64,000 bases of DNA, from contig WAIB01000003.1 of NCBI GenBank assembly GCA_009873655.1, forward strand, positions 1-64,000. Direction: 5' to 3'. The translations under genes and the position numbers were made by a program. The notes under the pieces were generated by a model. The model was given only the letters and a program-made list of their open reading frames with translations, was not told where the DNA came from and did not search any database. Shown here piece after piece: positions 1 to 64,000 of the stretch. The DNA is from Nitrospinota bacterium (GTDB taxonomy: Bacteria; Nitrospinota; Nitrospinia; Nitrospinales; VA-1). Each line of letters begins with the position of its first letter. Positions within the stretch are counted from its first letter, which is position 1.

Positions 1-951
1 GCACGCTATGGCCATGTGGGGACAATGCGTTTGTTAATCGAGCACGGTGCGAATATCGAAAATCAACTCCATGATGGCGCCACTCCTTTATTAATGGCTA
101 CGGGGGAAGAACATTCCAGGGCGGTCCATCTTTTACTGGAAAAAGGGGCAAATGTTTATGCTAAAGACTACGAAGGCAATCAACCCATTCTCCTTGCTGT
201 CTTGACCGGGCGTGCGGATATATTAGAGATTCTCATTTCAAAGGGGGCTGATCCAAATTCCAAAAATGCGTTTGGTGATCCCATTATTTTTTTAGCCGCC
301 GAACGGGGTTTTGCTGACTGCGTTAAAGTGTTGCTGGAATCCGGGGTGGATACAAACTTCCGTCTCAAAAATGGCTGGGCACCCCTTATGAGAGCCGCAA
401 AGTTTGGACGTGTTCGAGTCGCGGAAACATTAATAAATAAAGGGGCGGATGTAAACCTGGCGAGCAAAGGAGGGGCGACTTCATTGATGATCGCATCAGA
501 AAGAGGCGAGTTGGAGGTGGCGAAACTGCTGGTGGAGCACCAGGCTGATTTGAATGCAAAAAGTAGAAACGGCGCGACCGCGGTTATCAGTGCTGCCGCA
601 GGAGGACATGAAGAAATTGTTGCGTTTTTACTTGGTAAAGGCGCGGAGCTTCGTTCGCCAATAAATAATGGATCTACCGCGTTGATGGTTGCTGCAGAGC
701 GGGGTCATTTAAATACGGTAAAGATATTGATGGAACAGGGAGCGGATATTCAAGCCAGAAGCAACAAAGGGTGGACACCCTTAATGGTTGCTGCAGCCGG
801 GGGACATATTGAAATTACCAGACTGTTTTTGGAAAAAGGGGCCCGGTGGGATGTGGAATCAAAGGCAGGCTGGACAGCTTTAAAAGTTGCCGTCAAATTA
901 GGGAAGAAAGAAGTGGCCCGGCAGCTAATGGAGGCAGGGGCAGATAGGTAA
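1..951 (+). CDS. Ankyrin-repeat protein, 5' end outside window
   Basis: The reading frame is open from base 1 (the first codons read ARYGH, a normal ankyrin-repeat piece), so the GTG at 16 is probably internal and the gene begins upstream. What is visible is about nine consecutive ~33-residue ankyrin repeats with the usual G-TPL-AA--GH--IV--LL--GAD pattern and almost nothing else. No signal peptide or catalytic domain is seen in this part. Ankyrin arrays bind protein partners; no specific partner can be read from the sequence. It ends 5 bases before the convergent LpxC-fusion gene. The family call is firm and the role unknown. Confidence 0.85.
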   Translation, partial: ARYGHVGTMRLLIEHGANIENQLHDGATPLLMATGEEHSRAVHLLLEKGANVYAKDYEGNQPILLAVLTGRADILEILISKGADPNSKNAFGDPIIFLAAERGFADCVKVLLESGVDTNFRLKNGWAPLMRAAKFGRVRVAETLINKGADVNLASKGGATSLMIASERGELEVAKLLVEHQADLNAKSRNGATAVISAAAGGHEEIVAFLLGKGAELRSPINNGSTALMVAAERGHLNTVKILMEQGADIQARSNKGWTPLMVAAAGGHIEITRLFLEKGARWDVESKAGWTALKVAVKLGKKEVARQLMEAGADR

Positions 952-956
952 TGGAT

Positions 957-3164
957 TCAGTTTATCTCTGTAAGACTGTCGCGGATAATTTTGAGAAGAC
1001 CTACATTCTGGGTATGGCCTGACTTGCAAGCTTTGATCTTTCCACGGATTGGTTTTCCCAGCAGATAAAAATCGCCCAGTATATCCAGAATTTTATGGCG
1101 TGCGAACTCGTCTTCAAATCGCAGTTCGGTGTTTAAAACCTTGTTGTCTCCAAGCAATATAAAATTGTCCAGTTTGCCACCCGATGCATAACCCATCTTG
1201 GTTAATTGCGCGACTTCTTCCATAAACCCGAAAGTTCGAGCAGGAGCAATTTCTTTTTTAAAGCTCTCATCTCCCTGGAACTCGTAGGTGAAATCCTGAA
1301 TTCCTATGGGTTCAGGGTATTCCATATGATAACTGACGGAAAAATTATCGCTGGGTTCGATCGAAATGTAAGGGCCGCCTTTTTCCTTGTCGCCAAATGA
1401 ATAACACTTGTCAACGACAATTTCTTCGTAAAAATCGTCCTGGTCTTCAAACTCACCGTCTTCTAAAAGTTCGCAGAAATCCTTGGCCGAACCGTCCATT
1501 ACCGGGGCTTCATCACCAATTTTTATGAGCAGGTTGGTAACCCGGTACATATGCAAGGTGGCCATAATATGTTCAATGGTTCCAACCGAGTTTGCCCCTC
1601 TTTTCAGACAGGTGGAATAATCCGTAGATTGAACATTTTCAAGTTGCGCGGGAATAGTTTTTCCTGATGCGATATCACCAAAAATGATTCCGCTCCCAGG
1701 GGGCATGGGTTGTAGTATCAGCCCTGTTTTAATGCCCGAATGCAAGCTGCTTCCACATAGAACCACACTTCGTTTTAATGTTCTCTGCGGATATTTTTTT
1801 TGGGTAGAAGAAGAATCGACTTCCTGCATTTCAATGGAATGAAATTTGATTTTTTCCTGAAATTGTTTTTTGGTGGTTTTTAAAACTTTGCAGGTTTTAT
1901 CGATATCCCAATTGTTTCTTTTTAAATGGTGAAGAATAAAATGTTTTTCCCAGATTGTTTCCGCTTCTTGAAGTGATCCTACTTCGTTAAAAGAATTAAT
2001 ATCGATTTGATTCTGGGGTTTCCAGATTTCGGGAGGTAAATCCTGAATTCTAATGGTTTCCTGGTTTGCGCAGGTCAGGATCAGTTTTTCCAAAACATTT
2101 CGCAGCTCTTTTATGTTTCCCGGCCAGCTATAACTGCAAAGTGCGGTAAGAACTCCTTCTTCAATTTTTGGAAGAATGGTATTTAATTCCCGTTTTTTTT
2201 CTTCCCAAAAATCCCTCGTAATAACAGAAATACTCGCTGCGTGATTTCTTAAGGGTGGGATGAGAAGGGTGGTTTCCTTAAAACAGTCCAGCAGGCCCTG
2301 ATGAAACTTGCCCTTCGCGGCTAAATCCTCCAGGTTTTCAGCAGATGAAATAAAAAGCCTGCTGGGCAGGAATTCAAAACTGGAGCCGGGATGAGAAGCG
2401 TTTTGTAATGCCTCTGCAAGTTTTTCCTGAAGCCCTTTGCTGAGAGATTCTATGTTGCTAAGTAAAACGACTTTTTTTCCGGATGCTGAATCACTTCCCG
2501 GTTTGTTTTCTTTGTTCTTTCGTTTAAAAAGTTGGGTCTGGATGGCTTGTTTTTGACGGAAAGAACAATTCAATTTTACAAAAGGCAGATCCGCTTTCAG
2601 GCTTTGAGCATGTATGGCTCTGGCTACTGATTCTTTGCCTGTGCCCGTTTCGCCCAACAGCAAAACGGGTTCCAGGTGTTCTGAAAGTGCTTTGATACCC
2701 TTTTTAACTTCCACCATAGATTCAAAACAAACGGGAAGCTGCTTCAAAACCGCAGGAGATCCGGTTTCTTTTGTCAGTACCGATTTTTTTTCATGAAGAG
2801 CATTTTGAATGGATTCAGTGATTCGGTCGAGGGAAAAGGGTTTTTCTATAAAATCCTGGGCGCCCAGTTTTGTCGCTTTGACGGCAGTATCTATAGTGCC
2901 ATGGCCCGACATGATTAAAACTTCTACCCCCGGGTTATAGGTCTTTAAAGTTTTTAAGACTTCTATTCCATCCATCCCGGGCAACCAAATGTCCAGTAAT
3001 ACGAGGTCGGGAGGGTCTTTCTGGATTAATTCCAAAGCTTCCACACCGTCACCCGTCATGGAGACGTCATACCCTTCGTCAGATAATATTCCGGTCAGGG
3101 AGCTGACAATATTTTTTTCGTCGTCAACGATAAGAATGCGTTCTTTAGCCAATCTTTTCTCCAA
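957..3164 (-). CDS. lpxC: Response regulator / degenerate sigma54-type AAA+ / LpxC fusion
   Basis: A single 735-residue frame joins three parts. Residues 1-125 are a CheY-like receiver with phosphoacceptor D58. Residues about 130-390 are an NtrC-type AAA+ domain with Walker A GETGTGKES (171-179), but the GAFTGA loop is absent and the Walker B acidic pair is replaced by S236-N237. A Fis-like helix-turn-helix region follows (about 398-445). Residues 460-735 are a complete LpxC (UDP-3-O-acyl-N-acetylglucosamine deacetylase, the committed step of lipid A synthesis), with zinc ligands H532, H690 and D694, E531 and general-acid H717. Usual LpxC is about 300 residues and free-standing. It is last in a greA-trmB-lpxC operon with a 6-base gap after trmB. 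I infer an active deacetylase with a regulatory N-terminus that probably cannot activate sigma54 transcription. Confidence 0.9.
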   Translation of the reverse strand: MEKRLAKERILIVDDEKNIVSSLTGILSDEGYDVSMTGDGVEALELIQKDPPDLVLLDIWLPGMDGIEVLKTLKTYNPGVEVLIMSGHGTIDTAVKATKLGAQDFIEKPFSLDRITESIQNALHEKKSVLTKETGSPAVLKQLPVCFESMVEVKKGIKALSEHLEPVLLLGETGTGKESVARAIHAQSLKADLPFVKLNCSFRQKQAIQTQLFKRKNKENKPGSDSASGKKVVLLSNIESLSKGLQEKLAEALQNASHPGSSFEFLPSRLFISSAENLEDLAAKGKFHQGLLDCFKETTLLIPPLRNHAASISVITRDFWEEKKRELNTILPKIEEGVLTALCSYSWPGNIKELRNVLEKLILTCANQETIRIQDLPPEIWKPQNQIDINSFNEVGSLQEAETIWEKHFILHHLKRNNWDIDKTCKVLKTTKKQFQEKIKFHSIEMQEVDSSSTQKKYPQRTLKRSVVLCGSSLHSGIKTGLILQPMPPGSGIIFGDIASGKTIPAQLENVQSTDYSTCLKRGANSVGTIEHIMATLHMYRVTNLLIKIGDEAPVMDGSAKDFCELLEDGEFEDQDDFYEEIVVDKCYSFGDKEKGGPYISIEPSDNFSVSYHMEYPEPIGIQDFTYEFQGDESFKKEIAPARTFGFMEEVAQLTKMGYASGGKLDNFILLGDNKVLNTELRFEDEFARHKILDILGDFYLLGKPIRGKIKACKSGHTQNVGLLKIIRDSLTEIN

Positions 3165-3170
3165 ATGATT

Positions 3171-3821
3171 TCAGGTGGCGGAGGTCACAGGAGCCAGCCG
3201 TAAGTACTCAAGATAAAATATTTTTTCGCCGGCGTTGATATAATTTTTTTCGTATTTTGATTTTGGAAGATCCATGCGTTCTTTGAGAAAACCAAAATTG
3301 TCATCCATGTTCTGGAACCGCATTTCGGAATTAAAATATTCCAGCATCTCATGGGCGTACCTTTCGCTGTCCGTAGCCAGGCTGGCCTTTCCTTCCGGCC
3401 CCAGTTTGTTTGCCAAATGATTGATAAACTCCGGTTTGATCAATCTCCTTTTTATATGTCTTTTTTTAGGCCAGGGATCAGGGAAATTTATGTAGACCGT
3501 GTCCAGTTCTCCTTCCTGGAAAAGGTAAGAAATTTTATTACGGATATCACCATAGACGATCCGTATATTTTCCAATTGAAGGTTTTTAATGCGGGTCATG
3601 ATTTTTCTTATACCCTTATGGTAAAAATCGATACCAATAAAATTACTTCCGGGTTCTTTCGCTGCCATTTCAATCAGAAAATTACCCATTCCAAACCCGA
3701 TTTCGAGTTTCAGGGGGTTGGAATTTCCAAACAGGGTCGGCCAATCGGGCCTTTCATCCACATCCAGAAAAAAGGGATCGTGTTCCGCAATTTGTGCAAA
3801 TGAAATCAGTGGTTTTCCCAT
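3171..3821 (-). CDS. trmB: tRNA (guanine-N7)-methyltransferase
   Basis: This 216-residue Rossmann-fold SAM methyltransferase makes m7G46 in the variable loop of tRNAs. Motif I is EIGFGMGNFL near residue 40, followed by the acidic IGIDFYHKGI strand. The family hallmark INFPDPWPKKRH sits around residues 110-121, with RRLIKPEFI after it. Length is normal for TrmB. It starts 5 bases after the greA stop and ends 6 bases before the LpxC-fusion gene, so the three are almost certainly co-transcribed. Confidence 0.95.
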   Translation of the reverse strand: MGKPLISFAQIAEHDPFFLDVDERPDWPTLFGNSNPLKLEIGFGMGNFLIEMAAKEPGSNFIGIDFYHKGIRKIMTRIKNLQLENIRIVYGDIRNKISYLFQEGELDTVYINFPDPWPKKRHIKRRLIKPEFINHLANKLGPEGKASLATDSERYAHEMLEYFNSEMRFQNMDDNFGFLKERMDLPKSKYEKNYINAGEKIFYLEYLRLAPVTSAT

Positions 3822-3826
3822 GAGCC

Positions 3827-4318
3827 TTAATCCGAGTCCTCATCATCGGGATAATCGTGAATCGTTATGACTTTTAAAACTTCAAACTCCAATTTATTAT
3901 CTGGAAGGGGAACGATAACATCATCCCCTTCCTGTTTACCTACCAGGGCACGGCCTACTGGGGATGCCGCAGACAGTTTTCTCTCGTCAGGGTTTACCTC
4001 TTCCGGAAAAACCAGATGATATTTAATCTCTTCGCCCGTATTGAGGTCGCGAAGATATAAAGTGCTGCCCAGCCCGGACCGGTCATTTGGAATCTTGTCC
4101 AGGTTAATGGACGTGATATCGCTTATTCTTTTTTGCAGAAGAGACACCCGGGACTCCAGAAACATCTGCCTTTCCTTGGCAGCCTTGAACTCGGCATTTT
4201 CACTCAAATCACCATGCTCACGGGCAGTTTTTAAAGCTTTGGGTATGTCCACCTGCAGTTCTTTTTGAGACTCTTTTAATTCCTGATCCAGTTTATCCAA
4301 TATGGGAAGTCGAGCCAT
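3827..4318 (-). CDS. greA: Transcription elongation factor GreA/GreB
   Basis: The protein has 163 residues with the Gre architecture. An N-terminal antiparallel coiled coil contains AREHGDLSENAEFKAAKE; the conserved acidic D-E pair at its tip inserts into the RNA polymerase secondary channel and stimulates cleavage of backtracked RNA. A C-terminal FKBP-like domain follows (SPVGRALVGKQEGDDV). First gene of the operon with trmB and the LpxC fusion. GreA and GreB are hard to separate by eye; a single Gre gene in a minimal set is normally called greA. A GGAG lies about 10 bases before the ATG. Confidence 0.92.
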   Translation of the reverse strand: MARLPILDKLDQELKESQKELQVDIPKALKTAREHGDLSENAEFKAAKERQMFLESRVSLLQKRISDITSINLDKIPNDRSGLGSTLYLRDLNTGEEIKYHLVFPEEVNPDERKLSAASPVGRALVGKQEGDDVIVPLPDNKLEFEVLKVITIHDYPDDEDSD

Positions 4319-4724
4319 TGCTAATTCAACTCCAAAAAAAATCGATTTTTAATATTACTCAACATTGGGTCTTTTGACATAGGAATATTCTGCCTAATTT
4401 ATATGCTGCAAAGGTATGAAAATAGGGTTGGGAGTAGATTGAAAACCCCGGTAAGCCAGACTTTAAAAAATTCCTAAATCATTTAAACGCTTTCCTTTAG
4501 AAGAAAAAAAGTAGCTTATTGTAGGGGGTGAATTGCTTTTGGGTCAACAAAAATTTCCTGCCTTGATTTTTAAGACGCAAAGGCCTGCGTTAAAACTCCA
4601 ATTTGGCTTTAAATACTTGACCTTTAAGGGGATAAGCCGAAAAAATGTCCAATCAGTCAAATAAAGCTCTAAATAAACAAAAATCAATGGATATCAGTGT
4701 TGGTTTTTTGTTGCGTAAAGCTTC
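4319..4724. other. Divergent intergenic region greA / HDOD gene
   Basis: About 400 A+T-rich bases lie between the divergent greA and HDOD genes and should hold both promoters. On the plus strand a TTGACA occurs near 4373, and a possible small ORF begins at 4645. No strong hairpin or terminator is seen and no convincing -10 box could be fixed. Confidence 0.4.
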
Positions 4725-4728
4725 ATGA
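4645..4728 (+). CDS. Possible 27-residue upstream ORF overlapping the HDOD start
   Basis: ATG at 4645 is preceded by a purine-rich AAGGGGAT about 11 bases upstream and opens 27 codons (MSNQSNKALNK... ending KAS). Its stop TGA overlaps the ATG of the HDOD gene as ATGA at 4725-4728. The HDOD ATG itself has no clear Shine-Dalgarno sequence, so translational coupling is possible. The peptide resembles nothing I recognise. Low confidence: a frame this short can arise by chance. Confidence 0.25.
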   Translation: MSNQSNKALNKQKSMDISVGFLLRKAS

Positions 4729-5579
4729 AAGACAACCTTCTAAATTTATTAGAAACCAAGGGAGATTTGCCTCCTTTATCTGATGTCCTTTTAAAACTGG
4801 AAAACCGGGTTAATGACCCCAATAGTGATATTGAGGAAATTTCGGGCCTGATTCAAACGGAACCGGTTTTATCGGGAAGACTGATCAAGCTGTCCAATAG
4901 TGTGCTTTTTGGAGGGGGAAGGGACGAAGTTCATAATCTGGACGAAGCCATAATGCGATTGGGGATGAAAATGGTTTTGGATCTGGCTTATACCCTGGAG
5001 CTTCCTAAAGCATTTAAAAAGTCAAAATCTTTTGATCATATCCAGTTTTGGAAACATTCATTAGGCGTAGCCTATTTGTCCCGGTCGTTAGCGGTTCATA
5101 TGAATTCTCCAAAAGAAGACCTGGAGGTGAGCTATCTATCAGGTCTCATGCACGATGTAGGGATTCTGGTTTTTGATTACCTGGTTCCTGATGATTACTC
5201 GGAATTTATCAAAACGATGGCAGAAAGCGATAGAACCCTGAGCGAATTAGAAATAGAAAAGTTCGGTATCTCCCATTCCGAGCTTGGCGCGGAATTTGTT
5301 GGAAAATGGTGGCCGGTCTCTGAAACGGTGGTGAAGTCCGTAAGAAGGCATCATAATCCACCCCCCCAAAAGAAAATCAAACCGGGAATTCCCCGTCTGG
5401 TGAACTGGGCCAACCAAATCGCCAATAATAATGATATGAAAAATGGGCTTCCCATGCATTCCGATCCTCTGGATGAGAACCTTTTCCCGAGATTGAAATT
5501 GAGCGGGGAGGATTTGAACGAAATGGTGGAAAAAACGAAAGAGGGCGTTGAGGCGGCCCATATGATCCTGAAACGTTAG
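4725..5579 (+). CDS. HDOD-domain signalling protein
   Basis: This 284-residue protein is almost entirely an HDOD domain, a degenerate HD-phosphohydrolase fold found in bacterial signalling proteins linked to chemotaxis, c-di-GMP or stress responses. Visible landmarks are LPPLSDVLLKLENRV near the N-terminus, the IQTEPVLSGRLIKLSNS helix, HSLGVAYLSR, and an HDVG element near residue 144. No GGDEF, EAL or receiver domain is attached. It stands as a single gene. Enzymatic activity is doubtful for the family, and the partner is unknown. Confidence 0.85.
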   Translation: MKDNLLNLLETKGDLPPLSDVLLKLENRVNDPNSDIEEISGLIQTEPVLSGRLIKLSNSVLFGGGRDEVHNLDEAIMRLGMKMVLDLAYTLELPKAFKKSKSFDHIQFWKHSLGVAYLSRSLAVHMNSPKEDLEVSYLSGLMHDVGILVFDYLVPDDYSEFIKTMAESDRTLSELEIEKFGISHSELGAEFVGKWWPVSETVVKSVRRHHNPPPQKKIKPGIPRLVNWANQIANNNDMKNGLPMHSDPLDENLFPRLKLSGEDLNEMVEKTKEGVEAAHMILKR

Positions 5580-5682
5580 CTATTCGGTAAAGAGAATTTT
5601 ACAATATCCGAAAAAATTGATAAAACTATAAGTTTAACTCAACAAATCAAATATTTCCCGGGTTTCGGAATAAGCAGATTCG

Positions 5683-6657
5683 ATGACAGAAAGCATTTTT
5701 AAAGTAAGTTTTCATGGCGTAAGGGGGTCTATCCCCAGTCCTCTGACTCCTCCAGAGGTGGAGGAAAAGCTGTTGCGTGCCTGCCAGGTAGCACAGCCAG
5801 AGAACCTGAAGGATGAATCGGCCATACAGGATTTCGTCAAAGGTCTTCCCGTCGAACTAAGAGGGACTTTTGGGGGCAATTCTTCCTGTGTCTCGATGGA
5901 AGTGAATGGCGAATGCCTGATATTTGACGCTGGTTCCGGGATCAGGCTGCTGGGCCAGGAACTGATGGGCTGCGAATTTGGTCGCGGCCAGGGAAAAGCA
6001 AGTCTTTTCTTTTCCCATACCCATTGGGATCATATTCTGGGTATTCCCTTTTTCCTTCCTTTTTATATAAAGGGCAACAAGTTCACGATCCATAGTCCTC
6101 TGTCCGATATCAGGGAGCGGCTTGAAGGACAGCAGAAATCGGAATATTTTCCCATCCCGTTCAGTATTTATGAGTCGGACATCGATTTTGTGGTTCTGGA
6201 AGATAAGACCGAGCATATGATCGGTGATATTAAAATCACCTGGAAGGGCATGTACCATCCGGGACAATGCTATGCCTACCGGGTGGATTGTGGCGGCAAA
6301 TCGGTCGTCTATGCAACAGACGCGGAATATAAAAAACTGGGTTCCGGTGATTTAAAACCCGCCGTTGAGTTTTTTAAAGATGCGGACCTGTTGATTTTCG
6401 ATTCCATGTACACCTTCAGTGAAGGCCTGGAAAAAGAAGACTGGGGCCACAGCTCCACTTTTATCGGTGTGGACCTGGCCGTGGAAGCAAATGTCAAACA
6501 AATCGCTTTTTTTCACCACGAACCTACCTACAGCGATTTTAAACTCGTCGATATTTTCCGGCAGACAGAAAAATACCTGAAACTGGTGGCCCCGAAACAG
6601 GATCTCAAAATGTTCCTCTCCTACGAAGGTCTCACCATTGACCTGCACCAGGAATAA
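5683..6657 (+). CDS. Metallo-beta-lactamase-fold hydrolase
   Basis: The 324-residue protein opens with VSFHGVRGSIPSP and then TFGGNSSCVSME, the typical start of a cytoplasmic MBL subgroup related to PhnP, RNase Z and cAMP phosphodiesterases. The metal motif is HTHWDHILGIPFF (H-x-H-x-D-H), with later ligands in MYHPGQCYAYRV, VYATDAEY (Asp), DSMY and FFHHEP. No signal peptide is present. Substrates in this group are usually phosphodiesters, but the sequence does not say which. It is followed 6 bases later by the oxoprolinase gene, so the two may be co-transcribed. Confidence 0.85.
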   Translation: MTESIFKVSFHGVRGSIPSPLTPPEVEEKLLRACQVAQPENLKDESAIQDFVKGLPVELRGTFGGNSSCVSMEVNGECLIFDAGSGIRLLGQELMGCEFGRGQGKASLFFSHTHWDHILGIPFFLPFYIKGNKFTIHSPLSDIRERLEGQQKSEYFPIPFSIYESDIDFVVLEDKTEHMIGDIKITWKGMYHPGQCYAYRVDCGGKSVVYATDAEYKKLGSGDLKPAVEFFKDADLLIFDSMYTFSEGLEKEDWGHSSTFIGVDLAVEANVKQIAFFHHEPTYSDFKLVDIFRQTEKYLKLVAPKQDLKMFLSYEGLTIDLHQE

Positions 6658-6663
6658 TCCAGT

Positions 6664-9600
6664 GTGACGCTGGACACCACCCCTTCATTCCGGTTTTCCA
6701 TTGACCGTGGTGGCACTTTCACGGATATATACGCTGAAATTTCCGGTGAACCCGGATTCAGAATCTTAAAACTCCTTTCAGAAAATCCCCAACAATATCC
6801 CGATGCCCCTCTCGAAGGAATACGGCGCATCATGCAGGAGGTGACGGGGCAAACCATAACCGAACTTCCCGCTGATTCAATCCAATGGATTCGAATGGGA
6901 ACGACCCTTGCCACCAATGCTTTTCTGGAACGCAAGGGAACACGAAGTGCCCTGATTATTACGAAAGGGTTTGGGGACCTGCTCCAGATCGGAAAACAAA
7001 ACCGGCCCCATATTTTTGAATTGAAAATCGAAAAACCTTCCCCCCTTTATGAATGTGTCGTGGAAATTGAGGAGCGGGTACGAATTCTCCCATCGGGAAA
7101 AGTGGAGGTGCTGAGCGCACCGGATATTGAAAAAGTAAAACACCAACTCTATGACCTTCGTAAAAAAGGAATTCAAAGCCTCGCCGTTGCGTTCATGCAC
7201 GCTTACGTTTTCCCTGACCATGAGAGGATGGTGAAAAATCTTGCGCAGGAAATTGGATTCGAAAATATCTCCATCTCCAGCGAAGTTCTGCCTTTAATCA
7301 AACTGGTTGACCGGGGTCAGACCACCTGCCTGGATGCCTATTTAAATCTTCCCATTCAGAAATATTTAAGAAGTTTCAATAAAGGGTTTTCCTCCCTGTT
7401 TGTCATGCAATCCGATGGCGGTCTGGTAGAAGCCCCTTCTGTCTCGGGGTGCCGGTCGTTGCTTTCCGGTCCCGCCGGGGGGGTTGTCGGGTATGCGCAA
7501 TCGGTTGATTGCGGCAACCGTCCTGTTATCGGATTCGACATGGGCGGAACCTCCACCGATGTTTCCCGGTTCGGCGGCGAGTATGAATGGAGTCTGGAAA
7601 ACGAGATTGCCGGTGTCCCGGTACAGGTACCGCAACTGAACATCGTAACCGTTGCCGCCGGCGGGGGATCCCGGTTGTTTTTTGAAAATGGAATGTACAG
7701 GGTCGGGCCCGAATCTTCCGGTGCTTATCCCGGTCCTGTCTGTTACCGCAATGGCGGCCCCCTTTCGCTCACCGATGCCAACCTGGTCCTGGGAAGGCTC
7801 CCGCATTTCCCGAAAGTTCTGGGCGAAAACGAAGACCAGGCACTGGATAAAGAAAAAACCCGGAAAACGTTTGCGGAACTCTCGGAAAAAATCTTCAAGG
7901 AGACCGGGCATAAGAAATCCATCGAAGAAATCGCTTATGGATTCATCGAAGTCGCCAATGAAAATATGGCGCGTCCCATCCACGAAATCTCAACCGCCCG
8001 GGGATTCGATGTGCGCGACCATGTGCTCGCCTGTTTCGGCGGGGCCGGCGGACAACACGCCTGCGCCATCGCCCGCTCCCTGGGAATCACCGAAGTGTTC
8101 GTGCACCGGTTTGCGGGAGTCCTCTCCGCCTATGGAATGGCCCTCGCCAATATCACCGCCGAAAGGCAGGAGTCGGTCTCTTGCGATATTGAAAAAGAGA
8201 TTCCCGCCGAACTGATGAGCCGGCTGGATGCACTGGAAAAATCGGCCTGCGATGAATTGCGTAAAAGGGGAGAACGGGAAATCAACGTGCAGCGGTTTTT
8301 GAATATGCGCCTTGAAGGTTCCGATACGACCCTGATGGTTTGCCAGGTCCCCGGAAAAAATATCACCGAAGAATTCAGGAACATTCATCAAAGGGAGTTT
8401 GGATTCAATCCGCCGGGAAGGAAAATACAGGTCCAGGATATCCGCGTTCGCGCGGAAGGAAACACCCCTCGACCCGGAAACGCAAAGATAAGCAAGAACG
8501 GGGAACCGGGACGACCGGTTTCAAAAGAGGATTGCTATTTTCGGGATGGATGGCAGGAGACCCCCGTTTATAAAATGGAATCCCTCTACGCGGAAAATGT
8601 CATCCAAGGCCCGGCGATAATTCTGCAGGGAACCTCGACTATCCTGATTGAGCCGGACTGCAAAGCCACGGTCAGTGATTTTGGCGATATCAAGATCGAG
8701 GTGGGGCAGGTCAAAGTAAAACCAATGGGGGTGGAACTGGACGCGGTGCGGCTTTCGTTGTTCGGCTCGCGGTTCATGTCCATCGCGGAACAGATGGGGC
8801 GGGTCCTGCAACGAACCGCCGTTTCCACCAATATCAAGGAACGCCTCGACTTCTCCTGCGCCATATTTGATCCCGAAGGGGGACTCGTCGCCAACGCTCC
8901 CCACCAGCCCGTGCACCTCGGCGCAATGGGTGAAGCGGTGAAGAAACAGGTGGAACTTCAAGGCATCCCTCAACAGGGGGAAGTGTGGGTGAGCAACCAC
9001 CCTGAAGTGGGCGGCAGCCATTTGCCCGATATCACCGTCGTGACCCCGGTGCTGAAAGACGGCAAGCCGGTATTCTTTGTTGCCAACCGCGGCCACCACG
9101 CCGATGTGGGCGGCATCACCCCCGGGTCCATGCCTCCCTTCTCAAAGACCCTGCAACAAGAAGGAGCCTGCATAAAAACGTTCCAACTGGTGAAGGAGGG
9201 GGAGTTTCAGGAAGAAGCCATCAGGAAAATTTTTGCGGATGCCGGTGCGCGTTCGCTCCCGGATAATATTTCCGACCTCAAGGCACAGGTGGCGGCGAAC
9301 CAGAAAGGCATCGCCCTGCTCAATCAAATGATCGACACGGTATCGCTCGAAGTGGTGCAGGCGTATATGCGGCACCTGCAGAAAAACGCCAGCGACTCGG
9401 TTAGAAATTTATTGCGGTCGTTCTGCGGCGAAAAAGAAGAAGTGCAGTTACACGCTAAAGATAATCTCGACGACGGTAGTGAAATAAATCTGGTTCTGAA
9501 AGTTAACAAGAAGGGTGGCCTTGCCACCTTTGATTTTTCGGGGACGTCGAAACAGTTGCCGGGAAACCTAAACGTACCCAAAGCCGTGACCCGTTCGGCA

Positions 9601-10272
9601 ATCCTCTATTGCCTGCGGTGCCTGATTGACAGCGACATTCCTTTGAACCAGGGTTGCCTCGACCCCATCAAAATTTTAATAGAAGAAGGCTCGTTGCTCG
9701 CACCGACAGAAAACGCGGCGGTGGTGGCGGGGAACGTGTTGACCTCGCAACGCATCGTCGATGTGATTTTCAAAGCACTGGGCAGTTGCGCCGCGTCGCA
9801 AGGCTGCATGAACAACTTCACCTTCGGCAACGACCGGTTCGCCTATTACGAAACCATCGGCGGCGGGGCGGGGGCGGGTCCCACATGGCACGGTCAGTCG
9901 GGAGTCCACACCCACATGACCAACACGCGCATCACCGACCCGGAAGTATTGGAGAAACGGTACCCGGTCCTGTTACGTGAATTTTCTCTTCGCAAAAACT
10001 CCGGCGGTAAAGGAAAGTTCAAAGGGGGAGACGGACTCATCCGCGAACTGGAATTCCTCGAACCGTTGATCGTGACCATCCTGTCGGAACGAAGGGAATT
10101 CGCTCCTTATGGACTCAACGGCGGCGAACCGGGAGCCAGAGGCAAAAACCTGCAAATCAAAAAAGACGGAACCGAAACCGACCTGGGTGGAAAAAACCAG
10201 TTCCACGCCGAACCCGGTGACCGTATCCGCATCCTCACTCCGGGGGGTGGAGCATGCTCCACGGCAAAATAG
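6664..10272 (+). CDS. 5-oxoprolinase / hydantoinase, HyuA-HyuB fusion
   Basis: A 1202-residue fusion with the layout of eukaryotic ATP-dependent 5-oxoprolinase. The HyuA half (1 to about 690) begins FSIDRGGTFTDIYAE and contains the second phosphate-binding loop GFDMGGTSTDVSRF and the AAGGGS region. The HyuB half (about 695-1202) begins ELDAVRLSLFGSRFMSIAEQMG and carries the long glycine-rich GGDGLIRELEF segment near the end. The enzyme opens 5-oxoproline or hydantoin rings at the cost of ATP; oxoproline is likely but not proved. It starts with GTG. By eye its second half is richer in G+C than the neighbouring genes. Confidence 0.92.
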   Translation: MTLDTTPSFRFSIDRGGTFTDIYAEISGEPGFRILKLLSENPQQYPDAPLEGIRRIMQEVTGQTITELPADSIQWIRMGTTLATNAFLERKGTRSALIITKGFGDLLQIGKQNRPHIFELKIEKPSPLYECVVEIEERVRILPSGKVEVLSAPDIEKVKHQLYDLRKKGIQSLAVAFMHAYVFPDHERMVKNLAQEIGFENISISSEVLPLIKLVDRGQTTCLDAYLNLPIQKYLRSFNKGFSSLFVMQSDGGLVEAPSVSGCRSLLSGPAGGVVGYAQSVDCGNRPVIGFDMGGTSTDVSRFGGEYEWSLENEIAGVPVQVPQLNIVTVAAGGGSRLFFENGMYRVGPESSGAYPGPVCYRNGGPLSLTDANLVLGRLPHFPKVLGENEDQALDKEKTRKTFAELSEKIFKETGHKKSIEEIAYGFIEVANENMARPIHEISTARGFDVRDHVLACFGGAGGQHACAIARSLGITEVFVHRFAGVLSAYGMALANITAERQESVSCDIEKEIPAELMSRLDALEKSACDELRKRGEREINVQRFLNMRLEGSDTTLMVCQVPGKNITEEFRNIHQREFGFNPPGRKIQVQDIRVRAEGNTPRPGNAKISKNGEPGRPVSKEDCYFRDGWQETPVYKMESLYAENVIQGPAIILQGTSTILIEPDCKATVSDFGDIKIEVGQVKVKPMGVELDAVRLSLFGSRFMSIAEQMGRVLQRTAVSTNIKERLDFSCAIFDPEGGLVANAPHQPVHLGAMGEAVKKQVELQGIPQQGEVWVSNHPEVGGSHLPDITVVTPVLKDGKPVFFVANRGHHADVGGITPGSMPPFSKTLQQEGACIKTFQLVKEGEFQEEAIRKIFADAGARSLPDNISDLKAQVAANQKGIALLNQMIDTVSLEVVQAYMRHLQKNASDSVRNLLRSFCGEKEEVQLHAKDNLDDGSEINLVLKVNKKGGLATFDFSGTSKQLPGNLNVPKAVTRSAILYCLRCLIDSDIPLNQGCLDPIKILIEEGSLLAPTENAAVVAGNVLTSQRIVDVIFKALGSCAASQGCMNNFTFGNDRFAYYETIGGGAGAGPTWHGQSGVHTHMTNTRITDPEVLEKRYPVLLREFSLRKNSGGKGKFKGGDGLIRELEFLEPLIVTILSERREFAPYGLNGGEPGARGKNLQIKKDGTETDLGGKNQFHAEPGDRIRILTPGGGACSTAK

Positions 10273-10460
10273 GTCGATACCCGTCAAGCAGGCAGAAGCG
10301 TTTTTGCTTTTTACGGTGACGCTGATATTACCTCCCACGTTAGTGGGGGCAGGCCCCGCAGCCGGACAGGTCGATTCTTTTATGGCGAAACAAATCCCCT
10401 CAAAAGCTTCGGCATGAGTTTTTTGCTTTCTCTCCCCAAGAGGTAGACGTGATATTTCAC

Positions 10461-10546
10461 CAAAGCCTTCGTGCCCCGCAGAGGTAAATAAGAAAGAGGC
10501 TCAATAGTTCCTCTCCCCTCCGAGGGAGAGGATTAAGGTGAGGGGG
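10461..10546. repeat. Interspersed palindromic repeat, copy 1
   Basis: The segment contains GCCTTCGTGCCCCGCAGAGG followed by CCTCTCCCCTCCGAGGGAGAGG and GATTAAGGTGAGGGGG. Close relatives lie at 30641-30678 and 31294-31371. The central CTCTCCC...GGGAGAG is a hairpin. It fills the gap after the oxoprolinase gene together with a CCCAC-GTTA-GTGGG hairpin near 10330. No coding potential is seen in 10273-10556. Confidence 0.6.
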
Positions 10547-10556
10547 AATAAAAATA

Positions 10557-11573
10557 TCAACTGATATTCAAAACAACTTTGTTTTCCTTTGAGGCGGACT
10601 CCAGTGCTTGTTGCGCTTCTTCCAGCGGGCGGGTCGAGGTGATGAGGCTTTTCAGTTTTTCCGGGTACTGTTGAATAATTTCCAGTGCGGGTTGGAACGG
10701 ACCGCAGCGCGATCCCTGTAAGGTGATTTCATCGACCACCAGTTTCGTCATGTCGATTCCGGTGGCGGGGAGTCCGCAGGTGGTTTTGCAGGCGATGGTT
10801 CCCCGGGGTCGCACCAGTTGCAAAGCTTGAGTGATGCCGTCGGGGTGGCCCGTGGTGTCCACCACAAAGTCGGCTCCCAGTCCTTCCGTACTATTTCTGA
10901 TTTCATCCACTGCGTTTTCAGGTGCCAAAGCTTTTTGCGCTCCAAACTCCAATGCGCGTTTTCTTTTCGCTTCGCTTCGTGACACGGCGATGGTTTTGAC
11001 TCCTTTCAACGACGCGGCGAAGACGATCAATATGCCCAGCCTGCCCGGTCCCAAAACAACCAGCGTTTCGTTTTCCTGCATGGGTGACATCTCAAACGTT
11101 TGCAGTGCCGCCGCAAGGGGTTCGGTGAGGGTTGCGGTGAGTGGGTCGATATTCGATGGAATTTCGTGCAGGGTCCCTGCTGCGACTTTGACTTCATCGG
11201 CAAAGGCTCCCTCGTGCTGGATGATGCCTGTAACCGTTCGTGCCAGGCAGTGGGAGGGGACTCCTTTTTCACAGGCGGTGCATAATGTTTGTTTGCCGTA
11301 AGCAATGCAGGTGTTGTTGATTTCCGCCGTCACCGTTTTGCCGATCCAGTGTTTGTCCACCCCTTCGCCGACGCTTTTTACGTTGCCGGTAAACTCGTGT
11401 CCGCAGACATGGGGCAGGGGAACGGGGTAGTCGCCATGGAACAGGGCGAGGTCGGTACCGCAGACGCCCGCGTGTTGAACCTGGATGATCGCTTCCCCGG
11501 GACCGGCGGTTAAGGGTTCGCGCTGTTTGAGTTCGATTTTACCCGGTGCGGTCAGTTGTGTGATACGCGGCAT
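10557..11573 (-). CDS. Zinc-dependent medium-chain dehydrogenase
   Basis: A 338-residue MDR (threonine/sorbitol dehydrogenase-like) protein. Catalytic zinc ligands appear as HAGVCGTDLALFHGD (Cys) and PHVCGHEFTGNV (His-Glu). A Cys-containing structural-zinc lobe spans CIAYGKQTLCTACEKG and ends with HC. The nucleotide-binding fold is VVLGPGRLGILIV. The substrate (alcohol, polyol or amino-acid alcohol) cannot be told. It is the last gene of a minus-strand group behind the YkgJ-type gene (7-base gap). Confidence 0.88.
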   Translation of the reverse strand: MPRITQLTAPGKIELKQREPLTAGPGEAIIQVQHAGVCGTDLALFHGDYPVPLPHVCGHEFTGNVKSVGEGVDKHWIGKTVTAEINNTCIAYGKQTLCTACEKGVPSHCLARTVTGIIQHEGAFADEVKVAAGTLHEIPSNIDPLTATLTEPLAAALQTFEMSPMQENETLVVLGPGRLGILIVFAASLKGVKTIAVSRSEAKRKRALEFGAQKALAPENAVDEIRNSTEGLGADFVVDTTGHPDGITQALQLVRPRGTIACKTTCGLPATGIDMTKLVVDEITLQGSRCGPFQPALEIIQQYPEKLKSLITSTRPLEEAQQALESASKENKVVLNIS

Positions 11574-11580
11574 GACAGGC

Positions 11581-12309
11581 TCAGCGTTTGGACTTGCCTT
11601 TTTGCCGATCGCGCCAGAGGATGAGCCAGTGTTGCAGAAGTTTGATGGGTTGGGTGCCGCGAAATTTTCGGCGTTTGATTTTGGGGGTGGCGTCGTGTTG
11701 CAGTTTTGCGATGACGGTGGCGCCGACGGCTTCTTCGATCACGACTCCGCGTTGCGCGTGCTCGAGTTTTTTCGATTCGCAGATTCCCCGGAAGGCCACC
11801 ACCATGCGGCAATCGAGAGGCCGGTCTTCATACACCCGGCAGGCACCCTCGTCGTTCAGGAAAGGGCAGGGCTGGTTGATGACAAGCCGGTGCCAGTCGA
11901 CCTGGTCGAGATTTTTCCCTGACTCGAGGACTTCATCGACTTTTTTTATGGTTCGTTGCGACTTCTCGATGATTTCGTTGAGATCGATTCCTTTTTCTTC
12001 GACATTTTTTAGGATGCCGTCCCACTCCATTTGCGTGCAGGTCACCCCTGTGTGACAGCAGTGGTCGCAGCCGCGGTGGCACTGCAGCGGCGGGACCCCT
12101 TCGTGGTAAACCTTCTCGAGATGTTTCCAGAACATTCTGAGGGCGGAGGTCTTTTCCAGCTTGGCCTGGTCTTTGGAAAACTCGACCAGGGTTTCATAAG
12201 CCTGTTGGATTTGGTTTTCGGGGAACTTGTGTTGGAGGAATTTGCCGAGTTCATCGGTATGGGTCATACCGTAGATGAACATTCCATTTCGATCGGTTTG
12301 CAGGGACAT
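11581..12309 (-). CDS. YkgJ-family cysteine-cluster protein
   Basis: The protein has 242 residues. An N-terminal helical part is followed by CHRGCDHCCHTGVTC and later CPFLNDEGACRVYEDRPLDCR, the two Cys-rich blocks of the UPF0153/YkgJ (CxxCxxCC) family, thought to bind zinc or an Fe-S cluster. The function of the family is unknown. It sits between DUF1844 and the MDR dehydrogenase genes. The start has only a weak CAGG upstream, so a slightly shorter protein is possible. Confidence 0.8.
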   Translation of the reverse strand: MSLQTDRNGMFIYGMTHTDELGKFLQHKFPENQIQQAYETLVEFSKDQAKLEKTSALRMFWKHLEKVYHEGVPPLQCHRGCDHCCHTGVTCTQMEWDGILKNVEEKGIDLNEIIEKSQRTIKKVDEVLESGKNLDQVDWHRLVINQPCPFLNDEGACRVYEDRPLDCRMVVAFRGICESKKLEHAQRGVVIEEAVGATVIAKLQHDATPKIKRRKFRGTQPIKLLQHWLILWRDRQKGKSKR

Positions 12310-12340
12310 GATTCGAGATTACCTGATCCAGAAGTCTTGC

Positions 12341-12754
12341 TTATTGTCCTTGAGAACCGGCGCCTTTGGTTTTTGCGACGTATTTCATTTGCAGTTCATA
12401 GATCAGTTGTTCGAGCAACTTGTTTTCCTCTTCGTTTAAATTGCCCTGTGTTTTTTCTCTCAGCATGGTCAGCATGTCTATGGTCTGGTGAACCGCCGGC
12501 AGGTTGGTTTCTGTTTTACCCGTTTCAGGATCGGCAATGTCGCCGAGATGATAGAACGCGGAAGAAGTCAGCGACATGATGAATGTGGAGAAATCGATCT
12601 GGAAAGGTTGCTGGTGCTGCTGGCCGGTTTCCGCGCCTGCCGGGTTGGAGCTTTCCTGCGAGTCCTGGTTTTCTGCTTCCTCTTCAGAAATTTGCGAGGA
12701 ACGGCTGTCTTTGATTACGAATCCTTCTCCTTCTGCTTTATCGTCGTCGCTCAT
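12341..12754 (-). CDS. DUF1844 protein
   Basis: The 137-residue protein has a low-complexity acidic, Ser/Gln-rich N-terminal third. A DUF1844 domain follows: FSTFIMSLTSSAFYHLGD, then PAVHQTIDMLTMLREKTQGNL and LEQLIYELQMKYV. Such proteins are short, soluble and of unknown function. An AAGGTG Shine-Dalgarno lies just before the ATG. It belongs to the minus-strand group ending with the zinc dehydrogenase. Confidence 0.85.
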   Translation of the reverse strand: MSDDDKAEGEGFVIKDSRSSQISEEEAENQDSQESSNPAGAETGQQHQQPFQIDFSTFIMSLTSSAFYHLGDIADPETGKTETNLPAVHQTIDMLTMLREKTQGNLNEEENKLLEQLIYELQMKYVAKTKGAGSQGQ

Positions 12755-12778
12755 AAATCACCTTCTTTAAAAATTATT

Positions 12779-13018
12779 TTAAGAATCTTCCTCTTCGCCC
12801 AAAAGGAGCGGAACGGAAAAACCCAGTACGATCATAATGAGTCCCAGCATCAGGGAGAGATAACCTTTCCCTTCAATAAATTCCATATAAGTTTTTCCCA
12901 GTATCGGCCATTGCCGGATGATACCAACAATCACAAAAACCGAACCGAGGCCGAACAGGACTTTTCGGGTCCATTGGATGCTTTGCGCCTGGGATTCGGA
13001 ATCGATTTTTTGTGACAT
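12779..13018 (-). CDS. Small two-helix membrane protein
   Basis: Starting at the ATG for MSQKIDSESQAQSIQW gives 79 residues with two hydrophobic helices (VLFGLGSVFVIVGIIR and LSLMLGLIMIVLGFSVPLLL) and an acidic tail EEEDS. A longer frame exists to a TTG at 13111, but the extra residues are basic and Ser-rich and look non-coding, so I prefer the shorter form. Neither start has a strong Shine-Dalgarno. First gene of the DUF1844 group. Function unknown. Confidence 0.65.
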   Translation of the reverse strand: MSQKIDSESQAQSIQWTRKVLFGLGSVFVIVGIIRQWPILGKTYMEFIEGKGYLSLMLGLIMIVLGFSVPLLLGEEEDS

Positions 13019-13170
13019 AGTAAATTGACGGGCCAACCCTGCGCTGGGTGTAAATGGTGGATCTTTTTGGCTGACGGTTGAAAGGGAACAAACTCGAAAT
13101 GATGGTAGCAAATGGCCCTTTTCATGTCAAAATATTAGTGTTGTTTTCCCCGTTCTGATAGTATTGCAGC

Positions 13171-14031
13171 ATGATGCGAATTGTCTTCGTAGTTTTGATG
13201 ATAACCACCGTCTTATCCGGCTGTTCTTCACGGCGCATGGCTGTCCAGGCCACCTTGCCTCTCATTTCAAGTCAGATTGTTTCCATGCAGGAGGAAAGGG
13301 ATGTCGGCCTTGCGGAAAAGGCGATTCCGGCCAGCCTGAAAATGCTGGAAGGGCTGGGAAAAGAAGATCCCGATAATGTCTGGATTCTCGAAAACCTTGC
13401 GGAAGGTTTTTGCGGTTATGCGTTCAGCTTTTTAGAAGACGTTGAACCCGAAAGGGCATCAGGATTATACTTGCGCGGAAAAAACTATGCCCTTCGCGCC
13501 CTGGAAATTCAAAGCGGCAAAAAGTGGAGCGGCCTTTCCCTGGATGAATTCTCCAAAAGGTTGAAAGAGGTGGATCTCTCACAACAGGCGGCGTTGTTCT
13601 GGACAGGGCAATGCTGGGGAAGCTGGTTGTCTTTGAACCTGGATTCGGTGGAAGCTTTCAGTGATCTTCCGCGAGTTGAAAAATTGATGAACCGTACGCT
13701 TGAATTGGATCCCGGTTTTCATCATGCGGGACCGCATTTATTTCTGGGAGCATTTTATGGCGGACGAAGCCGCATGCTCGGCGGCAACCCGGATAAGGCC
13801 CGTAACCATTTCGAACAGGCCCTGAAAATAACAGGAGGGAAATATCTCCTGATTCCGTTGCTTTATTCCAAGACTTACGCGGTGCAGAATCAGGATAAAG
13901 AGTTATTTGAAGCGCAATTGAAGAGATTGATCGAGACTTCCGCGGATGTTTTGCCGGAACAACGGCTGGCAAATCAGGTCGCGAAAAAGAAAGCTGAAAT
14001 TCTATTGGGAAAAATCGATGACCTATTTTAA
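13171..14031 (+). CDS. tatT: TRAP transporter TatT-type lipoprotein
   Basis: A 286-residue protein with a lipoprotein signal MMRIVFVVLMITTVLSGC (lipobox LSGC). The rest is all-helical with TPR-like repeats and landmarks such as NVWILENLAEGFCGYAF, LDSVEAFSDLPRVEKLM and HLFLGAFYGGRSRMLGGNPDKA. This matches the TatT (TP0956-like) component that forms rings with TRAP substrate-binding proteins. It overlaps the next gene, the binding protein, by 14 bases, which supports the call. Confidence 0.85.
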   Translation: MMRIVFVVLMITTVLSGCSSRRMAVQATLPLISSQIVSMQEERDVGLAEKAIPASLKMLEGLGKEDPDNVWILENLAEGFCGYAFSFLEDVEPERASGLYLRGKNYALRALEIQSGKKWSGLSLDEFSKRLKEVDLSQQAALFWTGQCWGSWLSLNLDSVEAFSDLPRVEKLMNRTLELDPGFHHAGPHLFLGAFYGGRSRMLGGNPDKARNHFEQALKITGGKYLLIPLLYSKTYAVQNQDKELFEAQLKRLIETSADVLPEQRLANQVAKKKAEILLGKIDDLF

Positions 14032-15037
14032 GTCCATTTTATTTTATTTTCTGAACCTTGTTTTAGCAGCAGGGGTGGTAATGGGGGCGTCCCCGGCCTT
14101 TGCGGCAAAGAAACAGGTTGTCAAGTTTTCAACATTGGCTCCTGAGGGTTCTTCCTGGATGAAGTCGATGCATCGGTTTTCTGACAAAATAGAAAAGGCA
14201 ACCGATGGGAATGTCACTTTTAAATTTTATCCGGGAGGGGTGTCCGGTGATGAGAAAGATGTGATACGGAAAATGCGAATAGGTCAACTTCACGGTGCGG
14301 GGTTCACCGGCGTAGGCCTGGGGTCGATTCTACCGGAAGTTAGAATCCTCGATTTGCCGTTCCTTTTCCATTCGGATCAGGAAGTCGAGCATGTTTACAA
14401 GTCGATGAGCAGTTATTTCGAAAAGCGCTTTGAAGAAAAGGGCTACATTCTTTTAGGCTGGGTTCCTGTGGGATGGGTGCATTTTTTATCCAAAGAACCC
14501 ATACGCACGGTTTCAGATTTGCGGGCAGCGAAGCCCTGGTTATGGGAGGGGGACCCTCTGGTAGAAAAGGCTTATTCGGGTTTGGATGTCCAGCCCATCC
14601 CGCTTTCCATCACGGATGTTTTAATGTCTTTACAGACAGGAATGGTTGATACGGTTTATTCTTCGACCCAGGGCGCACTGGCTTTGCAATGGTTCACAAA
14701 AGTGAAGCATATCACCCGTTTGCGGATGGGCTATGCCACGGGAGGGGTGTTGATTTCCAAAAGGAAATTTAAAAAGCTTTCCCCGGAATATAAAGAAACC
14801 CTGAAAAGGATTGGTGCCGAATGTACGAAGGAGTTGGTGGCAATCATTCAGGCCGACAATTTAAAAGCCGAAAAAGTTTTAGAAAATAACGGGATCAAGT
14901 GGGTTCCCCAGCCGGATCCGGAAACTTTAAAAAAGTTTCAGCAGGCGGGAGTGAAAGCCAGAAAAAGTTTGAGTGGGAAGATGTTTCCGCCGGAACTTTT
15001 GAAAAAGGTCTTGGGCCATTTGGCGGAGACCCGGTGA
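14018..15037 (+). CDS. TRAP transporter substrate-binding protein (DctP family)
   Basis: I place the start at ATG 14018 (MTYFKSILFYFLNLVL...), which gives a good Sec signal cleaved after ASPAFA and 339 residues. A more upstream start would sit deep inside tatT. The mature protein follows the DctP pattern: VVKFSTLAPEGSSWMKSM, FKFYPGGVSGDEKDVIRKMRIGQLHG, GWVPVGWVHFLSK, and a conserved Arg region before DLRAAKPW. It binds an organic acid or similar anion in the periplasm; the ligand is unknown. The DctQ/DctM permease genes are not in the window, as the next gene runs the other way. Confidence 0.88.
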   Translation: MTYFKSILFYFLNLVLAAGVVMGASPAFAAKKQVVKFSTLAPEGSSWMKSMHRFSDKIEKATDGNVTFKFYPGGVSGDEKDVIRKMRIGQLHGAGFTGVGLGSILPEVRILDLPFLFHSDQEVEHVYKSMSSYFEKRFEEKGYILLGWVPVGWVHFLSKEPIRTVSDLRAAKPWLWEGDPLVEKAYSGLDVQPIPLSITDVLMSLQTGMVDTVYSSTQGALALQWFTKVKHITRLRMGYATGGVLISKRKFKKLSPEYKETLKRIGAECTKELVAIIQADNLKAEKVLENNGIKWVPQPDPETLKKFQQAGVKARKSLSGKMFPPELLKKVLGHLAETR

Positions 15038-15053
15038 AGTGAAAACAGGCGGG

Positions 15054-16088
15054 TCAGTTGAAAAATGTTTCGATATTTGCTTTCTGTTTTAATTTTTCAA
15101 CATAATTTGCGACTTGCTTTTTAGCTTCTTCCAGGAATAAATGTTTTTGAATTCCCGGTTTCATGTCCTCGAAGGGGGCTGTTTCCGCAGGTTTTTTTTC
15201 GATAAGTTTAATGACATGAAATCCAAACCGCGTTCTAATTTTTCCTGATGTTTCCCCGGGTTTCAGTTTTCCGGCAGCTTCATCGAAACTGTTTTCAAAA
15301 ATTCCTTTATAGATAAAATCGAGGTCCCCACCGTTGTCTCGGGAGGATTCGTCGTCGGACCGGATTTTTGCAAGTTCTTCGAAATCAGCGCCATTTTTTA
15401 ATTCTTCAATTACCTTGTCGATTTTTTCTTCGGCGATCCGCGCAAAATATTCTTTGTTCTTTTTCAGCTCTTCTATTGTCTGGTTTTTTAATGCCTCGGG
15501 TGGGAAATACGCGGCTAAAATATGGTGCGTATGGTATGCCTCGGGACGATAAAATTTAGATTTGTTTTCTTCGTAATATTTTTTGACTTCTTCGTCTGAA
15601 ATATTGATCTTTCCTTTAATCTGGGCATTGAGTAATTGCCGGGCATTAAAGTCGATCAGCATGGATTTTTTGATATCATCAAGGCTGATGTTTCGAGCCT
15701 TAAGAGCTTTTTTGAATTCTTCTTCTGATGAGTAGGCTGATTGAAGCGATTTGAGTTCTTTTTCTATCAATTCGTCATCGACTTTTATGTTTTCTTTTTT
15801 CCCCTGCTGATTAACCAGTTCCCGGACGACTTCTTTTTCAATCAAGTCTTTTACTATACTGGTTTTTTCTTTGACTGTCAGAGGGCGGTTGACGGTCCTT
15901 GCAATTTGGCTCAGTCGAAACTCAATGTATTTGGATTCGATATCCACCCCGTTTACCCGGGCAACAAGCTTGGGGATTTCAACCCTGAGTTTCGGATTCG
16001 GGCGTGTTTGTGCCTGGATTGTTCCGGGAATTATTGAAGAAAAAAATATACTGAATATTGCAATGGCAAAGATAATGCGAATTTTCAT
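15054..16088 (-). CDS. SurA/PpiC-type peptidyl-prolyl isomerase
   Basis: The 344-residue exported protein begins with a signal peptide (MKIRIIFAIAIFSIFFSSIIPGTIQA). It then has a SurA-like N-terminal chaperone domain (VARVNGVDIESKYIEFRLSQ, LIEKEVVRELVNQQG) and one parvulin domain (AYHTHHILAAYFP ... DDESSRDNGGDLDFIYKG ... RFGFHVIKLIEKK). It should help outer-membrane or secreted proteins fold in the periplasm. It stands alone, divergent from the spermidine synthase fusion. Confidence 0.9.
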   Translation of the reverse strand: MKIRIIFAIAIFSIFFSSIIPGTIQAQTRPNPKLRVEIPKLVARVNGVDIESKYIEFRLSQIARTVNRPLTVKEKTSIVKDLIEKEVVRELVNQQGKKENIKVDDELIEKELKSLQSAYSSEEEFKKALKARNISLDDIKKSMLIDFNARQLLNAQIKGKINISDEEVKKYYEENKSKFYRPEAYHTHHILAAYFPPEALKNQTIEELKKNKEYFARIAEEKIDKVIEELKNGADFEELAKIRSDDESSRDNGGDLDFIYKGIFENSFDEAAGKLKPGETSGKIRTRFGFHVIKLIEKKPAETAPFEDMKPGIQKHLFLEEAKKQVANYVEKLKQKANIETFFN

Positions 16089-16204
16089 CAGGCCTGCTTT
16101 GGTTTGGAATGTTTTTAATTTTGAGTGAGGATATCACTCATGAATTGGAGTTGCAATACCTCAAATTGACTGCTTGAGAAGGGTGTGGGAGAATCCGAGG
16201 TCCT

Positions 16205-18832
16205 ATGAATTCAAAAACTTCAGTACCCCAGATAAATTTGGTTGCCTATGGTTGTTTGTTTGCTTCCGGCATGGCGACGTTGATTTACGAGCTGATCTGG
16301 TTTCGTTACCTGACTCTGGTCTTTGGGGCGAGCTTGTATGCTTTGAGCGCGGTTTTGTGTGCCTTTATGCTGGGGTTGGCGGGCGGGTCCTGGATCATGG
16401 GACAAATCCTGGCAAAGGATGGAGTATCAAGGCGGCTTTTGCTTTGGTATGGCTTTTTTGAAGGGTTGATCGGGCTATACGCTTTATGTTTCCCCCTGGG
16501 TTTGGAATTGTTGGAGAAAATTTATCCCCTGATTTTGTCTGCCGATGGAAGAGCGGGGCTGGGACTTCATGTCATGGAATTTATCCTGGGTACTCTTTTG
16601 ATGCTCCCGGCTACCTTGTTGATGGGCGCTACTTTGCCGTTGGTCGGTTGTTGGGCGGTGGAAGATCAAAAAGATCAGGTTTTGACCAGGTTGTCACGCT
16701 TGTACGGGTGGAACACGATGGGGGCCGTTTTTGGCTGCCTGTTTACCCAGTTTTTTGCCGTTAAATACTGGGGAGTTCAGGGAGCTATTTGGGTCGGTGT
16801 AATTCTGAATGTTCTGGTTTTTACGATTTGTTTTCTTTTTGGAAGGAACCTTGTTCAGGGTGATTTTCAAGATTCTTTGAATACGGAGACGAAAACAAAA
16901 ACCTCATCCGACGGGGATAAGACAGGAATCCATTTTTTAATTTTTGCGATGTTCGCCTATTCGGGAATGGCGTCCCTTTCCAGCGAGATTCTCTGGACGC
17001 GAATTCTCGTTTTTCCAATGGGGACAACGCTTTATTCCTTTGCCTTGATCCTGGCTACTTTTTTGTCGGGGATCGCGCTCGGAAGCCTGGCGGCAAAAAG
17101 GCTGTTGGGCGAGTCAAATTGGGTGCTTAAATTTATTTTAATCGAAATTGCCATCGGCCTTGTATGTATAGGAATTCTTCCTTTATTGGAAAACCTGACG
17201 GAATGGACCTCACTGGCAGACCGGTTTTTTTATAGTTTGGAAAATTCCCCTGAAAAAACTCTCTTCACAAGGTTTCTTTTCGCTTTTGGGTTGATGTTTA
17301 TTCCCACTTTTGGGTTTGGATTGCTATTCCCGCTTGCCAACCAGATTTATTCTCTGAATTTGAAAGCAGTCAGCAAGGCCATCGGCAATATCTACTCCAT
17401 TAACACTCTAGGGGGAGTAGCGGGAACGATTCTCACCCCGTTTGTGTTCATTCCTTTACTGGGAATCCGATTGTCCATTTACTACATCTATTCCATTTTG
17501 ATTTTGTTTGGAGTATGGGTTTATTTAAAATACAAAAACCAGAATCCCGGGTTGATGTTGGCCTCATTGGGTACAGCTTTTTTGGTGCTTTTTTTGGGGA
17601 AATCTGTTTTTGTGCCCGGGATCGAAACTGAAAAATCAGGTTTGCATAATTTTGCCAGGTTGGAAATCAATGTCCCTCAGGAGAGAATACGGTTGCTTGA
17701 TTATAAGGAAGGCGAATTTTCTACCATCAGCGTGGTAGAAGATAAGGAATCCGGTGCCAGAACGATTTACCTGGATGGATTCAGTACCGCCACGGTTTCC
17801 CGGTCTTTTTCCGGCAGCACTTATATGCAGGCGATGGGTTATATACCCATGGTTCTCCACCCTTCACCTGAAAATGTTCTGGTCATTGGGTTCGGGACCG
17901 GAAACACACTGGGAATAGCTTCGCTGTTCCCGAATGCAAACGTTCACGGGGTGGAGATTGATAGAAATGTTTTGAGGTTTTCAAAATGGTTTTCTGAATG
18001 GAATCATGATGTTTTGCAAAAACCGAATACGAAAATTTTTGTGCAGGATGGACGGGCCTTTTTGCGATGGTCAAAAACGCGCTACGATGTCATCATTATG
18101 GAGCCCATGTCTCCCCTCCAGTCCGGGGTTGTGAATTTATATTCCAAAGAGTTTTATGAACTGGCTTTAGATCATTTGAAAGAAAACGGAATTCTTGTCC
18201 AATGGCTTCCCTTGCACCTGGTGGGCCGGGAAGATGCACGTTCCATTACTCGAACATTCAAAGACGTCTTTCCCGAGTTTTCAGTCTGGAACAGTTTTTT
18301 AACGCGAATCGTCCTTTTAATAGGATCGCGCGAAAAAGTGACAATTAATAAGGAAAGTTTTGATAATCGTATGGAAAACCCGGAGCTTAAAAAAGTAGCT
18401 GAGGAGATGAAGGTGAGATCCTTTTTGGACTTCGCGGATTTCTTCCTAAGTGATGGAAACCGTTTGTCAGCTTTTCTGCAGGGCGCTCTGGAGATAACCG
18501 ATGACAGACCCGCACTGGAATTTTCACAAGTATCCCTTCTTCCTCCAATGAAATGGGAAACAGATGAAAGCTTTCTGAATATGTTGCGACACCGGATCGA
18601 TCAAATCCCGCCCGTAGTGGGAGTTGCCCCGGAAGAAAAAGGGGCCTTTGAAAGAAGCTTTAAATTAAGAACAGCGCAGAGATTGGGAGTGTTTTCGCGA
18701 CGTTATCAGGGGCCTGGTGCGGAAGCCTTTTCAAACCGAAATTATTTTTCCGGGTTGGAGGCGCTGAAAATCTATTTTGATTCCTATAAAAATCCCTCTG
18801 TTCATCTGGACGGTGCAAAGTGGCAAAAATAG
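16205..18832 (+). CDS. Fused MFS-like / spermidine synthase-like protein
   Basis: An 875-residue protein. Residues 1 to about 460 hold a dozen or so hydrophobic helices, beginning with the family signature ASGMATLIYELIWFRYLTLVFG, which recurs in the second half as YSGMASLSSEILWTRIL. The C-terminal domain has a spermidine synthase fold: VLVIGFGTGNTLGIAS, NVHGVEIDRNVL, FVQDGRAFLR and DVIIMEPMSPLQSGVVNLYSKEFY. Known as fused MFS/spermidine synthases; whether they make polyamines is uncertain. GAGG lies close before the ATG. It overlaps the next gene by 13 bases. Confidence 0.9.
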   Translation: MNSKTSVPQINLVAYGCLFASGMATLIYELIWFRYLTLVFGASLYALSAVLCAFMLGLAGGSWIMGQILAKDGVSRRLLLWYGFFEGLIGLYALCFPLGLELLEKIYPLILSADGRAGLGLHVMEFILGTLLMLPATLLMGATLPLVGCWAVEDQKDQVLTRLSRLYGWNTMGAVFGCLFTQFFAVKYWGVQGAIWVGVILNVLVFTICFLFGRNLVQGDFQDSLNTETKTKTSSDGDKTGIHFLIFAMFAYSGMASLSSEILWTRILVFPMGTTLYSFALILATFLSGIALGSLAAKRLLGESNWVLKFILIEIAIGLVCIGILPLLENLTEWTSLADRFFYSLENSPEKTLFTRFLFAFGLMFIPTFGFGLLFPLANQIYSLNLKAVSKAIGNIYSINTLGGVAGTILTPFVFIPLLGIRLSIYYIYSILILFGVWVYLKYKNQNPGLMLASLGTAFLVLFLGKSVFVPGIETEKSGLHNFARLEINVPQERIRLLDYKEGEFSTISVVEDKESGARTIYLDGFSTATVSRSFSGSTYMQAMGYIPMVLHPSPENVLVIGFGTGNTLGIASLFPNANVHGVEIDRNVLRFSKWFSEWNHDVLQKPNTKIFVQDGRAFLRWSKTRYDVIIMEPMSPLQSGVVNLYSKEFYELALDHLKENGILVQWLPLHLVGREDARSITRTFKDVFPEFSVWNSFLTRIVLLIGSREKVTINKESFDNRMENPELKKVAEEMKVRSFLDFADFFLSDGNRLSAFLQGALEITDDRPALEFSQVSLLPPMKWETDESFLNMLRHRIDQIPPVVGVAPEEKGAFERSFKLRTAQRLGVFSRRYQGPGAEAFSNRNYFSGLEALKIYFDSYKNPSVHLDGAKWQK

Positions 18833-20970
18833 GCGGAAATTTAAAATTATTTTTACCCTGGGTTTTGTGCTGGTTATTTGTAACTGCCAACCCTGTTTTT
18901 GCCTCGGGCCCGGTTCATCATCAACTAAAGATTGTATTTGAGCCCGACTCTTTAAGGATCGAGGTTCAAGATCGAGTTTCCTTAAAAACGATTGCTTCCG
19001 ATTGCGAAAATTACAGTTTTTATCTTCATGGAGATATGCAGTTGGATCGAAAAGAAATTTCTCCTGGCTGGACTCTCTCGAATGAAAACCCGGTTGTTGG
19101 AAAACCACCTCTTCAAAAAATTGTAGCTGAAAACAATAAAAGGGAAAGCTGCCCGGATGAGTTGGTTTTTTCATTAAGCTATTCAGGTGTACTTGAAGAA
19201 CCCTCTCAGTCCAAAGAGAATTCGGGAGTCCTTTATTCCGGGTCAGATTATTTCTATCCCATCCATGAATCTAAAAACAGTACGGTTACTTTTGATATGG
19301 AAATTTCTCTGCCTGAGCCCTGGGAGGCGGTCAGCCAGGGTAAGCGTGAAAAGTTGAGCATCGGGAAGGGCAGAAATCTTGTTAAATGGAGTTCCTCCTT
19401 TCCCACCCAGGAAATCTTCCTTGTCGCCAACCGCTTTAAGGTTTTTGAAGAGCAATATAATGGAATTTCACTTTTTGCATTTCTTTTGCAGGACGAGGCG
19501 GCCCTTGCAAATAGATACATACAAACCTCAAAATATTATATTGATTTGTACAGCAAAATGCTGGGTCCCTATCCGTATTCAAAGTTTGCGCTTGTAGAAA
19601 ATTCGCAGCAAACCGGTTATGGGATGCCTTCTTTTACCCTGTTGGGTTCACGCATCATTCGTTTCCCTTTCATCCTTCACTCCTCGTATCCCCATGAAAT
19701 TTTGCATAACTGGTGGGGCAATGGGGTGTTTGCCGACCCGGAGGATGGGAATTGGTCAGAAGGGTTGACAGCCTATCTTGCCGATCATTTTCTTTTAGAG
19801 CTTAAAGGGAAAGGTTCCCAGTATCGATTTCAGGAAATGATGAAATACTTGAGCTATGTGAATGATTCCAACGAATTCCCCATCAAGGATTTTACCTTCC
19901 GTGACAGTATGGCATCGCAGGCCATTGGCTATGGGAAGTTGCTGATGGTTTTTCATATGCTTCGGATGGAACTGGGTGCAGAAGATTTTTTGAAAGGGCT
20001 GAGGGAGTATTATGGGAACTTTAAATACCGGTATGCCGGATTTAAAGATATAGAAGAGATATTTGAAACGGTTTCAGGTAAAAACCTGGATTGGTTTTTT
20101 GAGGAATGGATTCAACGAAAAGGAGCCCCAAAAATTGAATTAGTCGAGGCATCGTATATCGCCGCCAAGGGCCGATATGACCTTTCCATCCATGTAAAAC
20201 AAACCCCACCCAACTACAGGTTTAAATTGCCCGTGGCTGTTTGGAAAGAGGGTTCCGAACAACCGGATATCCAAAATTTAATGATGGAGGGAGAAAACCA
20301 TAATTTCCTCGTGAATGTATCCGGAAAACCGCAAGCTCTCAGGTTAGACCCTTATAACGAAGTATTTCGAATACTGAATAGAAAAGAAATTCCGGCAAGT
20401 ATCGGTCAGACTTTTGGGTCGGCCGAAGCGGTGATTTACCTTCCAGATGGGGCAGGAGATGAAATTTCTCAAGGATACCGTCAATTTGCCAACTTTCTTA
20501 TTGAAAAAGGAAATATAAAAAAGCCCCTATTGAATAATTCAAAAATTGATCTGCCACCCAACCTTGGTTTATGGATATTGGGAAAAAACAATGAAATGGA
20601 AAAGACTTTGGTGCCCCATTTAAAAACACTAGGGGTAGATTTGAAGGGGGGAGGATTTAAATTAAATGAAGGATTTTTCTCCTTTAAAGAACACAGCTTT
20701 GTGTTCACGCTTCCCCGGTTTGACAATGAAAAAGGGACGTTAACCTGGCTCATTGCGTCTTCAAAAGACGCCATCCCAGGATTAATTAGAAAATTGCCGC
20801 ATTATGGAAAATATGGATATTTGGTATTTAAAGGGGATGTCCCGGAAAATATTGTCAAAGGAATCTGGCCATCGACCCCTGTAAATCTTCAAAAAATATT
20901 CAGTAATGGAAACTTTTTCCTGCCACCGCAGTCCCCTTTGGTAAAATTTCAACCCGTTGGGGAGAACTAG
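18820..20970 (+). CDS. Secreted M1-like (gluzincin) peptidase
   Basis: A 716-residue exported protein (signal peptide ending NPVFA). An aminopeptidase N-like N-terminal beta domain carries substrate-loop-like GYGMPSF (in place of GAMEN). The zinc site is HEILHNWW at 292-299 with downstream glutamate E314 in NWSEGLTAYLADH, 17 residues after the second His (classical M1 has 18). The helical part contains GYGKLLMVFHML and WFFEEWIQRKGAP, as in M1 enzymes. The last 200 residues are unassigned. The overlapping start implies coupling with the membrane spermidine synthase-like protein. Confidence 0.82.
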   Translation: MAKIGGNLKLFLPWVLCWLFVTANPVFASGPVHHQLKIVFEPDSLRIEVQDRVSLKTIASDCENYSFYLHGDMQLDRKEISPGWTLSNENPVVGKPPLQKIVAENNKRESCPDELVFSLSYSGVLEEPSQSKENSGVLYSGSDYFYPIHESKNSTVTFDMEISLPEPWEAVSQGKREKLSIGKGRNLVKWSSSFPTQEIFLVANRFKVFEEQYNGISLFAFLLQDEAALANRYIQTSKYYIDLYSKMLGPYPYSKFALVENSQQTGYGMPSFTLLGSRIIRFPFILHSSYPHEILHNWWGNGVFADPEDGNWSEGLTAYLADHFLLELKGKGSQYRFQEMMKYLSYVNDSNEFPIKDFTFRDSMASQAIGYGKLLMVFHMLRMELGAEDFLKGLREYYGNFKYRYAGFKDIEEIFETVSGKNLDWFFEEWIQRKGAPKIELVEASYIAAKGRYDLSIHVKQTPPNYRFKLPVAVWKEGSEQPDIQNLMMEGENHNFLVNVSGKPQALRLDPYNEVFRILNRKEIPASIGQTFGSAEAVIYLPDGAGDEISQGYRQFANFLIEKGNIKKPLLNNSKIDLPPNLGLWILGKNNEMEKTLVPHLKTLGVDLKGGGFKLNEGFFSFKEHSFVFTLPRFDNEKGTLTWLIASSKDAIPGLIRKLPHYGKYGYLVFKGDVPENIVKGIWPSTPVNLQKIFSNGNFFLPPQSPLVKFQPVGEN

Positions 20971-21084
20971 GATTTCGAGTCTATTATTTCAAAGATTAAT
21001 TTATTCTAATGTAATATGCGGCTAGGCACTGCCTCTTTTTTTTGTTAGCCTCTATTATTTCGGAAACCTTAAAAGAAAATTATT

Positions 21085-21981
21085 TTGTCGCCTTCACAAT
21101 CAAAAAAACTGGATTTGATTTTTAAACTGTTGATCGGGGTGGACCTGGTTGCCATGTTAATAATATTTATCCATGCCCGTGTTTGGCCTGATTTTCCTTT
21201 TCCTCATTTGGGTTCGAGATTGAATAACCCGTTTATGTTTTTAATTGTCCTTTTAGTGTTGAGGGGATGGATAAATCTGGAGTTTCGTGAAAATATACTT
21301 GGCTTGATAAAAAGGGTTGCCACCGAAGAACCCACTCGTATTTATTTCTTTTCCCTGCTTATATCAATTCAGGTTGGCCTTGAGATAATGTGGTATTTGT
21401 ATCCTTCTGATTTGTATTGGAGTTTGAACGCGGAAAAGGGTTACGGAACACTTTTCGCAACAGCGCAGCTGTTCATTTTAGGTATCGTCGTCCTGTTTAC
21501 TGCCCGGGCAGATTATGGGCAAGATGCAGACTGGAAGGACAAGGCTCCCTGGTTCCTGGTTGCTTCCGTATACATTTTTATTGGTGTGGATGATTTGCTG
21601 GGAATCCACGAGAATTTCATGATTTTAGGAAGAACGATGGCGCTGGACTCTGCAGTCTTTCATTTTGTCCATGAATGGCTATGGTTTTATGTTCCGGTTA
21701 TTATGGTAGTGGTCATATTCCTTGCCAGGTTTTTTTTGAAGCGGTTTATCTATTCCCCAAAAATATTAGGTATGATGTTTGTTGCGCTAATATTATGGAT
21801 TGGAGTGTTGGTGTTAGAAGGTTTAGCTAAAACTGTGGTTGAAGACACTCAGCGTACCGATTATGTGCGTTTACTGATTGGGATTGAAGAAGGATTTGAA
21901 ATGTTCGGGGCAACCCTTTTCATGCTGGGCTTCAGCCGGCATTATAAAAATTTGCAGGAAAAATCCAGAACCGAAACTTAA
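21085..21981 (+). CDS. Multi-spanning membrane protein, unknown
   Basis: The frame opens with TTG at 21085 and encodes 298 residues with about eight hydrophobic segments: LIFKLLIGVDLVAMLIIFIHA, FMFLIVLLVLRGW, FFSLLISIQVGLEIMWYLY, LFATAQLFILGIVVLF and others. Notable polar marks are VDDLLGIHENF and the repeated FHFVHEWLWFY near the membrane, and GIEEGFEMFGATLFMLGF near the end. I do not recognise the family. There is no clear Shine-Dalgarno, so the start is uncertain. It is convergent with the COG3044 ATPase gene, 7 bases apart. Confidence 0.7.
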   Translation: MSPSQSKKLDLIFKLLIGVDLVAMLIIFIHARVWPDFPFPHLGSRLNNPFMFLIVLLVLRGWINLEFRENILGLIKRVATEEPTRIYFFSLLISIQVGLEIMWYLYPSDLYWSLNAEKGYGTLFATAQLFILGIVVLFTARADYGQDADWKDKAPWFLVASVYIFIGVDDLLGIHENFMILGRTMALDSAVFHFVHEWLWFYVPVIMVVVIFLARFFLKRFIYSPKILGMMFVALILWIGVLVLEGLAKTVVEDTQRTDYVRLLIGIEEGFEMFGATLFMLGFSRHYKNLQEKSRTET

Positions 21982-21988
21982 ACAATTT

Positions 21989-23680
21989 TTAGCGCAACCG
22001 GTTCATCACTGCCAGAACATCCTGGTACCTTGGAAGGGACAGCTTCCCGCTATTATAGGGAGTTATGCTTTCCAGTCCTGACCTTTCTATATCATTCAAG
22101 ATTTCCCGGACGATTGAGATTTGTCGGCCTTCCTTTTTTTGTCGGTCTTTTGCCTTTTTCATAATCCATCCACATATTTCAAGCTGGCCTTCTTCGATTA
22201 AATGCTCCACATACCGAACGTCGATTTCTGCTTTGCCTATAATGAGTGTGATGAGTTGGCGGGTTTGTATCACGCACTCTTTGTTTCCGCGTCTGAAGCT
22301 TAAAGGCGAAAGATCACGGATTCTTGGGTGGATAGAAGGAAAAGAAAAACGGGCTTCAATTTTTCGTTCTGTTGGATTATTTTTTGCGATCTGTTTTGCT
22401 TTTTGTGTGACTTCTTTGGGAAGGAAAGAATCCATGGCGATGACACAATTGGCGGAATCGAAATAATCTCCGCTTCCACCCATTACAAGAATTGTGCTGG
22501 CTCCAAAATTTTTATAAAGTTCTTCTATGCGGTCCACCAATGGGGTTATGGGTTCCCGGTCATTTGCGATCAATGCCTGCATTCTGGAATCGCGGATCAT
22601 AAAGTTGGTGGCGCAGGTGTCTTCATCCATTAAAAGAAGAGAAGACTCGGCTTCGAGCGCTTCAATTATATTTATTGCCTGAGAGGTGGACCCGCTTGCT
22701 GATTGGGTGGAAAAGGCCTCGGTTGAGGAAAGCAATGGCAGGTCACCCATGAACCCGGATATGTTTATGGGCTGTGCTGCCCGTCCATCCTCAGCCCTTA
22801 TTTTTACAGCTGTCGGGTTTGTCGCTATTAACTCCCGGCCATCTCCCGGTGCATGAGGATAAATGGCGTTTTGAATGGCATTCAGCAAGGTGCTTTTCCC
22901 GTGAAACCCTCCGCCAACAATCAGGGTGATCCCTTTTGGTACAGGCATTCCACTGACTTTCCCCTTGTGTGGTAATTCTATTTCTTCCTTTAAATCATCG
23001 GGAGAAAGAAAAGGGACGCAATTTTTTTTTAAAGGAAGGTCGCTGATTCCTGACTGGCGGGGAAGGAGGGAACCATCAGCGATAAAGGTGACCCAACCCT
23101 TTTTATCCAGTGTTTCCCTTAAAGCGAAGTAGTCCTCCAGCGTTTTTATCGAGTCTTCAACCTGATCCAAATCCAGCGATTCGGATGTTAAGGTTTCTTC
23201 CCATATGGAGGGAAGCAGTTCTGAAAAAAGGCGGACGCATTCCTTGGCCAGGACACTGCGCCCGTTACCCGGTAATCCCGCGAATAGAATCAATGTTACC
23301 GAATCATCCCTGATTGTTGCCCCGCTTCTTAAGATCACTTTCTGGCTGGGAGTTTGCACTGCAATCTCACCGCTTCTTCCTGATCCTTGGACCCGATTTT
23401 TCAAAGCGGAAATTTTTTTATAAACGAGTCTTAACAGGTGATCCTCTATTGCCAGCCTTTTAGTGGGGGTATTGTGGAATCCAGGCGAAAAACCGATTTC
23501 AGTCAGCCTGGTTGATAAAGACAGACGCGAAGGCGCGGCAAAAGGATCGCCCTGGACATGATCAAAACAAAGTGTGAAAGGAGGAAAGTGAAAACTTTTA
23601 CCTTGAAGAACCTTATAAGATTTGTAGCCTTTTCCGTCTAAAGATACCAACAGGTCATGCAGGTCTTGGGGAATAGGCAT
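21989..23680 (-). CDS. COG3044 predicted ABC-class ATPase
   Basis: A 563-residue soluble protein of the PF09818/COG3044 'predicted ATPase of the ABC class' family. Visible are an N-terminal region typical of the family (LSTRLTEIGFSPGFHNTPTKR), a glycine-rich loop LFAGLPGNGRSVLAKE (132-147), Walker A VGGGFHGKST (255-264), an ABC signature-like SGSTSQA (about 330) and Walker B SLLLMDED followed by TCATNFMIRDSRM. Function unknown. Its start overlaps the stop of the radical SAM gene by one base (ATGA type), so they are translated together. Confidence 0.88.
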   Translation of the reverse strand: MPIPQDLHDLLVSLDGKGYKSYKVLQGKSFHFPPFTLCFDHVQGDPFAAPSRLSLSTRLTEIGFSPGFHNTPTKRLAIEDHLLRLVYKKISALKNRVQGSGRSGEIAVQTPSQKVILRSGATIRDDSVTLILFAGLPGNGRSVLAKECVRLFSELLPSIWEETLTSESLDLDQVEDSIKTLEDYFALRETLDKKGWVTFIADGSLLPRQSGISDLPLKKNCVPFLSPDDLKEEIELPHKGKVSGMPVPKGITLIVGGGFHGKSTLLNAIQNAIYPHAPGDGRELIATNPTAVKIRAEDGRAAQPINISGFMGDLPLLSSTEAFSTQSASGSTSQAINIIEALEAESSLLLMDEDTCATNFMIRDSRMQALIANDREPITPLVDRIEELYKNFGASTILVMGGSGDYFDSANCVIAMDSFLPKEVTQKAKQIAKNNPTERKIEARFSFPSIHPRIRDLSPLSFRRGNKECVIQTRQLITLIIGKAEIDVRYVEHLIEEGQLEICGWIMKKAKDRQKKEGRQISIVREILNDIERSGLESITPYNSGKLSLPRYQDVLAVMNRLR

Positions 23681-24531
23681 CAGGAATAGTTCCCCGCAAA
23701 ACCCGTCGCGGAGATACCTACGGGTAAATATTTTCGGGCGATATTGACCACTTTATCCCTGTATGAAAGGTGGATGGATTCGGGAAGCACATTTTTCATC
23801 AGGGTCGGCAGACGGGTTTTTTTTGTTCTCGACCCATCTGATGTTCCATCCCCCAATATAAAATGGTCAATGATAACCGCTGAAGTCCCCGCCGATTTTA
23901 TTCTGTTAAAAAACCGGTCTGCATCATCCAACGGGTAAAGGGGTGAAAGGCAACCCACTGTAAATATTCCACGCGACGAAAGCTGCTGTAAAGTTTGAAT
24001 TCGGTCTGCAACACTGCTGGGAGGCGGTGGCTGGCCGGGAAGCACTTCTCTGTCGCCTTCTATCGAGATATGAACTCTCAATTTGCAGTTACGCGACAAC
24101 GCTTCAATGAGGTCAATATCCTCAAGAATTACTGGAGAGTGGGTCTGTAAAATCAATTCATGGGGTGGAAGGGTTTTCATTGCCTGAAGCACTTTTCTCG
24201 TAACTCGATATTTTTTTTCTGCGGGTTGCCAGGGGTCGGTTGAACTGGACATAAAAATGCTGAATGGCTGTGATTGTTTTGCCGCCCAGGCTTTTTCCCT
24301 GTTTGCGGTTTGGGAATAAAGGTCAGCCGCGTTGGCTTTGATGTCAACAAAGCTTCCCCATGGCCGGCCCCGGTTGACCCAGGAATTGAAACGGACGTAA
24401 CAACCCTCGCCGCAGGAAGAATTTCCGAAACCGCAACCGCTATAGGGGTTCAGGGAATGAGAGGAAACCTTTTGCAGATACCCCGATGTGCGGGTAAGAA
24501 TTGATTTGTTTTGAACCAGGTTTGTCTGCAC
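23680..24531 (-). CDS. Radical SAM protein, SPL-like, unusual Cys spacing
   Basis: The 283-residue protein is close in overall pattern to the spore photoproduct lyase / PA0069-type radical SAM group: SSHSLNPYSGCGFGN..., then FSIFMSSSTDPWQPAEKKYRVTRKVL, LILQTHSPVILEDIDL and VHISIEGDREV. The cluster-binding cysteines read C33-x6-C40-x3-C44-Y instead of CX3CX2C, so a spacer appears inserted. It starts with GTG. Its translation is coupled to the COG3044 ATPase gene. The substrate is unknown; DNA or RNA repair is a guess from the family. Confidence 0.8.
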   Translation of the reverse strand: MQTNLVQNKSILTRTSGYLQKVSSHSLNPYSGCGFGNSSCGEGCYVRFNSWVNRGRPWGSFVDIKANAADLYSQTANREKAWAAKQSQPFSIFMSSSTDPWQPAEKKYRVTRKVLQAMKTLPPHELILQTHSPVILEDIDLIEALSRNCKLRVHISIEGDREVLPGQPPPPSSVADRIQTLQQLSSRGIFTVGCLSPLYPLDDADRFFNRIKSAGTSAVIIDHFILGDGTSDGSRTKKTRLPTLMKNVLPESIHLSYRDKVVNIARKYLPVGISATGFAGNYS

Positions 24532-24569
24532 AATTTTTTGTGGGCAAAAAAATTTGCAAAAATAAACTG

Positions 24570-25052
24570 TCAGGGAATTTCATTCCATTTTATAGAACTG
24601 AAATTCCTGCTAAAACCGGGACCCGCATGGAAATAGGATTCGAAACCCCCGTTCTTTTTATTTGCCATTGAAACCATCCAGCGTTGATCTTCGAAGGATT
24701 TGAAGTTCCCGATGGAGACTTTCCGGTCGTCTGTTTTGGTCAAGGTGAAGTAACCTCTGTCTTTGCCATAGAAGTATTGGCCATATATGGTAACCGTAGT
24801 CCCGGGCGGACCGTAAAGAACCAGGGAGTATTCTCCTACGCAAAAACGGTTTCGCATATTATTCATGGCAACCTTGTCCTGGTCTTTTTCAATGGCAAAA
24901 TAAATATCGCAGAGCCGGCCTGCCATATACATTTCTTTGCGGCTTTCAATTTTCTTAAACAGAACGAGCTTGCCTTTTTCTCCTTTTCCCCAGCAGGGTG
25001 CGGCGAAATTGTAAAACAGTAAAAAAAGAATGAGGATTTTTTTGAAACTCAT
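24570..25052 (-). CDS. Secreted protein, unknown
   Basis: I choose the ATG at 25052 (MSFKKILILFLLFYNFAAPCWG), which gives a clean signal peptide and 160 residues; a longer frame to 25160 adds sequence that would hide it. The mature protein has two cysteines (GRLCDIYF and NRFCVGEY), possibly disulfide-bonded, and beta-rich segments such as LVLYGPPGTTVTIYGQYFYGKDRGYFTL. I do not recognise the family. It lies 38 bases upstream of the radical SAM gene, so it could head that operon. Confidence 0.65.
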   Translation of the reverse strand: MSFKKILILFLLFYNFAAPCWGKGEKGKLVLFKKIESRKEMYMAGRLCDIYFAIEKDQDKVAMNNMRNRFCVGEYSLVLYGPPGTTVTIYGQYFYGKDRGYFTLTKTDDRKVSIGNFKSFEDQRWMVSMANKKNGGFESYFHAGPGFSRNFSSIKWNEIP

Positions 25053-25190
25053 AATAAATGGTCTTTCCTGTATGACCCGCTTTGTCAGAAAAACGACTTC
25101 AATATTAAATGCCCCCTCTTTGCCGCCTATCATTTTAAGGTAAAATATTGTATTCTGCAAAGTCTGTCTTAATTTTAAAAAATAAAACGG

Positions 25191-26840
25191 TTGGACCTTT
25201 CGTTAAAAAATAGAAAGCTTTTTCCATTGGAAAGTAATTCAACTAAATATTTGTTAATAGGGGGCAGCGCTTCCGCAGGAATTTTTGTTCTTGACGTGTT
25301 GCTTCTCTCGGGTCCTGCCGATGGCATGCTCTATGTCTCTCTCGTATTACTGGGGATGATGGCACAGAGCCGAAGGCTGATAATCATTGCTGCCGTCCTG
25401 GCTTCCGCATTGAACATGTTGGGATATGTTTTTTCTCCTCCGGGAGGCGACTTGATAAATGTAATAACCAATCGTGCTCTGGCTTTTTTTGCAATTTGTC
25501 TTACGGCCATTTTATGTCTGCTGAAAAACAAGGCCGATGAAAAACTTGAATCTGCTCGAAACTTTTTTGAAGCCAGGGTTGAGGATCGAACGGCAAAATT
25601 GAGGGAAGCCAACCAGCGTTTAAACCATGAAGCGGAAAGTGCGGTTCTGGTTAAAGCCATCGCGATGGTTTCCAATGAAACCCGCGCTATTGATGATACT
25701 CTTTATTTTTGTATTGAAAGGGTATGCAGGTTTGCGGGCTGGCCGTTGGGGCATCTTTATTTAACCGAAAAGAATCCTGCTTCCAGGTTGGTTCCTACGG
25801 GAATCTGGCATGTGCGAGAGCCGGGCAGGTTTGACGTGTTTCAAAAAATTACCGAAGACACTCCTTTGGAGATCGGTGTCGGGCTGCCCGGACGGGTTCT
25901 TGCCAGTGGGGAACCGGAGTGGATCATTGATGTTACCAAAGACCCCAACTTCCCGCGGGCCAAGGTGGCGGAAGATATCGGAGTGCGTGCGGGATTCGCC
26001 TTTCCTATCCTTATCGGTCCCGAAGTGGTGGGGGTGATGGAATTTTTCTCGTCCAAAGCGGTTGAGCCCAACCAGGAAATGCTCGCGATCATGGCGCAGA
26101 TTGGAACCCAGCTCGGCAGGGTACTGGAACGAAAACGGGCGCAGGACCAAAGCCAAGTTGCTCAGGAACAGCTTCGTAATCTCTATCATCGACTGCAGCA
26201 GGTCCGAGAGGAAGAAAGAACGAGAACAGCGAGAGAGGTGCACGATCATCTCAGTCAGCTTTTAACCACCATCAAGCTTGAACTTTCTTTGCTGGATAAT
26301 AAGCTCACTCATTATAATCCGGGAATTAAGGAATCCACTCAGCAGCTTCTTGATATGAGCGATGAAGCCATTCAATCGGTTCAAAGAATTGCGATGGATT
26401 TAAGGCCCCCCATCCTCGATGACCTGGGCCTTTCAGAAGCGATCGAATGGCAGGTCAAAGAGTTTAAGGGCAGAACCGGAATCCACTGCCAGTTTGCAAA
26501 CGAAATGAACGGATTTGAACTGGATCTCGACAGGTCCACAACCTTGTTCAGGATATTTCAGGAAACACTGACCAATATTGCCCGCCACTCAAAGGCGACC
26601 CAGGTAGGCGTCAAGTTGTACACCAGTGATAAAAATATTAACCTGCAGGTCGAAGATAACGGATGCGGAATAACAGCGGATCAAATTCAAAACCTGCGTT
26701 CATTGGGATTGCTTGGAATGCGCGAACGCGCTATGGTATGGGGAGGGAATGTTCAAATAAGCGGTATCCCCCAGGGGGGGACAACAGTAACCATCAACAT
26801 TAAAAAGGACGGAAATGGTAAAAACGAAGGAAAAAATTAA
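25191..26840 (+). CDS. Sensor histidine kinase, NarL-type, with GAF domain
   Basis: The protein has 549 residues from a TTG start. It has two to four membrane helices (about 18-112), a coiled coil, and a GAF domain (about 150-310) containing GLPGRVLASGEPEWIIDV. HisKA_3 dimerisation follows with REEERTRTAREVHDHLSQ (phosphoacceptor H351), then an HATPase domain (NIARHSKATQVGVKL, DNGCGI, LGLLGMRERA). The N-terminal membrane part resembles the short DUF4118/MASE-like sensors. It overlaps the response-regulator gene by 26 bases, so these two are a pair. The signal is unknown. Confidence 0.92.
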   Translation: MDLSLKNRKLFPLESNSTKYLLIGGSASAGIFVLDVLLLSGPADGMLYVSLVLLGMMAQSRRLIIIAAVLASALNMLGYVFSPPGGDLINVITNRALAFFAICLTAILCLLKNKADEKLESARNFFEARVEDRTAKLREANQRLNHEAESAVLVKAIAMVSNETRAIDDTLYFCIERVCRFAGWPLGHLYLTEKNPASRLVPTGIWHVREPGRFDVFQKITEDTPLEIGVGLPGRVLASGEPEWIIDVTKDPNFPRAKVAEDIGVRAGFAFPILIGPEVVGVMEFFSSKAVEPNQEMLAIMAQIGTQLGRVLERKRAQDQSQVAQEQLRNLYHRLQQVREEERTRTAREVHDHLSQLLTTIKLELSLLDNKLTHYNPGIKESTQQLLDMSDEAIQSVQRIAMDLRPPILDDLGLSEAIEWQVKEFKGRTGIHCQFANEMNGFELDLDRSTTLFRIFQETLTNIARHSKATQVGVKLYTSDKNINLQVEDNGCGITADQIQNLRSLGLLGMRERAMVWGGNVQISGIPQGGTTVTINIKKDGNGKNEGKN

Positions 26841-27462
26841 GTTGATTATCGCGGATGACCACCCGCTTTTCAGGAGGGGACTGAAGAATGCATTCTCAGA
26901 TACTCCTGATATTGAAGTGGTTGCGGAAGCAGAAAACGGGGATGATTTGTTGAAAAAAATCCCGGGAATGGATGTGAGCATTGCACTGGTTGACGTGGCC
27001 ATGCCGGGCAAAAACGGACTGGACCTTCTAAAACAGCTTCGAGAGGAGCAACCCAAGCTTCCCGTTCTGGTTTTGACAGTTTACCCGGAAGAACATTATG
27101 CCGTCCGGTTTTTCAAGGCGGGTGCGTCAGGGTTTATAACAAAGGAAAGCAGCACCGATCAGATCTACGCCGCGGTTAGAAAAGTTGCCAATGGTGGAAA
27201 ATTTGCCAGCCCCGCAATCACCGAAAAACTCGCTTTTGATTTCGGGAAAACAGACCGGCCCCTGCATGAAAACCTTTCCGATCGCGAACACCAGGTTTTC
27301 ATGATGCTGGCAGAAGGAGAGTCTCCAACGGATATCGGCAAAAAACTGTCCCTGAGCGTGAAAACAATCAGCACGCATCGATCGCGCATTCTGGAAAAAA
27401 TGCAGATGAAAAAAAATGCGGAACTGATCCACTACGCGATCTCGCACAGACTCCTTCAGTAA
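26815..27462 (+). CDS. NarL/FixJ-family response regulator
   Basis: The 215-residue protein has a receiver with phosphoacceptor D60 (ALVDVAMPGKNG) and conserved VYPEEHYAVRFFKAGASGFITKES. A LuxR-type helix-turn-helix ends the protein (LSDREHQVFMMLAEGESPTDIGKKLSLSVKTISTHRSRILEKM). It is cognate to the overlapping histidine kinase. Its gene is the last before the duplicated secreted-protein genes, but no target site could be identified. Confidence 0.95.
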   Translation: MVKTKEKIKLIIADDHPLFRRGLKNAFSDTPDIEVVAEAENGDDLLKKIPGMDVSIALVDVAMPGKNGLDLLKQLREEQPKLPVLVLTVYPEEHYAVRFFKAGASGFITKESSTDQIYAAVRKVANGGKFASPAITEKLAFDFGKTDRPLHENLSDREHQVFMMLAEGESPTDIGKKLSLSVKTISTHRSRILEKMQMKKNAELIHYAISHRLLQ

Positions 27463-27600
27463 TTAACCCGTTTCTGCCGTAAATCGCAGGATCCCACACA
27501 ACCAGGTTCCCCTGGTCGCTGTTCCTGTCATTTTTATAGGACAAATTCCTAGTATATTGTAGTCTAAATATTTACATTATGTGGTTATTTGACTACCAAA

Positions 27601-27736
27601 AAAACAGGTATAGGCCTATATCCACTCTGGGGCAGATCAATTAAACTCTCCCCCAAGTAAAACCGAAAAAGCCTATAAACACGATTTGTGTTCTTTTAAA
27701 TAAGTGGTTTTTTTAACGCCAATTAAGGAGAGGGTT
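27601..27736 (+). promoter_or_regulatory. Conserved leader of secreted-protein copy 1
   Basis: This leader shares blocks with the one at 28475-28607: AAAACAG, GCCTATATC, a GGGG run, ATTARACTCTC, TATAAAC followed by an acga/gcga segment, TGTTCTTT and finally TTTTTTTAAC-CCAAT-AAGGAGAGGGTTATG. The last part holds a strong AAGGAG Shine-Dalgarno. The conserved blocks probably include the promoter; I cannot assign a sigma factor. Bases 27463-27600 hold only a small ACCAGG-TTCC-CCTGGT hairpin. Confidence 0.55.
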
Positions 27737-28177
27737 ATGAAAAAGATTTTTGCTTTAACAGTTGCTTTCATCGCTGGTTTTGCACTGACAGCTAACGCAG
27801 GTAGCATCGCTCCGGGTCAAATGACCAAGTGTAATAATGCAAGCAGCATTACCTTGGAAAATGCAGGTCCAGCAAACAAGTCTGACGACAAATTCGGTTA
27901 CACCAGCAACGACCGTGGTGGCGCGAATGTTGTTATCTGGAAGTCTTCCAACTTCACCACGATCCCTGTTTCCTTGGGACCGAACGACAACAACGACAGC
28001 GTTAACGGCTCTGATGGTGGACGCACAGGATTGCCACAAAGAGGCGGAATGGGCAAACATAAAGTTACCCTGACCAAGCAAAACGCTTTCAGCCGCGGTG
28101 ATTCAATCGGCGATATCAGCGGATTGGTTAAAATCACCAACACGGGCACCAACTCTGTAACGGTTACCTGTAACTAA
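27737..28177 (+). CDS. Small secreted protein, tandem copy 1
   Basis: Start at ATG 27737, 6 bases after AAGGAGAGG, gives 146 residues. A Sec signal (MKKIFALTVAFIAGFALTANA) leaves a mature protein of about 125 residues starting GSIAPGQMTKC. Only two mature cysteines exist, C32 near the N-terminus and C145 next to last, so an end-to-end disulfide is likely. The chain is rich in Gly, Asn, Ser and Thr with short beta-like stretches and no catalytic motif. It differs from the second copy at four residues only (I/V, V/I, G/A, S/T). I do not recognise the family. The strong ribosome-binding site and terminator suggest high expression. Confidence 0.88.
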   Translation: MKKIFALTVAFIAGFALTANAGSIAPGQMTKCNNASSITLENAGPANKSDDKFGYTSNDRGGANVVIWKSSNFTTIPVSLGPNDNNDSVNGSDGGRTGLPQRGGMGKHKVTLTKQNAFSRGDSIGDISGLVKITNTGTNSVTVTCN

Positions 28178-28227
28178 GATTTACAAGTAAGTACTTAATT
28201 AGCGAGTTAGGTTCTTACCCTAGTGAA

Positions 28228-28262
28228 ACAGCCGGCCACTCCCTGGTCGGCTGTTTTTTTTT
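28228..28262 (+). terminator. Rho-independent terminator of copy 1
   Basis: ACAGCCGGCC-ACTCCCT-GGTCGGCTGT forms a 10-bp stem with one G-T wobble and is followed by at least eight T. It lies 50 bases after the stop. The 3' UTR up to it (GATTTACAAGTAAGTACTTA...) is also shared with copy 2. Confidence 0.92.
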
Positions 28263-28474
28263 GCCTTCCTGATCGAAAAATCCCCGCTTTGCTTGCATTC
28301 CCAGTAAATCTATAAGGTTTTGCCTTTTCCTGAGTAGGAACGATTTCAAATTTGAAATATTTTTTTCAATTCCGGGAATAAACTCTCTCCAGATTTTACT
28401 TCGCCGGTCCGGAATGGGAGTTCTTGGCGGGTAGGAGAATTCTTTTGTTTTTTTGCGAGGTAGACCCCGGTTTA
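28263..28474. other. Spacer between the tandem secreted-protein genes
   Basis: About 210 bases with no coding potential. A perfect 16-base palindrome ATTTCAAATTTGAAAT at 28343-28358 is followed by a T-rich run. This part is not shared with the region upstream of copy 1. Confidence 0.4.
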
Positions 28475-28607
28475 AAAACAGTCTTCAGCCTATATCTACC
28501 AAATGGGGTATCCATTAGACTCTCTCTGCACATATGAAAGTTCTTATAAACGCGAGATGTAGAGTGTTCTTTATAAATATTTTTTTAACACCAATAAGGA
28601 GAGGGTT
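28475..28607 (+). promoter_or_regulatory. Conserved leader of secreted-protein copy 2
   Basis: Matches the leader at 27601-27736 in the same block order, with substitutions and small indels between blocks. This looks like selection on regulatory segments rather than simple recent duplication. It ends in the same AAGGAGAGGGTT before ATG. Confidence 0.55.
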
Positions 28608-29048
28608 ATGAAAAAGATTTTTGCTTTAACCGTAGCTTTCATCGCTGGTTTTGCTTTGACAGCTAACGCAGGCAGCATCGCTCCGGGTCAAATGACCAAG
28701 TGTAATAATGCAAGCAGCATTACCTTGGAAAACGCGGGCCCTGCAAACAAGTCTGACGACAAATTCGGTTACACCAGCAACGACCGTGGTGGCGCGAATG
28801 TTGTTATCTGGAAGTCTTCCAACTTCACCACCGTTCCTGTTTCTCTGGGACCGAACGACAACAACGACAGCATTAACGCTACCGATGGCGGACGCACCGG
28901 ATTGCCACAAAGAGGCGGAATGGGCAAACATAAAGTTACCCTGACCAAGCAAAACGCTTTCAGCCGCGGTGATTCAATCGGCGATATCAGCGGATTGGTT
29001 AAAATCACCAACACGGGTACCAACTCTGTAACGGTTACCTGTAACTAA
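28608..29048 (+). CDS. Small secreted protein, tandem copy 2
   Basis: 146 residues, identical to copy 1 except at four conservative positions in the stretch FTTVPVSL...DSINATDGG. It has the same signal peptide, the same two cysteines (C32, C145), the same Shine-Dalgarno and the same type of terminator. Differences in DNA are mostly synonymous, so the protein is under purifying selection or the copies are corrected by gene conversion. Function unknown; a structural or surface role fits a small, abundant, non-enzymatic exported protein. Confidence 0.88.
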   Translation: MKKIFALTVAFIAGFALTANAGSIAPGQMTKCNNASSITLENAGPANKSDDKFGYTSNDRGGANVVIWKSSNFTTVPVSLGPNDNNDSINATDGGRTGLPQRGGMGKHKVTLTKQNAFSRGDSIGDISGLVKITNTGTNSVTVTCN

Positions 29049-29097
29049 GATTTACAAGTAAGTACTTAATTAGCGAGTTAAGTCCTTACCCTGACAG

Positions 29098-29132
29098 ACA
29101 GCCGGCCGCTCCCAGGCCGGCTGTTTTTTTTT
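29098..29132 (+). terminator. Rho-independent terminator of copy 2
   Basis: ACAGCCGGCC-GCTCCCA-GGCCGGCTGT is a perfect 10-bp stem followed by a run of T. It is a near copy of the terminator at 28228. Confidence 0.93.
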
Positions 29133-29213
29133 GCCCCGCCTTGGTTTATTCTTAATTTCTCCTCGCTTATTTGTTACCCTTGGCTTTCTGTTTTAATTTT
29201 TCAGGATTTGAAT

Positions 29214-30614
29214 ATGTCCGTTAAAGTTCGCTTTGCTCCCAGTCCTACCGGATTTTTGCATATCGGCGGGGTGAGGACCGCGCTGTTCAACTGGTTGTTC
29301 GCCCGCAACCATGGCGGGAAATTTGTGTTGAGAATCGAAGACACCGACCTCTCCCGGTCCACCGAAGAGTCGATCCAGGAAATCCTCGAGTCCATGCGCT
29401 GGCTGGGACTGGATTGGGACGAAGGCCCCTTCCGGCAAACGGAAAGGCAGGAGATCTATTCGCAAAAAGTGGAGCAGTTGCTGAAAGCGGGAAAAGCCTA
29501 CCCCTGTTTCTGCACCCCGGAAGAGCTGGACAAAAAACGCAGCGAAGCCCAGAAGGCGGGCCTGAAACCGAAATACGACGGAACCTGCCGGGACCGTTCG
29601 GATATTCCCGAGGGAGCCCCGTCGGTGATCCGCTTCAAGGCTCCCCTCGAAGGTTCGGTAGTGGTGGACGACCTGCTGCGTGGAAAAGTGGTTTTCGATA
29701 TAACGGAACTCGACGATCTGATAATCCAGCGAACAGACGGAACCCCGACCTACAATTTCGTGGTGGTCGTCGACGATTCAGAAATGGGCATCACCCACGT
29801 CATCCGGGGCGACGATCATCTTTCGAACACCCCGCGCCAGTGCCTGCTGTATGACGCGCTCGATTTTCAAAGGCCGCAGTTTTCCCATATCTCCATGATC
29901 CTGGGGCAAGACAAAACCCGTCTTAGCAAACGCCATGGTGCCACTTCGGCCCTCGCTTACCGCGACATGGGTTACCTGCCCGACGCGATGATCAATTACC
30001 TCGCAAGGCTGGGCTGGTCGCACGGAGACCAGGAAATTTTTTCAAGGGAAGAATTGATAAAACATTTCTCATTCGATTCCGTCAATACCTCCGCCGCGAT
30101 TTTCGATGCGGACAAACTGTCGTGGGTCAACGAACAGTACATCCAGTCGACCCCACCGGAAGAACTGGCAAAACACCTCGAGCCGCACCTGGTAAAAACC
30201 GGAGTTCTGCAGGAGGGGCATGGCCTCAGCCCACAGGAGATCGCGAAAGTCGTCCCCTGTTTGAACCAGAGGGCGAAGACCCTCGTCGAAATGGCGGAGA
30301 AGTCGGCTTTCTTTTTCAGGAAAGAAGTGGAGTTTGACGAAAAAGCGAAAAACAAGTTCCTCACCGACGAGTCAAAACCCCTGCTGGAAAAAGTGGTCGC
30401 GGGACTCACCGCGCTCGACGAATTCTCGGCAGAGAATATCGAAACCCTTTTTAAAAAAATTGTCGAGGAAGAAGGACTGAAGCTCGGTAAGCTTGCGCAA
30501 CCCATACGCGTCGCCTTAACCGGCACCACCGTCAGCCCCGGCATCTACGATGTGGTTTTGCTCCTCGGCAAAGAAGAGTGTCTCAAGCGTCTGGGAAATG
30601 TCATAAATTCCTGA
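29214..30614 (+). CDS. gltX: Glutamyl-tRNA synthetase
   Basis: A 466-residue class I synthetase that charges tRNA-Glu. I start at ATG 29214 (MSVKVRFAPSPTGFLHIGG); an in-frame TTG lies 6 bases earlier. The HIGH-type motif is FLHIGG (residues 13-18) and the KMSKS-type motif is TRLSKRHGA. A Cys-rich zinc-like insertion CFCTPEEL...DGTC is present. Length is normal. By eye this gene is richer in G+C than its neighbours, as expected for a highly expressed housekeeping gene here. Confidence 0.97.
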   Translation: MSVKVRFAPSPTGFLHIGGVRTALFNWLFARNHGGKFVLRIEDTDLSRSTEESIQEILESMRWLGLDWDEGPFRQTERQEIYSQKVEQLLKAGKAYPCFCTPEELDKKRSEAQKAGLKPKYDGTCRDRSDIPEGAPSVIRFKAPLEGSVVVDDLLRGKVVFDITELDDLIIQRTDGTPTYNFVVVVDDSEMGITHVIRGDDHLSNTPRQCLLYDALDFQRPQFSHISMILGQDKTRLSKRHGATSALAYRDMGYLPDAMINYLARLGWSHGDQEIFSREELIKHFSFDSVNTSAAIFDADKLSWVNEQYIQSTPPEELAKHLEPHLVKTGVLQEGHGLSPQEIAKVVPCLNQRAKTLVEMAEKSAFFFRKEVEFDEKAKNKFLTDESKPLLEKVVAGLTALDEFSAENIETLFKKIVEEEGLKLGKLAQPIRVALTGTTVSPGIYDVVLLLGKEECLKRLGNVINS

Positions 30615-30615
30615 T

Positions 30616-30630
30616 AGTGACCTGGTCACT
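30616..30630. repeat. 15-base palindrome right after gltX
   Basis: AGTGACC-T-GGTCACT is a perfect inverted repeat beginning two bases after the gltX stop. The one-base centre makes a hairpin unlikely and a protein-binding site or chance more likely. Confidence 0.4.
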
Positions 30631-30640
30631 TATTCATATT

Positions 30641-30678
30641 TCCTCACCCTTGAGGGGAGAGGATTGAGGTGAGGGTGA
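30641..30678. repeat. Interspersed palindromic repeat, copy 2
   Basis: TCCTCACCCTTGAGGGGAG followed by AGGATTGAGGTGAGGGTGA. It shares GAGGGGAGAGGATTRAGGTGAGGG with the copy at 10510-10546. The ends CCTCACCC / GGGTGA are complementary, so the unit folds on itself. Confidence 0.6.
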
Positions 30679-30812
30679 TTTAATCCACCCACCTCCAATT
30701 ACCCTACTGGGCGATTCTGCCTTTGTGACAGCATTGTTATATTTCCTTGATACTTCCGACATCCTATATCGCTATATTGATATTCAACAGGAACAACATT
30801 CGTGGAGGAATC

Positions 30813-31232
30813 ATGGATCAAAATAAAGAAACCGCAAAAAAGGCGATCGAGTTTTTATGGGTAAAAATCAACAACGCTATCCTTCAATCGGAAGAGGTGC
30901 AGAAGGTCATCCGGGAACTTGAAAAGGCCGGTGAACTCGATTCTGTTTCGGAATACGACCTGATCCTCGACGCGGGGAAATTGACCGAGAAGGTCCTCGA
31001 ACAAAAAGGTCAGAACCGTATCGATGAAGATTTCTGGAAAGAAATAAAGGAAAATTTACTCGGCACTTGTGAAGGGGACGAAGCTGACTCATCTTCAACG
31101 GAAGAAACGTCCCGTCCCCTGCAGCGGATCGATGGAAAAGTCTTGTCGGAAAATGAAATTATGTTTCAGGATTATATGAATGAAAGCTTCAATGAAAAAA
31201 GCTGGTTGAAACAGTCCGGGATAAAGTTTTAA
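30813..31232 (+). CDS. Soluble helical protein, unknown
   Basis: ATG at 30813 follows GGAGG by 4 bases, which decides the start; the encoded protein has 139 residues. It is highly charged and helical (TAKKAIEFLWVKINNAILQSEEVQKVIRELEKAG), with an acidic-Ser linker GDEADSSSTEETS and a C-terminal block ENEIMFQDYMNESFNEKSWL. No signal peptide or membrane segment. I do not recognise the family. Single gene flanked on both sides by copies of the interspersed repeat. Confidence 0.75.
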   Translation: MDQNKETAKKAIEFLWVKINNAILQSEEVQKVIRELEKAGELDSVSEYDLILDAGKLTEKVLEQKGQNRIDEDFWKEIKENLLGTCEGDEADSSSTEETSRPLQRIDGKVLSENEIMFQDYMNESFNEKSWLKQSGIKF

Positions 31233-31293
31233 CCCCCGGTCTGCAATAGGACAGGGTTCAATCTTCTCCCATCAAGGGAGAGTAAATAAAGAG

Positions 31294-31371
31294 CTCCTTC
31301 TCCCCTGGAGGGCGTTATTTTCTACCAAGAGCTTCGTGCCCCGCAGGGGTAAGAAGGTTAGGGTGAGGGGG
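31294..31371. repeat. Interspersed palindromic repeat, copy 3
   Basis: CTCCTTCTCCCCTGGAGGGC..., then GAGCTTCGTGCCCCGCAGGGG, then TAAGAAGGTTAGGGTGAGGGGG. It shares the GCTTCGTGCCCCGCAG block with copy 1. A partial unit (TCTTCTCCCATCAAGGGAGAG) precedes it at 31262-31282. Bases 31233-31494 hold no gene. Confidence 0.6.
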
Positions 31372-31494
31372 AAATTTTTTTCCACCCCCTCTCGCCAATA
31401 TCTTTGGCTTTCAAAATATTAAAAGGGAATTTTGCTTCGAAAAAAATACTCTTATATATAACCTGGTTGTTCGAGTATTTACGGGAGGCAAAGG

Positions 31495-31917
31495 ATGAAA
31501 AATTTTAAATGGGTTCCTTTGCTTTTTGTCTTGTTTTCGATTTCCATTTCCAACGTTTTTGCTGATCAGGCTCATAGAGCGGTAAAAATCATCAAACCAG
31601 CACATAAGGCCGTGGTCACTAATCCCGTTGAGATTTGTATGGAAGTTTACGGCCTGAAAGTGGAACCCTCAGAATATGGAAGGAATGAAGGCAAAGGCCA
31701 CCACCATGTTACGATAGATATGTACGCACCTGCCTCATCAGAGATGGATAAGCCGCTTAAAAAAGATTCCAGGTTTATTCATTTGAGCGACGGTTCCAGC
31801 TGTGTGAGATTGGAATTGCCCACGGGTCGCCATTTCATTAGAACCATGTTCGCATTAGGTAACAACATACTCTATGATCCTCTCATTGCGGACACTATCA
31901 TCGTATATGTAAAGTGA
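31495..31917 (+). CDS. Secreted DUF4399-like protein
   Basis: A 140-residue exported protein (signal ending SNVFA) with a single small beta domain. It has VKIIKPAHKAVVTNPVEICMEVYGLKVEP, then GHHHVTIDMYAP, then FIHLSDGSSCVRLELPTGRHFIRTMFALG. This follows the DUF4399 pattern (a GHHH centre and a late G-H). Two cysteines may pair. The family is periplasmic with unknown function; the histidine cluster suggests metal binding. An AGGCAAAGG precedes the ATG. Confidence 0.65.
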   Translation: MKNFKWVPLLFVLFSISISNVFADQAHRAVKIIKPAHKAVVTNPVEICMEVYGLKVEPSEYGRNEGKGHHHVTIDMYAPASSEMDKPLKKDSRFIHLSDGSSCVRLELPTGRHFIRTMFALGNNILYDPLIADTIIVYVK

Positions 31918-31965
31918 TCGTTTACCTTTTATAGAATAAAAGAAGAATGCATAAGGGTATATTCG

Positions 31966-32043
31966 TCCCGCCAATTTCTGTTGCTGAGCGGGACAGCGGA
32001 TTTCCAGATGGTTGCCATCCGGGTCTTTGAAGTGAACCCTTCT
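31966..32043 (-). pseudogene. Remnant of a VOC (glyoxalase/dioxygenase) protein C-terminus
   Basis: Read on the minus strand, the frame right after a stop at 32044-32046 gives RRVHFKDPDGNHLEIRCPAQQQ. VHFKDPDGNHLEI is the nearly invariant C-terminal signature of vicinal-oxygen-chelate proteins, where the Glu is a metal ligand. Only about 25 codons remain between two intact genes, with no start or upstream domain, so it is a gene fragment left by deletion. Confidence 0.6.
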
Positions 32044-32071
32044 TTAGACTATAAGACAATATTTTTTCGAG

Positions 32072-34027
32072 CTATTGGCCGGATAATTTTTTCTGCTCCA
32101 GCATCTCGCCAATATCTTTTACCTTCACGTCCAGGTTTTTGGTTTTCACCGCGTCTTCCAGCATGAGAACGCAGAACGGACAGGAGACGGCAATGGTGTC
32201 AGGTTCGTTTACCATCAGTTCGTCAAGCCGGTGATGGCTCATGCGTGTTCCCGTATTTTCTTCGAGCAGAAAGCGAGCGCCCCCGGCACCGCAACAGGTA
32301 CCGGTTTCACGGCTTTGTGAAATTTCTTTTATCGAGTTTTTATTAATTGCTTCCCGGGGAGCGTCATAAATTCCGTTGTGCCTGCCCAGGTAGCAGGAAT
32401 CGTGAAAAACGATTTTCTCTTCTTCGTTTTGTTTCTTTGAAATTTTTCCTTCCTTGACCAGTTTCTGTAAAATCTCGGAGTGGTGAATCACTTCCAGTTG
32501 CGCGCCGAACTCGGGGTATTCGTTTTTTAACGAGTTGAGGCAATGGGGACAATGGGTGACTACCTTTCGCACTCCTTTTTCCTTGAACGTTTCCGCGTTT
32601 TCGGTGGCGAGCATTTCGAATAGGTATTCGTTTCCCGCACGGCGTGCCGGGTCGCCGGTACAGCCTTCATCATTTCCCAAAATGGAAAATTCCACCCCGG
32701 CGTCTTTTAAAGTCTGCACCACCGATTCGGTTATTTTTTTACCGCGTGTGTCGAATGATCCGTTGCAGCCGACAAAGTACAGGTATTCGGTGGGATTGTT
32801 CTTGTCCCAGATGGGAACGCCCAGGTCTTTCGCCCAGTCAGATCGCGTGGCTTTGGGGAATCCCCATGGATTCGACTGCGTCTCCAGCGATTTGAAGGCG
32901 TCGGTCAACTCTTTCGGGTAGCGGTCTTCGGTCAAGACCAGTCCCTGTCTGAGTCCGATGATCTTATCCACGTACTCGATCATCACCGGGCAGGCGGCTT
33001 CGCACGCGCCGCAGGTGGTGCATGACCAGAGCACTTCATCGTCTATCACTCCACCGGGCAAGATAATATCGGAACCGGGGGGACCGTTAAGATGGTCGCG
33101 AAGGTCGACGGTCACCTGCTGGGGCGACAGGGGTTTGTCCGTGGCCCATGCGGGGCAGGCTCGGTCGCACCGCCCGCATTGGGTGCAGGTGTGGAGGTCG
33201 AGCATCTGTTTCCAGTTGAAGTCTTCAATATTGACCAGCCCGAAAGATTCTTCCTCTTCAAAATCGATTCGGCTCAGGCCGTTTCCCGAATCCAGTTTTG
33301 AAAAAAACACGTTCGGGATCGATGTCAGAATGTGAAAATGTTTACTTCTTGGCAGCAGCACCAGAAAGATCAGGATGGAAGTCACATGAGTCCAGTAGCC
33401 GAGGCTGTGGAGGTGTCCAATAATACTGGATCCGCTTAAAACCGGTGCCAGCGTTAAACCGATGGGACCGGAATGCCCTTCGGGTAGAAGTGCCAGGTAA
33501 GCGGAATCGAACAGCATGTCGCTGACCATGATGGCGAGGATCAGGAACAGGATGGCCAGACCTTCTCCCGACAAAGTCAGCCGTTTCGGTTTCAGCACCA
33601 GTCTTCTATAGAGTGCGTAAAAAACAGCGAGAGTCACCAGGATCACCGCGAAGTCTTTAACCCATGCATACGCCGTAAAAAGAGAGGCACTGCCGGGGAA
33701 GGAGAAATCCGCTTCCGGGAAAAATCCGATCAGGAAGAATTCCCCCGCGCGGAAAAGCAAAATGAGGAATCCCCAGAAGATCAGGGCGTGCATCCACCCC
33801 GCGCCTTTTTCCTGCATCAATTTGGTTTGACCAAACGCGATTTTTAAAGTGGTGCAAATTCTTTCAAAAATCCGGTCACCTTTTGCCGCTTCTTTGGCAT
33901 TTAAGAGAACCTTCAGCTTGGGCCAGGCCGCCGCTGAAAACAGGACGAGGGCCAGAAGAAACAGTATTCCCAATATCAGGGGTTGTGTTTCCGGCGATGT
34001 CCATTCCAGGGCGCGGTTCAGGGTCAT
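32072..34027 (-). CDS. Membrane-anchored HdrD-like Fe-S oxidoreductase
   Basis: A 651-residue protein. About six membrane helices (1-230) resemble the NarI/HdrE-type cytochrome b anchor and include His residues (H80, H205, H207, H214) that may bind heme. Two [4Fe-4S] motifs follow: CTQCGRCDRACP (281-291) and CTTCGACEAACP (336-346). Two CCG-type cysteine domains end the chain (GCNG, CTGDPARR, HCPHC; then SCYLGRHN, CCGAGGARF, SCPFC). Proteins of this type pass electrons between a soluble donor, often electron-transfer flavoprotein, and the quinone pool. No EtfAB gene is adjacent. It is cut off from upstream genes by a divergent promoter region. Confidence 0.9.
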   Translation of the reverse strand: MTLNRALEWTSPETQPLILGILFLLALVLFSAAAWPKLKVLLNAKEAAKGDRIFERICTTLKIAFGQTKLMQEKGAGWMHALIFWGFLILLFRAGEFFLIGFFPEADFSFPGSASLFTAYAWVKDFAVILVTLAVFYALYRRLVLKPKRLTLSGEGLAILFLILAIMVSDMLFDSAYLALLPEGHSGPIGLTLAPVLSGSSIIGHLHSLGYWTHVTSILIFLVLLPRSKHFHILTSIPNVFFSKLDSGNGLSRIDFEEEESFGLVNIEDFNWKQMLDLHTCTQCGRCDRACPAWATDKPLSPQQVTVDLRDHLNGPPGSDIILPGGVIDDEVLWSCTTCGACEAACPVMIEYVDKIIGLRQGLVLTEDRYPKELTDAFKSLETQSNPWGFPKATRSDWAKDLGVPIWDKNNPTEYLYFVGCNGSFDTRGKKITESVVQTLKDAGVEFSILGNDEGCTGDPARRAGNEYLFEMLATENAETFKEKGVRKVVTHCPHCLNSLKNEYPEFGAQLEVIHHSEILQKLVKEGKISKKQNEEEKIVFHDSCYLGRHNGIYDAPREAINKNSIKEISQSRETGTCCGAGGARFLLEENTGTRMSHHRLDELMVNEPDTIAVSCPFCVLMLEDAVKTKNLDVKVKDIGEMLEQKKLSGQ

Positions 34028-34161
34028 ATAAGTATCAGTATTTAAGAGGGTAAAGTTGTTAGCTTATTGTTTTTATTCGAGAATATTTATTTTATTCAAA
34101 GATGGAGTAATATATAATTATAAATGAAGGAAATCTTTCATTTTTTTTGGGAGTTAGAGCT

Positions 34162-35004
34162 TTGTTAAACGTTTCTCGATATTTAATTGGGTTTCTTGCA
34201 GCTTTAATTTTATATATTCCGATTTCAGCCTCAGCGGTCCCTTTGGAAAATACATTTGATGAAGGTAAGGCCAAAAATCATTTGGAGTTGAATCGTCCCT
34301 GGGATGATCCACCCCCTGTTTATTATGACCTGAACCCGCATTTGAACGAAAGGATCAATGAACCGCACCCCGTACCGGCTTATATCAGTCGTAATACCTA
34401 TAATCAATTGTTGAATATTGAGCCGGTGAATCAGGTTCAAAGCAGAATATTTAATAAGGAGCTTTTTGAAGGCCTCCAGAGAATCGGGGTTTTGGGGTTC
34501 GAAAACAAGACGATGGCCCCTTTTGATGATAAAACGGCCGGAGAAGTGGTGTCCCGGCATGCTTATCATGAGTTGAAGACGAATAAAAACTATTCCAACA
34601 TTGTTCCTCCCCAAATGATGGAGGATGCCCGCCTCAAAATAGTCAAAACACCCGGAGGCACAATCCAGAAAAAGGATATCCCCATTGATAGCAATGACTT
34701 GCGGGCAGAACTGGTTTCCACCGATGAGGTAGACGCGGTTTTGGTGGGGGCGGTTACGAAGTATTCCAATAAATATCGGGATCGGAGAGGCAATATCAAA
34801 AGCGGTATTGCCAGCGGACTGGAGTTTTCTGCGTTTTTGGTGGATCCCCGGACCCAGGAGGTCATCTGGGGAGCCCGGTTTGTGGGAAGCCAGCAGCAGG
34901 GACTGCTGAACTTCGGTCGGAACAGGGGGAGATGGCAGAACCAGGAAGGTTTCAGCCGGCAGGCCATGAAAAATGTCCTTAAAGAATTTCGCAACAGGGA
35001 CTGA
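34162..35004 (+). CDS. Exported CsgG/LpoB-like protein, unassigned
   Basis: I start at TTG 34162 (LLNVSRYLIGFLAALIL), 8 bases after GGGAG; a TTG 15 bases earlier overlaps that site. 280 residues with a signal peptide ending ASA. The core has the pattern of CsgG/GNA1162-like secretion lipoproteins: IGVLGFENKT..., AGEVVSRHAYHELK, VDAVLVGAVTKYSNKYRDRRG, EFSAFLVDPRTQEVIWGARFVGSQQQGL. No lipobox cysteine is seen, so it may be periplasmic. The next gene follows within 21 bases. Family assignment is tentative. Confidence 0.65.
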   Translation: MLNVSRYLIGFLAALILYIPISASAVPLENTFDEGKAKNHLELNRPWDDPPPVYYDLNPHLNERINEPHPVPAYISRNTYNQLLNIEPVNQVQSRIFNKELFEGLQRIGVLGFENKTMAPFDDKTAGEVVSRHAYHELKTNKNYSNIVPPQMMEDARLKIVKTPGGTIQKKDIPIDSNDLRAELVSTDEVDAVLVGAVTKYSNKYRDRRGNIKSGIASGLEFSAFLVDPRTQEVIWGARFVGSQQQGLLNFGRNRGRWQNQEGFSRQAMKNVLKEFRNRD

Positions 35005-35025
35005 GATTGCTTTATAATTGATTTT

Positions 35026-35817
35026 ATGAAATCATCTTTTGACAATTTGCCCGAGACCGAGGGGGACAAGAAACGCAAGTTGTGGCGTAAGCTTTTCCTG
35101 TTGAACCTGTGCATCACCCTCGTCCTGATTGCTTCTTTCTGGTTGCCCGAGAAACTGGTCCAGTTGAATAATTTTCTGGACTCGCCCAGTGTCGATGTAC
35201 CCGGTGAAGGAAAACTGGCAAGTAACGAAAGTAAAAAGGCAGAACCCGTCCCGGTGCAACCCGAAAACCTGCTCAATACCCACGTGGTAACGGTGAATGC
35301 CTCCTCTGAAAAAGATTATGTGTATTTCAATTTTTCGGATGGGAAACCCGTAAAAATTCATGATCCCTCTTCCCTGGAATGGGACCTTGCGTTCAGGAGA
35401 AGTAAAGTGATCACCAACGGAGGGGCATCGAGTAAACTGGGGAAAGCGGGTTTGATCGATCTGGGTCCGGTGGGTTTTGATACGGTTACAGAAGTTCCCA
35501 GGGATAACTATGTGGTCGATGTCAGCACGCGGACCGATACCGAAAATCCCGTTATACTGAAACCGTACAATTATAACTACCTGACGCACAAGCTGAAGCC
35601 CAAGAAAAACGTCTACGCCGCGAAGACAGCGGACAGCAAGTTCGCCAAGTTTCAGTTTATGGACTTTTATTGCGAAAACAAGGAAGTAGGGTGTATAACA
35701 ATCCGCTTTGTTTACCAGGAAAATGGCTCAAACAGCTTTTTAAAACCGGCGGGTGATTTTTCAACCGCATCGGCAGAATTTGCTACGGGTGCTCAAACCA
35801 CGACTTCTTCGTTTTGA
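35026..35817 (+). CDS. HmuY-like protein with N-terminal anchor
   Basis: The 263-residue protein has one N-terminal membrane helix (KLFLLNLCITLVLIASFWLP) and an extra-cytoplasmic domain of the HmuY type: YVYFNFSDGKPVKI, SSLEWDLAFRRSKVITNGGASSKLGKAG, and later YAAKTADSKFAKFQFMDFY with CITIRFVYQ. HmuY of Porphyromonas is a heme-binding lipoprotein; the His ligands are not obviously conserved here, so heme binding is a hypothesis. It lies 21 bases after the CsgG-like gene, probably co-transcribed. Confidence 0.7.
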   Translation: MKSSFDNLPETEGDKKRKLWRKLFLLNLCITLVLIASFWLPEKLVQLNNFLDSPSVDVPGEGKLASNESKKAEPVPVQPENLLNTHVVTVNASSEKDYVYFNFSDGKPVKIHDPSSLEWDLAFRRSKVITNGGASSKLGKAGLIDLGPVGFDTVTEVPRDNYVVDVSTRTDTENPVILKPYNYNYLTHKLKPKKNVYAAKTADSKFAKFQFMDFYCENKEVGCITIRFVYQENGSNSFLKPAGDFSTASAEFATGAQTTTSSF

Positions 35818-35952
35818 GTTTATAGACGCAGTTCAATTTCCCCCTTCCCTGAACTAGTAATTTTTGATAGAAATAATGCTTCCCTTTTTGCTGATGTCGA
35901 AAAAGGGAGGGATATTGAGGAAATAAAATTTGATGATTTGGAGAAGAAAATA

Positions 35953-36537
35953 ATGCCTACTTTGAAGGGACTTTTGTTTAATCAGTTTGCCGCAGAAGGT
36001 CTTAGCTCGCTGGTGGAGGAGATGCAGTCAAAATATACCGCTAAAAAAGGACGGCGGTTTAACCACAACAACGTAACCTATGAGGTAAGCCGGCCCGCGC
36101 TTCATGAGGGAAAGATTGAGTATGAAATAAGCTCTAAAATCCCTGAAGACGAAATCAAGACCCCCAAAGAGATGCAGGCCTATTTTGAGCGGATCAAAAA
36201 AGTTATTGCAAAAGGCAAGTTCCAACCCGAATCAATGGAAATGGAAAATATAGTTTGGGATTCTAAAAAAGATACCGAAAAAAAGCGGGATTATGTCAAG
36301 CTTCTCTACAAATTTCCCCTCGATGAATTATTCGATGATAAAGAAGTGGAAAAAAAGCATGAAAAAATCCGCGATGGTCATAAAGATCCCGATGTTCCCC
36401 ATTCGGCGAGCGCCTTTACTACCGCGGGGAACGTGGTTCTGGCTAACGTTAGAGACACCATAAAGAATATTGGCAGGGACAATGTTAATGACCTGATTGA
36501 TGCGAATAAACAGGTTAAAGCAGCCATGAAGGGGTGA
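35953..36537 (+). CDS. Soluble protein, unknown
   Basis: ATG 35953 (MPTLKGLLFNQFAAEGLSSL) lies 9 bases after GGAG, so I prefer it over a TTG 15 bases earlier; the protein has 194 residues. It is charged and Lys-rich with segments such as KKGRRFNHNNVTYEVSRPAL, YFERIKKVIAKGKF and NVVLANVRDTIKNIGRDNV. No signal peptide or known catalytic motif. I do not recognise the family. A small membrane-protein gene begins 7 bases after its stop. Confidence 0.7.
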   Translation: MPTLKGLLFNQFAAEGLSSLVEEMQSKYTAKKGRRFNHNNVTYEVSRPALHEGKIEYEISSKIPEDEIKTPKEMQAYFERIKKVIAKGKFQPESMEMENIVWDSKKDTEKKRDYVKLLYKFPLDELFDDKEVEKKHEKIRDGHKDPDVPHSASAFTTAGNVVLANVRDTIKNIGRDNVNDLIDANKQVKAAMKG

Positions 36538-36544
36538 TTTTTGT

Positions 36545-36724
36545 ATGGGAAATATTCGTTACTTTTTAGGCCGAACACTGCAAATCGTGGGCCTGGCTAC
36601 TATTTCCCTGGTGGTTCTCATGTTTTTTACCCAGATGAGCATGGAGCCGCTTTTGATTTGGTCGCTTCTGGGAGCATCCGAATTCTACGGTGGCACCTGG
36701 CTATTGGGAAAAGAAGGAACCTGA
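36545..36724 (+). CDS. Membrane microprotein, 59 residues
   Basis: ATG at 36545 opens 59 codons: MGNIRYFLGRTLQIVGL..., one long hydrophobic helix (ATISLVVLMFFTQM), then MEPLLIWSLLGASEFYGGTWLLGKEGT. A second half-hydrophobic segment ends in Gly-Thr. AAGGGG lies 12 bases upstream. It begins 7 bases after the preceding gene and 71 bases before the DUF420 gene. I do not recognise it; composition and place suggest a small subunit or assembly factor of a membrane complex. Confidence 0.6.
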   Translation: MGNIRYFLGRTLQIVGLATISLVVLMFFTQMSMEPLLIWSLLGASEFYGGTWLLGKEGT

Positions 36725-36795
36725 AAGGTTGCTGTCTTCCCCATTGAATCCAACCTGCCTTCCAATTTTTAACCTGACCCACCCAATGGAATTTT

Positions 36796-37509
36796 ATGAA
36801 AGAGTTTCTCGCTGAACCTGGATTTCTTGCACCTTCCGGGACAATTGGAGCGGACATCAGCTACCTCTTAGCCGTGGTTTTCACGGTTCTGTTCCTGATT
36901 TCCTGGGGCATGGCAAAAAAGGCCCAGGGAACCCGGCACCATAAGTTGATCCTCGTTTCAATGGTGTCCATGATCATCTATTTTGTCGGGTATTACTATG
37001 CCCGCTCCCTGGGCGTTCTGTCTTTTGAAGGCCGGGAGGGGTTCGGCGGTCCCGATGATGTTTACGAGAATGTTTTCAAACCCGTTTTAATCACCCACCT
37101 GACCCTGGTTGTTCTGGGGATGATTCTGGCGTTTTATATGCTTTCGCAAGGGTTCAGGGCGAGTAAAAAAGTGGGCGGGGAGTATTCTTTAAACGAAGGA
37201 GAATTGAAAGTCAGCCCGCGTAAATTCAAAATCGTGATGTTTACGATCCTGGGATGCTGGATCCTGCTGCAGGCTTTGCTAATTGCGACCCGGGATAACC
37301 CCCTGGGAGCCAGCATCGCATATGCCTTGATCTTTGCCACCGTGGCCCTGATCGTCAGCCTGGAAAAGCTGATTGAAAAAATATTGCCAGATGGGGCGAA
37401 AAGGCACCGGGTGCTCGGTCGGTTCACCATGGTCATTTATGCCCTGATTCTGGTAACCAGCACGGCGACCTATCTCATGCTTTATTTTATCTATCCGCTG
37501 AAAACCTGA
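36796..37509 (+). CDS. DUF420-family membrane protein
   Basis: The 237-residue integral membrane protein has about six helices and the DUF420 landmarks: GTRHHKLILVSM, FKPVLITHLTLVVLGMILAFYML, and KRHRVLGRFTMVIYALILVTSTATYLMLY near the end. DUF420 proteins commonly accompany cytochrome c oxidase and heme A or copper assembly genes; the conserved His in each motif could bind heme or metal. No oxidase genes are in this window, but several membrane microproteins surround it. Confidence 0.8.
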   Translation: MKEFLAEPGFLAPSGTIGADISYLLAVVFTVLFLISWGMAKKAQGTRHHKLILVSMVSMIIYFVGYYYARSLGVLSFEGREGFGGPDDVYENVFKPVLITHLTLVVLGMILAFYMLSQGFRASKKVGGEYSLNEGELKVSPRKFKIVMFTILGCWILLQALLIATRDNPLGASIAYALIFATVALIVSLEKLIEKILPDGAKRHRVLGRFTMVIYALILVTSTATYLMLYFIYPLKT

Positions 37510-37617
37510 ATATTGGAGGGTCGATAGTCTGTTCTGGGGGGTAAAAACCGGGAAATTCTTTAAAACAAGGGGTTTTGCTCTTGACACCCCTCAAAATTAC
37601 TGATAAATTTCGCGGAA

Positions 37618-37725
37618 TTATATGACTTCGAAGTACATAAGAAGGAGGTACAAGGCAGTCAGGGCATTAACACCCAGCCCGATGTAAACGATGGTATCGA
37701 AAATTTTTCCGTCTTTGCTGGCCAT
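37618..37725 (-). CDS. Membrane microprotein, 35 residues
   Basis: On the minus strand ATG 37725 follows AGAGG by 5 bases and encodes MASKDGKIFDTIVYIGLG..., a single hydrophobic helix ending LLLMYFEVI. The form (short polar N-terminus plus one helix) matches small subunits of respiratory complexes. It runs opposite to its neighbours. I do not recognise it. Confidence 0.5.
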   Translation of the reverse strand: MASKDGKIFDTIVYIGLGVNALTALYLLLMYFEVI

Positions 37726-37835
37726 AGAAACCTCTGGGGTAAAAAAAGTTCTTTGTAAAAAAAGAGTTATACCCTATCATTCACTTTTTAAAACTGTCAA
37801 GATTAAACTGGTAATAAATTTTTCCGGAGCAAACA

Positions 37836-37940
37836 ATGGATATAGAAAAAGTTAAGGAAAAGGCTGGACCCCTGATTTATATTGGAACCGTAATCTTCTG
37901 TTTGTGGTTTTTCTATTGGTTTGCATCCGTCTGGCGCTAA
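37836..37940 (+). CDS. Membrane microprotein, 34 residues
   Basis: ATG 37836 lies 7 bases after GGAG and encodes MDIEKVKEKAGPLIYIGTV..., one helix rich in aromatic residues (FCLWFFYWFASVWR). It begins about 110 bases after the divergent 35-residue gene and 54 bases before the next small gene. It could be a single-helix subunit of a membrane complex. Confidence 0.55.
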   Translation: MDIEKVKEKAGPLIYIGTVIFCLWFFYWFASVWR

Positions 37941-37994
37941 TTTATAGGGTTGATATACAGTCTTAATTTTATCTTTGGGGGAGTATAACGAATA

Positions 37995-38177
37995 ATGAAT
38001 GAAATCACGGAAGAGCAGAAAAAGTTTATCACTGGCAAGTCCATAATCTGGTTCCTGATTGCGATGGTGTGTATGGCTGGATATTACTTTCTGATTAATA
38101 TCGGGCTGATGAAGGTACAAGGGCTGGATTTCTTCTATCTTTGGAGCAGTGGTGCAGGTGGTGGCGGCGGTCACTAA
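37995..38177 (+). CDS. Membrane microprotein with Gly-His tail, 60 residues
   Basis: 60 residues: an acidic/basic N-terminus (MNEITEEQKKFITGK), a helix IIWFLIAMVCMAGYYFLINIGLM, then QGLDFFYLWSSGAGGGGGH. The final glycine run ends in His. GGGGGAG is upstream. It is followed 20 bases later by a strong terminator, so it closes the small-gene cluster. I do not recognise it. Confidence 0.65.
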   Translation: MNEITEEQKKFITGKSIIWFLIAMVCMAGYYFLINIGLMKVQGLDFFYLWSSGAGGGGGH

Positions 38178-38197
38178 TTTCAAAACGAACAACCAAA

Positions 38198-38231
38198 AAT
38201 GACAAGCTCTTTGAGCTTGTCATTTTTTTTT
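38198..38231 (+). terminator. Rho-independent terminator
   Basis: AATGACAAGCTC-TTT-GAGCTTGTCATT is a perfect 12-bp stem with a 3-base loop, followed by a run of T. It ends the microprotein cluster. Confidence 0.95.
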
Positions 38232-38262
38232 GCCATTTTTAAATATTTCCACAGAATGAACC

Positions 38263-38916
38263 ATGAAGGGTAAACCCGCTTGCCGCATTTTACTTTTCCG
38301 CCATGGGGAAACTGCAAACTCGAAAGAAGTTTGTTTCAACGGCCATTTTGATGTCGGGCTCTCGCAAAGAGGGCAGCAGCAGTTCCAGCATTGGGCGGAA
38401 ATGTTAAAGCAGGAAAATTTAAAGGCCATTTACTCCAGTGACCTGAAACGCACACGTAACAGCGCCGAATTTATTGCCAAAGAGCATGGGTTGGAACCTG
38501 TTTCTTACCCCGAGTTACGAGAACTTTCCTTTGGAACCTGGGAGGGTATGAGTATCTCAGAGGTGGAAGCCGCATACCCCGGCGAGATGAAGGTGAGAAT
38601 GGAAAGTGTTACTTCCTTCCAGGCAGATGGAGGGGAAACCTACCCTCAACTGCAAGCCCGGGTCATACCCAAATTTGAGGAAATCGTGGCCCGTCACCAC
38701 AACGACCAGATCGTCATGGTTTGCCATGGAGGAGTCAACCGTGTCATTCTCAGCCACCTGCTGGGTATCCCCATGGATAAAATTTTTCGTATTCATCAAG
38801 ACTATGCGGCGCTCAACATCATTCAATATTATGAAAAGGAACCCATTGTTGAGTATATTGGCAACGCAGAATTATTCACCTCTCAAAACCAAGAAAAGAA
38901 AACCGCCATTCAATAA
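38263..38916 (+). CDS. Histidine phosphatase (phosphoglycerate mutase superfamily)
   Basis: A 217-residue branch-1 histidine phosphatase. Catalytic RHGET is near residue 12 (ILLFRHGETAN), with the phosphate pocket completed by SSDLKRTRNSAEFI, ELSFGTWEGMS and the second catalytic His in MVCHGGVNRVIL. It resembles CobC/alpha-ribazole phosphatases as well as broad-specificity enzymes. No cobalamin genes are adjacent, so the substrate is open. The ABC ATPase gene follows after 12 bases. Confidence 0.88.
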   Translation: MKGKPACRILLFRHGETANSKEVCFNGHFDVGLSQRGQQQFQHWAEMLKQENLKAIYSSDLKRTRNSAEFIAKEHGLEPVSYPELRELSFGTWEGMSISEVEAAYPGEMKVRMESVTSFQADGGETYPQLQARVIPKFEEIVARHHNDQIVMVCHGGVNRVILSHLLGIPMDKIFRIHQDYAALNIIQYYEKEPIVEYIGNAELFTSQNQEKKTAIQ

Positions 38917-38928
38917 AAAAGGTATCCA

Positions 38929-39714
38929 TTGAGTTTTCTGGTTGAAATAAAAAATGCCGATGTCTATGTGGGTGGAAACAAGGTTTTAAAGTCCCTTAGC
39001 TGGTCCATGGGTGAAAAAGAAAACTGGGCGGTCATAGGAAACAATGGAAGTGGAAAGACCACTTTTATGAGGTTGATTTTTGGTGAACTTATCCCGGTTT
39101 ACGGTGGGGAAGTACGCTGGTTTGGGAATAAAGAACGGACTCCCCTTTCAGAGGTGAGGGAGAAAATCGGCTACGTGTCCGCGGAATATCAAAACAGTTA
39201 CGACCGACCGGCGCTCGGTTGGGAGGTAGTTGCATCAGGCCATTTTTCTTCAATTGGTTTGCATGAAGAGGTAACCCCGAAGCAAAAGGAAGCCGCATTT
39301 GATTCCATGAGGTATCTGGGAATTGAAAATTTAAGCCAGACGCCCTACCGGCAGATGTCATATGGAGAAGCCCGGAGGATTCTTCTGGCTCGCGCCATGG
39401 TGCACCGTACCCGATTAATGATTCTTGATGAGCCCTGTACGGGGTTGGATATCCCCACTCGAGAAATTTTTCTTGAGACACTGGAAAAAATGTCGCGCAA
39501 GGGAACCCGAATGATCTATGTCACCCATCGCATTGAAGAAATCATGCCGTGTATCACCCATGTGCTTTTCCTTGAAAATGGAAAAATATTCAAGCAGGGT
39601 AAAAAAGAAGCCATGATGAATTCCAAAACCCTTTCCGGCGCGCTCGGGTGTTCTCTGACTATTCAAGAAAACTCCAAACGCTATTGGCTTGCGGGTAAGG
39701 GAACGAAGGGGTAA
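38929..39714 (+). CDS. ABC-transporter ATP-binding protein
   Basis: 261 residues from a TTG start. Walker A GNNGSGKTT, signature MSYGEARRILLARAM, Walker B RLMILDEPCTG, and the switch His in VTHRIEEIMPCITH. The ending and the EIMPCITHVLFLENGKIFKQGKKE pattern resemble ModF/PhrA-type ATPases that lack a clear permease. No membrane subunit is adjacent. It is co-directional with the histidine phosphatase and TPR genes. Confidence 0.88.
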   Translation: MSFLVEIKNADVYVGGNKVLKSLSWSMGEKENWAVIGNNGSGKTTFMRLIFGELIPVYGGEVRWFGNKERTPLSEVREKIGYVSAEYQNSYDRPALGWEVVASGHFSSIGLHEEVTPKQKEAAFDSMRYLGIENLSQTPYRQMSYGEARRILLARAMVHRTRLMILDEPCTGLDIPTREIFLETLEKMSRKGTRMIYVTHRIEEIMPCITHVLFLENGKIFKQGKKEAMMNSKTLSGALGCSLTIQENSKRYWLAGKGTKG

Positions 39715-39744
39715 AATCGTTTCATAATATAAAGGGAACAGATT

Positions 39745-40311
39745 ATGCGGGTTTTTCTGACGATGATCATTTTTGCAGGGTGGGTCTCAAGTGTCTGGGC
39801 ATTGGACGCTGAGCAATGGTTTATCAAAGGCAATAGATTCAGTTCCGAAGGAAAGTTTGAAGAGGCGGTCAGGGCCTACCAAAAATCGATAGAGCAAAAT
39901 CCCCTGGCCCCGGTGGCGCATTACAATCTGGGAATCGCATATAAAAATCTGCGGCAGCTGGATAAGGCGGCGAAAGTCCTTGAGAAAGCGGTAGAACTGG
40001 CGCCGACCAACCTGGACATTCGCCTTACACTGGGAAATGTCTACAATCTGCAGGAGCGCTGGACAGATGCCATCGGCCAGCTCAATATAGTCGTCCACCG
40101 GCAACAAAACTATGCTGAAGCCCACGGCAACCTGGGTTGGGCATATTACAACTATAATGACGGACCCCCCTTCAAACAGATGGTGATTCTGAACCTTTCC
40201 AAGGCTGTGGAATTGTTTACAAAACAGAATCAACCGGAAGCCGCGGAGGCGACCAGAAAAATTCTTGAAGAAGCGAAAATAAAATTCGGTTATCAGGCCG
40301 CAATTCCATAA
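39745..40311 (+). CDS. Exported TPR protein
   Basis: 188 residues with a signal peptide (ending SSVWA) followed by about three and a half tetratricopeptide repeats: FSSEGKFEEAVRAYQKSIEQNPLAP, HYNLGIAYKNLRQLDKAAKVLEKAVELAPTN, RLTLGNVYNLQERWTDAIGQLN, HGNLGWAYYNY. A periplasmic protein-binding scaffold. AAAGGGAAC lies before the ATG. The partner is unknown. Confidence 0.85.
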   Translation: MRVFLTMIIFAGWVSSVWALDAEQWFIKGNRFSSEGKFEEAVRAYQKSIEQNPLAPVAHYNLGIAYKNLRQLDKAAKVLEKAVELAPTNLDIRLTLGNVYNLQERWTDAIGQLNIVVHRQQNYAEAHGNLGWAYYNYNDGPPFKQMVILNLSKAVELFTKQNQPEAAEATRKILEEAKIKFGYQAAIP

Positions 40312-40336
40312 ATAGAAACTTTAGAAAGAGGGAGCA

Positions 40337-40615
40337 ATGAGCGCAAAAATTAAGGTAAAAACCACCCGCAGTGTGGATACCCTGATGTTTGGGGTTCAGG
40401 ATGCTTTACTGCCTTATGGGAAAAGCATCCCCGTCTCACAACCGGGGGCGGCCAAACTTCATCCTGTCGCCGAAATTTTGATGGCGGTACCGGGAGTAGA
40501 CAGTGCATGGATCATGGGAAACGAAATCATGGTCACCAAAAAAGTGGACCAAAGATGGGCCACCGTCAAATCCCGCGTCATCGAAGCCATTCGAAGAGCG
40601 GTTGATAACTCCTAA
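40337..40615 (+). CDS. Stand-alone Nfu N-terminal-like domain protein
   Basis: This 92-residue protein matches the N-terminal domain of Nfu-type Fe-S carriers: KTTRSVDTLMFGVQDALLP, then AKLHPVAEILMAVPGVDSAWIMGNEIMVTKKVDQRW. The C-terminal CxxC domain that carries the cluster is missing and there are no cysteines, so it cannot hold a cluster alone. It could bind a client or a partner such as the Nfu protein encoded at 44951. GAGGGAGC lies just before the ATG. Confidence 0.7.
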   Translation: MSAKIKVKTTRSVDTLMFGVQDALLPYGKSIPVSQPGAAKLHPVAEILMAVPGVDSAWIMGNEIMVTKKVDQRWATVKSRVIEAIRRAVDNS

Positions 40616-40647
40616 TTTAACCCTGATTATTTTTCGTTAGCTTTATA

Positions 40648-40926
40648 ATGCCTAAAGTCAAGCGAATCACTCTGGATATTTTAAAACCACGGTCTCCAAG
40701 TTCCCTGGAGTTTGCAAAGGCCATTGCAGATCAGGAGAGCCCCTGCAGGGTTCAACTCACGGTGGATGAGGTGGATGAGAAAACAGAATCCATCACCTTG
40801 GTGATTGAAGGAGAGGATATACCTTTTGATGCTATCACGGAAACCATCCAGAATTTGGGAGGATCACTGCATAGCATAGATGAAGTGGAAGTTGAAGGTT
40901 CAGGAACCTCACCCAGACAAGAATAA
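40648..40926 (+). CDS. DUF211 protein
   Basis: The 92-residue ferredoxin-like fold protein of the DUF211 family, known mostly from archaea: VKRITLDILKPRSPSSLEFAKAI, CRVQLTVDEVDEKTESITLVIEGEDIPFDAI, LGGSLHSIDEVEV. Structures in the family show ACT-like oligomers that may bind metal or small ligands. The membrane gene begins 3 bases after its stop, so the two are coupled. Confidence 0.85.
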   Translation: MPKVKRITLDILKPRSPSSLEFAKAIADQESPCRVQLTVDEVDEKTESITLVIEGEDIPFDAITETIQNLGGSLHSIDEVEVEGSGTSPRQE

Positions 40927-40929
40927 CCT

Positions 40930-41505
40930 GTGTTTCAACGTATCCGGTTTCTATTAAAACTTTCCCAGGCTCAAGATATCGCCCGCAGGTACTTTTTTAC
41001 AAACGGGTATGATGGGGCGCTCACCATGTTGGGTTTGAACATGGGTTTCTATACTACGGGCAATATTCCGACAACCGTTGCCATAAATGCCTGCCTGGGA
41101 GCGGCCATCGCTCTTTCCATCAGCGGCTTGACCAGTGCTTATATAAGTGAGTCCGAGGAGATGAAAAAGGAACTTGCTGAACTGGAAAAGGCATTGGTAG
41201 CTGATTTAAGCGATACGGAACATAAGAAAGCCACCCAGTGGGTGCCCGTATGGATTGCCCTGGTGAACGGTTTCGCCCCGTTTCTGGTTTCACTGTTTAT
41301 CATAATGCCCTTGTTCCTGGAACAACTGGGAATGTCACTTCCCTTCTCTCCATTGGAGTCTTCAATCGCGTGTGCCCTTTTTACCATATTTCTCCTGGGA
41401 ATTTTCCTTGGAAAAGTGAGCGGATCATTCTGGTTGTGGACAGGCTTGAGGGCATTATTAATCGCGGTACTTACCTGTGTGGCTATCCTGATTTTGGAAT
41501 CGTAG
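40930..41505 (+). CDS. VIT1/CCC1-like membrane protein
   Basis: 191 residues from a GTG start. The opening ARRYFFTNGYDGALTMLGLNMGFYT matches the first helix of vacuolar iron transporter (VIT1/CCC1)-type proteins, followed by CLGAAIALSISGLTSAYISE and a charged cytosolic stretch EEMKKELAELEKALV, then three more helices. Related proteins move Fe2+ or Mn2+. The tight link to DUF211 suggests DUF211 regulates or feeds it. Metal specificity is unknown. Confidence 0.8.
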   Translation: MFQRIRFLLKLSQAQDIARRYFFTNGYDGALTMLGLNMGFYTTGNIPTTVAINACLGAAIALSISGLTSAYISESEEMKKELAELEKALVADLSDTEHKKATQWVPVWIALVNGFAPFLVSLFIIMPLFLEQLGMSLPFSPLESSIACALFTIFLLGIFLGKVSGSFWLWTGLRALLIAVLTCVAILILES

Positions 41506-41563
41506 GGAAAAGGGTAACCGGTGTTGGGTGAGTGAACAAAACTCCGGGGCAGGGGTCCCAAAG

Positions 41564-42862
41564 TCAGGCGGTAAAAAATTCTTTAAATACTTTTATCAAC
41601 GGCAAATGGTCGTTCGCTCCTGCCATTTCCCGGATAGAATGCATCGACAGCATGGGGTTCCCCACATCCACCGTTCGTATGCCCAGATTAGACGCAGTGA
41701 TCGGGCCTATGGTAGACCCGCATCCCAAATCGGTGCGCACCACAAATTTCTGAACCGGAGTTCCCGCTTTTTTACATAGAGTTTCAAACCACGCGCTTGA
41801 AACCCCCTCCGTCGCATACCTCTGATTGGAATTACATTTAATAACCGGGCCGCCATTGATAATAGGCATATGCCTGGCGTCATGTTTCTCTGAATAATTG
41901 GGGTGCACGGCATGAGCCATATCGGCGGAGATAAAAAACGAGTTGGCCATTGACCTGAAAAATATTTCTCTCGAATTGTCCGAGTCCAGAGTCAGCCGCT
42001 CTAAAACATCTTTGAGAAAGGGAGACCCCGCACCCTGCGCAGAATCGCTCCCTACTTCTTCGTGGTCGTAAAAAGCGATCACCCGCGTCATGGGATCTTT
42101 TCCTTTTGACAGGGTCAATGCCTGCAACGCAGCATGGCAACCGGCAAGGTTGTCCAGTCTGCCGGAAAAAATAAATTCCCCATTGGCTCCGCCAATGGAA
42201 CCCGGTTGGGTATCATAAAGAGAAAGTTCCAGGCTTAAAATGTCGGCAGGTTTACATTTTATTTTTTGAGAGACCCTTTTTTCGAGCAACTCTTTAGTGG
42301 AACCCTTTTTCCCTGCAAGAGAAAAAACAGGAGGTAAATGATTTTGTTTGTTCAGAATCAGGCCTTTTTCGTTCACATCCCGGTTGAGGTGAATCGCCAG
42401 TTGGGGAATCCGTAAAAGAGGGTCTTCAAAGCGAATGAGTTTTGATTGCGGCTGCTTTTTTCCTTTTACAATTACCCGTCCCGCCAAAGACAGGTCGCGG
42501 TCTGTCCAGGTTGTCAGCAGGACACCCCCATAAACTTCGACCCCAAGCTGCAGGTAACCGTTTTTGTCGTAAGCTGAATTGGGCTTGAGTTTCAGGTTGG
42601 GGCTGTCCGTATGCGCGCCGATTATTTTGAACCCACTTGCATCCCGCGTTTTTGTTCCCACAATAAACGCGATCAGGGAGGAATCGTTTCTTGTTACAAA
42701 ATATTTTCCGCTGCTCAAAAGGTTCCAGGCTTCTGACTCTTTTAGTTCTGAATAACCTTGTTGGGTTAACAGGTTTTTTATTTCGTTAACCGCATGAAAT
42801 GGAGTGGGGGAGCAATCAATAAAGTCCAGAAGGTCGCGAATATTTTCTTGCTTTTTGCTCAT
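41564..42862 (-). CDS. M18 family aminopeptidase
   Basis: Starting at ATG 42862 (MSKKQENIRDLLDFID), 5 bases after GGAGAG, gives 432 residues; a longer frame to 42907 lacks such a site. Di-zinc ligands are recognisable in GAHTDSPNLKLKP, FYDHEEVGSDSAQGAGSP, ISADMAHAVHPNYSEKHD and VVRTDLGCGSTIGPI. M18 enzymes form large dodecamers and remove N-terminal Asp/Glu or other residues. The common Asp/Glu preference is likely but not readable. It is a single gene. Confidence 0.93.
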   Translation of the reverse strand: MSKKQENIRDLLDFIDCSPTPFHAVNEIKNLLTQQGYSELKESEAWNLLSSGKYFVTRNDSSLIAFIVGTKTRDASGFKIIGAHTDSPNLKLKPNSAYDKNGYLQLGVEVYGGVLLTTWTDRDLSLAGRVIVKGKKQPQSKLIRFEDPLLRIPQLAIHLNRDVNEKGLILNKQNHLPPVFSLAGKKGSTKELLEKRVSQKIKCKPADILSLELSLYDTQPGSIGGANGEFIFSGRLDNLAGCHAALQALTLSKGKDPMTRVIAFYDHEEVGSDSAQGAGSPFLKDVLERLTLDSDNSREIFFRSMANSFFISADMAHAVHPNYSEKHDARHMPIINGGPVIKCNSNQRYATEGVSSAWFETLCKKAGTPVQKFVVRTDLGCGSTIGPITASNLGIRTVDVGNPMLSMHSIREMAGANDHLPLIKVFKEFFTA

Positions 42863-43076
42863 TGATCTCTCCAAAAAGATTATTTTGCCCTCTGGTTGTT
42901 CTGCCATCAGGCGGATTTTGTTTCAATAGTTTTTATAATATTTGTAAAGTCTTTCTAAATCAATTGTTTCTGAGTCGGCCGCTTTTCCCGAACCCAAGGC
43001 CGGGAAAGGTACACAGTTTTACATTTTGGTCTTTTTTTAAATTTAGTAGAATTAAGCTTTAATTTTGCGGAGTCAA

Positions 43077-43379
43077 ATGCCAATGGGCTTGTTGATTAAT
43101 GCAGATTTTAAGAAAAAGCTGGATATAAAACTTTACCGCTATGATCCGAAAAAAAAAGATCCGGATTATCATGCAGAAATTTTTTCGGAAATGTTTCTCC
43201 AGTTCCCACAGTTTAAAGAACATGTTGCCGCATACATCGAACGGAACTATTGTTTCGTGGTCAACGATGAAGACCATTCCGATCCTGCCACTCTCCTCAA
43301 TACTTTAAAGCCTGAAGAAGTTAAAAGGTTAAACGAGTGGATTCTCCTTCGCAACCAACCAGGAAGTTTAGCCAAATAA
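43077..43379 (+). CDS. Small soluble protein, unknown
   Basis: ATG 43077 (MPMGLLINADFKKKLDIKLY) lies 4 bases after GGAG, or the second ATG at 43083 at 10 bases; the longer form has 100 residues. Charged with aromatic patches (HAEIFSEMFLQFPQFKEHV) and no motifs that I recognise. The X-Y repeat begins directly after its stop. Confidence 0.6.
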   Translation: MPMGLLINADFKKKLDIKLYRYDPKKKDPDYHAEIFSEMFLQFPQFKEHVAAYIERNYCFVVNDEDHSDPATLLNTLKPEEVKRLNEWILLRNQPGSLAK

Positions 43380-43493
43380 ACCACTACCGTGGTAGGCAAA
43401 ATTGGCGAACCCAGAGTAAAAGGCCCCACGGTACTGCTTGCTTTTTAGTGAATCGACTTGTTCCCACCGGGCGTGGCCCACTACCGTGGCAGG
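43380..43493. repeat. X-Y intergenic repeat, copy A (near moaA)
   Basis: Two direct repeats ACTACCGTGG-Y-AGG at 43383 and 43481 flank a Y module (TGGCGAACCCAGAGTAAAAGGCCCCACGGTACTGCTTGC..., from 43403) and an X module (AGTGAATCGACTTGTTCCCACCGGGCGTGGCCCACTA, from about 43447). Both modules recur in the same order at 47222-47356. X contains the hairpin GGGC-GTG-GCCC. No coding potential is seen up to 43578. Confidence 0.65.
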
Positions 43494-43578
43494 AAATGTG
43501 AGCAAACCAATAGGAATAGGTTCTAATGATCTTTTTTTGCGTTGGGAATATGGCCCTGATACCTGCGGCGGTTCGCCG

Positions 43579-44592
43579 CTAGCCGCCGATGGCGTGCATG
43601 GCGCGAGCGGGGCGTTCGAAGTCATCGAGGTTGATCTTATGTCCCGGCTCTTTAACGAGGACGGCCTGTTTGATGGTTTCGATGATGGTTTCATCCGTAG
43701 CGCCGGACCGGATCAATTCTTTAAGGTTGGTTTCGTTTGTTGAGAACAGGCAGGTTCTCAGTTTGCCGTCTGCAGTCATGCGGATTCGGTTGCAATGGTC
43801 ACAGAAAGGATTACTGACCGCGGTAATGATTCCAATTTTTCCTTTTCCATCCGCAAAATTATATTCACTTGCAGGCCCGATTTCGAGGGAGTTATCGATG
43901 GGGATGAGTTCGTAGTTTTCCTTGATCAGGTCTACGATTTCGTGACCGAACAATACCTTGTCGCGTTCCCAGACTTTGTCCGAGTCCAATGGCATGAATT
44001 CGATGAACCGTATTTCAAATCCATCAGAGCGGCCCATTTCGATCAGGCTCATTATTTCGGACTCTGAAAAATTACGTACGGCAACCGCATTGATTTTGAT
44101 TGATTTGAATCCCACCTTGCGAGCCGTGTCCAGCCCATCGAGAACCGATTGAAGGCAGTCACGCCGATTGACATCCCGAAACTTTTCCGGGTCAAGCGCA
44201 TCAAGACTCACGTTCAGCCTTTTCAGGCCGGCATCTTTAAGACCCTGTGCCTGGTCTTTCAAAAAGTAGGCGTTTGTGGTCATGGCGATATCGTCAATAC
44301 CATCGACTTCATTCAGCATCTTTATAAGAACGGGCAGGTTTTTCCGCATTAAGGGTTCACCCCCTGTCAGTCGCAGGCGGTTGATCCCCATTCGGGAAAC
44401 TATTTGGGCTACTCTTTGGATTTCCTCAAAAGACAGCAGGTGGCTTCGATCCATGAACTCAACATTATCTGCCGGCATACAATAGGTGCATCGGAAATTA
44501 CAGCGGTCGGTGACTGAAATGCGCAGGTTAACAATGGTCCTGCCCATTCCGTCAATGAGTTTGGGTTTCGAAGTTTCGGGTGTCGTTGTCAT
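43579..44592 (-). CDS. moaA: GTP 3',8-cyclase (molybdenum cofactor synthesis)
   Basis: A 337-residue radical SAM enzyme making the first intermediate of molybdopterin from GTP. The N-terminal cluster is C31-x3-C35-x2-C38 (TDRCNFRCTYCMP). The C-terminal cluster includes NPFCDHCNRIRMTADGKLRTCLF (CX2CX13C). The chain ends in the essential Gly-Gly (HAIGG). LTGGEPLMRKNL and MTTNAYFL are family marks. It stands alone, with no other moa genes near it. A nitrite oxidoreductase or other Mo enzyme elsewhere would need it. Confidence 0.96.
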   Translation of the reverse strand: MTTTPETSKPKLIDGMGRTIVNLRISVTDRCNFRCTYCMPADNVEFMDRSHLLSFEEIQRVAQIVSRMGINRLRLTGGEPLMRKNLPVLIKMLNEVDGIDDIAMTTNAYFLKDQAQGLKDAGLKRLNVSLDALDPEKFRDVNRRDCLQSVLDGLDTARKVGFKSIKINAVAVRNFSESEIMSLIEMGRSDGFEIRFIEFMPLDSDKVWERDKVLFGHEIVDLIKENYELIPIDNSLEIGPASEYNFADGKGKIGIITAVSNPFCDHCNRIRMTADGKLRTCLFSTNETNLKELIRSGATDETIIETIKQAVLVKEPGHKINLDDFERPARAMHAIGG

Positions 44593-44950
44593 AGTTTATA
44601 CGTTTAGCCTGCCTTCGCGGGAACCGGGAAGAACGGGAAATTATTCGAATAAGTATGTTTAAATTATAGCTTTTTTGTTCTTGGAATGTATAGGAATTGT
44701 TTGAATTATCACATTTTCCTTGGAGGTAAAGAAATCGTGAAACAGGGTCTTTTTCAAAAAACCCGGGCGAACGATTAAAAAAGGGTTGCAAAAGATGGAA
44801 AATAAAGAACTTTCAGCAAGCTGAAGCATCTTAGAATTGTGGCAGAGGGATAAATTGATATATAATTGAAGGGACACCCAAAATCAGACCGATGAGGATG
44901 TGGTCTTTTTCCATATACGGATTAACTATTAAAAAATAAGGGTTTACAAA
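44593..44950. other. Intergenic region moaA / suf operon
   Basis: About 360 bases between divergent moaA and the SUF operon. It contains a GGAGG at 44722 with a 13-codon GTG frame (44737-44778) that I do not trust, a self-complementary GGGTCTTTTTCAAAAAACCC at 44744-44763, and a promoter candidate at 44837-44866. No IscR- or Fur-type palindrome is obvious. Confidence 0.4.
44837..44866 (+). promoter_or_regulatory. Candidate promoter of the SUF operon
   Basis: TTGTGG (44837-44842), an 18-base spacer and TATAAT (44861-44866) lie about 85 bases before the first SUF gene. The -10 is perfect and the -35 keeps only TTG. Confidence 0.35.
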
Positions 44951-45691
44951 GTGACGGTTGCCGAGGAAAAGTTTTCCGCCAAGTTTGAGGAAGTAGCGGC
45001 CAATATCAAGCATCGAGGTGCTTATTATCAGGAAGACGCCGGAGAAAAAGGCATGGCGCTGATAGAAGCCAAGTTTAAAGATACCAAAATATATTGGCTC
45101 GCTGATGTGAAAGAAGATCGGATTTTCAGCGCACGATTTTTTGCTTATGGAGGAAAAGTTTCATTAGTGGTGGGCGAAACTCTCTGTGCCATGGTTGAAG
45201 GGCTCACGGTGGATGAGGCGTGCTCGCTTCTGAAAACCGATGTTGAAGCAAAACTCCGTGACAATCCTGACGTGGCATCCGTTCCAGGATCAAAAATGAA
45301 AGCTTTCGATTCGGTTGAGGAGATTTTAAAAATAGTCAAAGAACAATATGCATCGGCTAAGGGAGTCGCCCTTGCAAGCGCGTCAATTAATAAAGAGGAT
45401 TTGAAATCGACAACCGAGTTGAATCTGGTAGCGCAGGCATGGTTGGGCTTGACCCTTGAAGAGCAAAAAGAGCAGATCGAAATGGTTTTGGATGAGCATA
45501 TTCGGCCCGCTCTCATGAACGATGGCGGTAATGTTCAACTGCTGGATGTAACCGATGGCGAGAAAGTTCTGGTTCAGTACCAGGGAGCTTGCGGCAGCTG
45601 CGGGTCTTCCCTTGGTGCCACCCTGTCTTTTATGGAATCCACCTTAAGAAAACATATCTACAACGAAATTCATGTTGTCCCACAGGTTTAA
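44951..45691 (+). CDS. NifU-like: degenerate IscU domain plus Nfu domain
   Basis: 246 residues from a GTG start. Residues 10-130 follow the IscU/NifU scaffold fold ([32 protein letters not shown]), but the cluster-assembly cysteines are lost: the FGCG site is FAYGG, and only two cysteines remain near residue 80-90. Residues 170-246 are an Nfu domain with the cluster-holding CGSC (C214, C217) in [15 protein letters not shown]. So it most likely works as an Nfu-type Fe-S carrier rather than a scaffold. It is the first gene of the SUF operon; sufB starts 14 bases after its stop. Confidence 0.85.
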
Positions 45692-45705
45692 CCTGGAGAA
45701 ATATA

Positions 45706-47157
45706 ATGAGCGACGATCAAAATTCTGTTTCTGATTTATTAGAAGATAATCAATATAAATATGGTTTCACGACGGACGTTGAGTCGGAAACTTTTGCTAA
45801 AGGCCTCAACGAAGAGGTTGTCCGTGCTATTTCAAAAAAGAAAAATGAACCCGAGTTCATGCTCAATTTCCGCCTCAAGGCTTTTGAAAAATGGAAAACC
45901 ATGAAAGATCCGAAATGGCCGAACGTGAATTATCCATCCATCGACTTTCAGGATATTTCCTACTACTCCGCACCGAAAAAAAAGAAACAATTGCAAAGCC
46001 TGGATGAAGTCGACCCGGAAGTTATGCGTACGTTTGAAAAGCTGGGAATTCCCTTGGACGAGCAAAAGAAACTCGCAAATGTTGCGGTGGATGCTGTGTT
46101 CGACAGTGTCAGCGTTGCTACCACGCACAAGAAAAAACTAATGGAGCAGGGAATCATCTTCTGTTCCATATCCGAGGCCCTTCAGGATTACCCGGAGCTT
46201 GTGGAGGAATATCTGGGCACCGTGGTTCCCGTAGGTGACAATTATTATGCGGCCCTTAACAGTGCGGTGTTCACCGACGGGTCTTTTGTTTATATTCCCC
46301 CGGACACCATCAGCCCCATGGAAATCTCAACCTACTTCCGTATTAATACCGAAGAGACGGGACAGTTTGAGCGTACCCTCATTATCTGTGCGGAAAACAG
46401 TTATGTGTCTTATCTGGAAGGGTGTACAGCCCCCCAGTTCGACACCAACCAGTTGCATGCCGCGGTTGTGGAATTGGTGGCCATGGAAAATGCGGAAATC
46501 AAATACAGCACCGTACAAAACTGGTACGCCGGAGATAAAGAGACAGGAAAAGGCGGTATCTATAATTTTGTTACAAAACGTGGCAAGTGCGCAGGTGAAA
46601 ATTCAAAAATTTCCTGGACCCAGGTTGAGACAGGCTCGGCGATCACATGGAAGTACCCCAGCTGTATTTTACAGGGGGACAATTCCAGTGGCGAATTCTA
46701 TTCCGTTGCCCTGACAAACGGGCATATGCAGGCGGATACCGGAACCAAAATGATACATATTGGGAAAAACACCCGCTCCAGTATCATTTCGAAAGGGATT
46801 TCGGCAGACTATTCAAGCAATAGCTACCGGGGTCAGGTAAAGGTGGGGAAAAATGCCGTCAACGCAAGAAATTACAGCCAATGCGATAGCATGCTGGTAG
46901 GTGATAAATGCAGTGCGCATACCTTCCCTTATATAGAGACCGCAAATAACTCCGTCCAGGTAGAACACGAAGCCGCCACTTCAAAAATAAGTGAAGACCA
47001 ACTGTTCTATTTTGAGTCGAGAGGAATATCCAGGGAAAATGCGATTGAAGCTGTTATCAGCGGATTCTGTAAAGATGTTTTCAAGCAATTGCCGATGGAA
47101 TTTGCGGTAGAAGCACAGAAACTGCTGACATTGAAACTGGAAGACAGCGTCGGTTAA
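45706..47157 (+). CDS. sufB: SUF scaffold protein SufB
   Basis: The start at ATG 45706, 8 bases after GGAG, gives 483 residues, normal for SufB; a longer frame into the previous gene is not real. It shows SufB marks [64 protein letters not shown] and [19 protein letters not shown]. SufB joins SufC2 and SufD in the complex that builds nascent Fe-S clusters. 219 bases with repeats and a terminator-like hairpin separate it from sufC. Confidence 0.96.
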
Positions 47158-47221
47158 TAAAGAATATCTTCGAATTTATAAAGCGATAGAAATAGATTAA
47201 AAGATACTTCCATGCTCAGGG

Positions 47222-47356
47222 AGTATCGACCTTCCTCCACTGGGCGGGACCCACTAGGGAGGGAGTTAATAATGGCGAACCTAAAGTAAAGGGCCCAATG
47301 ATACTGCTTTGCATTTAAAGTATCGGCCTTACTCTACCGGGCGTGGCCCGGTTTTT
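47222..47356. repeat. X-Y intergenic repeat, copy B (between sufB and sufC)
   Basis: Order X (47222-47264, AGTATCGACCTTCCTCCACTGGGCGGGACCCACTAGGGAGG), Y (47272-47317, AATGGCGAACCTAAAGTAAAGGGCCCAATGATACTGCTTTGC...) and X again (47318-47351, AGTATCGGCCTTACTCTACCGGGCGTGGCCCGG). The X modules match each other and copy A at 43447. Each X contains a GGGC/GCCC-type hairpin. Confidence 0.65.
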
Positions 47357-47360
47357 TATT
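47337..47360 (+). terminator. Terminator-like hairpin inside the suf operon
   Basis: CCGGGC-GTG-GCCCGG is a perfect 6-bp G/C stem with a 3-base loop, followed by TTTTTTATTT. It ends 17 bases before the sufC start and is part of the second X module. It would reduce read-through from sufB into sufCDSU. Confidence 0.75.
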
Positions 47361-47376
47361 TAGAGGAATTGATTGA

Positions 47377-48123
47377 ATGCTAGAAATTAAAGATTTGCAT
47401 GCAGGAGTAGACGGAAACGAAATCGTGAAAGGGATCTCCCTTTCAATAAATAAGGGAGAAATTCACGCCATCATGGGGCCAAACGGGTCGGGCAAAAGTA
47501 CCCTGGCTAAAATTCTTTCAGGACACCCGGCTTACGAAACCACCGGCGGAACCATAACATTTGAAGGTAAGGATCTTCTGGAAATGGATGCGGAAGAACG
47601 GTCCATCGCCGGAATCTTTATGGGGTTCCAGTACCCGGTGGAGGTTCCGGGAGTGAACAATGCAGAATTTTTGCGGATGGCGCACAATGCCCGCCGGGTA
47701 AGTGCCGGAGAAGAAGAAATCGATCCCCTTGACTTCGATGAACTCCTCTCGGAAAAAATGAAAATGCTTGGAATGGAAAAGAAATATAAGGAAAGGAACC
47801 TGAATGATGGCTTTTCCGGTGGAGAAAAAAAGAAGAATGAAATTCTTCAAATGGCCATTCTCGAACCCAAACTTTCAATTTTAGATGAAACCGATTCAGG
47901 ATTGGATATTGATGCGCTTAGAATCGTTGCGGAGGGAGTGAACAAACTTCGCAGTGAAAACAATGCGCTTATTCTCATCACTCATTACCAGCGTTTACTG
48001 GATTATATAAAACCCGATTTTGTACATGTCCTCAGCAAGGGAAAAATTATTAAGTCTGGAGATAAAGAGCTGGCACTGGAACTGGAATCCCAGGGTTACG
48101 ACTGGGTGACTTCAGCAAATTAA
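47377..48123 (+). CDS. sufC: SUF ATPase SufC
   Basis: A 248-residue ABC-type ATPase of the SufBCD complex. Walker [17 protein letters not shown]-loop [13 protein letters not shown], signature [13 protein letters not shown], and Walker [13 protein letters not shown], followed by ITHYQRLL. All are standard for SufC. GAGG lies before the ATG. sufD follows 7 bases after. Confidence 0.97.
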
Positions 48124-48130
48124 GGTAAAT

Positions 48131-49441
48131 ATGTCCGATACAATAGCAGAACCAACAGAAGAAACCGCGTTTCTTGAACTTCATAAAAAATTTATTGCAG
48201 CGAACAAGCCAGACCCTGCTTTGTTGCCGGTCCAGGAAGCGGCTCTAAGCCGGTTTGAAACTCTGGGATTTCCCCATTCAAAGCATGAAATGTATACCTT
48301 CGTTAATACGAAGAATCTGGCAGCGACCCCGTTTGCCGTTTCAAACCCTTCTTCCAGCATCCCTGAAAAAATTATTTCAGACCATACTTGCTCAGGCAGT
48401 GAAACCAGTTGTATGGTTTTTGTGAATGGAGTTTTCAGTGCATCCTTGTCCAGTCTGAAGGCGATAGAGTCTTCGGTTAAGATTTCCACAGGGATCGATA
48501 ATGAAGATGCGGATCGAATCATTGCCACTTTAAAAAATGAAAACGATGTTTTCGCCTGTCTGGCAAATGCTTTCTGTACTGAGGCAACCGTAATTGAAAT
48601 AAGTGACAATACTCAGGTTCCGGTTCCCGTTCAGGTCTTGTTCGTTTCTACAGGAGGCACTTCCGCTCCATCCATGCATTCCCCGCGTTTGGTATGGAAA
48701 GTGGGGGAACTGGCCGAAGTAAAAGTGATAGAAAAAAATGTCGGAGCCCAGGCCGGTTATTTTAATAATTCCGCCCAGGATTGGATGATTGCCGAAGGGG
48801 CGGGTGTGGTGTTAACCCAGGTGCAGTCCGACCCTTTCGAAACGTGGAATTTTTCAAAAACCCGGGTTAATTTGAAACGGAATGCAAGATTCCATTCAGC
48901 GAACTCTTCTACCGGATCGGTCCTGGTTCGTCATCATTTTGAGGGACGACTTGAAGAGGAGGGGGCGGAACTTATTTTAAACGGAGTCAGCGTGCTTGGT
49001 GGAAAAGAACAGGTGCATAATTTTGTTCGTATTCACCATGAAGCGCCGCAATGTGCCAGCCGCCAGCATTTTAAAAATGTAATCAATGATGAGGGTCGAT
49101 CGAGTTTTGATGGCACCGTCATTGTAAACCAGGGAGCCCAGTTAACCAGCTCTGACCAATTGATCAACAATCTGATGCTTTCAAACAATGGCCATGCCGA
49201 TAACAAGCCCAACCTGATGATTTTTGCGGACGATGTAAAATGTACGCATGGTGCCACCATCGGCCAGATTGATGAGGAACAAATGTTTTACCTGCAAACC
49301 CGTGGGCTGACGAAAAAAGCCGCCAAAGAGTTACTCACAAAGGGATTTGCCGAAAGTATTATACAAACCATCCAGTTTCCTGAAGTGGTTGCAGAGCTGA
49401 ATAATACCTTGCTTAAGAAGTTGGAGACAAAAAATGTCTGA
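48131..49441 (+). CDS. sufD: SUF complex protein SufD
   Basis: 436 residues. The N-terminal helical part (FETLGFPHSKHEMYTFVNTKNL) and the beta-helix core match SufD: NARFHSANSSTGSVLVRHHFEG, RSSFDGTVIVNQGAQLTSSDQLINNLML, ADDVKCTHGATIGQIDEEQMFYLQTRGL. Its partner is SufB; a conserved Cys (VKCTHG) and His take part in cluster assembly. Overlaps sufS by 8 bases. Confidence 0.95.
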   Translation: MSDTIAEPTEETAFLELHKKFIAANKPDPALLPVQEAALSRFETLGFPHSKHEMYTFVNTKNLAATPFAVSNPSSSIPEKIISDHTCSGSETSCMVFVNGVFSASLSSLKAIESSVKISTGIDNEDADRIIATLKNENDVFACLANAFCTEATVIEISDNTQVPVPVQVLFVSTGGTSAPSMHSPRLVWKVGELAEVKVIEKNVGAQAGYFNNSAQDWMIAEGAGVVLTQVQSDPFETWNFSKTRVNLKRNARFHSANSSTGSVLVRHHFEGRLEEEGAELILNGVSVLGGKEQVHNFVRIHHEAPQCASRQHFKNVINDEGRSSFDGTVIVNQGAQLTSSDQLINNLMLSNNGHADNKPNLMIFADDVKCTHGATIGQIDEEQMFYLQTRGLTKKAAKELLTKGFAESIIQTIQFPEVVAELNNTLLKKLETKNV

Positions 49442-50690
49442 ATCAAATACAGTTGTGACAGGAAATCCTGTTATAGATGTTGATAAAATTCGCCAGGATT
49501 TTCCCATTCTTTCAACCACCGTTCGCGGAAAGCCTTTAATCTATCTGGATAACGGTGCCACCACTCACAAGCCTCTAAGAGTGATTGAAAGGGTCCGTAA
49601 ATTTGATGCCGAAGAATATGGCACCGTGCGCCGGGGGGCCTACAAACTCTGCGAGCACTCCACGCAACTCTATGAAGGAGTCCGAAAAAAAGTAGCCGAT
49701 TTTTTAGGTGCCGAAAAGCAGGGAGAAATCGTTTTTACCAGTGGGACAACACAGGCCATCAACCTGGTGGCTTACAGTTTCGGAAAACGTTTCATCGAAA
49801 AAGACGATGAAATCATCATTTCCAATATTGAGCATCATGCCAACACGGTTCCCTGGCAGATTGTTTGTGAAGAGCGTGGCGCAAAGTTGAAAGTCATCCC
49901 CGTAAATGATGACGGTGAGCTGGTGATGGAAGAGTATGAAAAGCTTCTTTCAAATAAAACCCGCATGGTGGCCGTAAATCATGTTTCTAATGCGCTCGGC
50001 ACCATCAATCCCGTAAAGGAAATCACCGAAAAAGCCCATGCCGTTGGAGCCAGGGTTTTAATAGATGGTGCCCAAAGCACACCCCATATGAAACTGGATG
50101 TTCAGGAAATCGGTTGCGACTTCTACACTTTTTCGGGGCATAAAATGTATGCGCCCAGCGGTATTGGCGGGGTCTACGGGAAAATGGATCTCTGGGAAGA
50201 GCTGCCCCCCTATGTAACGGGAGGAGATATGATCATGCAGGTGACGTTGGAGAAAACCACGTACGCCAAACCCCCGGCTCGTTTCGAGGCCGGAACACCC
50301 CCCATCACCCAGGTGATTGGTTTGGGCGAGGCGATTGACTACCTCAACGAAATTGGAATGGACAACATCGCCGCCTACGAGAACAGCCTTCTCGAATATG
50401 GCACCAGCCTCTTCAATGATATAGATGGCGTACGGATCATCGGAAACGCAAAAAATAAAGCCGCCCTCATTTCATTTTATGTGGAAGCTGCGCATCCGCA
50501 TGATGTGGTGACTCTTTTGGATCAGGACGGGATCTCCTGCCGGGGGGGGCACCATTGTGCGCAACCCACGATGATTCGTTTCGGGGTTCCGGCAACTACC
50601 CGTGCTTCCATGGCCTTTTACAATAAAACCGAAGAGCTCGATGCCCTCGCCGAGAGCATTAAAAAGTGCATTCGCTTTTTTTCAGCATAA
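49434..50690 (+). CDS. sufS: Cysteine desulfurase SufS
   Basis: A 418-residue class V PLP enzyme that takes sulfur from cysteine. It has IYLDNGATTHKP, PLP-binding residues near ISNIEHHANTVPW, the Lys in FYTFSGHKMYAPSGIGG, and the active-site Cys in SCRGGHHCAQP, as in type II desulfurases. Such enzymes hand sulfur to SufU or SufE; sufU follows 88 bases later. The 5' end overlaps sufD, so they are translated together. Confidence 0.96.
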   Translation: MSESNTVVTGNPVIDVDKIRQDFPILSTTVRGKPLIYLDNGATTHKPLRVIERVRKFDAEEYGTVRRGAYKLCEHSTQLYEGVRKKVADFLGAEKQGEIVFTSGTTQAINLVAYSFGKRFIEKDDEIIISNIEHHANTVPWQIVCEERGAKLKVIPVNDDGELVMEEYEKLLSNKTRMVAVNHVSNALGTINPVKEITEKAHAVGARVLIDGAQSTPHMKLDVQEIGCDFYTFSGHKMYAPSGIGGVYGKMDLWEELPPYVTGGDMIMQVTLEKTTYAKPPARFEAGTPPITQVIGLGEAIDYLNEIGMDNIAAYENSLLEYGTSLFNDIDGVRIIGNAKNKAALISFYVEAAHPHDVVTLLDQDGISCRGGHHCAQPTMIRFGVPATTRASMAFYNKTEELDALAESIKKCIRFFSA

Positions 50691-50778
50691 ATCAGGGGCT
50701 CGAAAAAACGAGTTCATACCATTGGTCCCAATAAAATTTTCTGTGATACAATTCTTTAATAAACTATGAATTTTAACT

Positions 50779-51237
50779 ATGTCATACGATAACGAACTAT
50801 ATCAACAGGTCATCCTTGACCATAACCGGAAGCCTAGAAACTTTCGTGAAATAAAAGATGCCACCCACTCCTGTCATGGAGTCAACCCGTTATGTGGTGA
50901 TGATATAACGGTCTACCTGGATGTAGATGATGGAGAAGGGGTGATCAATGACCTGAGTTTTCAGGGATCGGGCTGCGCCATTTCCAAAGCCAGCACCTCT
51001 TTGATGACCACCTTTCTCAAGGGAAAAAAAATCGATTTAGCCAGAAAAACCAAAGAAGAATTCCACAAAATGATTCTTGGGGAGTTGGACCCGGAAATAG
51101 ATGAGCATAGTCTGGGGAAATTGACACTCTTCATGGGAATCCGCGAATATCCTTCACGTACAAAATGTGCCAGCCTTGCATGGCATACCCTCATCGGTGC
51201 GCTTGATAAGAAACACGAAGGAGTCAGCACCGAGTAA
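50779..51237 (+). CDS. sufU: SUF sulfur-transfer protein SufU
   Basis: The protein has 152 residues, IscU-like fold. SufU marks: the three conserved Cys in PLCGDDITV, GSGCAISKASTSL and RTKCASLAWHTL, with the 18-21-residue SufU insert before the last. It binds zinc and accepts sulfur from SufS. It lies 88 bases after sufS and 15 bases before the radical SAM gene. Confidence 0.93.
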   Translation: MSYDNELYQQVILDHNRKPRNFREIKDATHSCHGVNPLCGDDITVYLDVDDGEGVINDLSFQGSGCAISKASTSLMTTFLKGKKIDLARKTKEEFHKMILGELDPEIDEHSLGKLTLFMGIREYPSRTKCASLAWHTLIGALDKKHEGVSTE

Positions 51238-51252
51238 TGGAAAGGAGTTTTT

Positions 51253-52308
51253 TTGCTCTCTCTCCAAAATACACTCGATAAACAAACTCGACCCGGGGAA
51301 CTGGTCAAGCCCCTGAAAGGCGACGACCTCCTCTGTACCGCCTGTGGCCATCTTTGCAAACTTCGCCCGGGACAACGCGGTGTCTGTAAAGTCCGATTTA
51401 ATAACGACGGCACTTTGTTAGTTCCTTTTCAATATGCTGCGGGAATCCAAAATGATCCCATAGAAAAAAAACCCTTTTTCCACGCCCTTCCCGGAAGCCG
51501 GGCATTGAGTTTTGGAATGCTGGGCTGCGATTTTCGATGTGCCTACTGCCAGAACTGGTTTGCTTCTCAAAGCATGAAAGACGATGCCTCTACTAAAAGG
51601 TCCATTCCCGTTTCAGCCGGAGAAATTTGCGAGCAGGCCATTGCCGAAAACTCAAAAGTGGTGGTTTCCACTTATAACGAACCGTTGATCACCAGTGAGT
51701 GGGCGAAAGAAGTATTTCAGGAAGCTAAAAGGAAAAAATTGTGGACCGCCTATGTTTCCAACGGACATGGAACCCCTGAGGTTCTGGAATACATCCATCC
51801 CTGGCTCGACCTGATGAAAATAGATTTAAAAAGTTTTTCGGCAAAAGAATACCGACGATTGGGGGGTAGCCTGGAGGCGGTGCTTGAAACCATCCAGTCC
51901 GTTCACGAGATGGGAATCTGGCTTGAGCTGGTCACCCTGCTGATTCCTGATTACAACGATTCCGACAGGGAAATGGCAGAAATTGCCGAATTCATAGCAG
52001 GGGTTTCAAAGGATATCCCCTGGCATGTGACCGCGTTTCATCCCGATTATAAAATGACCGACCGGGAAAGGACACCCCCGGAAACCCTGCTGCGAGCTTA
52101 CCGGCATGGTAAAAGGGCCGGACTGAATTTTGTCTATGCCGGGAACCTGCCCGGAAAAGTAAAGAATAAAGAAAGCACTTATTGTCCCCACTGCGATGAT
52201 CTGTTAATCGAAAGAATCGGGTTTCAGGTTGTTTCAAATTGCTTAATGGAAGGCCGCTGTTCAAAATGCAATAGCTCAATTCCAGGTCGCTGGATTAAAT
52301 CTTGTTAA
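51253..52308 (+). CDS. AmmeMemoRadiSam-type radical SAM enzyme
   Basis: 351 residues from TTG, 5 bases after AAGGAG. It begins with a Cys block (LCTACGHLCKLRPGQRGVC) and then GMLGCDFRCAYCQNW, the CX3CX2C radical SAM cluster, both typical of the AmrS enzymes of the AmmeMemoRadiSam system and pyruvate formate-lyase activator relatives. A C-terminal zinc ribbon-like CPHCDD ... CSKCNS follows. In AmmeMemoRadiSam systems the two partner proteins (AmmeMemoSam/AMMECR1) are encoded nearby; neither is here. It is the last gene of the SUF operon. Confidence 0.85.
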   Translation: MLSLQNTLDKQTRPGELVKPLKGDDLLCTACGHLCKLRPGQRGVCKVRFNNDGTLLVPFQYAAGIQNDPIEKKPFFHALPGSRALSFGMLGCDFRCAYCQNWFASQSMKDDASTKRSIPVSAGEICEQAIAENSKVVVSTYNEPLITSEWAKEVFQEAKRKKLWTAYVSNGHGTPEVLEYIHPWLDLMKIDLKSFSAKEYRRLGGSLEAVLETIQSVHEMGIWLELVTLLIPDYNDSDREMAEIAEFIAGVSKDIPWHVTAFHPDYKMTDRERTPPETLLRAYRHGKRAGLNFVYAGNLPGKVKNKESTYCPHCDDLLIERIGFQVVSNCLMEGRCSKCNSSIPGRWIKSC

Positions 52309-52557
52309 TAAAACGACTTGCATATTAAGGGGTTGGGAAAGAAAACCGATACCTTTTAAACAGGGCTTTGAAAGTCCAAAGGTTGCATGCCTGTCCATGC
52401 AGGTGTATGATAAATAAGGATTTATTTTTTTTCAGCTTCGATTTCAATTGCAGGGGTTGCCCCGCCTTTCAATAAATTTTTTTCGAAAAACCTCTTACGC
52501 CTTCAGCAGAATTGTTAATTCTATTTTTTGAACCCTAGATGAATGGGAGATATTAAG

Positions 52558-53223
52558 ATGCCTGGGATCAATCCGGTGAAACCAATTGTAATTTTTCTTT
52601 CCTTAATGGTAAGTGGTTTGTTTTTTACAGGAACCTGTTTTGCAAAACCCGATGACGGAGCCAGCGCCTCGCAAAAATGGGCTGTTGTGAACGGATTCCG
52701 ATCCGCCCATTTTGGAATGACCGAAAGAGATGTGCTTAGGGCAATAAAGAATGATTTTGGAATTGGAAAAAAACAGGTTTCCAGAAAGGTTCACCCGAAT
52801 GAAAAAACCGTGACACTGGGAATCCAGGTCAACAAGCTATTGCCAGAGAGCGGGCCCGCTAAAATTTTCTACATCATGGGGTATAAATCCAAGCGACTGA
52901 TTCATATCAATGTTATCTGGGGAAAACCGGTCACGAAAAACCCGAATGCGGAAGCGGTAGTTGCTACCGCGAACCAATTGCGCAATCACTTCGCACAAAA
53001 AAAATATCAGAAGGAAGGGTTTGCACTCAATGCACAACTGGGTGAAGGGGTCATACTGGTATTCCAGGGTAAGGATAGAAAAGGCAGAGCCGCTAGATTG
53101 CTGTTGAGTAACCCAAAAGCAGAGGGGAATACAAAGGCTGGCGAAAATATCGCCCTCACACTTTCTTATATTGAAAAACCGATGGACCCGGATGTCTTTC
53201 GAATCAGGGATGGAGATTTTTAA
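52558..53223 (+). CDS. Exported protein, unknown
   Basis: ATG 52558, 8 bases after GGGAG, gives 221 residues with a signal peptide (MPGINPVKPIVIFLSLMVSG...CFA). An ATG 15 bases earlier is possible. Mature part: ASQKWAVVNGFRSAHFGMTERDVLRAIKNDFGI, then beta strands (KTVTLGIQVNKLLP, AKIFYIMGYKSKRLIHINVIWG). The FGMTERDV pattern resembles small periplasmic proteins with an SmpA/BamE-like or DUF-type repeat, but I cannot name it. A terminator follows. Confidence 0.65.
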   Translation: MPGINPVKPIVIFLSLMVSGLFFTGTCFAKPDDGASASQKWAVVNGFRSAHFGMTERDVLRAIKNDFGIGKKQVSRKVHPNEKTVTLGIQVNKLLPESGPAKIFYIMGYKSKRLIHINVIWGKPVTKNPNAEAVVATANQLRNHFAQKKYQKEGFALNAQLGEGVILVFQGKDRKGRAARLLLSNPKAEGNTKAGENIALTLSYIEKPMDPDVFRIRDGDF

Positions 53224-53264
53224 AAAAATTTTATAACTAATTGGTTTGATTGGATTTTAATTTC

Positions 53265-53298
53265 CCCCTTCCAGGGTTCTGGAAGGGGATTATTTTTT
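53265..53298 (+). terminator. Rho-independent terminator
   Basis: CCCCTTCCAG-GGTT-CTGGAAGGGG is a perfect 10-bp stem with a 4-base loop, followed by ATTATTTTTT. It ends the 52558 gene. Confidence 0.92.
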
Positions 53299-53375
53299 CT
53301 ATTCTAATAAAGGTTATAATTCCACGCTTTAAACTGGGGATATTTTTGCCCAAGATTTGAAATAGCCGGGGAATT

Positions 53376-53654
53376 ATGACCTTTAGAAAAAAAACCAACT
53401 TCTTTTCTTGTTTTTGTACCCGCTTTTTTGCTGGTGCGGTCATTTTGTTTTCAAAGGAAATTCTTCCCATTTTTAATAAAGGGCTCGAACATTATCGAAA
53501 CCGAAGGTGGGAAGAAGGCATCCAATGTTTTGAACAAGTGCTGGCCAAAAAGGATGATGGCCCCTCATTGACTTATTTCGAACGCTGTATTACTTTTCAG
53601 GCTCAACCTCCGCCTGATGATTGGGACGGTGTGCTTGGAATGACCACGAAGTAA
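53376..53654 (+). pseudogene. C-terminal remnant of a class III adenylate/guanylate cyclase
   Basis: The frame gives 92 residues. Residues 30-92 (FNKGLEHYRNRRWEEGIQCFEQVL..., RCITFQAQPPPDDWDGVLGMTTK) match the short TPR-like tail that ends many class III nucleotide cyclases in diderm bacteria, finishing P-P-DWDGV--M-TK. The preceding ~30 residues do not resemble a cyclase and the catalytic domain is missing. A fragment left by deletion is likely, though an ATG and upstream TATAAT at 53315 could allow expression. Confidence 0.6.
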
Positions 53655-53667
53655 CGGAGGAGACGTT

Positions 53668-54029
53668 TTGTTATTCGGGGGATTTTTATTGGGCCAGGGG
53701 TTGGTTAAAGAAGAATTGATTGCCGCCCTTGATGAACAACAGCAAAATAAAATGCCAATGGGGCAAATGGCTGTACAAATGGTTTCTTGGACTCCAAAGG
53801 CCTTTTCAGGGTTTTGACAGAACAAAGAAAACGATGGCAGGACAGTAACGATTTTGGCCAAATTGCCTTGGAAATGGGTTTGCTCAATGAAAGACAGGTG
53901 GGCGAATTGGTTGAGTCTCAAAATTCAGCTAATGCGAAGTTGGGAGATATTCTTGTGGAAAAAGGAGTGTTACCTCAGGAAAAATTGATACGGGTCTTGC
54001 GAGATTATAATATGGCCCATAGCAAATAA
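53668..54029 (+). pseudogene. Frameshifted protein with MshEN-like domains
   Basis: TTG 53668 lies 7 bases after GGAGG and opens MLFGGFLLGQGLVKEELIAALDEQQ..., but the frame runs into TGA at 53815. A second frame from about 53787 continues the same protein (DSKGLFRVLTEQRKRWQDS..., GQIALEMGLLNERQVGELVESQ, GDILVEKGVLPQEKLIRVLRDYN). Restoring one base near 53781 (GGTTTC to GGGTTTC) makes a single ~120-residue chain with MQMGFLDSKG across the join. Repeated L-G-I/L-L-E-G-L-T/L-EQL motifs are those of MshEN/GspE N-terminal domains. Recent mutation or a sequencing error; both are possible. Confidence 0.65.
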
Positions 54030-54052
54030 ACGATGTACTCAAGGAGATTTTT

Positions 54053-54520
54053 GTGAAGAATAAAAAACAGGTAGGGAAGGCTTTAGGGAAAGTTGCCAGT
54101 GGTTTGTACGTGGTGACCGCAAAATGTGAGGACAAGGAAGATGCTGTGCTGGCAAGTTGGGTCAACCAATGTTCTTTTGACCCTCCAGCGGTTACGATTG
54201 CATTGGCTACATTGAGGCCGGCCCGGCTTCTGGTTGAGGCATCGGATGCATTCATAGTAAATGTCCTGCCCAAAGACGACATGACTTTGCTCAAACATTT
54301 CAGCCGCCCCCCTGAAGATATTTTTAAAGGTGTAAAAACAAGAAAGGGTCTCAATGGAATTCGGATTTTGAGTGATGCCGTCTCCTACCTTGAATGCGAA
54401 GTGGCCCACTCCATTCAGGCCGGCGACCATGTTATGTATGTGGGGGAGATTGTTGGAGGTAAAACTTTAAAAGGTGGCGACCCGTACATTCATGTAAGGG
54501 ACAATGGCTTTAATTATTGA
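54053..54520 (+). CDS. Flavin reductase-like domain protein
   Basis: 155 residues from a GTG start, 7 bases after AAGGAG. It is a small split-barrel flavin reductase (PF01613): VASGLYVVTAKCEDKEDAVLASWVNQCSFDPPAVTIAL, VNVLPKDDMTLLKHFS, LECEVAHSIQAGDHVMYVGEIV. It binds FMN; a partner oxygenase is not visible here. Two Cys (KCED, NQCS) near the flavin are of interest. Its 3' end overlaps the next gene by 7 bases (convergent). Confidence 0.82.
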   Translation: MKNKKQVGKALGKVASGLYVVTAKCEDKEDAVLASWVNQCSFDPPAVTIALATLRPARLLVEASDAFIVNVLPKDDMTLLKHFSRPPEDIFKGVKTRKGLNGIRILSDAVSYLECEVAHSIQAGDHVMYVGEIVGGKTLKGGDPYIHVRDNGFNY

Positions 54521-54783
54521 TCGAGTCCAATCATTTTCAAAAAATCGGTGCGTGTGATTGCCCAGTAGATACCCAATCCCAAAAATGAAACCACGGATAC
54601 AACGAATACGCCCAGCTTGACCATGCGTTTTGGGTCTTCTTCGTAGTAATCTTTCAAATCACCGGCCATACTTTCTACAACTCCTTCGTTTGCCGATTTC
54701 CTGAAAGTTTTATCGATGGCGTCGCGACCGTAGATGATCCCGAAAATAACTGCGATAATTAATATTTCTATTGCACCGATCAT
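54514..54783 (-). CDS. Small membrane protein, two helices
   Basis: 89 residues. An N-terminal helix MIGAIEILIIAVIFGIIYGRDAID, an amphipathic charged middle (MAGDLKDYYEEDPKRMVK), and a second helix LGVFVVSVVSFLGLGIYWAI. The first 30 residues recall TatA/TatB but the second helix does not fit. Function unknown. Confidence 0.65.
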   Translation of the reverse strand: MIGAIEILIIAVIFGIIYGRDAIDKTFRKSANEGVVESMAGDLKDYYEEDPKRMVKLGVFVVSVVSFLGLGIYWAITRTDFLKMIGLDQ

Positions 54784-54868
54784 TTTTTAACCATTTCCAT
54801 TAAGGAAGTGCCGGCTCGTTTTGTCTGCCGAAAAATAAAATTCAAAACACCTGTGTAGATAAACCGGT

Positions 54869-57385
54869 TCAACCTGAAAATTCAGGGACCTGCAGACGGG
54901 TCAATTTCTTGGGTTCAGAATTGGGGGAAACGCTTTGTGCGCAACGGAACCCATAATCGTCCATTCTGCTTTCAGGGTTACCGTTGTTACGAAATGAAGA
55001 GTAAATAAAACCTTTCAGATCGCGCCATGATCCTCCGCGGACGACCTTAAACTCTCCACCAATGGGCCCTTTCGGGTTTGCATATTCGTCTATTTCCTTA
55101 TAATACTCGCGATCATACCAATCGTCCACCCATTCTTTGACGTTTCCCGCCATATTATAGATTCCATAAGGACTTTTTCCTCCTTCCAGTGCATTTACCG
55201 GGACCATGACCTGGTGCTTGGTTTCATTTGACCAGGTCTGATGATATCGGGCAAGGTTTGGAGATGGGAGTTGTTTGCCCCATGGATAAGGGTTTCCGTT
55301 TCCTCCCCTGGCGGCTTTTTCCCATTCGGCTTCGGAGGGAAGTCGTTTTCCCTTCCAATTACAATAATCACTTGCTGCCTTCCAGGTGACATTGTTTACG
55401 GGATAATTTTCCAGTCCGGGACGAGGATGAAATTTGCCATCATAAAAAAGAGTTCCAAACTTGTTGTCCAGGTAGTAGCCCTTTACATTGTTTTTGATAT
55501 TTAAAAATTCAGAAAAATCTTTGGCTGAGACTTCATATTTATCCATGAAAAAACTGTCGAGGAAAACCCGGTGTTCAGGTCTTTCGTCATCCAGTCCCGT
55601 TTTCAATCCCATTTTGAAAAAACCGGATGGAACCAGGGTCATTTCCGGTGGAACCGTAGAGCTTCCTGGGGAATTAGAGGTTTTTTGGAAGTACAGCGTG
55701 TCTTTAATTTCATAGGTTTTTAACAGCGATCTCGCTTCTTCAGAGAACTCGCCGTTTTTTTTCATAGCTAAGTAGGACTGTAGAAACCATTTTGCTTTTT
55801 CAATTTGTTTTGTTTCTGAGTAAATCCATCCAGAAAAAAATTTTAAATCGGCTCGCTTTGAATCGGGGGAAGATTGAATGTCTGCTATCAGGCTTTCTGC
55901 AATTTCAGGCGGACTACCGGCCAATACTTTTCCATACCATTTTTTGGCATCGTTGTATTTTTTTTGTAACAGGGAGTAAAACCCGAGGTTCATCATGGCC
56001 AGGGTAGTCAGGTTTCCGTTTCCCTTGCTTTTATTCAACCCGCGTAGTGTCCAGGCCGCAGCCATGTCCAGTTCATTATTTTTATAATGAGTCCAGCCCA
56101 ACTGGATATAGTTTTTTAAGTCATTTGGATTTCTATCAATGAGCAATCGATATTGTTCAGTGGCATGGGCAAAATCATTCGATCGATAATAAGCTTCGGC
56201 CAGAGCCGCATGAATTCTTTCATCACCGGGAAACTGGCCCTTCAGGCTTTCCAGGGTTTGAATGGCTACGGAATGTTGTCCCAGCCGACTGAAGGCTTTT
56301 GATATATTGATTTTGTTTTGCAGGCTTTCGGGTTGTAATTTTGCTAGGGCTTTTAAATGCAGCAGTGATGAAATGATGCGGTTTTTCTTCAGGAACAGGT
56401 TGGCAAGAATTTGATGCACTATAACGGATGAAGTGTCCAATTGGACAACCTGGAGAAAGCTTTTGATTGCTTCATCGATGTTGCCGATTTTCTGGTAAGC
56501 CAGGCCTAGATTGAAAAGCGTAGAAAAATTTCCCGGAGAAGCTTTCAAGGCTAAATTGTAGTGATTGATTGCTTCACTGTAATTATTTTGTTCGGAATAA
56601 ATATTCGCCAGGTTGTTTTGGGCGTCTATGGAGGTGGGGTTGATGTTTGTGTATGACCGCAAATAAAAAACAGCTCGTTCGATTTTTTTGTTCTGGTAAT
56701 AAACCATCCCTATGTTCGAGAAATAAGCCCCCAGGGTTTGCTTGGTGTTCAGGTTATTTAGAAAATAAGAGCTCTTGTTTTCAGATGGGGGGAGGTAGCG
56801 CTGGCTGTAAAAACTATCCGGAAACGAGGTTCCCATTTCGGTGGCTTCAATATTGATTTGGTTTCCCCCATTTTCGTAACGGACAAAAAAATGGTTTGGC
56901 AGGGGAACTCCGAAGAGGGGTAGGTTCAGTTTCTGTCCCAAAATCAGATAAAGCAAAGACAGGTTCATGCAATACCCTCTTTTGGTATTGAGCATTCCAT
57001 GCAAAAAAAGCTCTTCATCGTTAATCGGAATTCCTCTTGCATCGACCTGGTCGGTATAGCGGAACCCTGCCTTGGTGTGTATTGCATTTCGCAAAGAACG
57101 GACTATTTTATTTGCATCACCTGGCAAATCTCTTTTTACATCTGAAACCAGACTGGAGATTTCCGGTCGGAGCGGCTGGATTGGTAAATTTGGATTCCAA
57201 TGCTTGGAAATGAGGAGCAGGGTTTCGAATAAGTCTATTTTGTTATCCGGTAAATTTTGGATGTCCTGAAGTCTCTTTTCTATTGATTTCCCCCCAGTTA
57301 TGTTTGCGCTGTTTGCAGCGGTAGGAACAAGGAAGAAAAACAGGATTAGGGAAGCTGAGATCAATCGGAAACGTGATAAAATCAT
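54869..57385 (-). CDS. SirB1 transglutaminase-like / TPR / FGE-like fusion
   Basis: Starting at ATG 57385 gives 838 residues with a signal peptide (MILSRFRLISASLILFFFLVPTAANS); a GTG 51 bases upstream would hide it. Residues about 30-210 are a SirB1-type transglutaminase domain with GYCMNLSLLYLILGQ (Cys), PNHFFVRY (His) and IEATEMG. About 210-560 are TPR repeats (IDAQNNLANIYSEQNNYSEAINHYNLALKASPG and others). About 580-830 are a formylglycine-generating-enzyme-like domain (LVPSGFFKMG, WKAASDYCNWKGKRLPSEAEWEKAARGG, YNMAGNVKEWVDDW, VVRGGSWRD). The catalytic Cys pair of true FGE is absent. Exported; probably a surface or periplasmic protein. Confidence 0.87.
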   Translation of the reverse strand: MILSRFRLISASLILFFFLVPTAANSANITGGKSIEKRLQDIQNLPDNKIDLFETLLLISKHWNPNLPIQPLRPEISSLVSDVKRDLPGDANKIVRSLRNAIHTKAGFRYTDQVDARGIPINDEELFLHGMLNTKRGYCMNLSLLYLILGQKLNLPLFGVPLPNHFFVRYENGGNQINIEATEMGTSFPDSFYSQRYLPPSENKSSYFLNNLNTKQTLGAYFSNIGMVYYQNKKIERAVFYLRSYTNINPTSIDAQNNLANIYSEQNNYSEAINHYNLALKASPGNFSTLFNLGLAYQKIGNIDEAIKSFLQVVQLDTSSVIVHQILANLFLKKNRIISSLLHLKALAKLQPESLQNKINISKAFSRLGQHSVAIQTLESLKGQFPGDERIHAALAEAYYRSNDFAHATEQYRLLIDRNPNDLKNYIQLGWTHYKNNELDMAAAWTLRGLNKSKGNGNLTTLAMMNLGFYSLLQKKYNDAKKWYGKVLAGSPPEIAESLIADIQSSPDSKRADLKFFSGWIYSETKQIEKAKWFLQSYLAMKKNGEFSEEARSLLKTYEIKDTLYFQKTSNSPGSSTVPPEMTLVPSGFFKMGLKTGLDDERPEHRVFLDSFFMDKYEVSAKDFSEFLNIKNNVKGYYLDNKFGTLFYDGKFHPRPGLENYPVNNVTWKAASDYCNWKGKRLPSEAEWEKAARGGNGNPYPWGKQLPSPNLARYHQTWSNETKHQVMVPVNALEGGKSPYGIYNMAGNVKEWVDDWYDREYYKEIDEYANPKGPIGGEFKVVRGGSWRDLKGFIYSSFRNNGNPESRMDDYGFRCAQSVSPNSEPKKLTRLQVPEFSG

Positions 57386-57491
57386 TTTGTATGGCTTGGT
57401 GTTTGGGTTTTTTAATATTATATCAGAAGTGCCCACGAAAAGTAGTCAAGAAACCTGAGGGACCAGGGGTTTAATTTTAAGGGATTTTTAA

Positions 57492-58517
57492 ATGAAAATT
57501 CTTGTTGCAGAAGATGACTTGGATAATGCGCGTCTTCTGGAAAATATTTTAAGGAAAAATGAGCATTCCGTCGAAGTGGTTGCGGATGGAGCAAAAGCCC
57601 TGCAGCGTTTACGCGATGAGAAATTTGACGCGCTCCTTACCGACTGGATGATGCCTGAGATGGATGGAATTACTCTGATTCAAAGAGTGCGGGCGGAGGT
57701 GGAGTCCACTCCCTTGATACTAATGATCACTGCTATTAACGATGATGATGCCCGTCAACATTTTTTGCTGGCGGGTGCGGATGATTTTCTCATCAAGCCC
57801 TACCGCTCCGGGGATGTGGTAAGGATCTTGTCGGATGGAATTGCACGTTTGAATCAGCCTCCGCCCGAAGCAGATGTCCGGGTGGTGACCCCGGTTAAGG
57901 TTAATGGACTTCCGCCTTTTGTAAGTGTTGTTGTTGCGGCAGGAACGGGAGGACCCTCAGATATTCACCAGTTTTTTCGATCCCTGGATCGAAACTGTCC
58001 CGCTTCCTTTTTCGTGGTTCATCATGGTCCAGATTGGATGATGAAACTTTTGGCCAGGCAGCTTAAACAGGAGTCCGGCTTGCCCTGTATGGTGGCCTAC
58101 CAGGATTTGCAACCCATTCGGGGTCATGTTTATGTTGCTCCGGGAGATCATCATTTGGCATTTTCACCTCCGCCCGTTTCTTTGGAGTTGAATCAAGACC
58201 AAAAAGAAAATTATATGCGTCCTTCAGCGGATCATTTGTTTCGAAGTGCGGCAAATATATTCGGGAAATACTGTATCGCTGTGATTCTTTCCGGAGTAGG
58301 CAGAGACGGGTCACGGGGCGCAAGGAACATTAAGGCCACTGGGGGGGCTGTTTTTGTGGAAGATCCCAAGGCTGCCGCAGCACCCTCCATGCCGCAGACG
58401 GCCCTGGATACAAAAGTAGCGGATGCCATTTTACCTTTGAACATGCTTGGAGAGGCTGTGTCGGACCAGGTACTTCGATTAAATAAAGAACTGGCCGCAA
58501 AGAAAAAGGAAGAATGA
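57492..58517 (+). CDS. CheB-like regulator with altered catalytic serine
   Basis: 341 residues: a receiver (1-120, phosphoacceptor D51 in LLTDWMMPEMDG) and a CheB methylesterase-like domain (about 142-330). In CheB the active site is Ser-His-Asp; here the GASTGG loop reads VAAGTGGP, so the serine is Gly151. The His (VVHHGP, H177) and Asp (LSGVGRDGSRG, D272) are kept. No chemotaxis genes are adjacent. Either a catalytically dead binding module or an enzyme using another nucleophile. It is separate from the genes on both sides. Confidence 0.85.
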   Translation: MKILVAEDDLDNARLLENILRKNEHSVEVVADGAKALQRLRDEKFDALLTDWMMPEMDGITLIQRVRAEVESTPLILMITAINDDDARQHFLLAGADDFLIKPYRSGDVVRILSDGIARLNQPPPEADVRVVTPVKVNGLPPFVSVVVAAGTGGPSDIHQFFRSLDRNCPASFFVVHHGPDWMMKLLARQLKQESGLPCMVAYQDLQPIRGHVYVAPGDHHLAFSPPPVSLELNQDQKENYMRPSADHLFRSAANIFGKYCIAVILSGVGRDGSRGARNIKATGGAVFVEDPKAAAAPSMPQTALDTKVADAILPLNMLGEAVSDQVLRLNKELAAKKKEE

Positions 58518-58523
58518 CCTCTA

Positions 58524-60632
58524 CTATTCCCTTCTGACCGTCCAACCTTCCAGGAGAAGAATTCCCGCAACCAGAAGAAGTAAAGGAGTAGCGAGTTCCT
58601 TTCCTTCAGAAGAAGGCAAGGGGGAATCGATTAAATTCGGATTTTTGATGGAAACCTTCAAATCGGGTAGAAAAGCTTTAATGTCTTCCTCTGAAATTTT
58701 TTGTGGTGAAGATTCTTTGGTGTCCACATTTACGGTGAATGTTCCCGCTGGTTGTGAACCCAAGGGAAGTTTAGTGATGGTTTCCTGCAGGTAATCTTCG
58801 GGTATTTTAAATACAGAATAAATTCCCGGGTCCAGAGTTTCCGTTAGGGTTGTTTTGCCATCTTGGGTGGTTGCCTGATACAGATTTCCGCCGGGAGTTT
58901 GAACCACCCATCGACCTTCATCGTTGTTTTGCTGGTAGGTTTCACCGACCAAAAGATTTTGATAGGAGATATTTTCAAGTCCTCGGGCGGCATACTGGGT
59001 CCATCTTTGTATCCATGGAAGAAAAGTGGGTTGAATGGGAAAGTCATTCCAGGCTCTATCCAGGGAACTGAGAAAAACTACGATTTTTCCCTTGCCCATG
59101 CCGGTTTCAATAACTGCCGGGTTTTTATTGGTAAACCAGTTGGCTACATTAAACTTTTTTTTGTTTCTGGCCTGAATGGTGTAAATGGCTTTGAAGGGAA
59201 TGTCTTTCATTTCTTCAATTGCTTTTGCAGAAAAGGCCTGCATTACAGGGTGTTTGATATTTTTAAATAACAGGTGGGTTTTATCTATGTTTTGTATCGC
59301 TTCCAATGTGACCGGTAAAAGGTTGCCAAGTTTTTCATTGTAATATTTTGCGTCGATTTGATCCCCCATTCCGAATATTAAAGCTCCCCCGCGCAAGACA
59401 AAATCTTCGAGTTCCAGTTCATAATCTATTGGAAATTCCCTTACGTTAGCCAGGATGACAACCGAAAAATCTGAGAGTTTTCTCAAGGGGAGTTCGGCCA
59501 GAGTAGAAATGGTCGGGTCGATATGTGAAACCGACACGGAGAAGGGATTGAGAGCCCGCTCCAGATAAAAAGATTCGCTTTGATGGGAAACAGCGCCCGG
59601 ATCACCATCTACAACGAGGACCTTGATGTTTTGGTCGGGATGATGAGAGAAAAAACGTCTGCTGTCTACGGGCAAAACATCGTCGCCTGCTTTTATTTGC
59701 CCGTGGACGGGATCTCCCTTGCGTAATTGAATCGAAAAATCCCTGGAAATGGTTTGTCCTGCTTGAATGTCCAGGAGAACTTCTTTTTCTGATTTGTTAT
59801 CCAGGATCAACGAAACGGGAAAGCGTTGGTTTTCCTTTGATAGATTTTTTATTTTTGTCTTTATTTTTAAAATACGGCTGCGTGCTAAAAATTCCTGATG
59901 GGTTTGGACGCTTTCTACCGCGACCTGGTTTTGTTTTAGAGAAAGAGTAGAGAAATTAAAAACCTGCAGGGGTATTGGAGGCAAGGGGTCGATTTCAGAA
60001 AAAATTCCCTTATCCCATCCATTTTTATCCAGGTCGGTCAACAGGATAAGTTTTTTGCTCTTGAATTTTGCAGTTTTTAGAAGGTTGGCTGCTTTTTCAA
60101 GCGAATGACCTATGTCGGTAGTCTGGAAAGAAGGCCGCATGTTTTGGACTAATTTCTCAAAGCTGCCCTTTTGGGAAATCCAACCCTGATCAATACGCGC
60201 TGGACGGGAAGCGAGAACCAGACTGAATTCGCTGCCCTCTGGGACTTGTTTTAAAAGTTTTGACAAGAACTGGGTTGCGAGATCAAATAAATTTTTTTCT
60301 TTTACCTGGCTTCTCATGCTGAAGGAGTCATCAAAAATAAAAACATAAGAAGAGGGGGAATTGTTTCGGAAAGCTTCTGAGCTCCCCAAAGAAAAAAACG
60401 GGTTTGCCAAAGCTAGGGAGAACAGGGCAATACCCAGGCATCGAAGAAAAAGTAACAGTAACCTGTTGGGTTTGGATTTTTTAATGGATCTTTTTTGTGA
60501 TTGAAAGAGCAGGTAAACAGCGGAAAAGCGCACATGCTTTTGCTGTCGACGGGTTAACAGGTGAATCAGGATGGGAATCGAGATTCCCAATAGTCCAAAA
60601 AGAAAAAAGGGTGAGGAAAAATTCAGGCTCAT
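58524..60632 (-). CDS. BatA-like protein with VWA-type domain
   Basis: A 702-residue membrane protein. The N-terminal BatA/aerotolerance motif is SSPFFLFGLLGISIPILIHLLTRRQQK and includes the first helix; a second helix sits near residue 60-75. A VWA-like domain with DDSFSM follows (about 93), where the MIDAS DxSxS is present. The middle part has a GATase-like fold region (VLVVDGDPGAVSHQSESFYLERAL, LRKLSDFSVVILANV). A last helix is at the end (LLLLVAGILLLEGW). Its ATG overlaps the DUF58 stop by 4 bases. Confidence 0.85.
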   Translation of the reverse strand: MSLNFSSPFFLFGLLGISIPILIHLLTRRQQKHVRFSAVYLLFQSQKRSIKKSKPNRLLLLFLRCLGIALFSLALANPFFSLGSSEAFRNNSPSSYVFIFDDSFSMRSQVKEKNLFDLATQFLSKLLKQVPEGSEFSLVLASRPARIDQGWISQKGSFEKLVQNMRPSFQTTDIGHSLEKAANLLKTAKFKSKKLILLTDLDKNGWDKGIFSEIDPLPPIPLQVFNFSTLSLKQNQVAVESVQTHQEFLARSRILKIKTKIKNLSKENQRFPVSLILDNKSEKEVLLDIQAGQTISRDFSIQLRKGDPVHGQIKAGDDVLPVDSRRFFSHHPDQNIKVLVVDGDPGAVSHQSESFYLERALNPFSVSVSHIDPTISTLAELPLRKLSDFSVVILANVREFPIDYELELEDFVLRGGALIFGMGDQIDAKYYNEKLGNLLPVTLEAIQNIDKTHLLFKNIKHPVMQAFSAKAIEEMKDIPFKAIYTIQARNKKKFNVANWFTNKNPAVIETGMGKGKIVVFLSSLDRAWNDFPIQPTFLPWIQRWTQYAARGLENISYQNLLVGETYQQNNDEGRWVVQTPGGNLYQATTQDGKTTLTETLDPGIYSVFKIPEDYLQETITKLPLGSQPAGTFTVNVDTKESSPQKISEEDIKAFLPDLKVSIKNPNLIDSPLPSSEGKELATPLLLLVAGILLLEGWTVRRE

Positions 60633-61537
60633 GGTTTTATCAAGCTTTTTCGTTTTAGAAGGTAATAGCTGAGAGCCTGTTGTAAAGGCGTAGAGGTATC
60701 CATGAGTATATAGTCGATGCCAAGCCCATTGCTGGTATTCCTCAATTGGTCAATTTGATCTTGAATGGTTTTTTGATATTCTTCTCGTATATCCGCCGGA
60801 TCCAGCCCAACCATGGGGTCATCTTCCAGTGATTCGAAAACCGTATCGCCTTCGAAAGGCAAATTAAGTTCATCCGGATGTAAAACCTGAAAGAGGATAA
60901 CTTCAAGCCCCCTGGAGCTCAATAGTTTTAAACTTTTCTGGATATTCTGGTCTCGGGTCAGAAAATCAGAAATAAGGATCAGCATGCTGCGGCCCTGGAG
61001 GCGTTCTGCCAGGCCTGCGAGTACGTCATCAACACGGGTGATTCCTTCTACAGAAATGTTTGAGAGTCCGTGAAGGATATGTTGTAAATGCGAAGCTTTC
61101 GATCGCGGCGGTATATGTTGAATAACTTGATCGTTAAAAATGGTCAGCCCGACGGCATCGAACTGTTTTAAAAACAAATAGGATAAACCTGCAACCAGGT
61201 TGCAGGCGTAGTCGAATTTGGATTCTTTATTGTCATTGGGTGACGGGTAAGCCATGGATCCACTGGCATCCAGTAAAATGGTGCATTTAAGATTGGTGGA
61301 TTGTTCAAATTGCTTGACATGGTATTTGTCCGTTTTTCCTGCTACTTTCCAATCAATGTGCCGGATTTCATCTCCCGGTGAGTAGTCTTTGTATTCGGCA
61401 AACTCTACGCTTGATCCTTTATGGCGACTTCGATGCTGGCCGGTGAGCAGCCCATCCACTAAATTCATCGCCGAAATTTTCAAGGAAGAAATACGGGCGA
61501 GAACCTGAGGGTCATAATTTTCCGATGCTTTTTCCAT
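60629..61537 (-). CDS. DUF58 protein
   Basis: 302 residues of the DUF58/VWA group: RHKGSSVEFAEYKDYSPGDEIRHIDWKVAGKTDKYHVKQFEQ, then VWA MIDAS LDASGSMAYPS, DAVGLTIFND and ILISDFLT. DUF58 proteins work with MoxR-type AAA+ ATPases in complex assembly. No MoxR gene lies upstream (the next gene runs the other way), so the ATPase must be elsewhere. Coupled to the BatA-like gene. Confidence 0.9.
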   Translation of the reverse strand: MEKASENYDPQVLARISSLKISAMNLVDGLLTGQHRSRHKGSSVEFAEYKDYSPGDEIRHIDWKVAGKTDKYHVKQFEQSTNLKCTILLDASGSMAYPSPNDNKESKFDYACNLVAGLSYLFLKQFDAVGLTIFNDQVIQHIPPRSKASHLQHILHGLSNISVEGITRVDDVLAGLAERLQGRSMLILISDFLTRDQNIQKSLKLLSSRGLEVILFQVLHPDELNLPFEGDTVFESLEDDPMVGLDPADIREEYQKTIQDQIDQLRNTSNGLGIDYILMDTSTPLQQALSYYLLKRKSLIKP

Positions 61538-61655
61538 GGATACCGGATTATAAAGGTGTTTAAATCAAGCCATTGTCTCATAAAAATTTAAGAGGAGAAA
61601 TGATCAATTGTCTTTCATTGCAAGAGGGTTGACATTGGCGGGGAGGTTAAGGAAA

Positions 61656-61727
61656 ATGAATCCTTTCGCGACTTATTTGGATTATTGGAAAACCGGAAGA
61701 AGGCAAAAAGGAAAAGGACGTAAATAG
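61656..61727 (+). CDS. Possible 23-residue upstream ORF before the LRR gene
   Basis: GGGGAGG precedes ATG 61656 by about 9 bases; the frame MNPFATYLDYWKTGRRQK... ends at TAG one base before the LRR ATG. It is basic and short. Coupled translation is possible, but a TTGACA at 61629 with GAAAAT 17 bases on would put the start inside the -10, so it may be chance. Confidence 0.2.
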   Translation: MNPFATYLDYWKTGRRQKGKGRK

Positions 61728-61728
61728 A

Positions 61729-62301
61729 ATGAATAAACCATTTAATGATGAACCCGTAGACGTGCTGGTAAAAAAATACCTGAGAAAAAATGGCACCGAG
61801 CTCGATCTGCGAATTAAATACATCGGTGATGAAGGAGTCGACTATTTGGCAAATTGCCCGGACTTGATCGACCTTGAAGTTTTGAACCTTGAGAGAAACG
61901 AAATCACTGATAAAGGCATCCAGTCCCTTGCCAGTTCAACGATTATTACTAATTTGAAGGAGTTGCATTTGGAAAGGAACGAGGTGGGTGATGCCGGGGC
62001 GGTTGCTATTGCCGGTTCTTCAAACTTTTCCTATCTGAATTTCATCAATTTCTGGAAAAATAAAGTTGGCGCTGAGGGGGCAAAGGCGATCGCTTCATCA
62101 ACTCATCTGGTAAACCTGAAGAACCTCGATCTTGCGCAAAATAATATCGGCGATGAAGGTGCCAGGGCCTTGGCCGAAAGCAGCACGCTGGGAGGACTGG
62201 AATACCTTGAGGTATTTGGCAGTGGTCTTACCGAGGAAGGTAAGAAGCAATTGAAGGAATCTAACTCCTTCCCCAAGCTGCAGCACCTGGTCCTCGAATA
62301 G
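61729..62301 (+). CDS. Leucine-rich-repeat protein, RNase-inhibitor type
   Basis: 190 residues, almost all LRR of the ribonuclease-inhibitor class (about 24-28 residues per repeat): LEVLNLERNEITDKGIQSLASS, LKELHLERNEVGDAGAVAIAGSS, LNFINFWKNKVGAEGAKAIASS, LKNLDLAQNNIGDEGARALAESS, LEYLEVFGSGLTEEGKKQL. No signal peptide, membrane helix or enzyme domain. Binding partner unknown. AAGGA lies 11 bases before the ATG. Convergent with recG. Confidence 0.85.
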   Translation: MNKPFNDEPVDVLVKKYLRKNGTELDLRIKYIGDEGVDYLANCPDLIDLEVLNLERNEITDKGIQSLASSTIITNLKELHLERNEVGDAGAVAIAGSSNFSYLNFINFWKNKVGAEGAKAIASSTHLVNLKNLDLAQNNIGDEGARALAESSTLGGLEYLEVFGSGLTEEGKKQLKESNSFPKLQHLVLE

Positions 62302-62359
62302 CGACGATTCGACGCAGGAAAAATTTCAAAACCCGCCATGTGATTTCCCGTTATTTAGT

Positions 62360-62380
62360 CTTTCGGGCCGAAAGCTTTTT
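62360..62380. terminator. Weak hairpin between LRR gene and recG
   Basis: CTTTCGG-G-CCGAAAG followed by CTTTTT. The stem is perfect but the loop is tiny, so real pairing is about five bases. It could end transcription of the LRR gene. Confidence 0.35.
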
Positions 62381-62407
62381 CGTTTTACTCCCCTCGTTAG
62401 GAAAACT

Positions 62408-64000
62408 TTAGATAATATCCATGAGGGGCAGGTGCTTGCCAAGCAAACGTTGGACGGCGTTTTTTAAAGGCTGGTTTTGGGGATTTTTCAGATGGGGGTC
62501 ATGGTCTACCAGACTGAAGGCTTCTTTTCGGGCTAAATCAAGGATTTTAATGTCGCGGATCAGGTTGGCGATTTTTAATACCGGCAAGCCCGATTGCCGG
62601 GTTCCCATGAAATCTCCGGGGCCTCTTATTTTTAAATCTTCTTCGGCAATTTCGAACCCATCGCGGGAGTTTTGCATTGCCTTCATTCTTGCTTTTCCTT
62701 CATCGGAGACAGGGAAATAAGCGGCTAAAAGGCAATGCGAAGCATGCTTTCCCCGGCCCACCCTTCCTCTAAGCTGGTGGAGTTGAGCCAGACCAAACCT
62801 TTCAGCATGTTCGATGATCATCACCGTGGCGTTGGGGATATCGATTCCCACTTCAATTACGGTGGTTGAGACCAGAATCTGTATTTCTTTGTTCAGAAAT
62901 CTTGACATGATTTCCTGTCGCTCTTCCTTTTTGAGCTTTCCATGAATGAGGCAGGCCCTGAATTCCGGGAACCTCTCCTGGATGGATTCGAAAACAGTGA
63001 CCGCGGCTTTCAAGTCCATCACTTCGGATTCTTCAATTAGAGGGCAGACAACAAAAGCCTGTCTTCCTTTTTTCAATTCAGACTCCATTATTTCGTAGGC
63101 TTTGTTTTGTTGTTTTTCATAAAACACTTGTGTCTTGATAGCTTGCCTTCCGGGAGGAAATTCGTCCAGGAAAGAAACATCCATGTCTCCGTACAGGGTC
63201 AAGGCAAGTGAGCGCGGTATCGGGGTCGCGGTCATAATGAGAAGGTGAGGGTTCGCGCCTTTTTTCCCCAATGCTTCTCTTTGCAATACGCCAAACCGGT
63301 GTTGTTCATCGATCACGGCGAGCCCCAGTTTATTAAACTGGATTTCTTTTTGAACCAGAGAATGGGTTCCTATGATGACCTGCGCTTTTCCGGATTCAAT
63401 ATCCTGGTAAACGATTTGTCTTTCTTTTCCTTTTAATGTTCCTGTGACGAGCGCAAGTTTAACCCCCAGTTTTTCACAAAAGGGACGGATGTTCAGGTAA
63501 TGCTGTTCAGCGAGAATTTCCGTGGGCACCATTAATGCGGCCTGGGTGTTATTATCCACTGCGGTTAGCAGAGCGGTCAGGGCCACTATGGTTTTTCCGC
63601 TTCCAACGTCGCCTTGAATGAGACGGTTCATGGATTGCTCTTTTTCCAGGTCTTCCATGATCTCCGCCAGAACCCTTTTTTGCGCCTGTGTCAACTGGAA
63701 GGGCAGGAGTTTTATGAATCGCTTGATGAGGTTTCCCCGTGTTTTGAATTTCACACCTGCTTTTATATCTTCCGCATGTTTTTTCTTGAAGGCCAGACCC
63801 GTTTGAATGAGAAATAATTCCTCAAAGATCAGCCTTTTTTGTGCGGGAGTTTTAAAATTGTCCAGATCTTTTGCCGTGGGTCCCTCTGAAGGAGGGAAAT
63901 GTGCCTGGTGAAAAGCCTCCGACCGGGAAAGGAATTTGTGCCGGCGTAAAATATTTTCAGGAATAACCTCTTCGACCAGAGGTAAATATTTTTCCAGTAC
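62408..64000 (-). CDS. recG: ATP-dependent DNA helicase RecG, 5' end outside window
   Basis: The frame stays open to the window edge, so the start lies beyond 64000; the visible part is 531 codons including the stop. A wedge-domain fragment at the edge (IPENILRRHKFLSRSEAFHQAHFP) precedes the motor: GDVGSGKTIVAL (Walker A), VIDEQHRFGV (DEQH in place of DExH), MTATPIPRSLALTLYGDMD, STTVIEVGIDIPNATVMIIE, and QLHQLRGRVGRG. RecG remodels stalled replication forks and Holliday junctions. The helicase part is complete and normal. Confidence 0.96.
   Translation of the reverse strand, partial: VLEKYLPLVEEVIPENILRRHKFLSRSEAFHQAHFPPSEGPTAKDLDNFKTPAQKRLIFEELFLIQTGLAFKKKHAEDIKAGVKFKTRGNLIKRFIKLLPFQLTQAQKRVLAEIMEDLEKEQSMNRLIQGDVGSGKTIVALTALLTAVDNNTQAALMVPTEILAEQHYLNIRPFCEKLGVKLALVTGTLKGKERQIVYQDIESGKAQVIIGTHSLVQKEIQFNKLGLAVIDEQHRFGVLQREALGKKGANPHLLIMTATPIPRSLALTLYGDMDVSFLDEFPPGRQAIKTQVFYEKQQNKAYEIMESELKKGRQAFVVCPLIEESEVMDLKAAVTVFESIQERFPEFRACLIHGKLKKEERQEIMSRFLNKEIQILVSTTVIEVGIDIPNATVMIIEHAERFGLAQLHQLRGRVGRGKHASHCLLAAYFPVSDEGKARMKAMQNSRDGFEIAEEDLKIRGPGDFMGTRQSGLPVLKIANLIRDIKILDLARKEAFSLVDHDPHLKNPQNQPLKNAVQRLLGKHLPLMDII

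Follow-up and report, generated by a model that had tools for sequence, protein, structure and literature searches.

An NtrX-LpxC fusion in Nitrospinota and part of Desulfobacterota: a probable direct link from the sensor kinase NtrY to lipid A synthesis

Introduction

How is LpxC controlled when the enzyme is part of a response regulator? The question is raised by a frame in the 64,000-nucleotide stretch of Nitrospinota DNA analysed here (the window), in which a receiver, an AAA+ region and an LpxC domain follow one another. LpxC carries out the committed step of lipid A synthesis; it sets the supply of lipopolysaccharide and is an antibiotic target. In enterobacteria its level is set by FtsH proteolysis, and the E. 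coli enzyme carries a degron in its C-terminal tail. For bacteria other than E. coli and Pseudomonas, a passage of a 2025 review describes how LpxC is controlled in detail as still emerging (PMC12444477). A prediction made from the window alone (the original prediction) proposed that LpxC is controlled post-translationally by phosphorylation of the receiver, with ATP binding as a second input. The frame was followed up by comparison of domains, neighbouring genes, substitution rates and phylogeny across related genomes.

Results

One frame encodes a receiver, an AAA+ region and LpxC

Pfam models matched the window protein above their cut-offs at the receiver (residues 10-119), Sigma54_activat (149-292), the AAA lid (307-385) and LpxC (460-727). 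The single frame of receiver, AAA+ and complete LpxC was thereby found as predicted, and D58, H532, H690, D694 and H717 were verified, together with the further conserved residues D14, D15, S86 and K108 in the receiver and E531 and K691 in LpxC. Residues are numbered from the first TTG of the frame, which has no clear ribosome site; a second TTG four codons downstream has GGAG six bases before it and is the likelier start, so that D58 would become D54 if counted from there. The two genes upstream of the fusion (Table 1) are taken by us to be trmB-like and greA-like. An ankyrin-repeat protein is encoded at 1-951 of the window (plus strand), convergent with the fusion, and its cluster was present in 27 of the 58 grouped loci.

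Table 1. Position of the fusion gene, its domains and the adjacent genes in the window
Feature	Position	Strand	Remarks
ntrX-lpxC fusion gene	957..3164	minus	735 aa from first TTG; likely start TTG at 3152
Receiver domain, residues 10-119	2808..3137	minus	Pfam; phospho-acceptor D58 at 2991-2993
Degenerate NtrX-type AAA+ with lid, residues 149-385	2010..2720	minus	Pfam and alignment
Fis-type HTH remnant, residues 397-442	1839..1976	minus	limits read by eye from alignment
Complete LpxC deacetylase domain, residues 460-727	984..1787	minus	Pfam
trmB-like gene (presumed name), directly upstream of fusion	3171..3821	minus	stop codon 6 bases from first TTG
greA-like gene (presumed name), second upstream of fusion	3827..4318	minus	neighbour cluster

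The fusion in the window is genuine. It was also present in three single-contig genomes (G010, G048 and G058) and in chromosome record CP070799, and an assembly artefact or chance fusion was ruled out by its occurrence in two phyla and in one-contig genomes. The original prediction had named separate production of the two halves as a refuting case. Translation of LpxC from an internal start, which would make the fusion nominal, could draw on in-frame ATG 446, GTG 467 and TTG 474 in the window, and a start with a Shine-Dalgarno-like motif was found near LpxC in 16 of 107 fused rows (aligned sequences). However, none of the three starts in the window has such a motif, the 16 motif-bearing starts lie at scattered positions, and 28 of the 107 rows contain no start codon from 45 codons before LpxC to just inside it (L084 and L086 being cut rows). 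No internal start was conserved among the 107 fused rows, and we regard separate halves as extremely improbable; the product is treated below as one polypeptide.

The fusion occurs in two phyla

Exactly one LpxC match was found in 65 of 77 Nitrospinota genomes; it was fused wherever readable, all 61 rows that reach the receiver keeping it, and the named relatives are Nitrospina and Nitrospinaceae. Among the 12 genomes with no LpxC match, three show the N-terminus of the fusion, at contig ends in G065 and G075 and in a 309-aa frame in G054, and one, G003, is 99% complete in 650 contigs. Genome G024 (3.6 Mb, 10 contigs, 96% complete) has no LpxC match, yet LpxB, NtrY and DUF4390 match, which may reflect an assembly gap or a real loss. 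The same domain order, which the original prediction proposed to seek in relatives, was recovered as a long form (receiver-AAA+-LpxC) in 57 Nitrospinota and 11 Desulfobacterota rows, L109 being cut before the receiver.

Desulfobacterota were represented by 198 genomes, an even sample from the phylum of a Desulfobacteraceae MAG, and 183 of these had an LpxC match; phylum labels throughout were deduced from record titles. The receiver-LpxC fusion was seen in sequence in 44 (11 long and 33 short forms); four further genomes had a partial LpxC (G125, G175, G176 and G197), and in 135 the enzyme was classed as free from the length of its open frame. The sequence itself was read for 19 of these 135 and for the second copy of G129. 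In G129 a free lpxC (L207) lies in an lpxC-DUF4390-ntrY run and a fused one (L203) elsewhere. The very long frames (1007-1423 aa) of G138, G174 and G261 were not accepted as three-way fusions; those of G138 and G174 overlap ntrY in another frame. No fusion was seen in 100 Pseudomonadota genomes (96 with an LpxC match), judged by frame length: lpxC frames there were at most 406 aa except in G376, and the shortest fused Desulfobacterota frame was 418 aa. The 510-aa frame of G376 was rejected as a receiver fusion and proved to be a masked stretch joining lpxC and an apparent DUF4390 gene in one frame. This masked contig (L251, about 1-6000) reads ftsA-ftsZ-lpxC-DUF4390-ntrY, with the lpxC-ntrY neighbourhood joined to the division cluster; ftsA, ftsZ and the other gene names on it are our assumption.

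The N-terminal part is of NtrX type and is probably paired with NtrY

The best NCBIfam model for the N-terminus was NF051870 (NtrX), which scored 244.5 bits in the window protein, 364.5 in L066 and 273.5 in L192; its equivalog cut-off is 600, and all three fall below it, as does the unfused L235 at 506.7. The top solved-structure match was 5m7n ('Nitrogen assimilation regulatory protein'). NtrX was the best sequence match across receiver and AAA+, by which the N-terminal part of the fusion is identified as a derivative of NtrX. A quick NtrX tree without bootstrap placed 20 sampled fused N-termini in one clade; it did not show operon NtrX as their sister, the five operon NtrX in this tree being the five best unfused BLAST matches in the set. 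The original prediction had described the AAA+ as NtrC-like and had missed the NtrX identity, the partners (NtrY kinase and DUF4390 protein) and the spread over two phyla.

The NtrY-specific model PF19312 matched in 64 of 77 Nitrospinota genomes, once in each except for two matches in G018, and DUF4390 matched in 65 of 77. NtrY was found in 58 of the 65 LpxC-bearing genomes, the seven without PF19312 being G013, G014, G023, G049, G056, G059 and G060. One of these, G023 (L091, 91% complete), carries a receiver-LpxC without AAA+, and no match to PF19312 (NtrY_N), DUF4390 or LpxB was found in it. Families f7 and f9 share the class but not the order of the window genome; in them a DUF4390 gene and then ntrY immediately precede the fusion in the same orientation (ntrY directly upstream in 6 of 6 f7 and f9 genomes with both genes whole); further upstream, where the contig reaches, follow an epimerase and a mutS-like gene, labels that beyond the Pfam matches are our assumption. 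In G001 a gap of 4 bp separates a kinase C-terminus from the fusion frame downstream of it. Families f1-f4 have a split run: the fusion lies mostly downstream of greA-trmB, and the two loci viewed (L141 and L151) keep mutS-epimerase-DUF4390-ntrY with no adjacent regulator gene. A trmB-like cluster was present in 48 and a greA-like cluster in 46 of the 58 loci in the neighbour table, several of which are one genome from two collections. The window genome likewise has ntrY and the DUF4390 gene located away from the fusion, and for most Nitrospinota (f1-f4, ntrY unlinked) the pairing of NtrY with the fusion is proposed from orthology. Desulfobacterota fused loci with long flanks have ntrY adjacent in 10 of 17; in the other seven (L193, L198, L199, L201, L202, L203 and L210) adjacent ntrY was not seen. 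An ntrY partner gene, as is typical of NtrX, was present, adjacent or conserved, and the phospho-site motif HE(I/V)KN of the kinase was recovered from 40 of the 42 NtrY loci scanned, the exceptions being L149 (cut by a contig end) and L235.

Receiver and enzyme are equally constrained

The receiver was present in all 104 fused rows with a readable N-terminus, in both phyla, and intact in 102; three further fused rows (L084, L086 and L109) are cut by contig ends and stand outside the 104. D58 was found in 102 of these rows and was missing from L174 and from L197, whose frame opens inside the receiver; in these two Desulfobacterota sequences the receiver is broken in frame, by sequencing error or decay. 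All 61 Nitrospinota rows that reach the columns keep D15, D58, S86, K108 and P109, and D14 is D in 57 and E in 4, so that the residues of a phosphorylatable NtrX receiver (DD, D, S/T, K) are in place. Median dN/dS was determined in within-genus pairs by the NG86 method with our own script (119 pairs each for receiver, LpxC and AAA+ and 91 for HTH; ratios exclude saturated pairs, with 102-109 remaining for the first three and 71 for HTH) and was 0.037 for the receiver, 0.036 for LpxC, 0.124 for AAA+ and 0.094 for HTH. Since the medians of receiver and enzyme are near-identical, the two are equally constrained; the middle region drifts faster though under purifying selection, with the AAA+ ratio about 3.4 times that of receiver or LpxC. 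At the level of sequence comparison, the predicted post-translational control by a phosphorylatable receiver is supported.

Retention of the receiver while AAA+ and HTH were lost would also be expected of a mere docking module that tethers LpxC to the inner membrane by binding NtrY, with no phosphorylation switch, and a passage of the 2025 review mentions the suggestion that in Neisseria LapB (Ght) positions LpxC at this membrane (PMC12444477). But the phosphorylation residues themselves are conserved, as is the HE(I/V)KN motif of the kinase, and we consider docking alone unlikely. The receiver as a phosphorylation switch is the reading that we prefer.

The AAA+ region and the HTH are degenerate or lost

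In the AAA+ region of the window protein Walker A is kept, GAFTGA is absent and Walker B reads S-N instead of D-E. The disabled AAA+ described in the original prediction recurred in the long fused forms, with GAFTGA in 0 of 68, Walker B D-E in 0 of 68 and Walker A in 67 of 68. AAA+ is missing altogether from 37 of 104 readable fused rows, where as few as 22 residues separate LpxC from the aligned receiver; among Nitrospinota, G023, G067 and G068 are receiver-LpxC without AAA+ and G001 is receiver-HTH-LpxC. ATP binding as a second input did not hold as a general feature, the AAA+ region being fast-evolving and often absent despite the retained Walker A, which hints weakly at ATP as a general input to LpxC.

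The features of a sigma54 enhancer-binding protein (GAFTGA with Walker B D-E, and a C-terminal HTH) were not found. The fusion could still be a transcription regulator that carries LpxC along, for instance a sigma54-independent DNA-binding NtrX: NtrX elsewhere binds DNA, as reported in passages on R. sphaeroides (PMC7240162), and an HTH-like stretch persists in many Nitrospinota, giving an HTH_8 match of 20.8 bits in L079, below the cut-off of 22. However, this stretch is missing from many rows of f1, f2, f3 and f4, no HTH_8 match was listed by Pfam in the window protein even at E 10, GAFTGA and Walker B D-E are lost from all 68 long forms, and AAA+ is absent from other rows. We find a role in transcription hardly plausible, and regulation of the attached enzyme is preferred.

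LpxC is complete, single and short-tailed

PF03331 covered the window LpxC over model positions 1-266 of 268, and TIGR00325 scored 225.9 bits against a cut-off of 187.25. None of the 107 fused rows has lost a catalytic residue, and these residues line up with their counterparts in solved LpxC chains; seven residues are kept in all 130 fused and free rows, and E531, H532, H690, K691, D694 and H717 in 64 of 64 rows of Nitrospinota fused proteins. PF03331 matched once in the window genome (2.53 Mb, 92% complete), at the fusion, and a second lpxC, the other refuting case named beforehand, was found neither there nor in a single one of the 65 LpxC-bearing Nitrospinota genomes. Deacetylase activity of the fused LpxC is expected because the genome, which has LpxB, offers no other LpxC match.

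The tail after N720 measured 10-20 residues in fused rows versus a median of 37 in free rows, and was likewise short (14-19 residues) in the nearest free relatives L223, L226, L227 and L230. Because these relatives share it, tail shortening probably preceded the fusion, and tail loss as a regulatory swap for the receiver was dropped as an explanation. An AVLA-like C-terminal end was absent in the seven tails printed, the degron tail typical of FtsH-controlled enterobacterial LpxC was not found in fused rows, and the short C-termini would leave little room for an E. coli-type degron. With a LapB-like protein as query, such a protein was found in 11 of 12 Nitrospinota searched, the window genome included, so that a second control layer may exist. 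This finding would suit control of LpxC mainly by proteolysis (FtsH with LapB), the receiver merely tuning stability, but the short tails of the fused rows speak against it; we judge such control highly unlikely as the main mode, and switching through the receiver stays the favoured explanation. The LapB zinc-ribbon search alone was discarded as an indicator, being uninformative (it also matched in 10 of 14 control genomes); the zinc-ribbon match in the window genome presumably resembles RadA. In two LapB-like sequences of Nitrospinota (L253:70-1542 and L254:1116-2513) about 70-90 residues with two apparent membrane helices precede the stretch matched by the LapB models.

A single fusion, most likely beside ntrY-ntrX

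An LpxC-domain tree was calculated from 130 of 135 domains (five were left out: L208-L210, which duplicate L172, L184 and L163, and the fragments L123 and L124). All 107 fused domains formed one clade (100/100) with 0 of 23 free ones inside, and Nitrospinota formed a clade with Desulfobacterota rows L164 and L168 (100/98). The nearest free LpxCs were L226, L227, L230 and L223 (joining node 100/100), the grouping with L223, a long branch, being weak (77/14). Descent of all sampled fused LpxCs from one NtrX-LpxC fusion is thus supported by the sequences. Two of the four nearest free lpxC (L226 from G213 and L227 from G265) lie in lpxC-ntrY-ntrX runs, no such run was found at the locus of L223 (L241), and ntrY is next to free lpxC in 7 of 22 loci examined. 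GAFTGA, Walker A and Walker B D-E are all preserved in the five NtrX that lpxC-ntrY-ntrX runs encode.

The fusion most likely arose in a lineage with lpxC beside ntrY-ntrX. A rearrangement would have been needed because lpxC is upstream of ntrY in the runs and downstream of the NtrX part in the fusion. Long and short fused forms differ by at least 6 changes on the tree, which are read as AAA+ losses because NtrX is long. Present-day genomes would still show the successive stages, from free lpxC next to ntrYX through the fused gene and the form without ATPase motifs to the form without AAA+; on the simplest reading, the transcription function was given up after fusion and selection maintained the link between receiver and enzyme.

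Discussion

In marine nitrite-oxidising bacteria and some relatives a sensor kinase probably switches the LpxC enzyme directly and not its gene. Architecture, partner genes, constraint and motif loss are seen in the sequences; phosphotransfer, its effect on LpxC activity and the sign of that effect are what we infer. The periplasmic DUF4390 protein would tune the membrane kinase NtrY, and NtrY would phosphorylate and dephosphorylate D58 of the fused receiver. The altered conformation or dimerisation of the receiver would change the activity or the membrane placement of the LpxC domain, and lipid A flux would be set directly by the envelope sensor. The predicted structure of the fusion had a pTM of 0.38, too poor for showing contacts. 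That NtrY directly switches LpxC through the fused receiver, making the protein a response regulator with LpxC as its output, is in our estimation quite probable. The broader proposal, that in most or all Nitrospinota and part of Desulfobacterota NtrY and DUF4390 switch LpxC allosterically within a single chain, replacing the transcriptional control that NtrX exerts elsewhere, we consider probable.

Response regulators with enzymatic outputs include CheB and the GGDEF, EAL and HD-GYP proteins, and to our knowledge LpxC is not among the output domains of this group. Domain databases may already list a receiver-LpxC architecture automatically. No report of a receiver-LpxC fusion was found in the open-access literature as represented by titles, abstract beginnings and passages, and 'fusion' or 'fused' does not occur in the main text of the 2025 LpxC review, which does note effects of NtrYX on lpxC transcription (PMC12444477). 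In R. sphaeroides, according to passages of the report, deletion of ntrYX raised the lpxC transcript 8.8-fold; NtrYX thus lowers it, apparently indirectly, with no binding site found upstream of lpxC (PMC7240162). By analogy with this alphaproteobacterial system, phosphorylation might restrain LpxC, which we take as a weak prior. Control by sigma54 is predicted for LpxC-type genes in Myxococcia in a passage of a 2025 survey (PMC12316311). The fusion hard-wires the NtrYX-LpxC link in one protein and is conserved across a phylum of nitrite oxidisers; it seems a clear instance of a transcription regulator converted to an enzyme regulator and offers a system for testing how lipid A flux is set by such a sensor of the envelope.

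Among known systems, standard LpxC shares with the fusion the full domain and the catalytic residues; the fusion adds an N-terminal receiver, has a short C-terminus and forms a distinct clade. Row L206 (Verrucomicrobia) is presumably of the LpxC-FabZ kind. In bifunctional LpxC-FabZ (NCBIfam PRK13188) LpxC is also fused, but FabZ follows LpxC and there is no receiver. CheB, GGDEF, EAL and HD-GYP regulators combine receiver and enzyme in one chain, as the fusion does. A regulator is tied to lpxC in a sulfate reducer as well, but DVU2934 of Desulfovibrio vulgaris is a separate protein acting on the lpxC gene, described in passages of one study as its single target, with lpxC directly upstream of the orthologous operon in S. 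fumaroxidans (PMC3333781). NtrYX (PlrSR) with PlrP has the same NtrX-type receiver and AAA+ core, an NtrY kinase and a DUF4390 gene upstream of ntrY. The Bordetella DUF4390 protein PlrP is described as acting, by genetic criteria, as the third member of the NtrYX system PlrSR, and beta-proteobacterial NtrX is likewise without AAA+ in passages of that source (PMC13001219). Unlike NtrYX (PlrSR), the fusion has the enzyme LpxC as its output and has lost GAFTGA and the Walker B acids.
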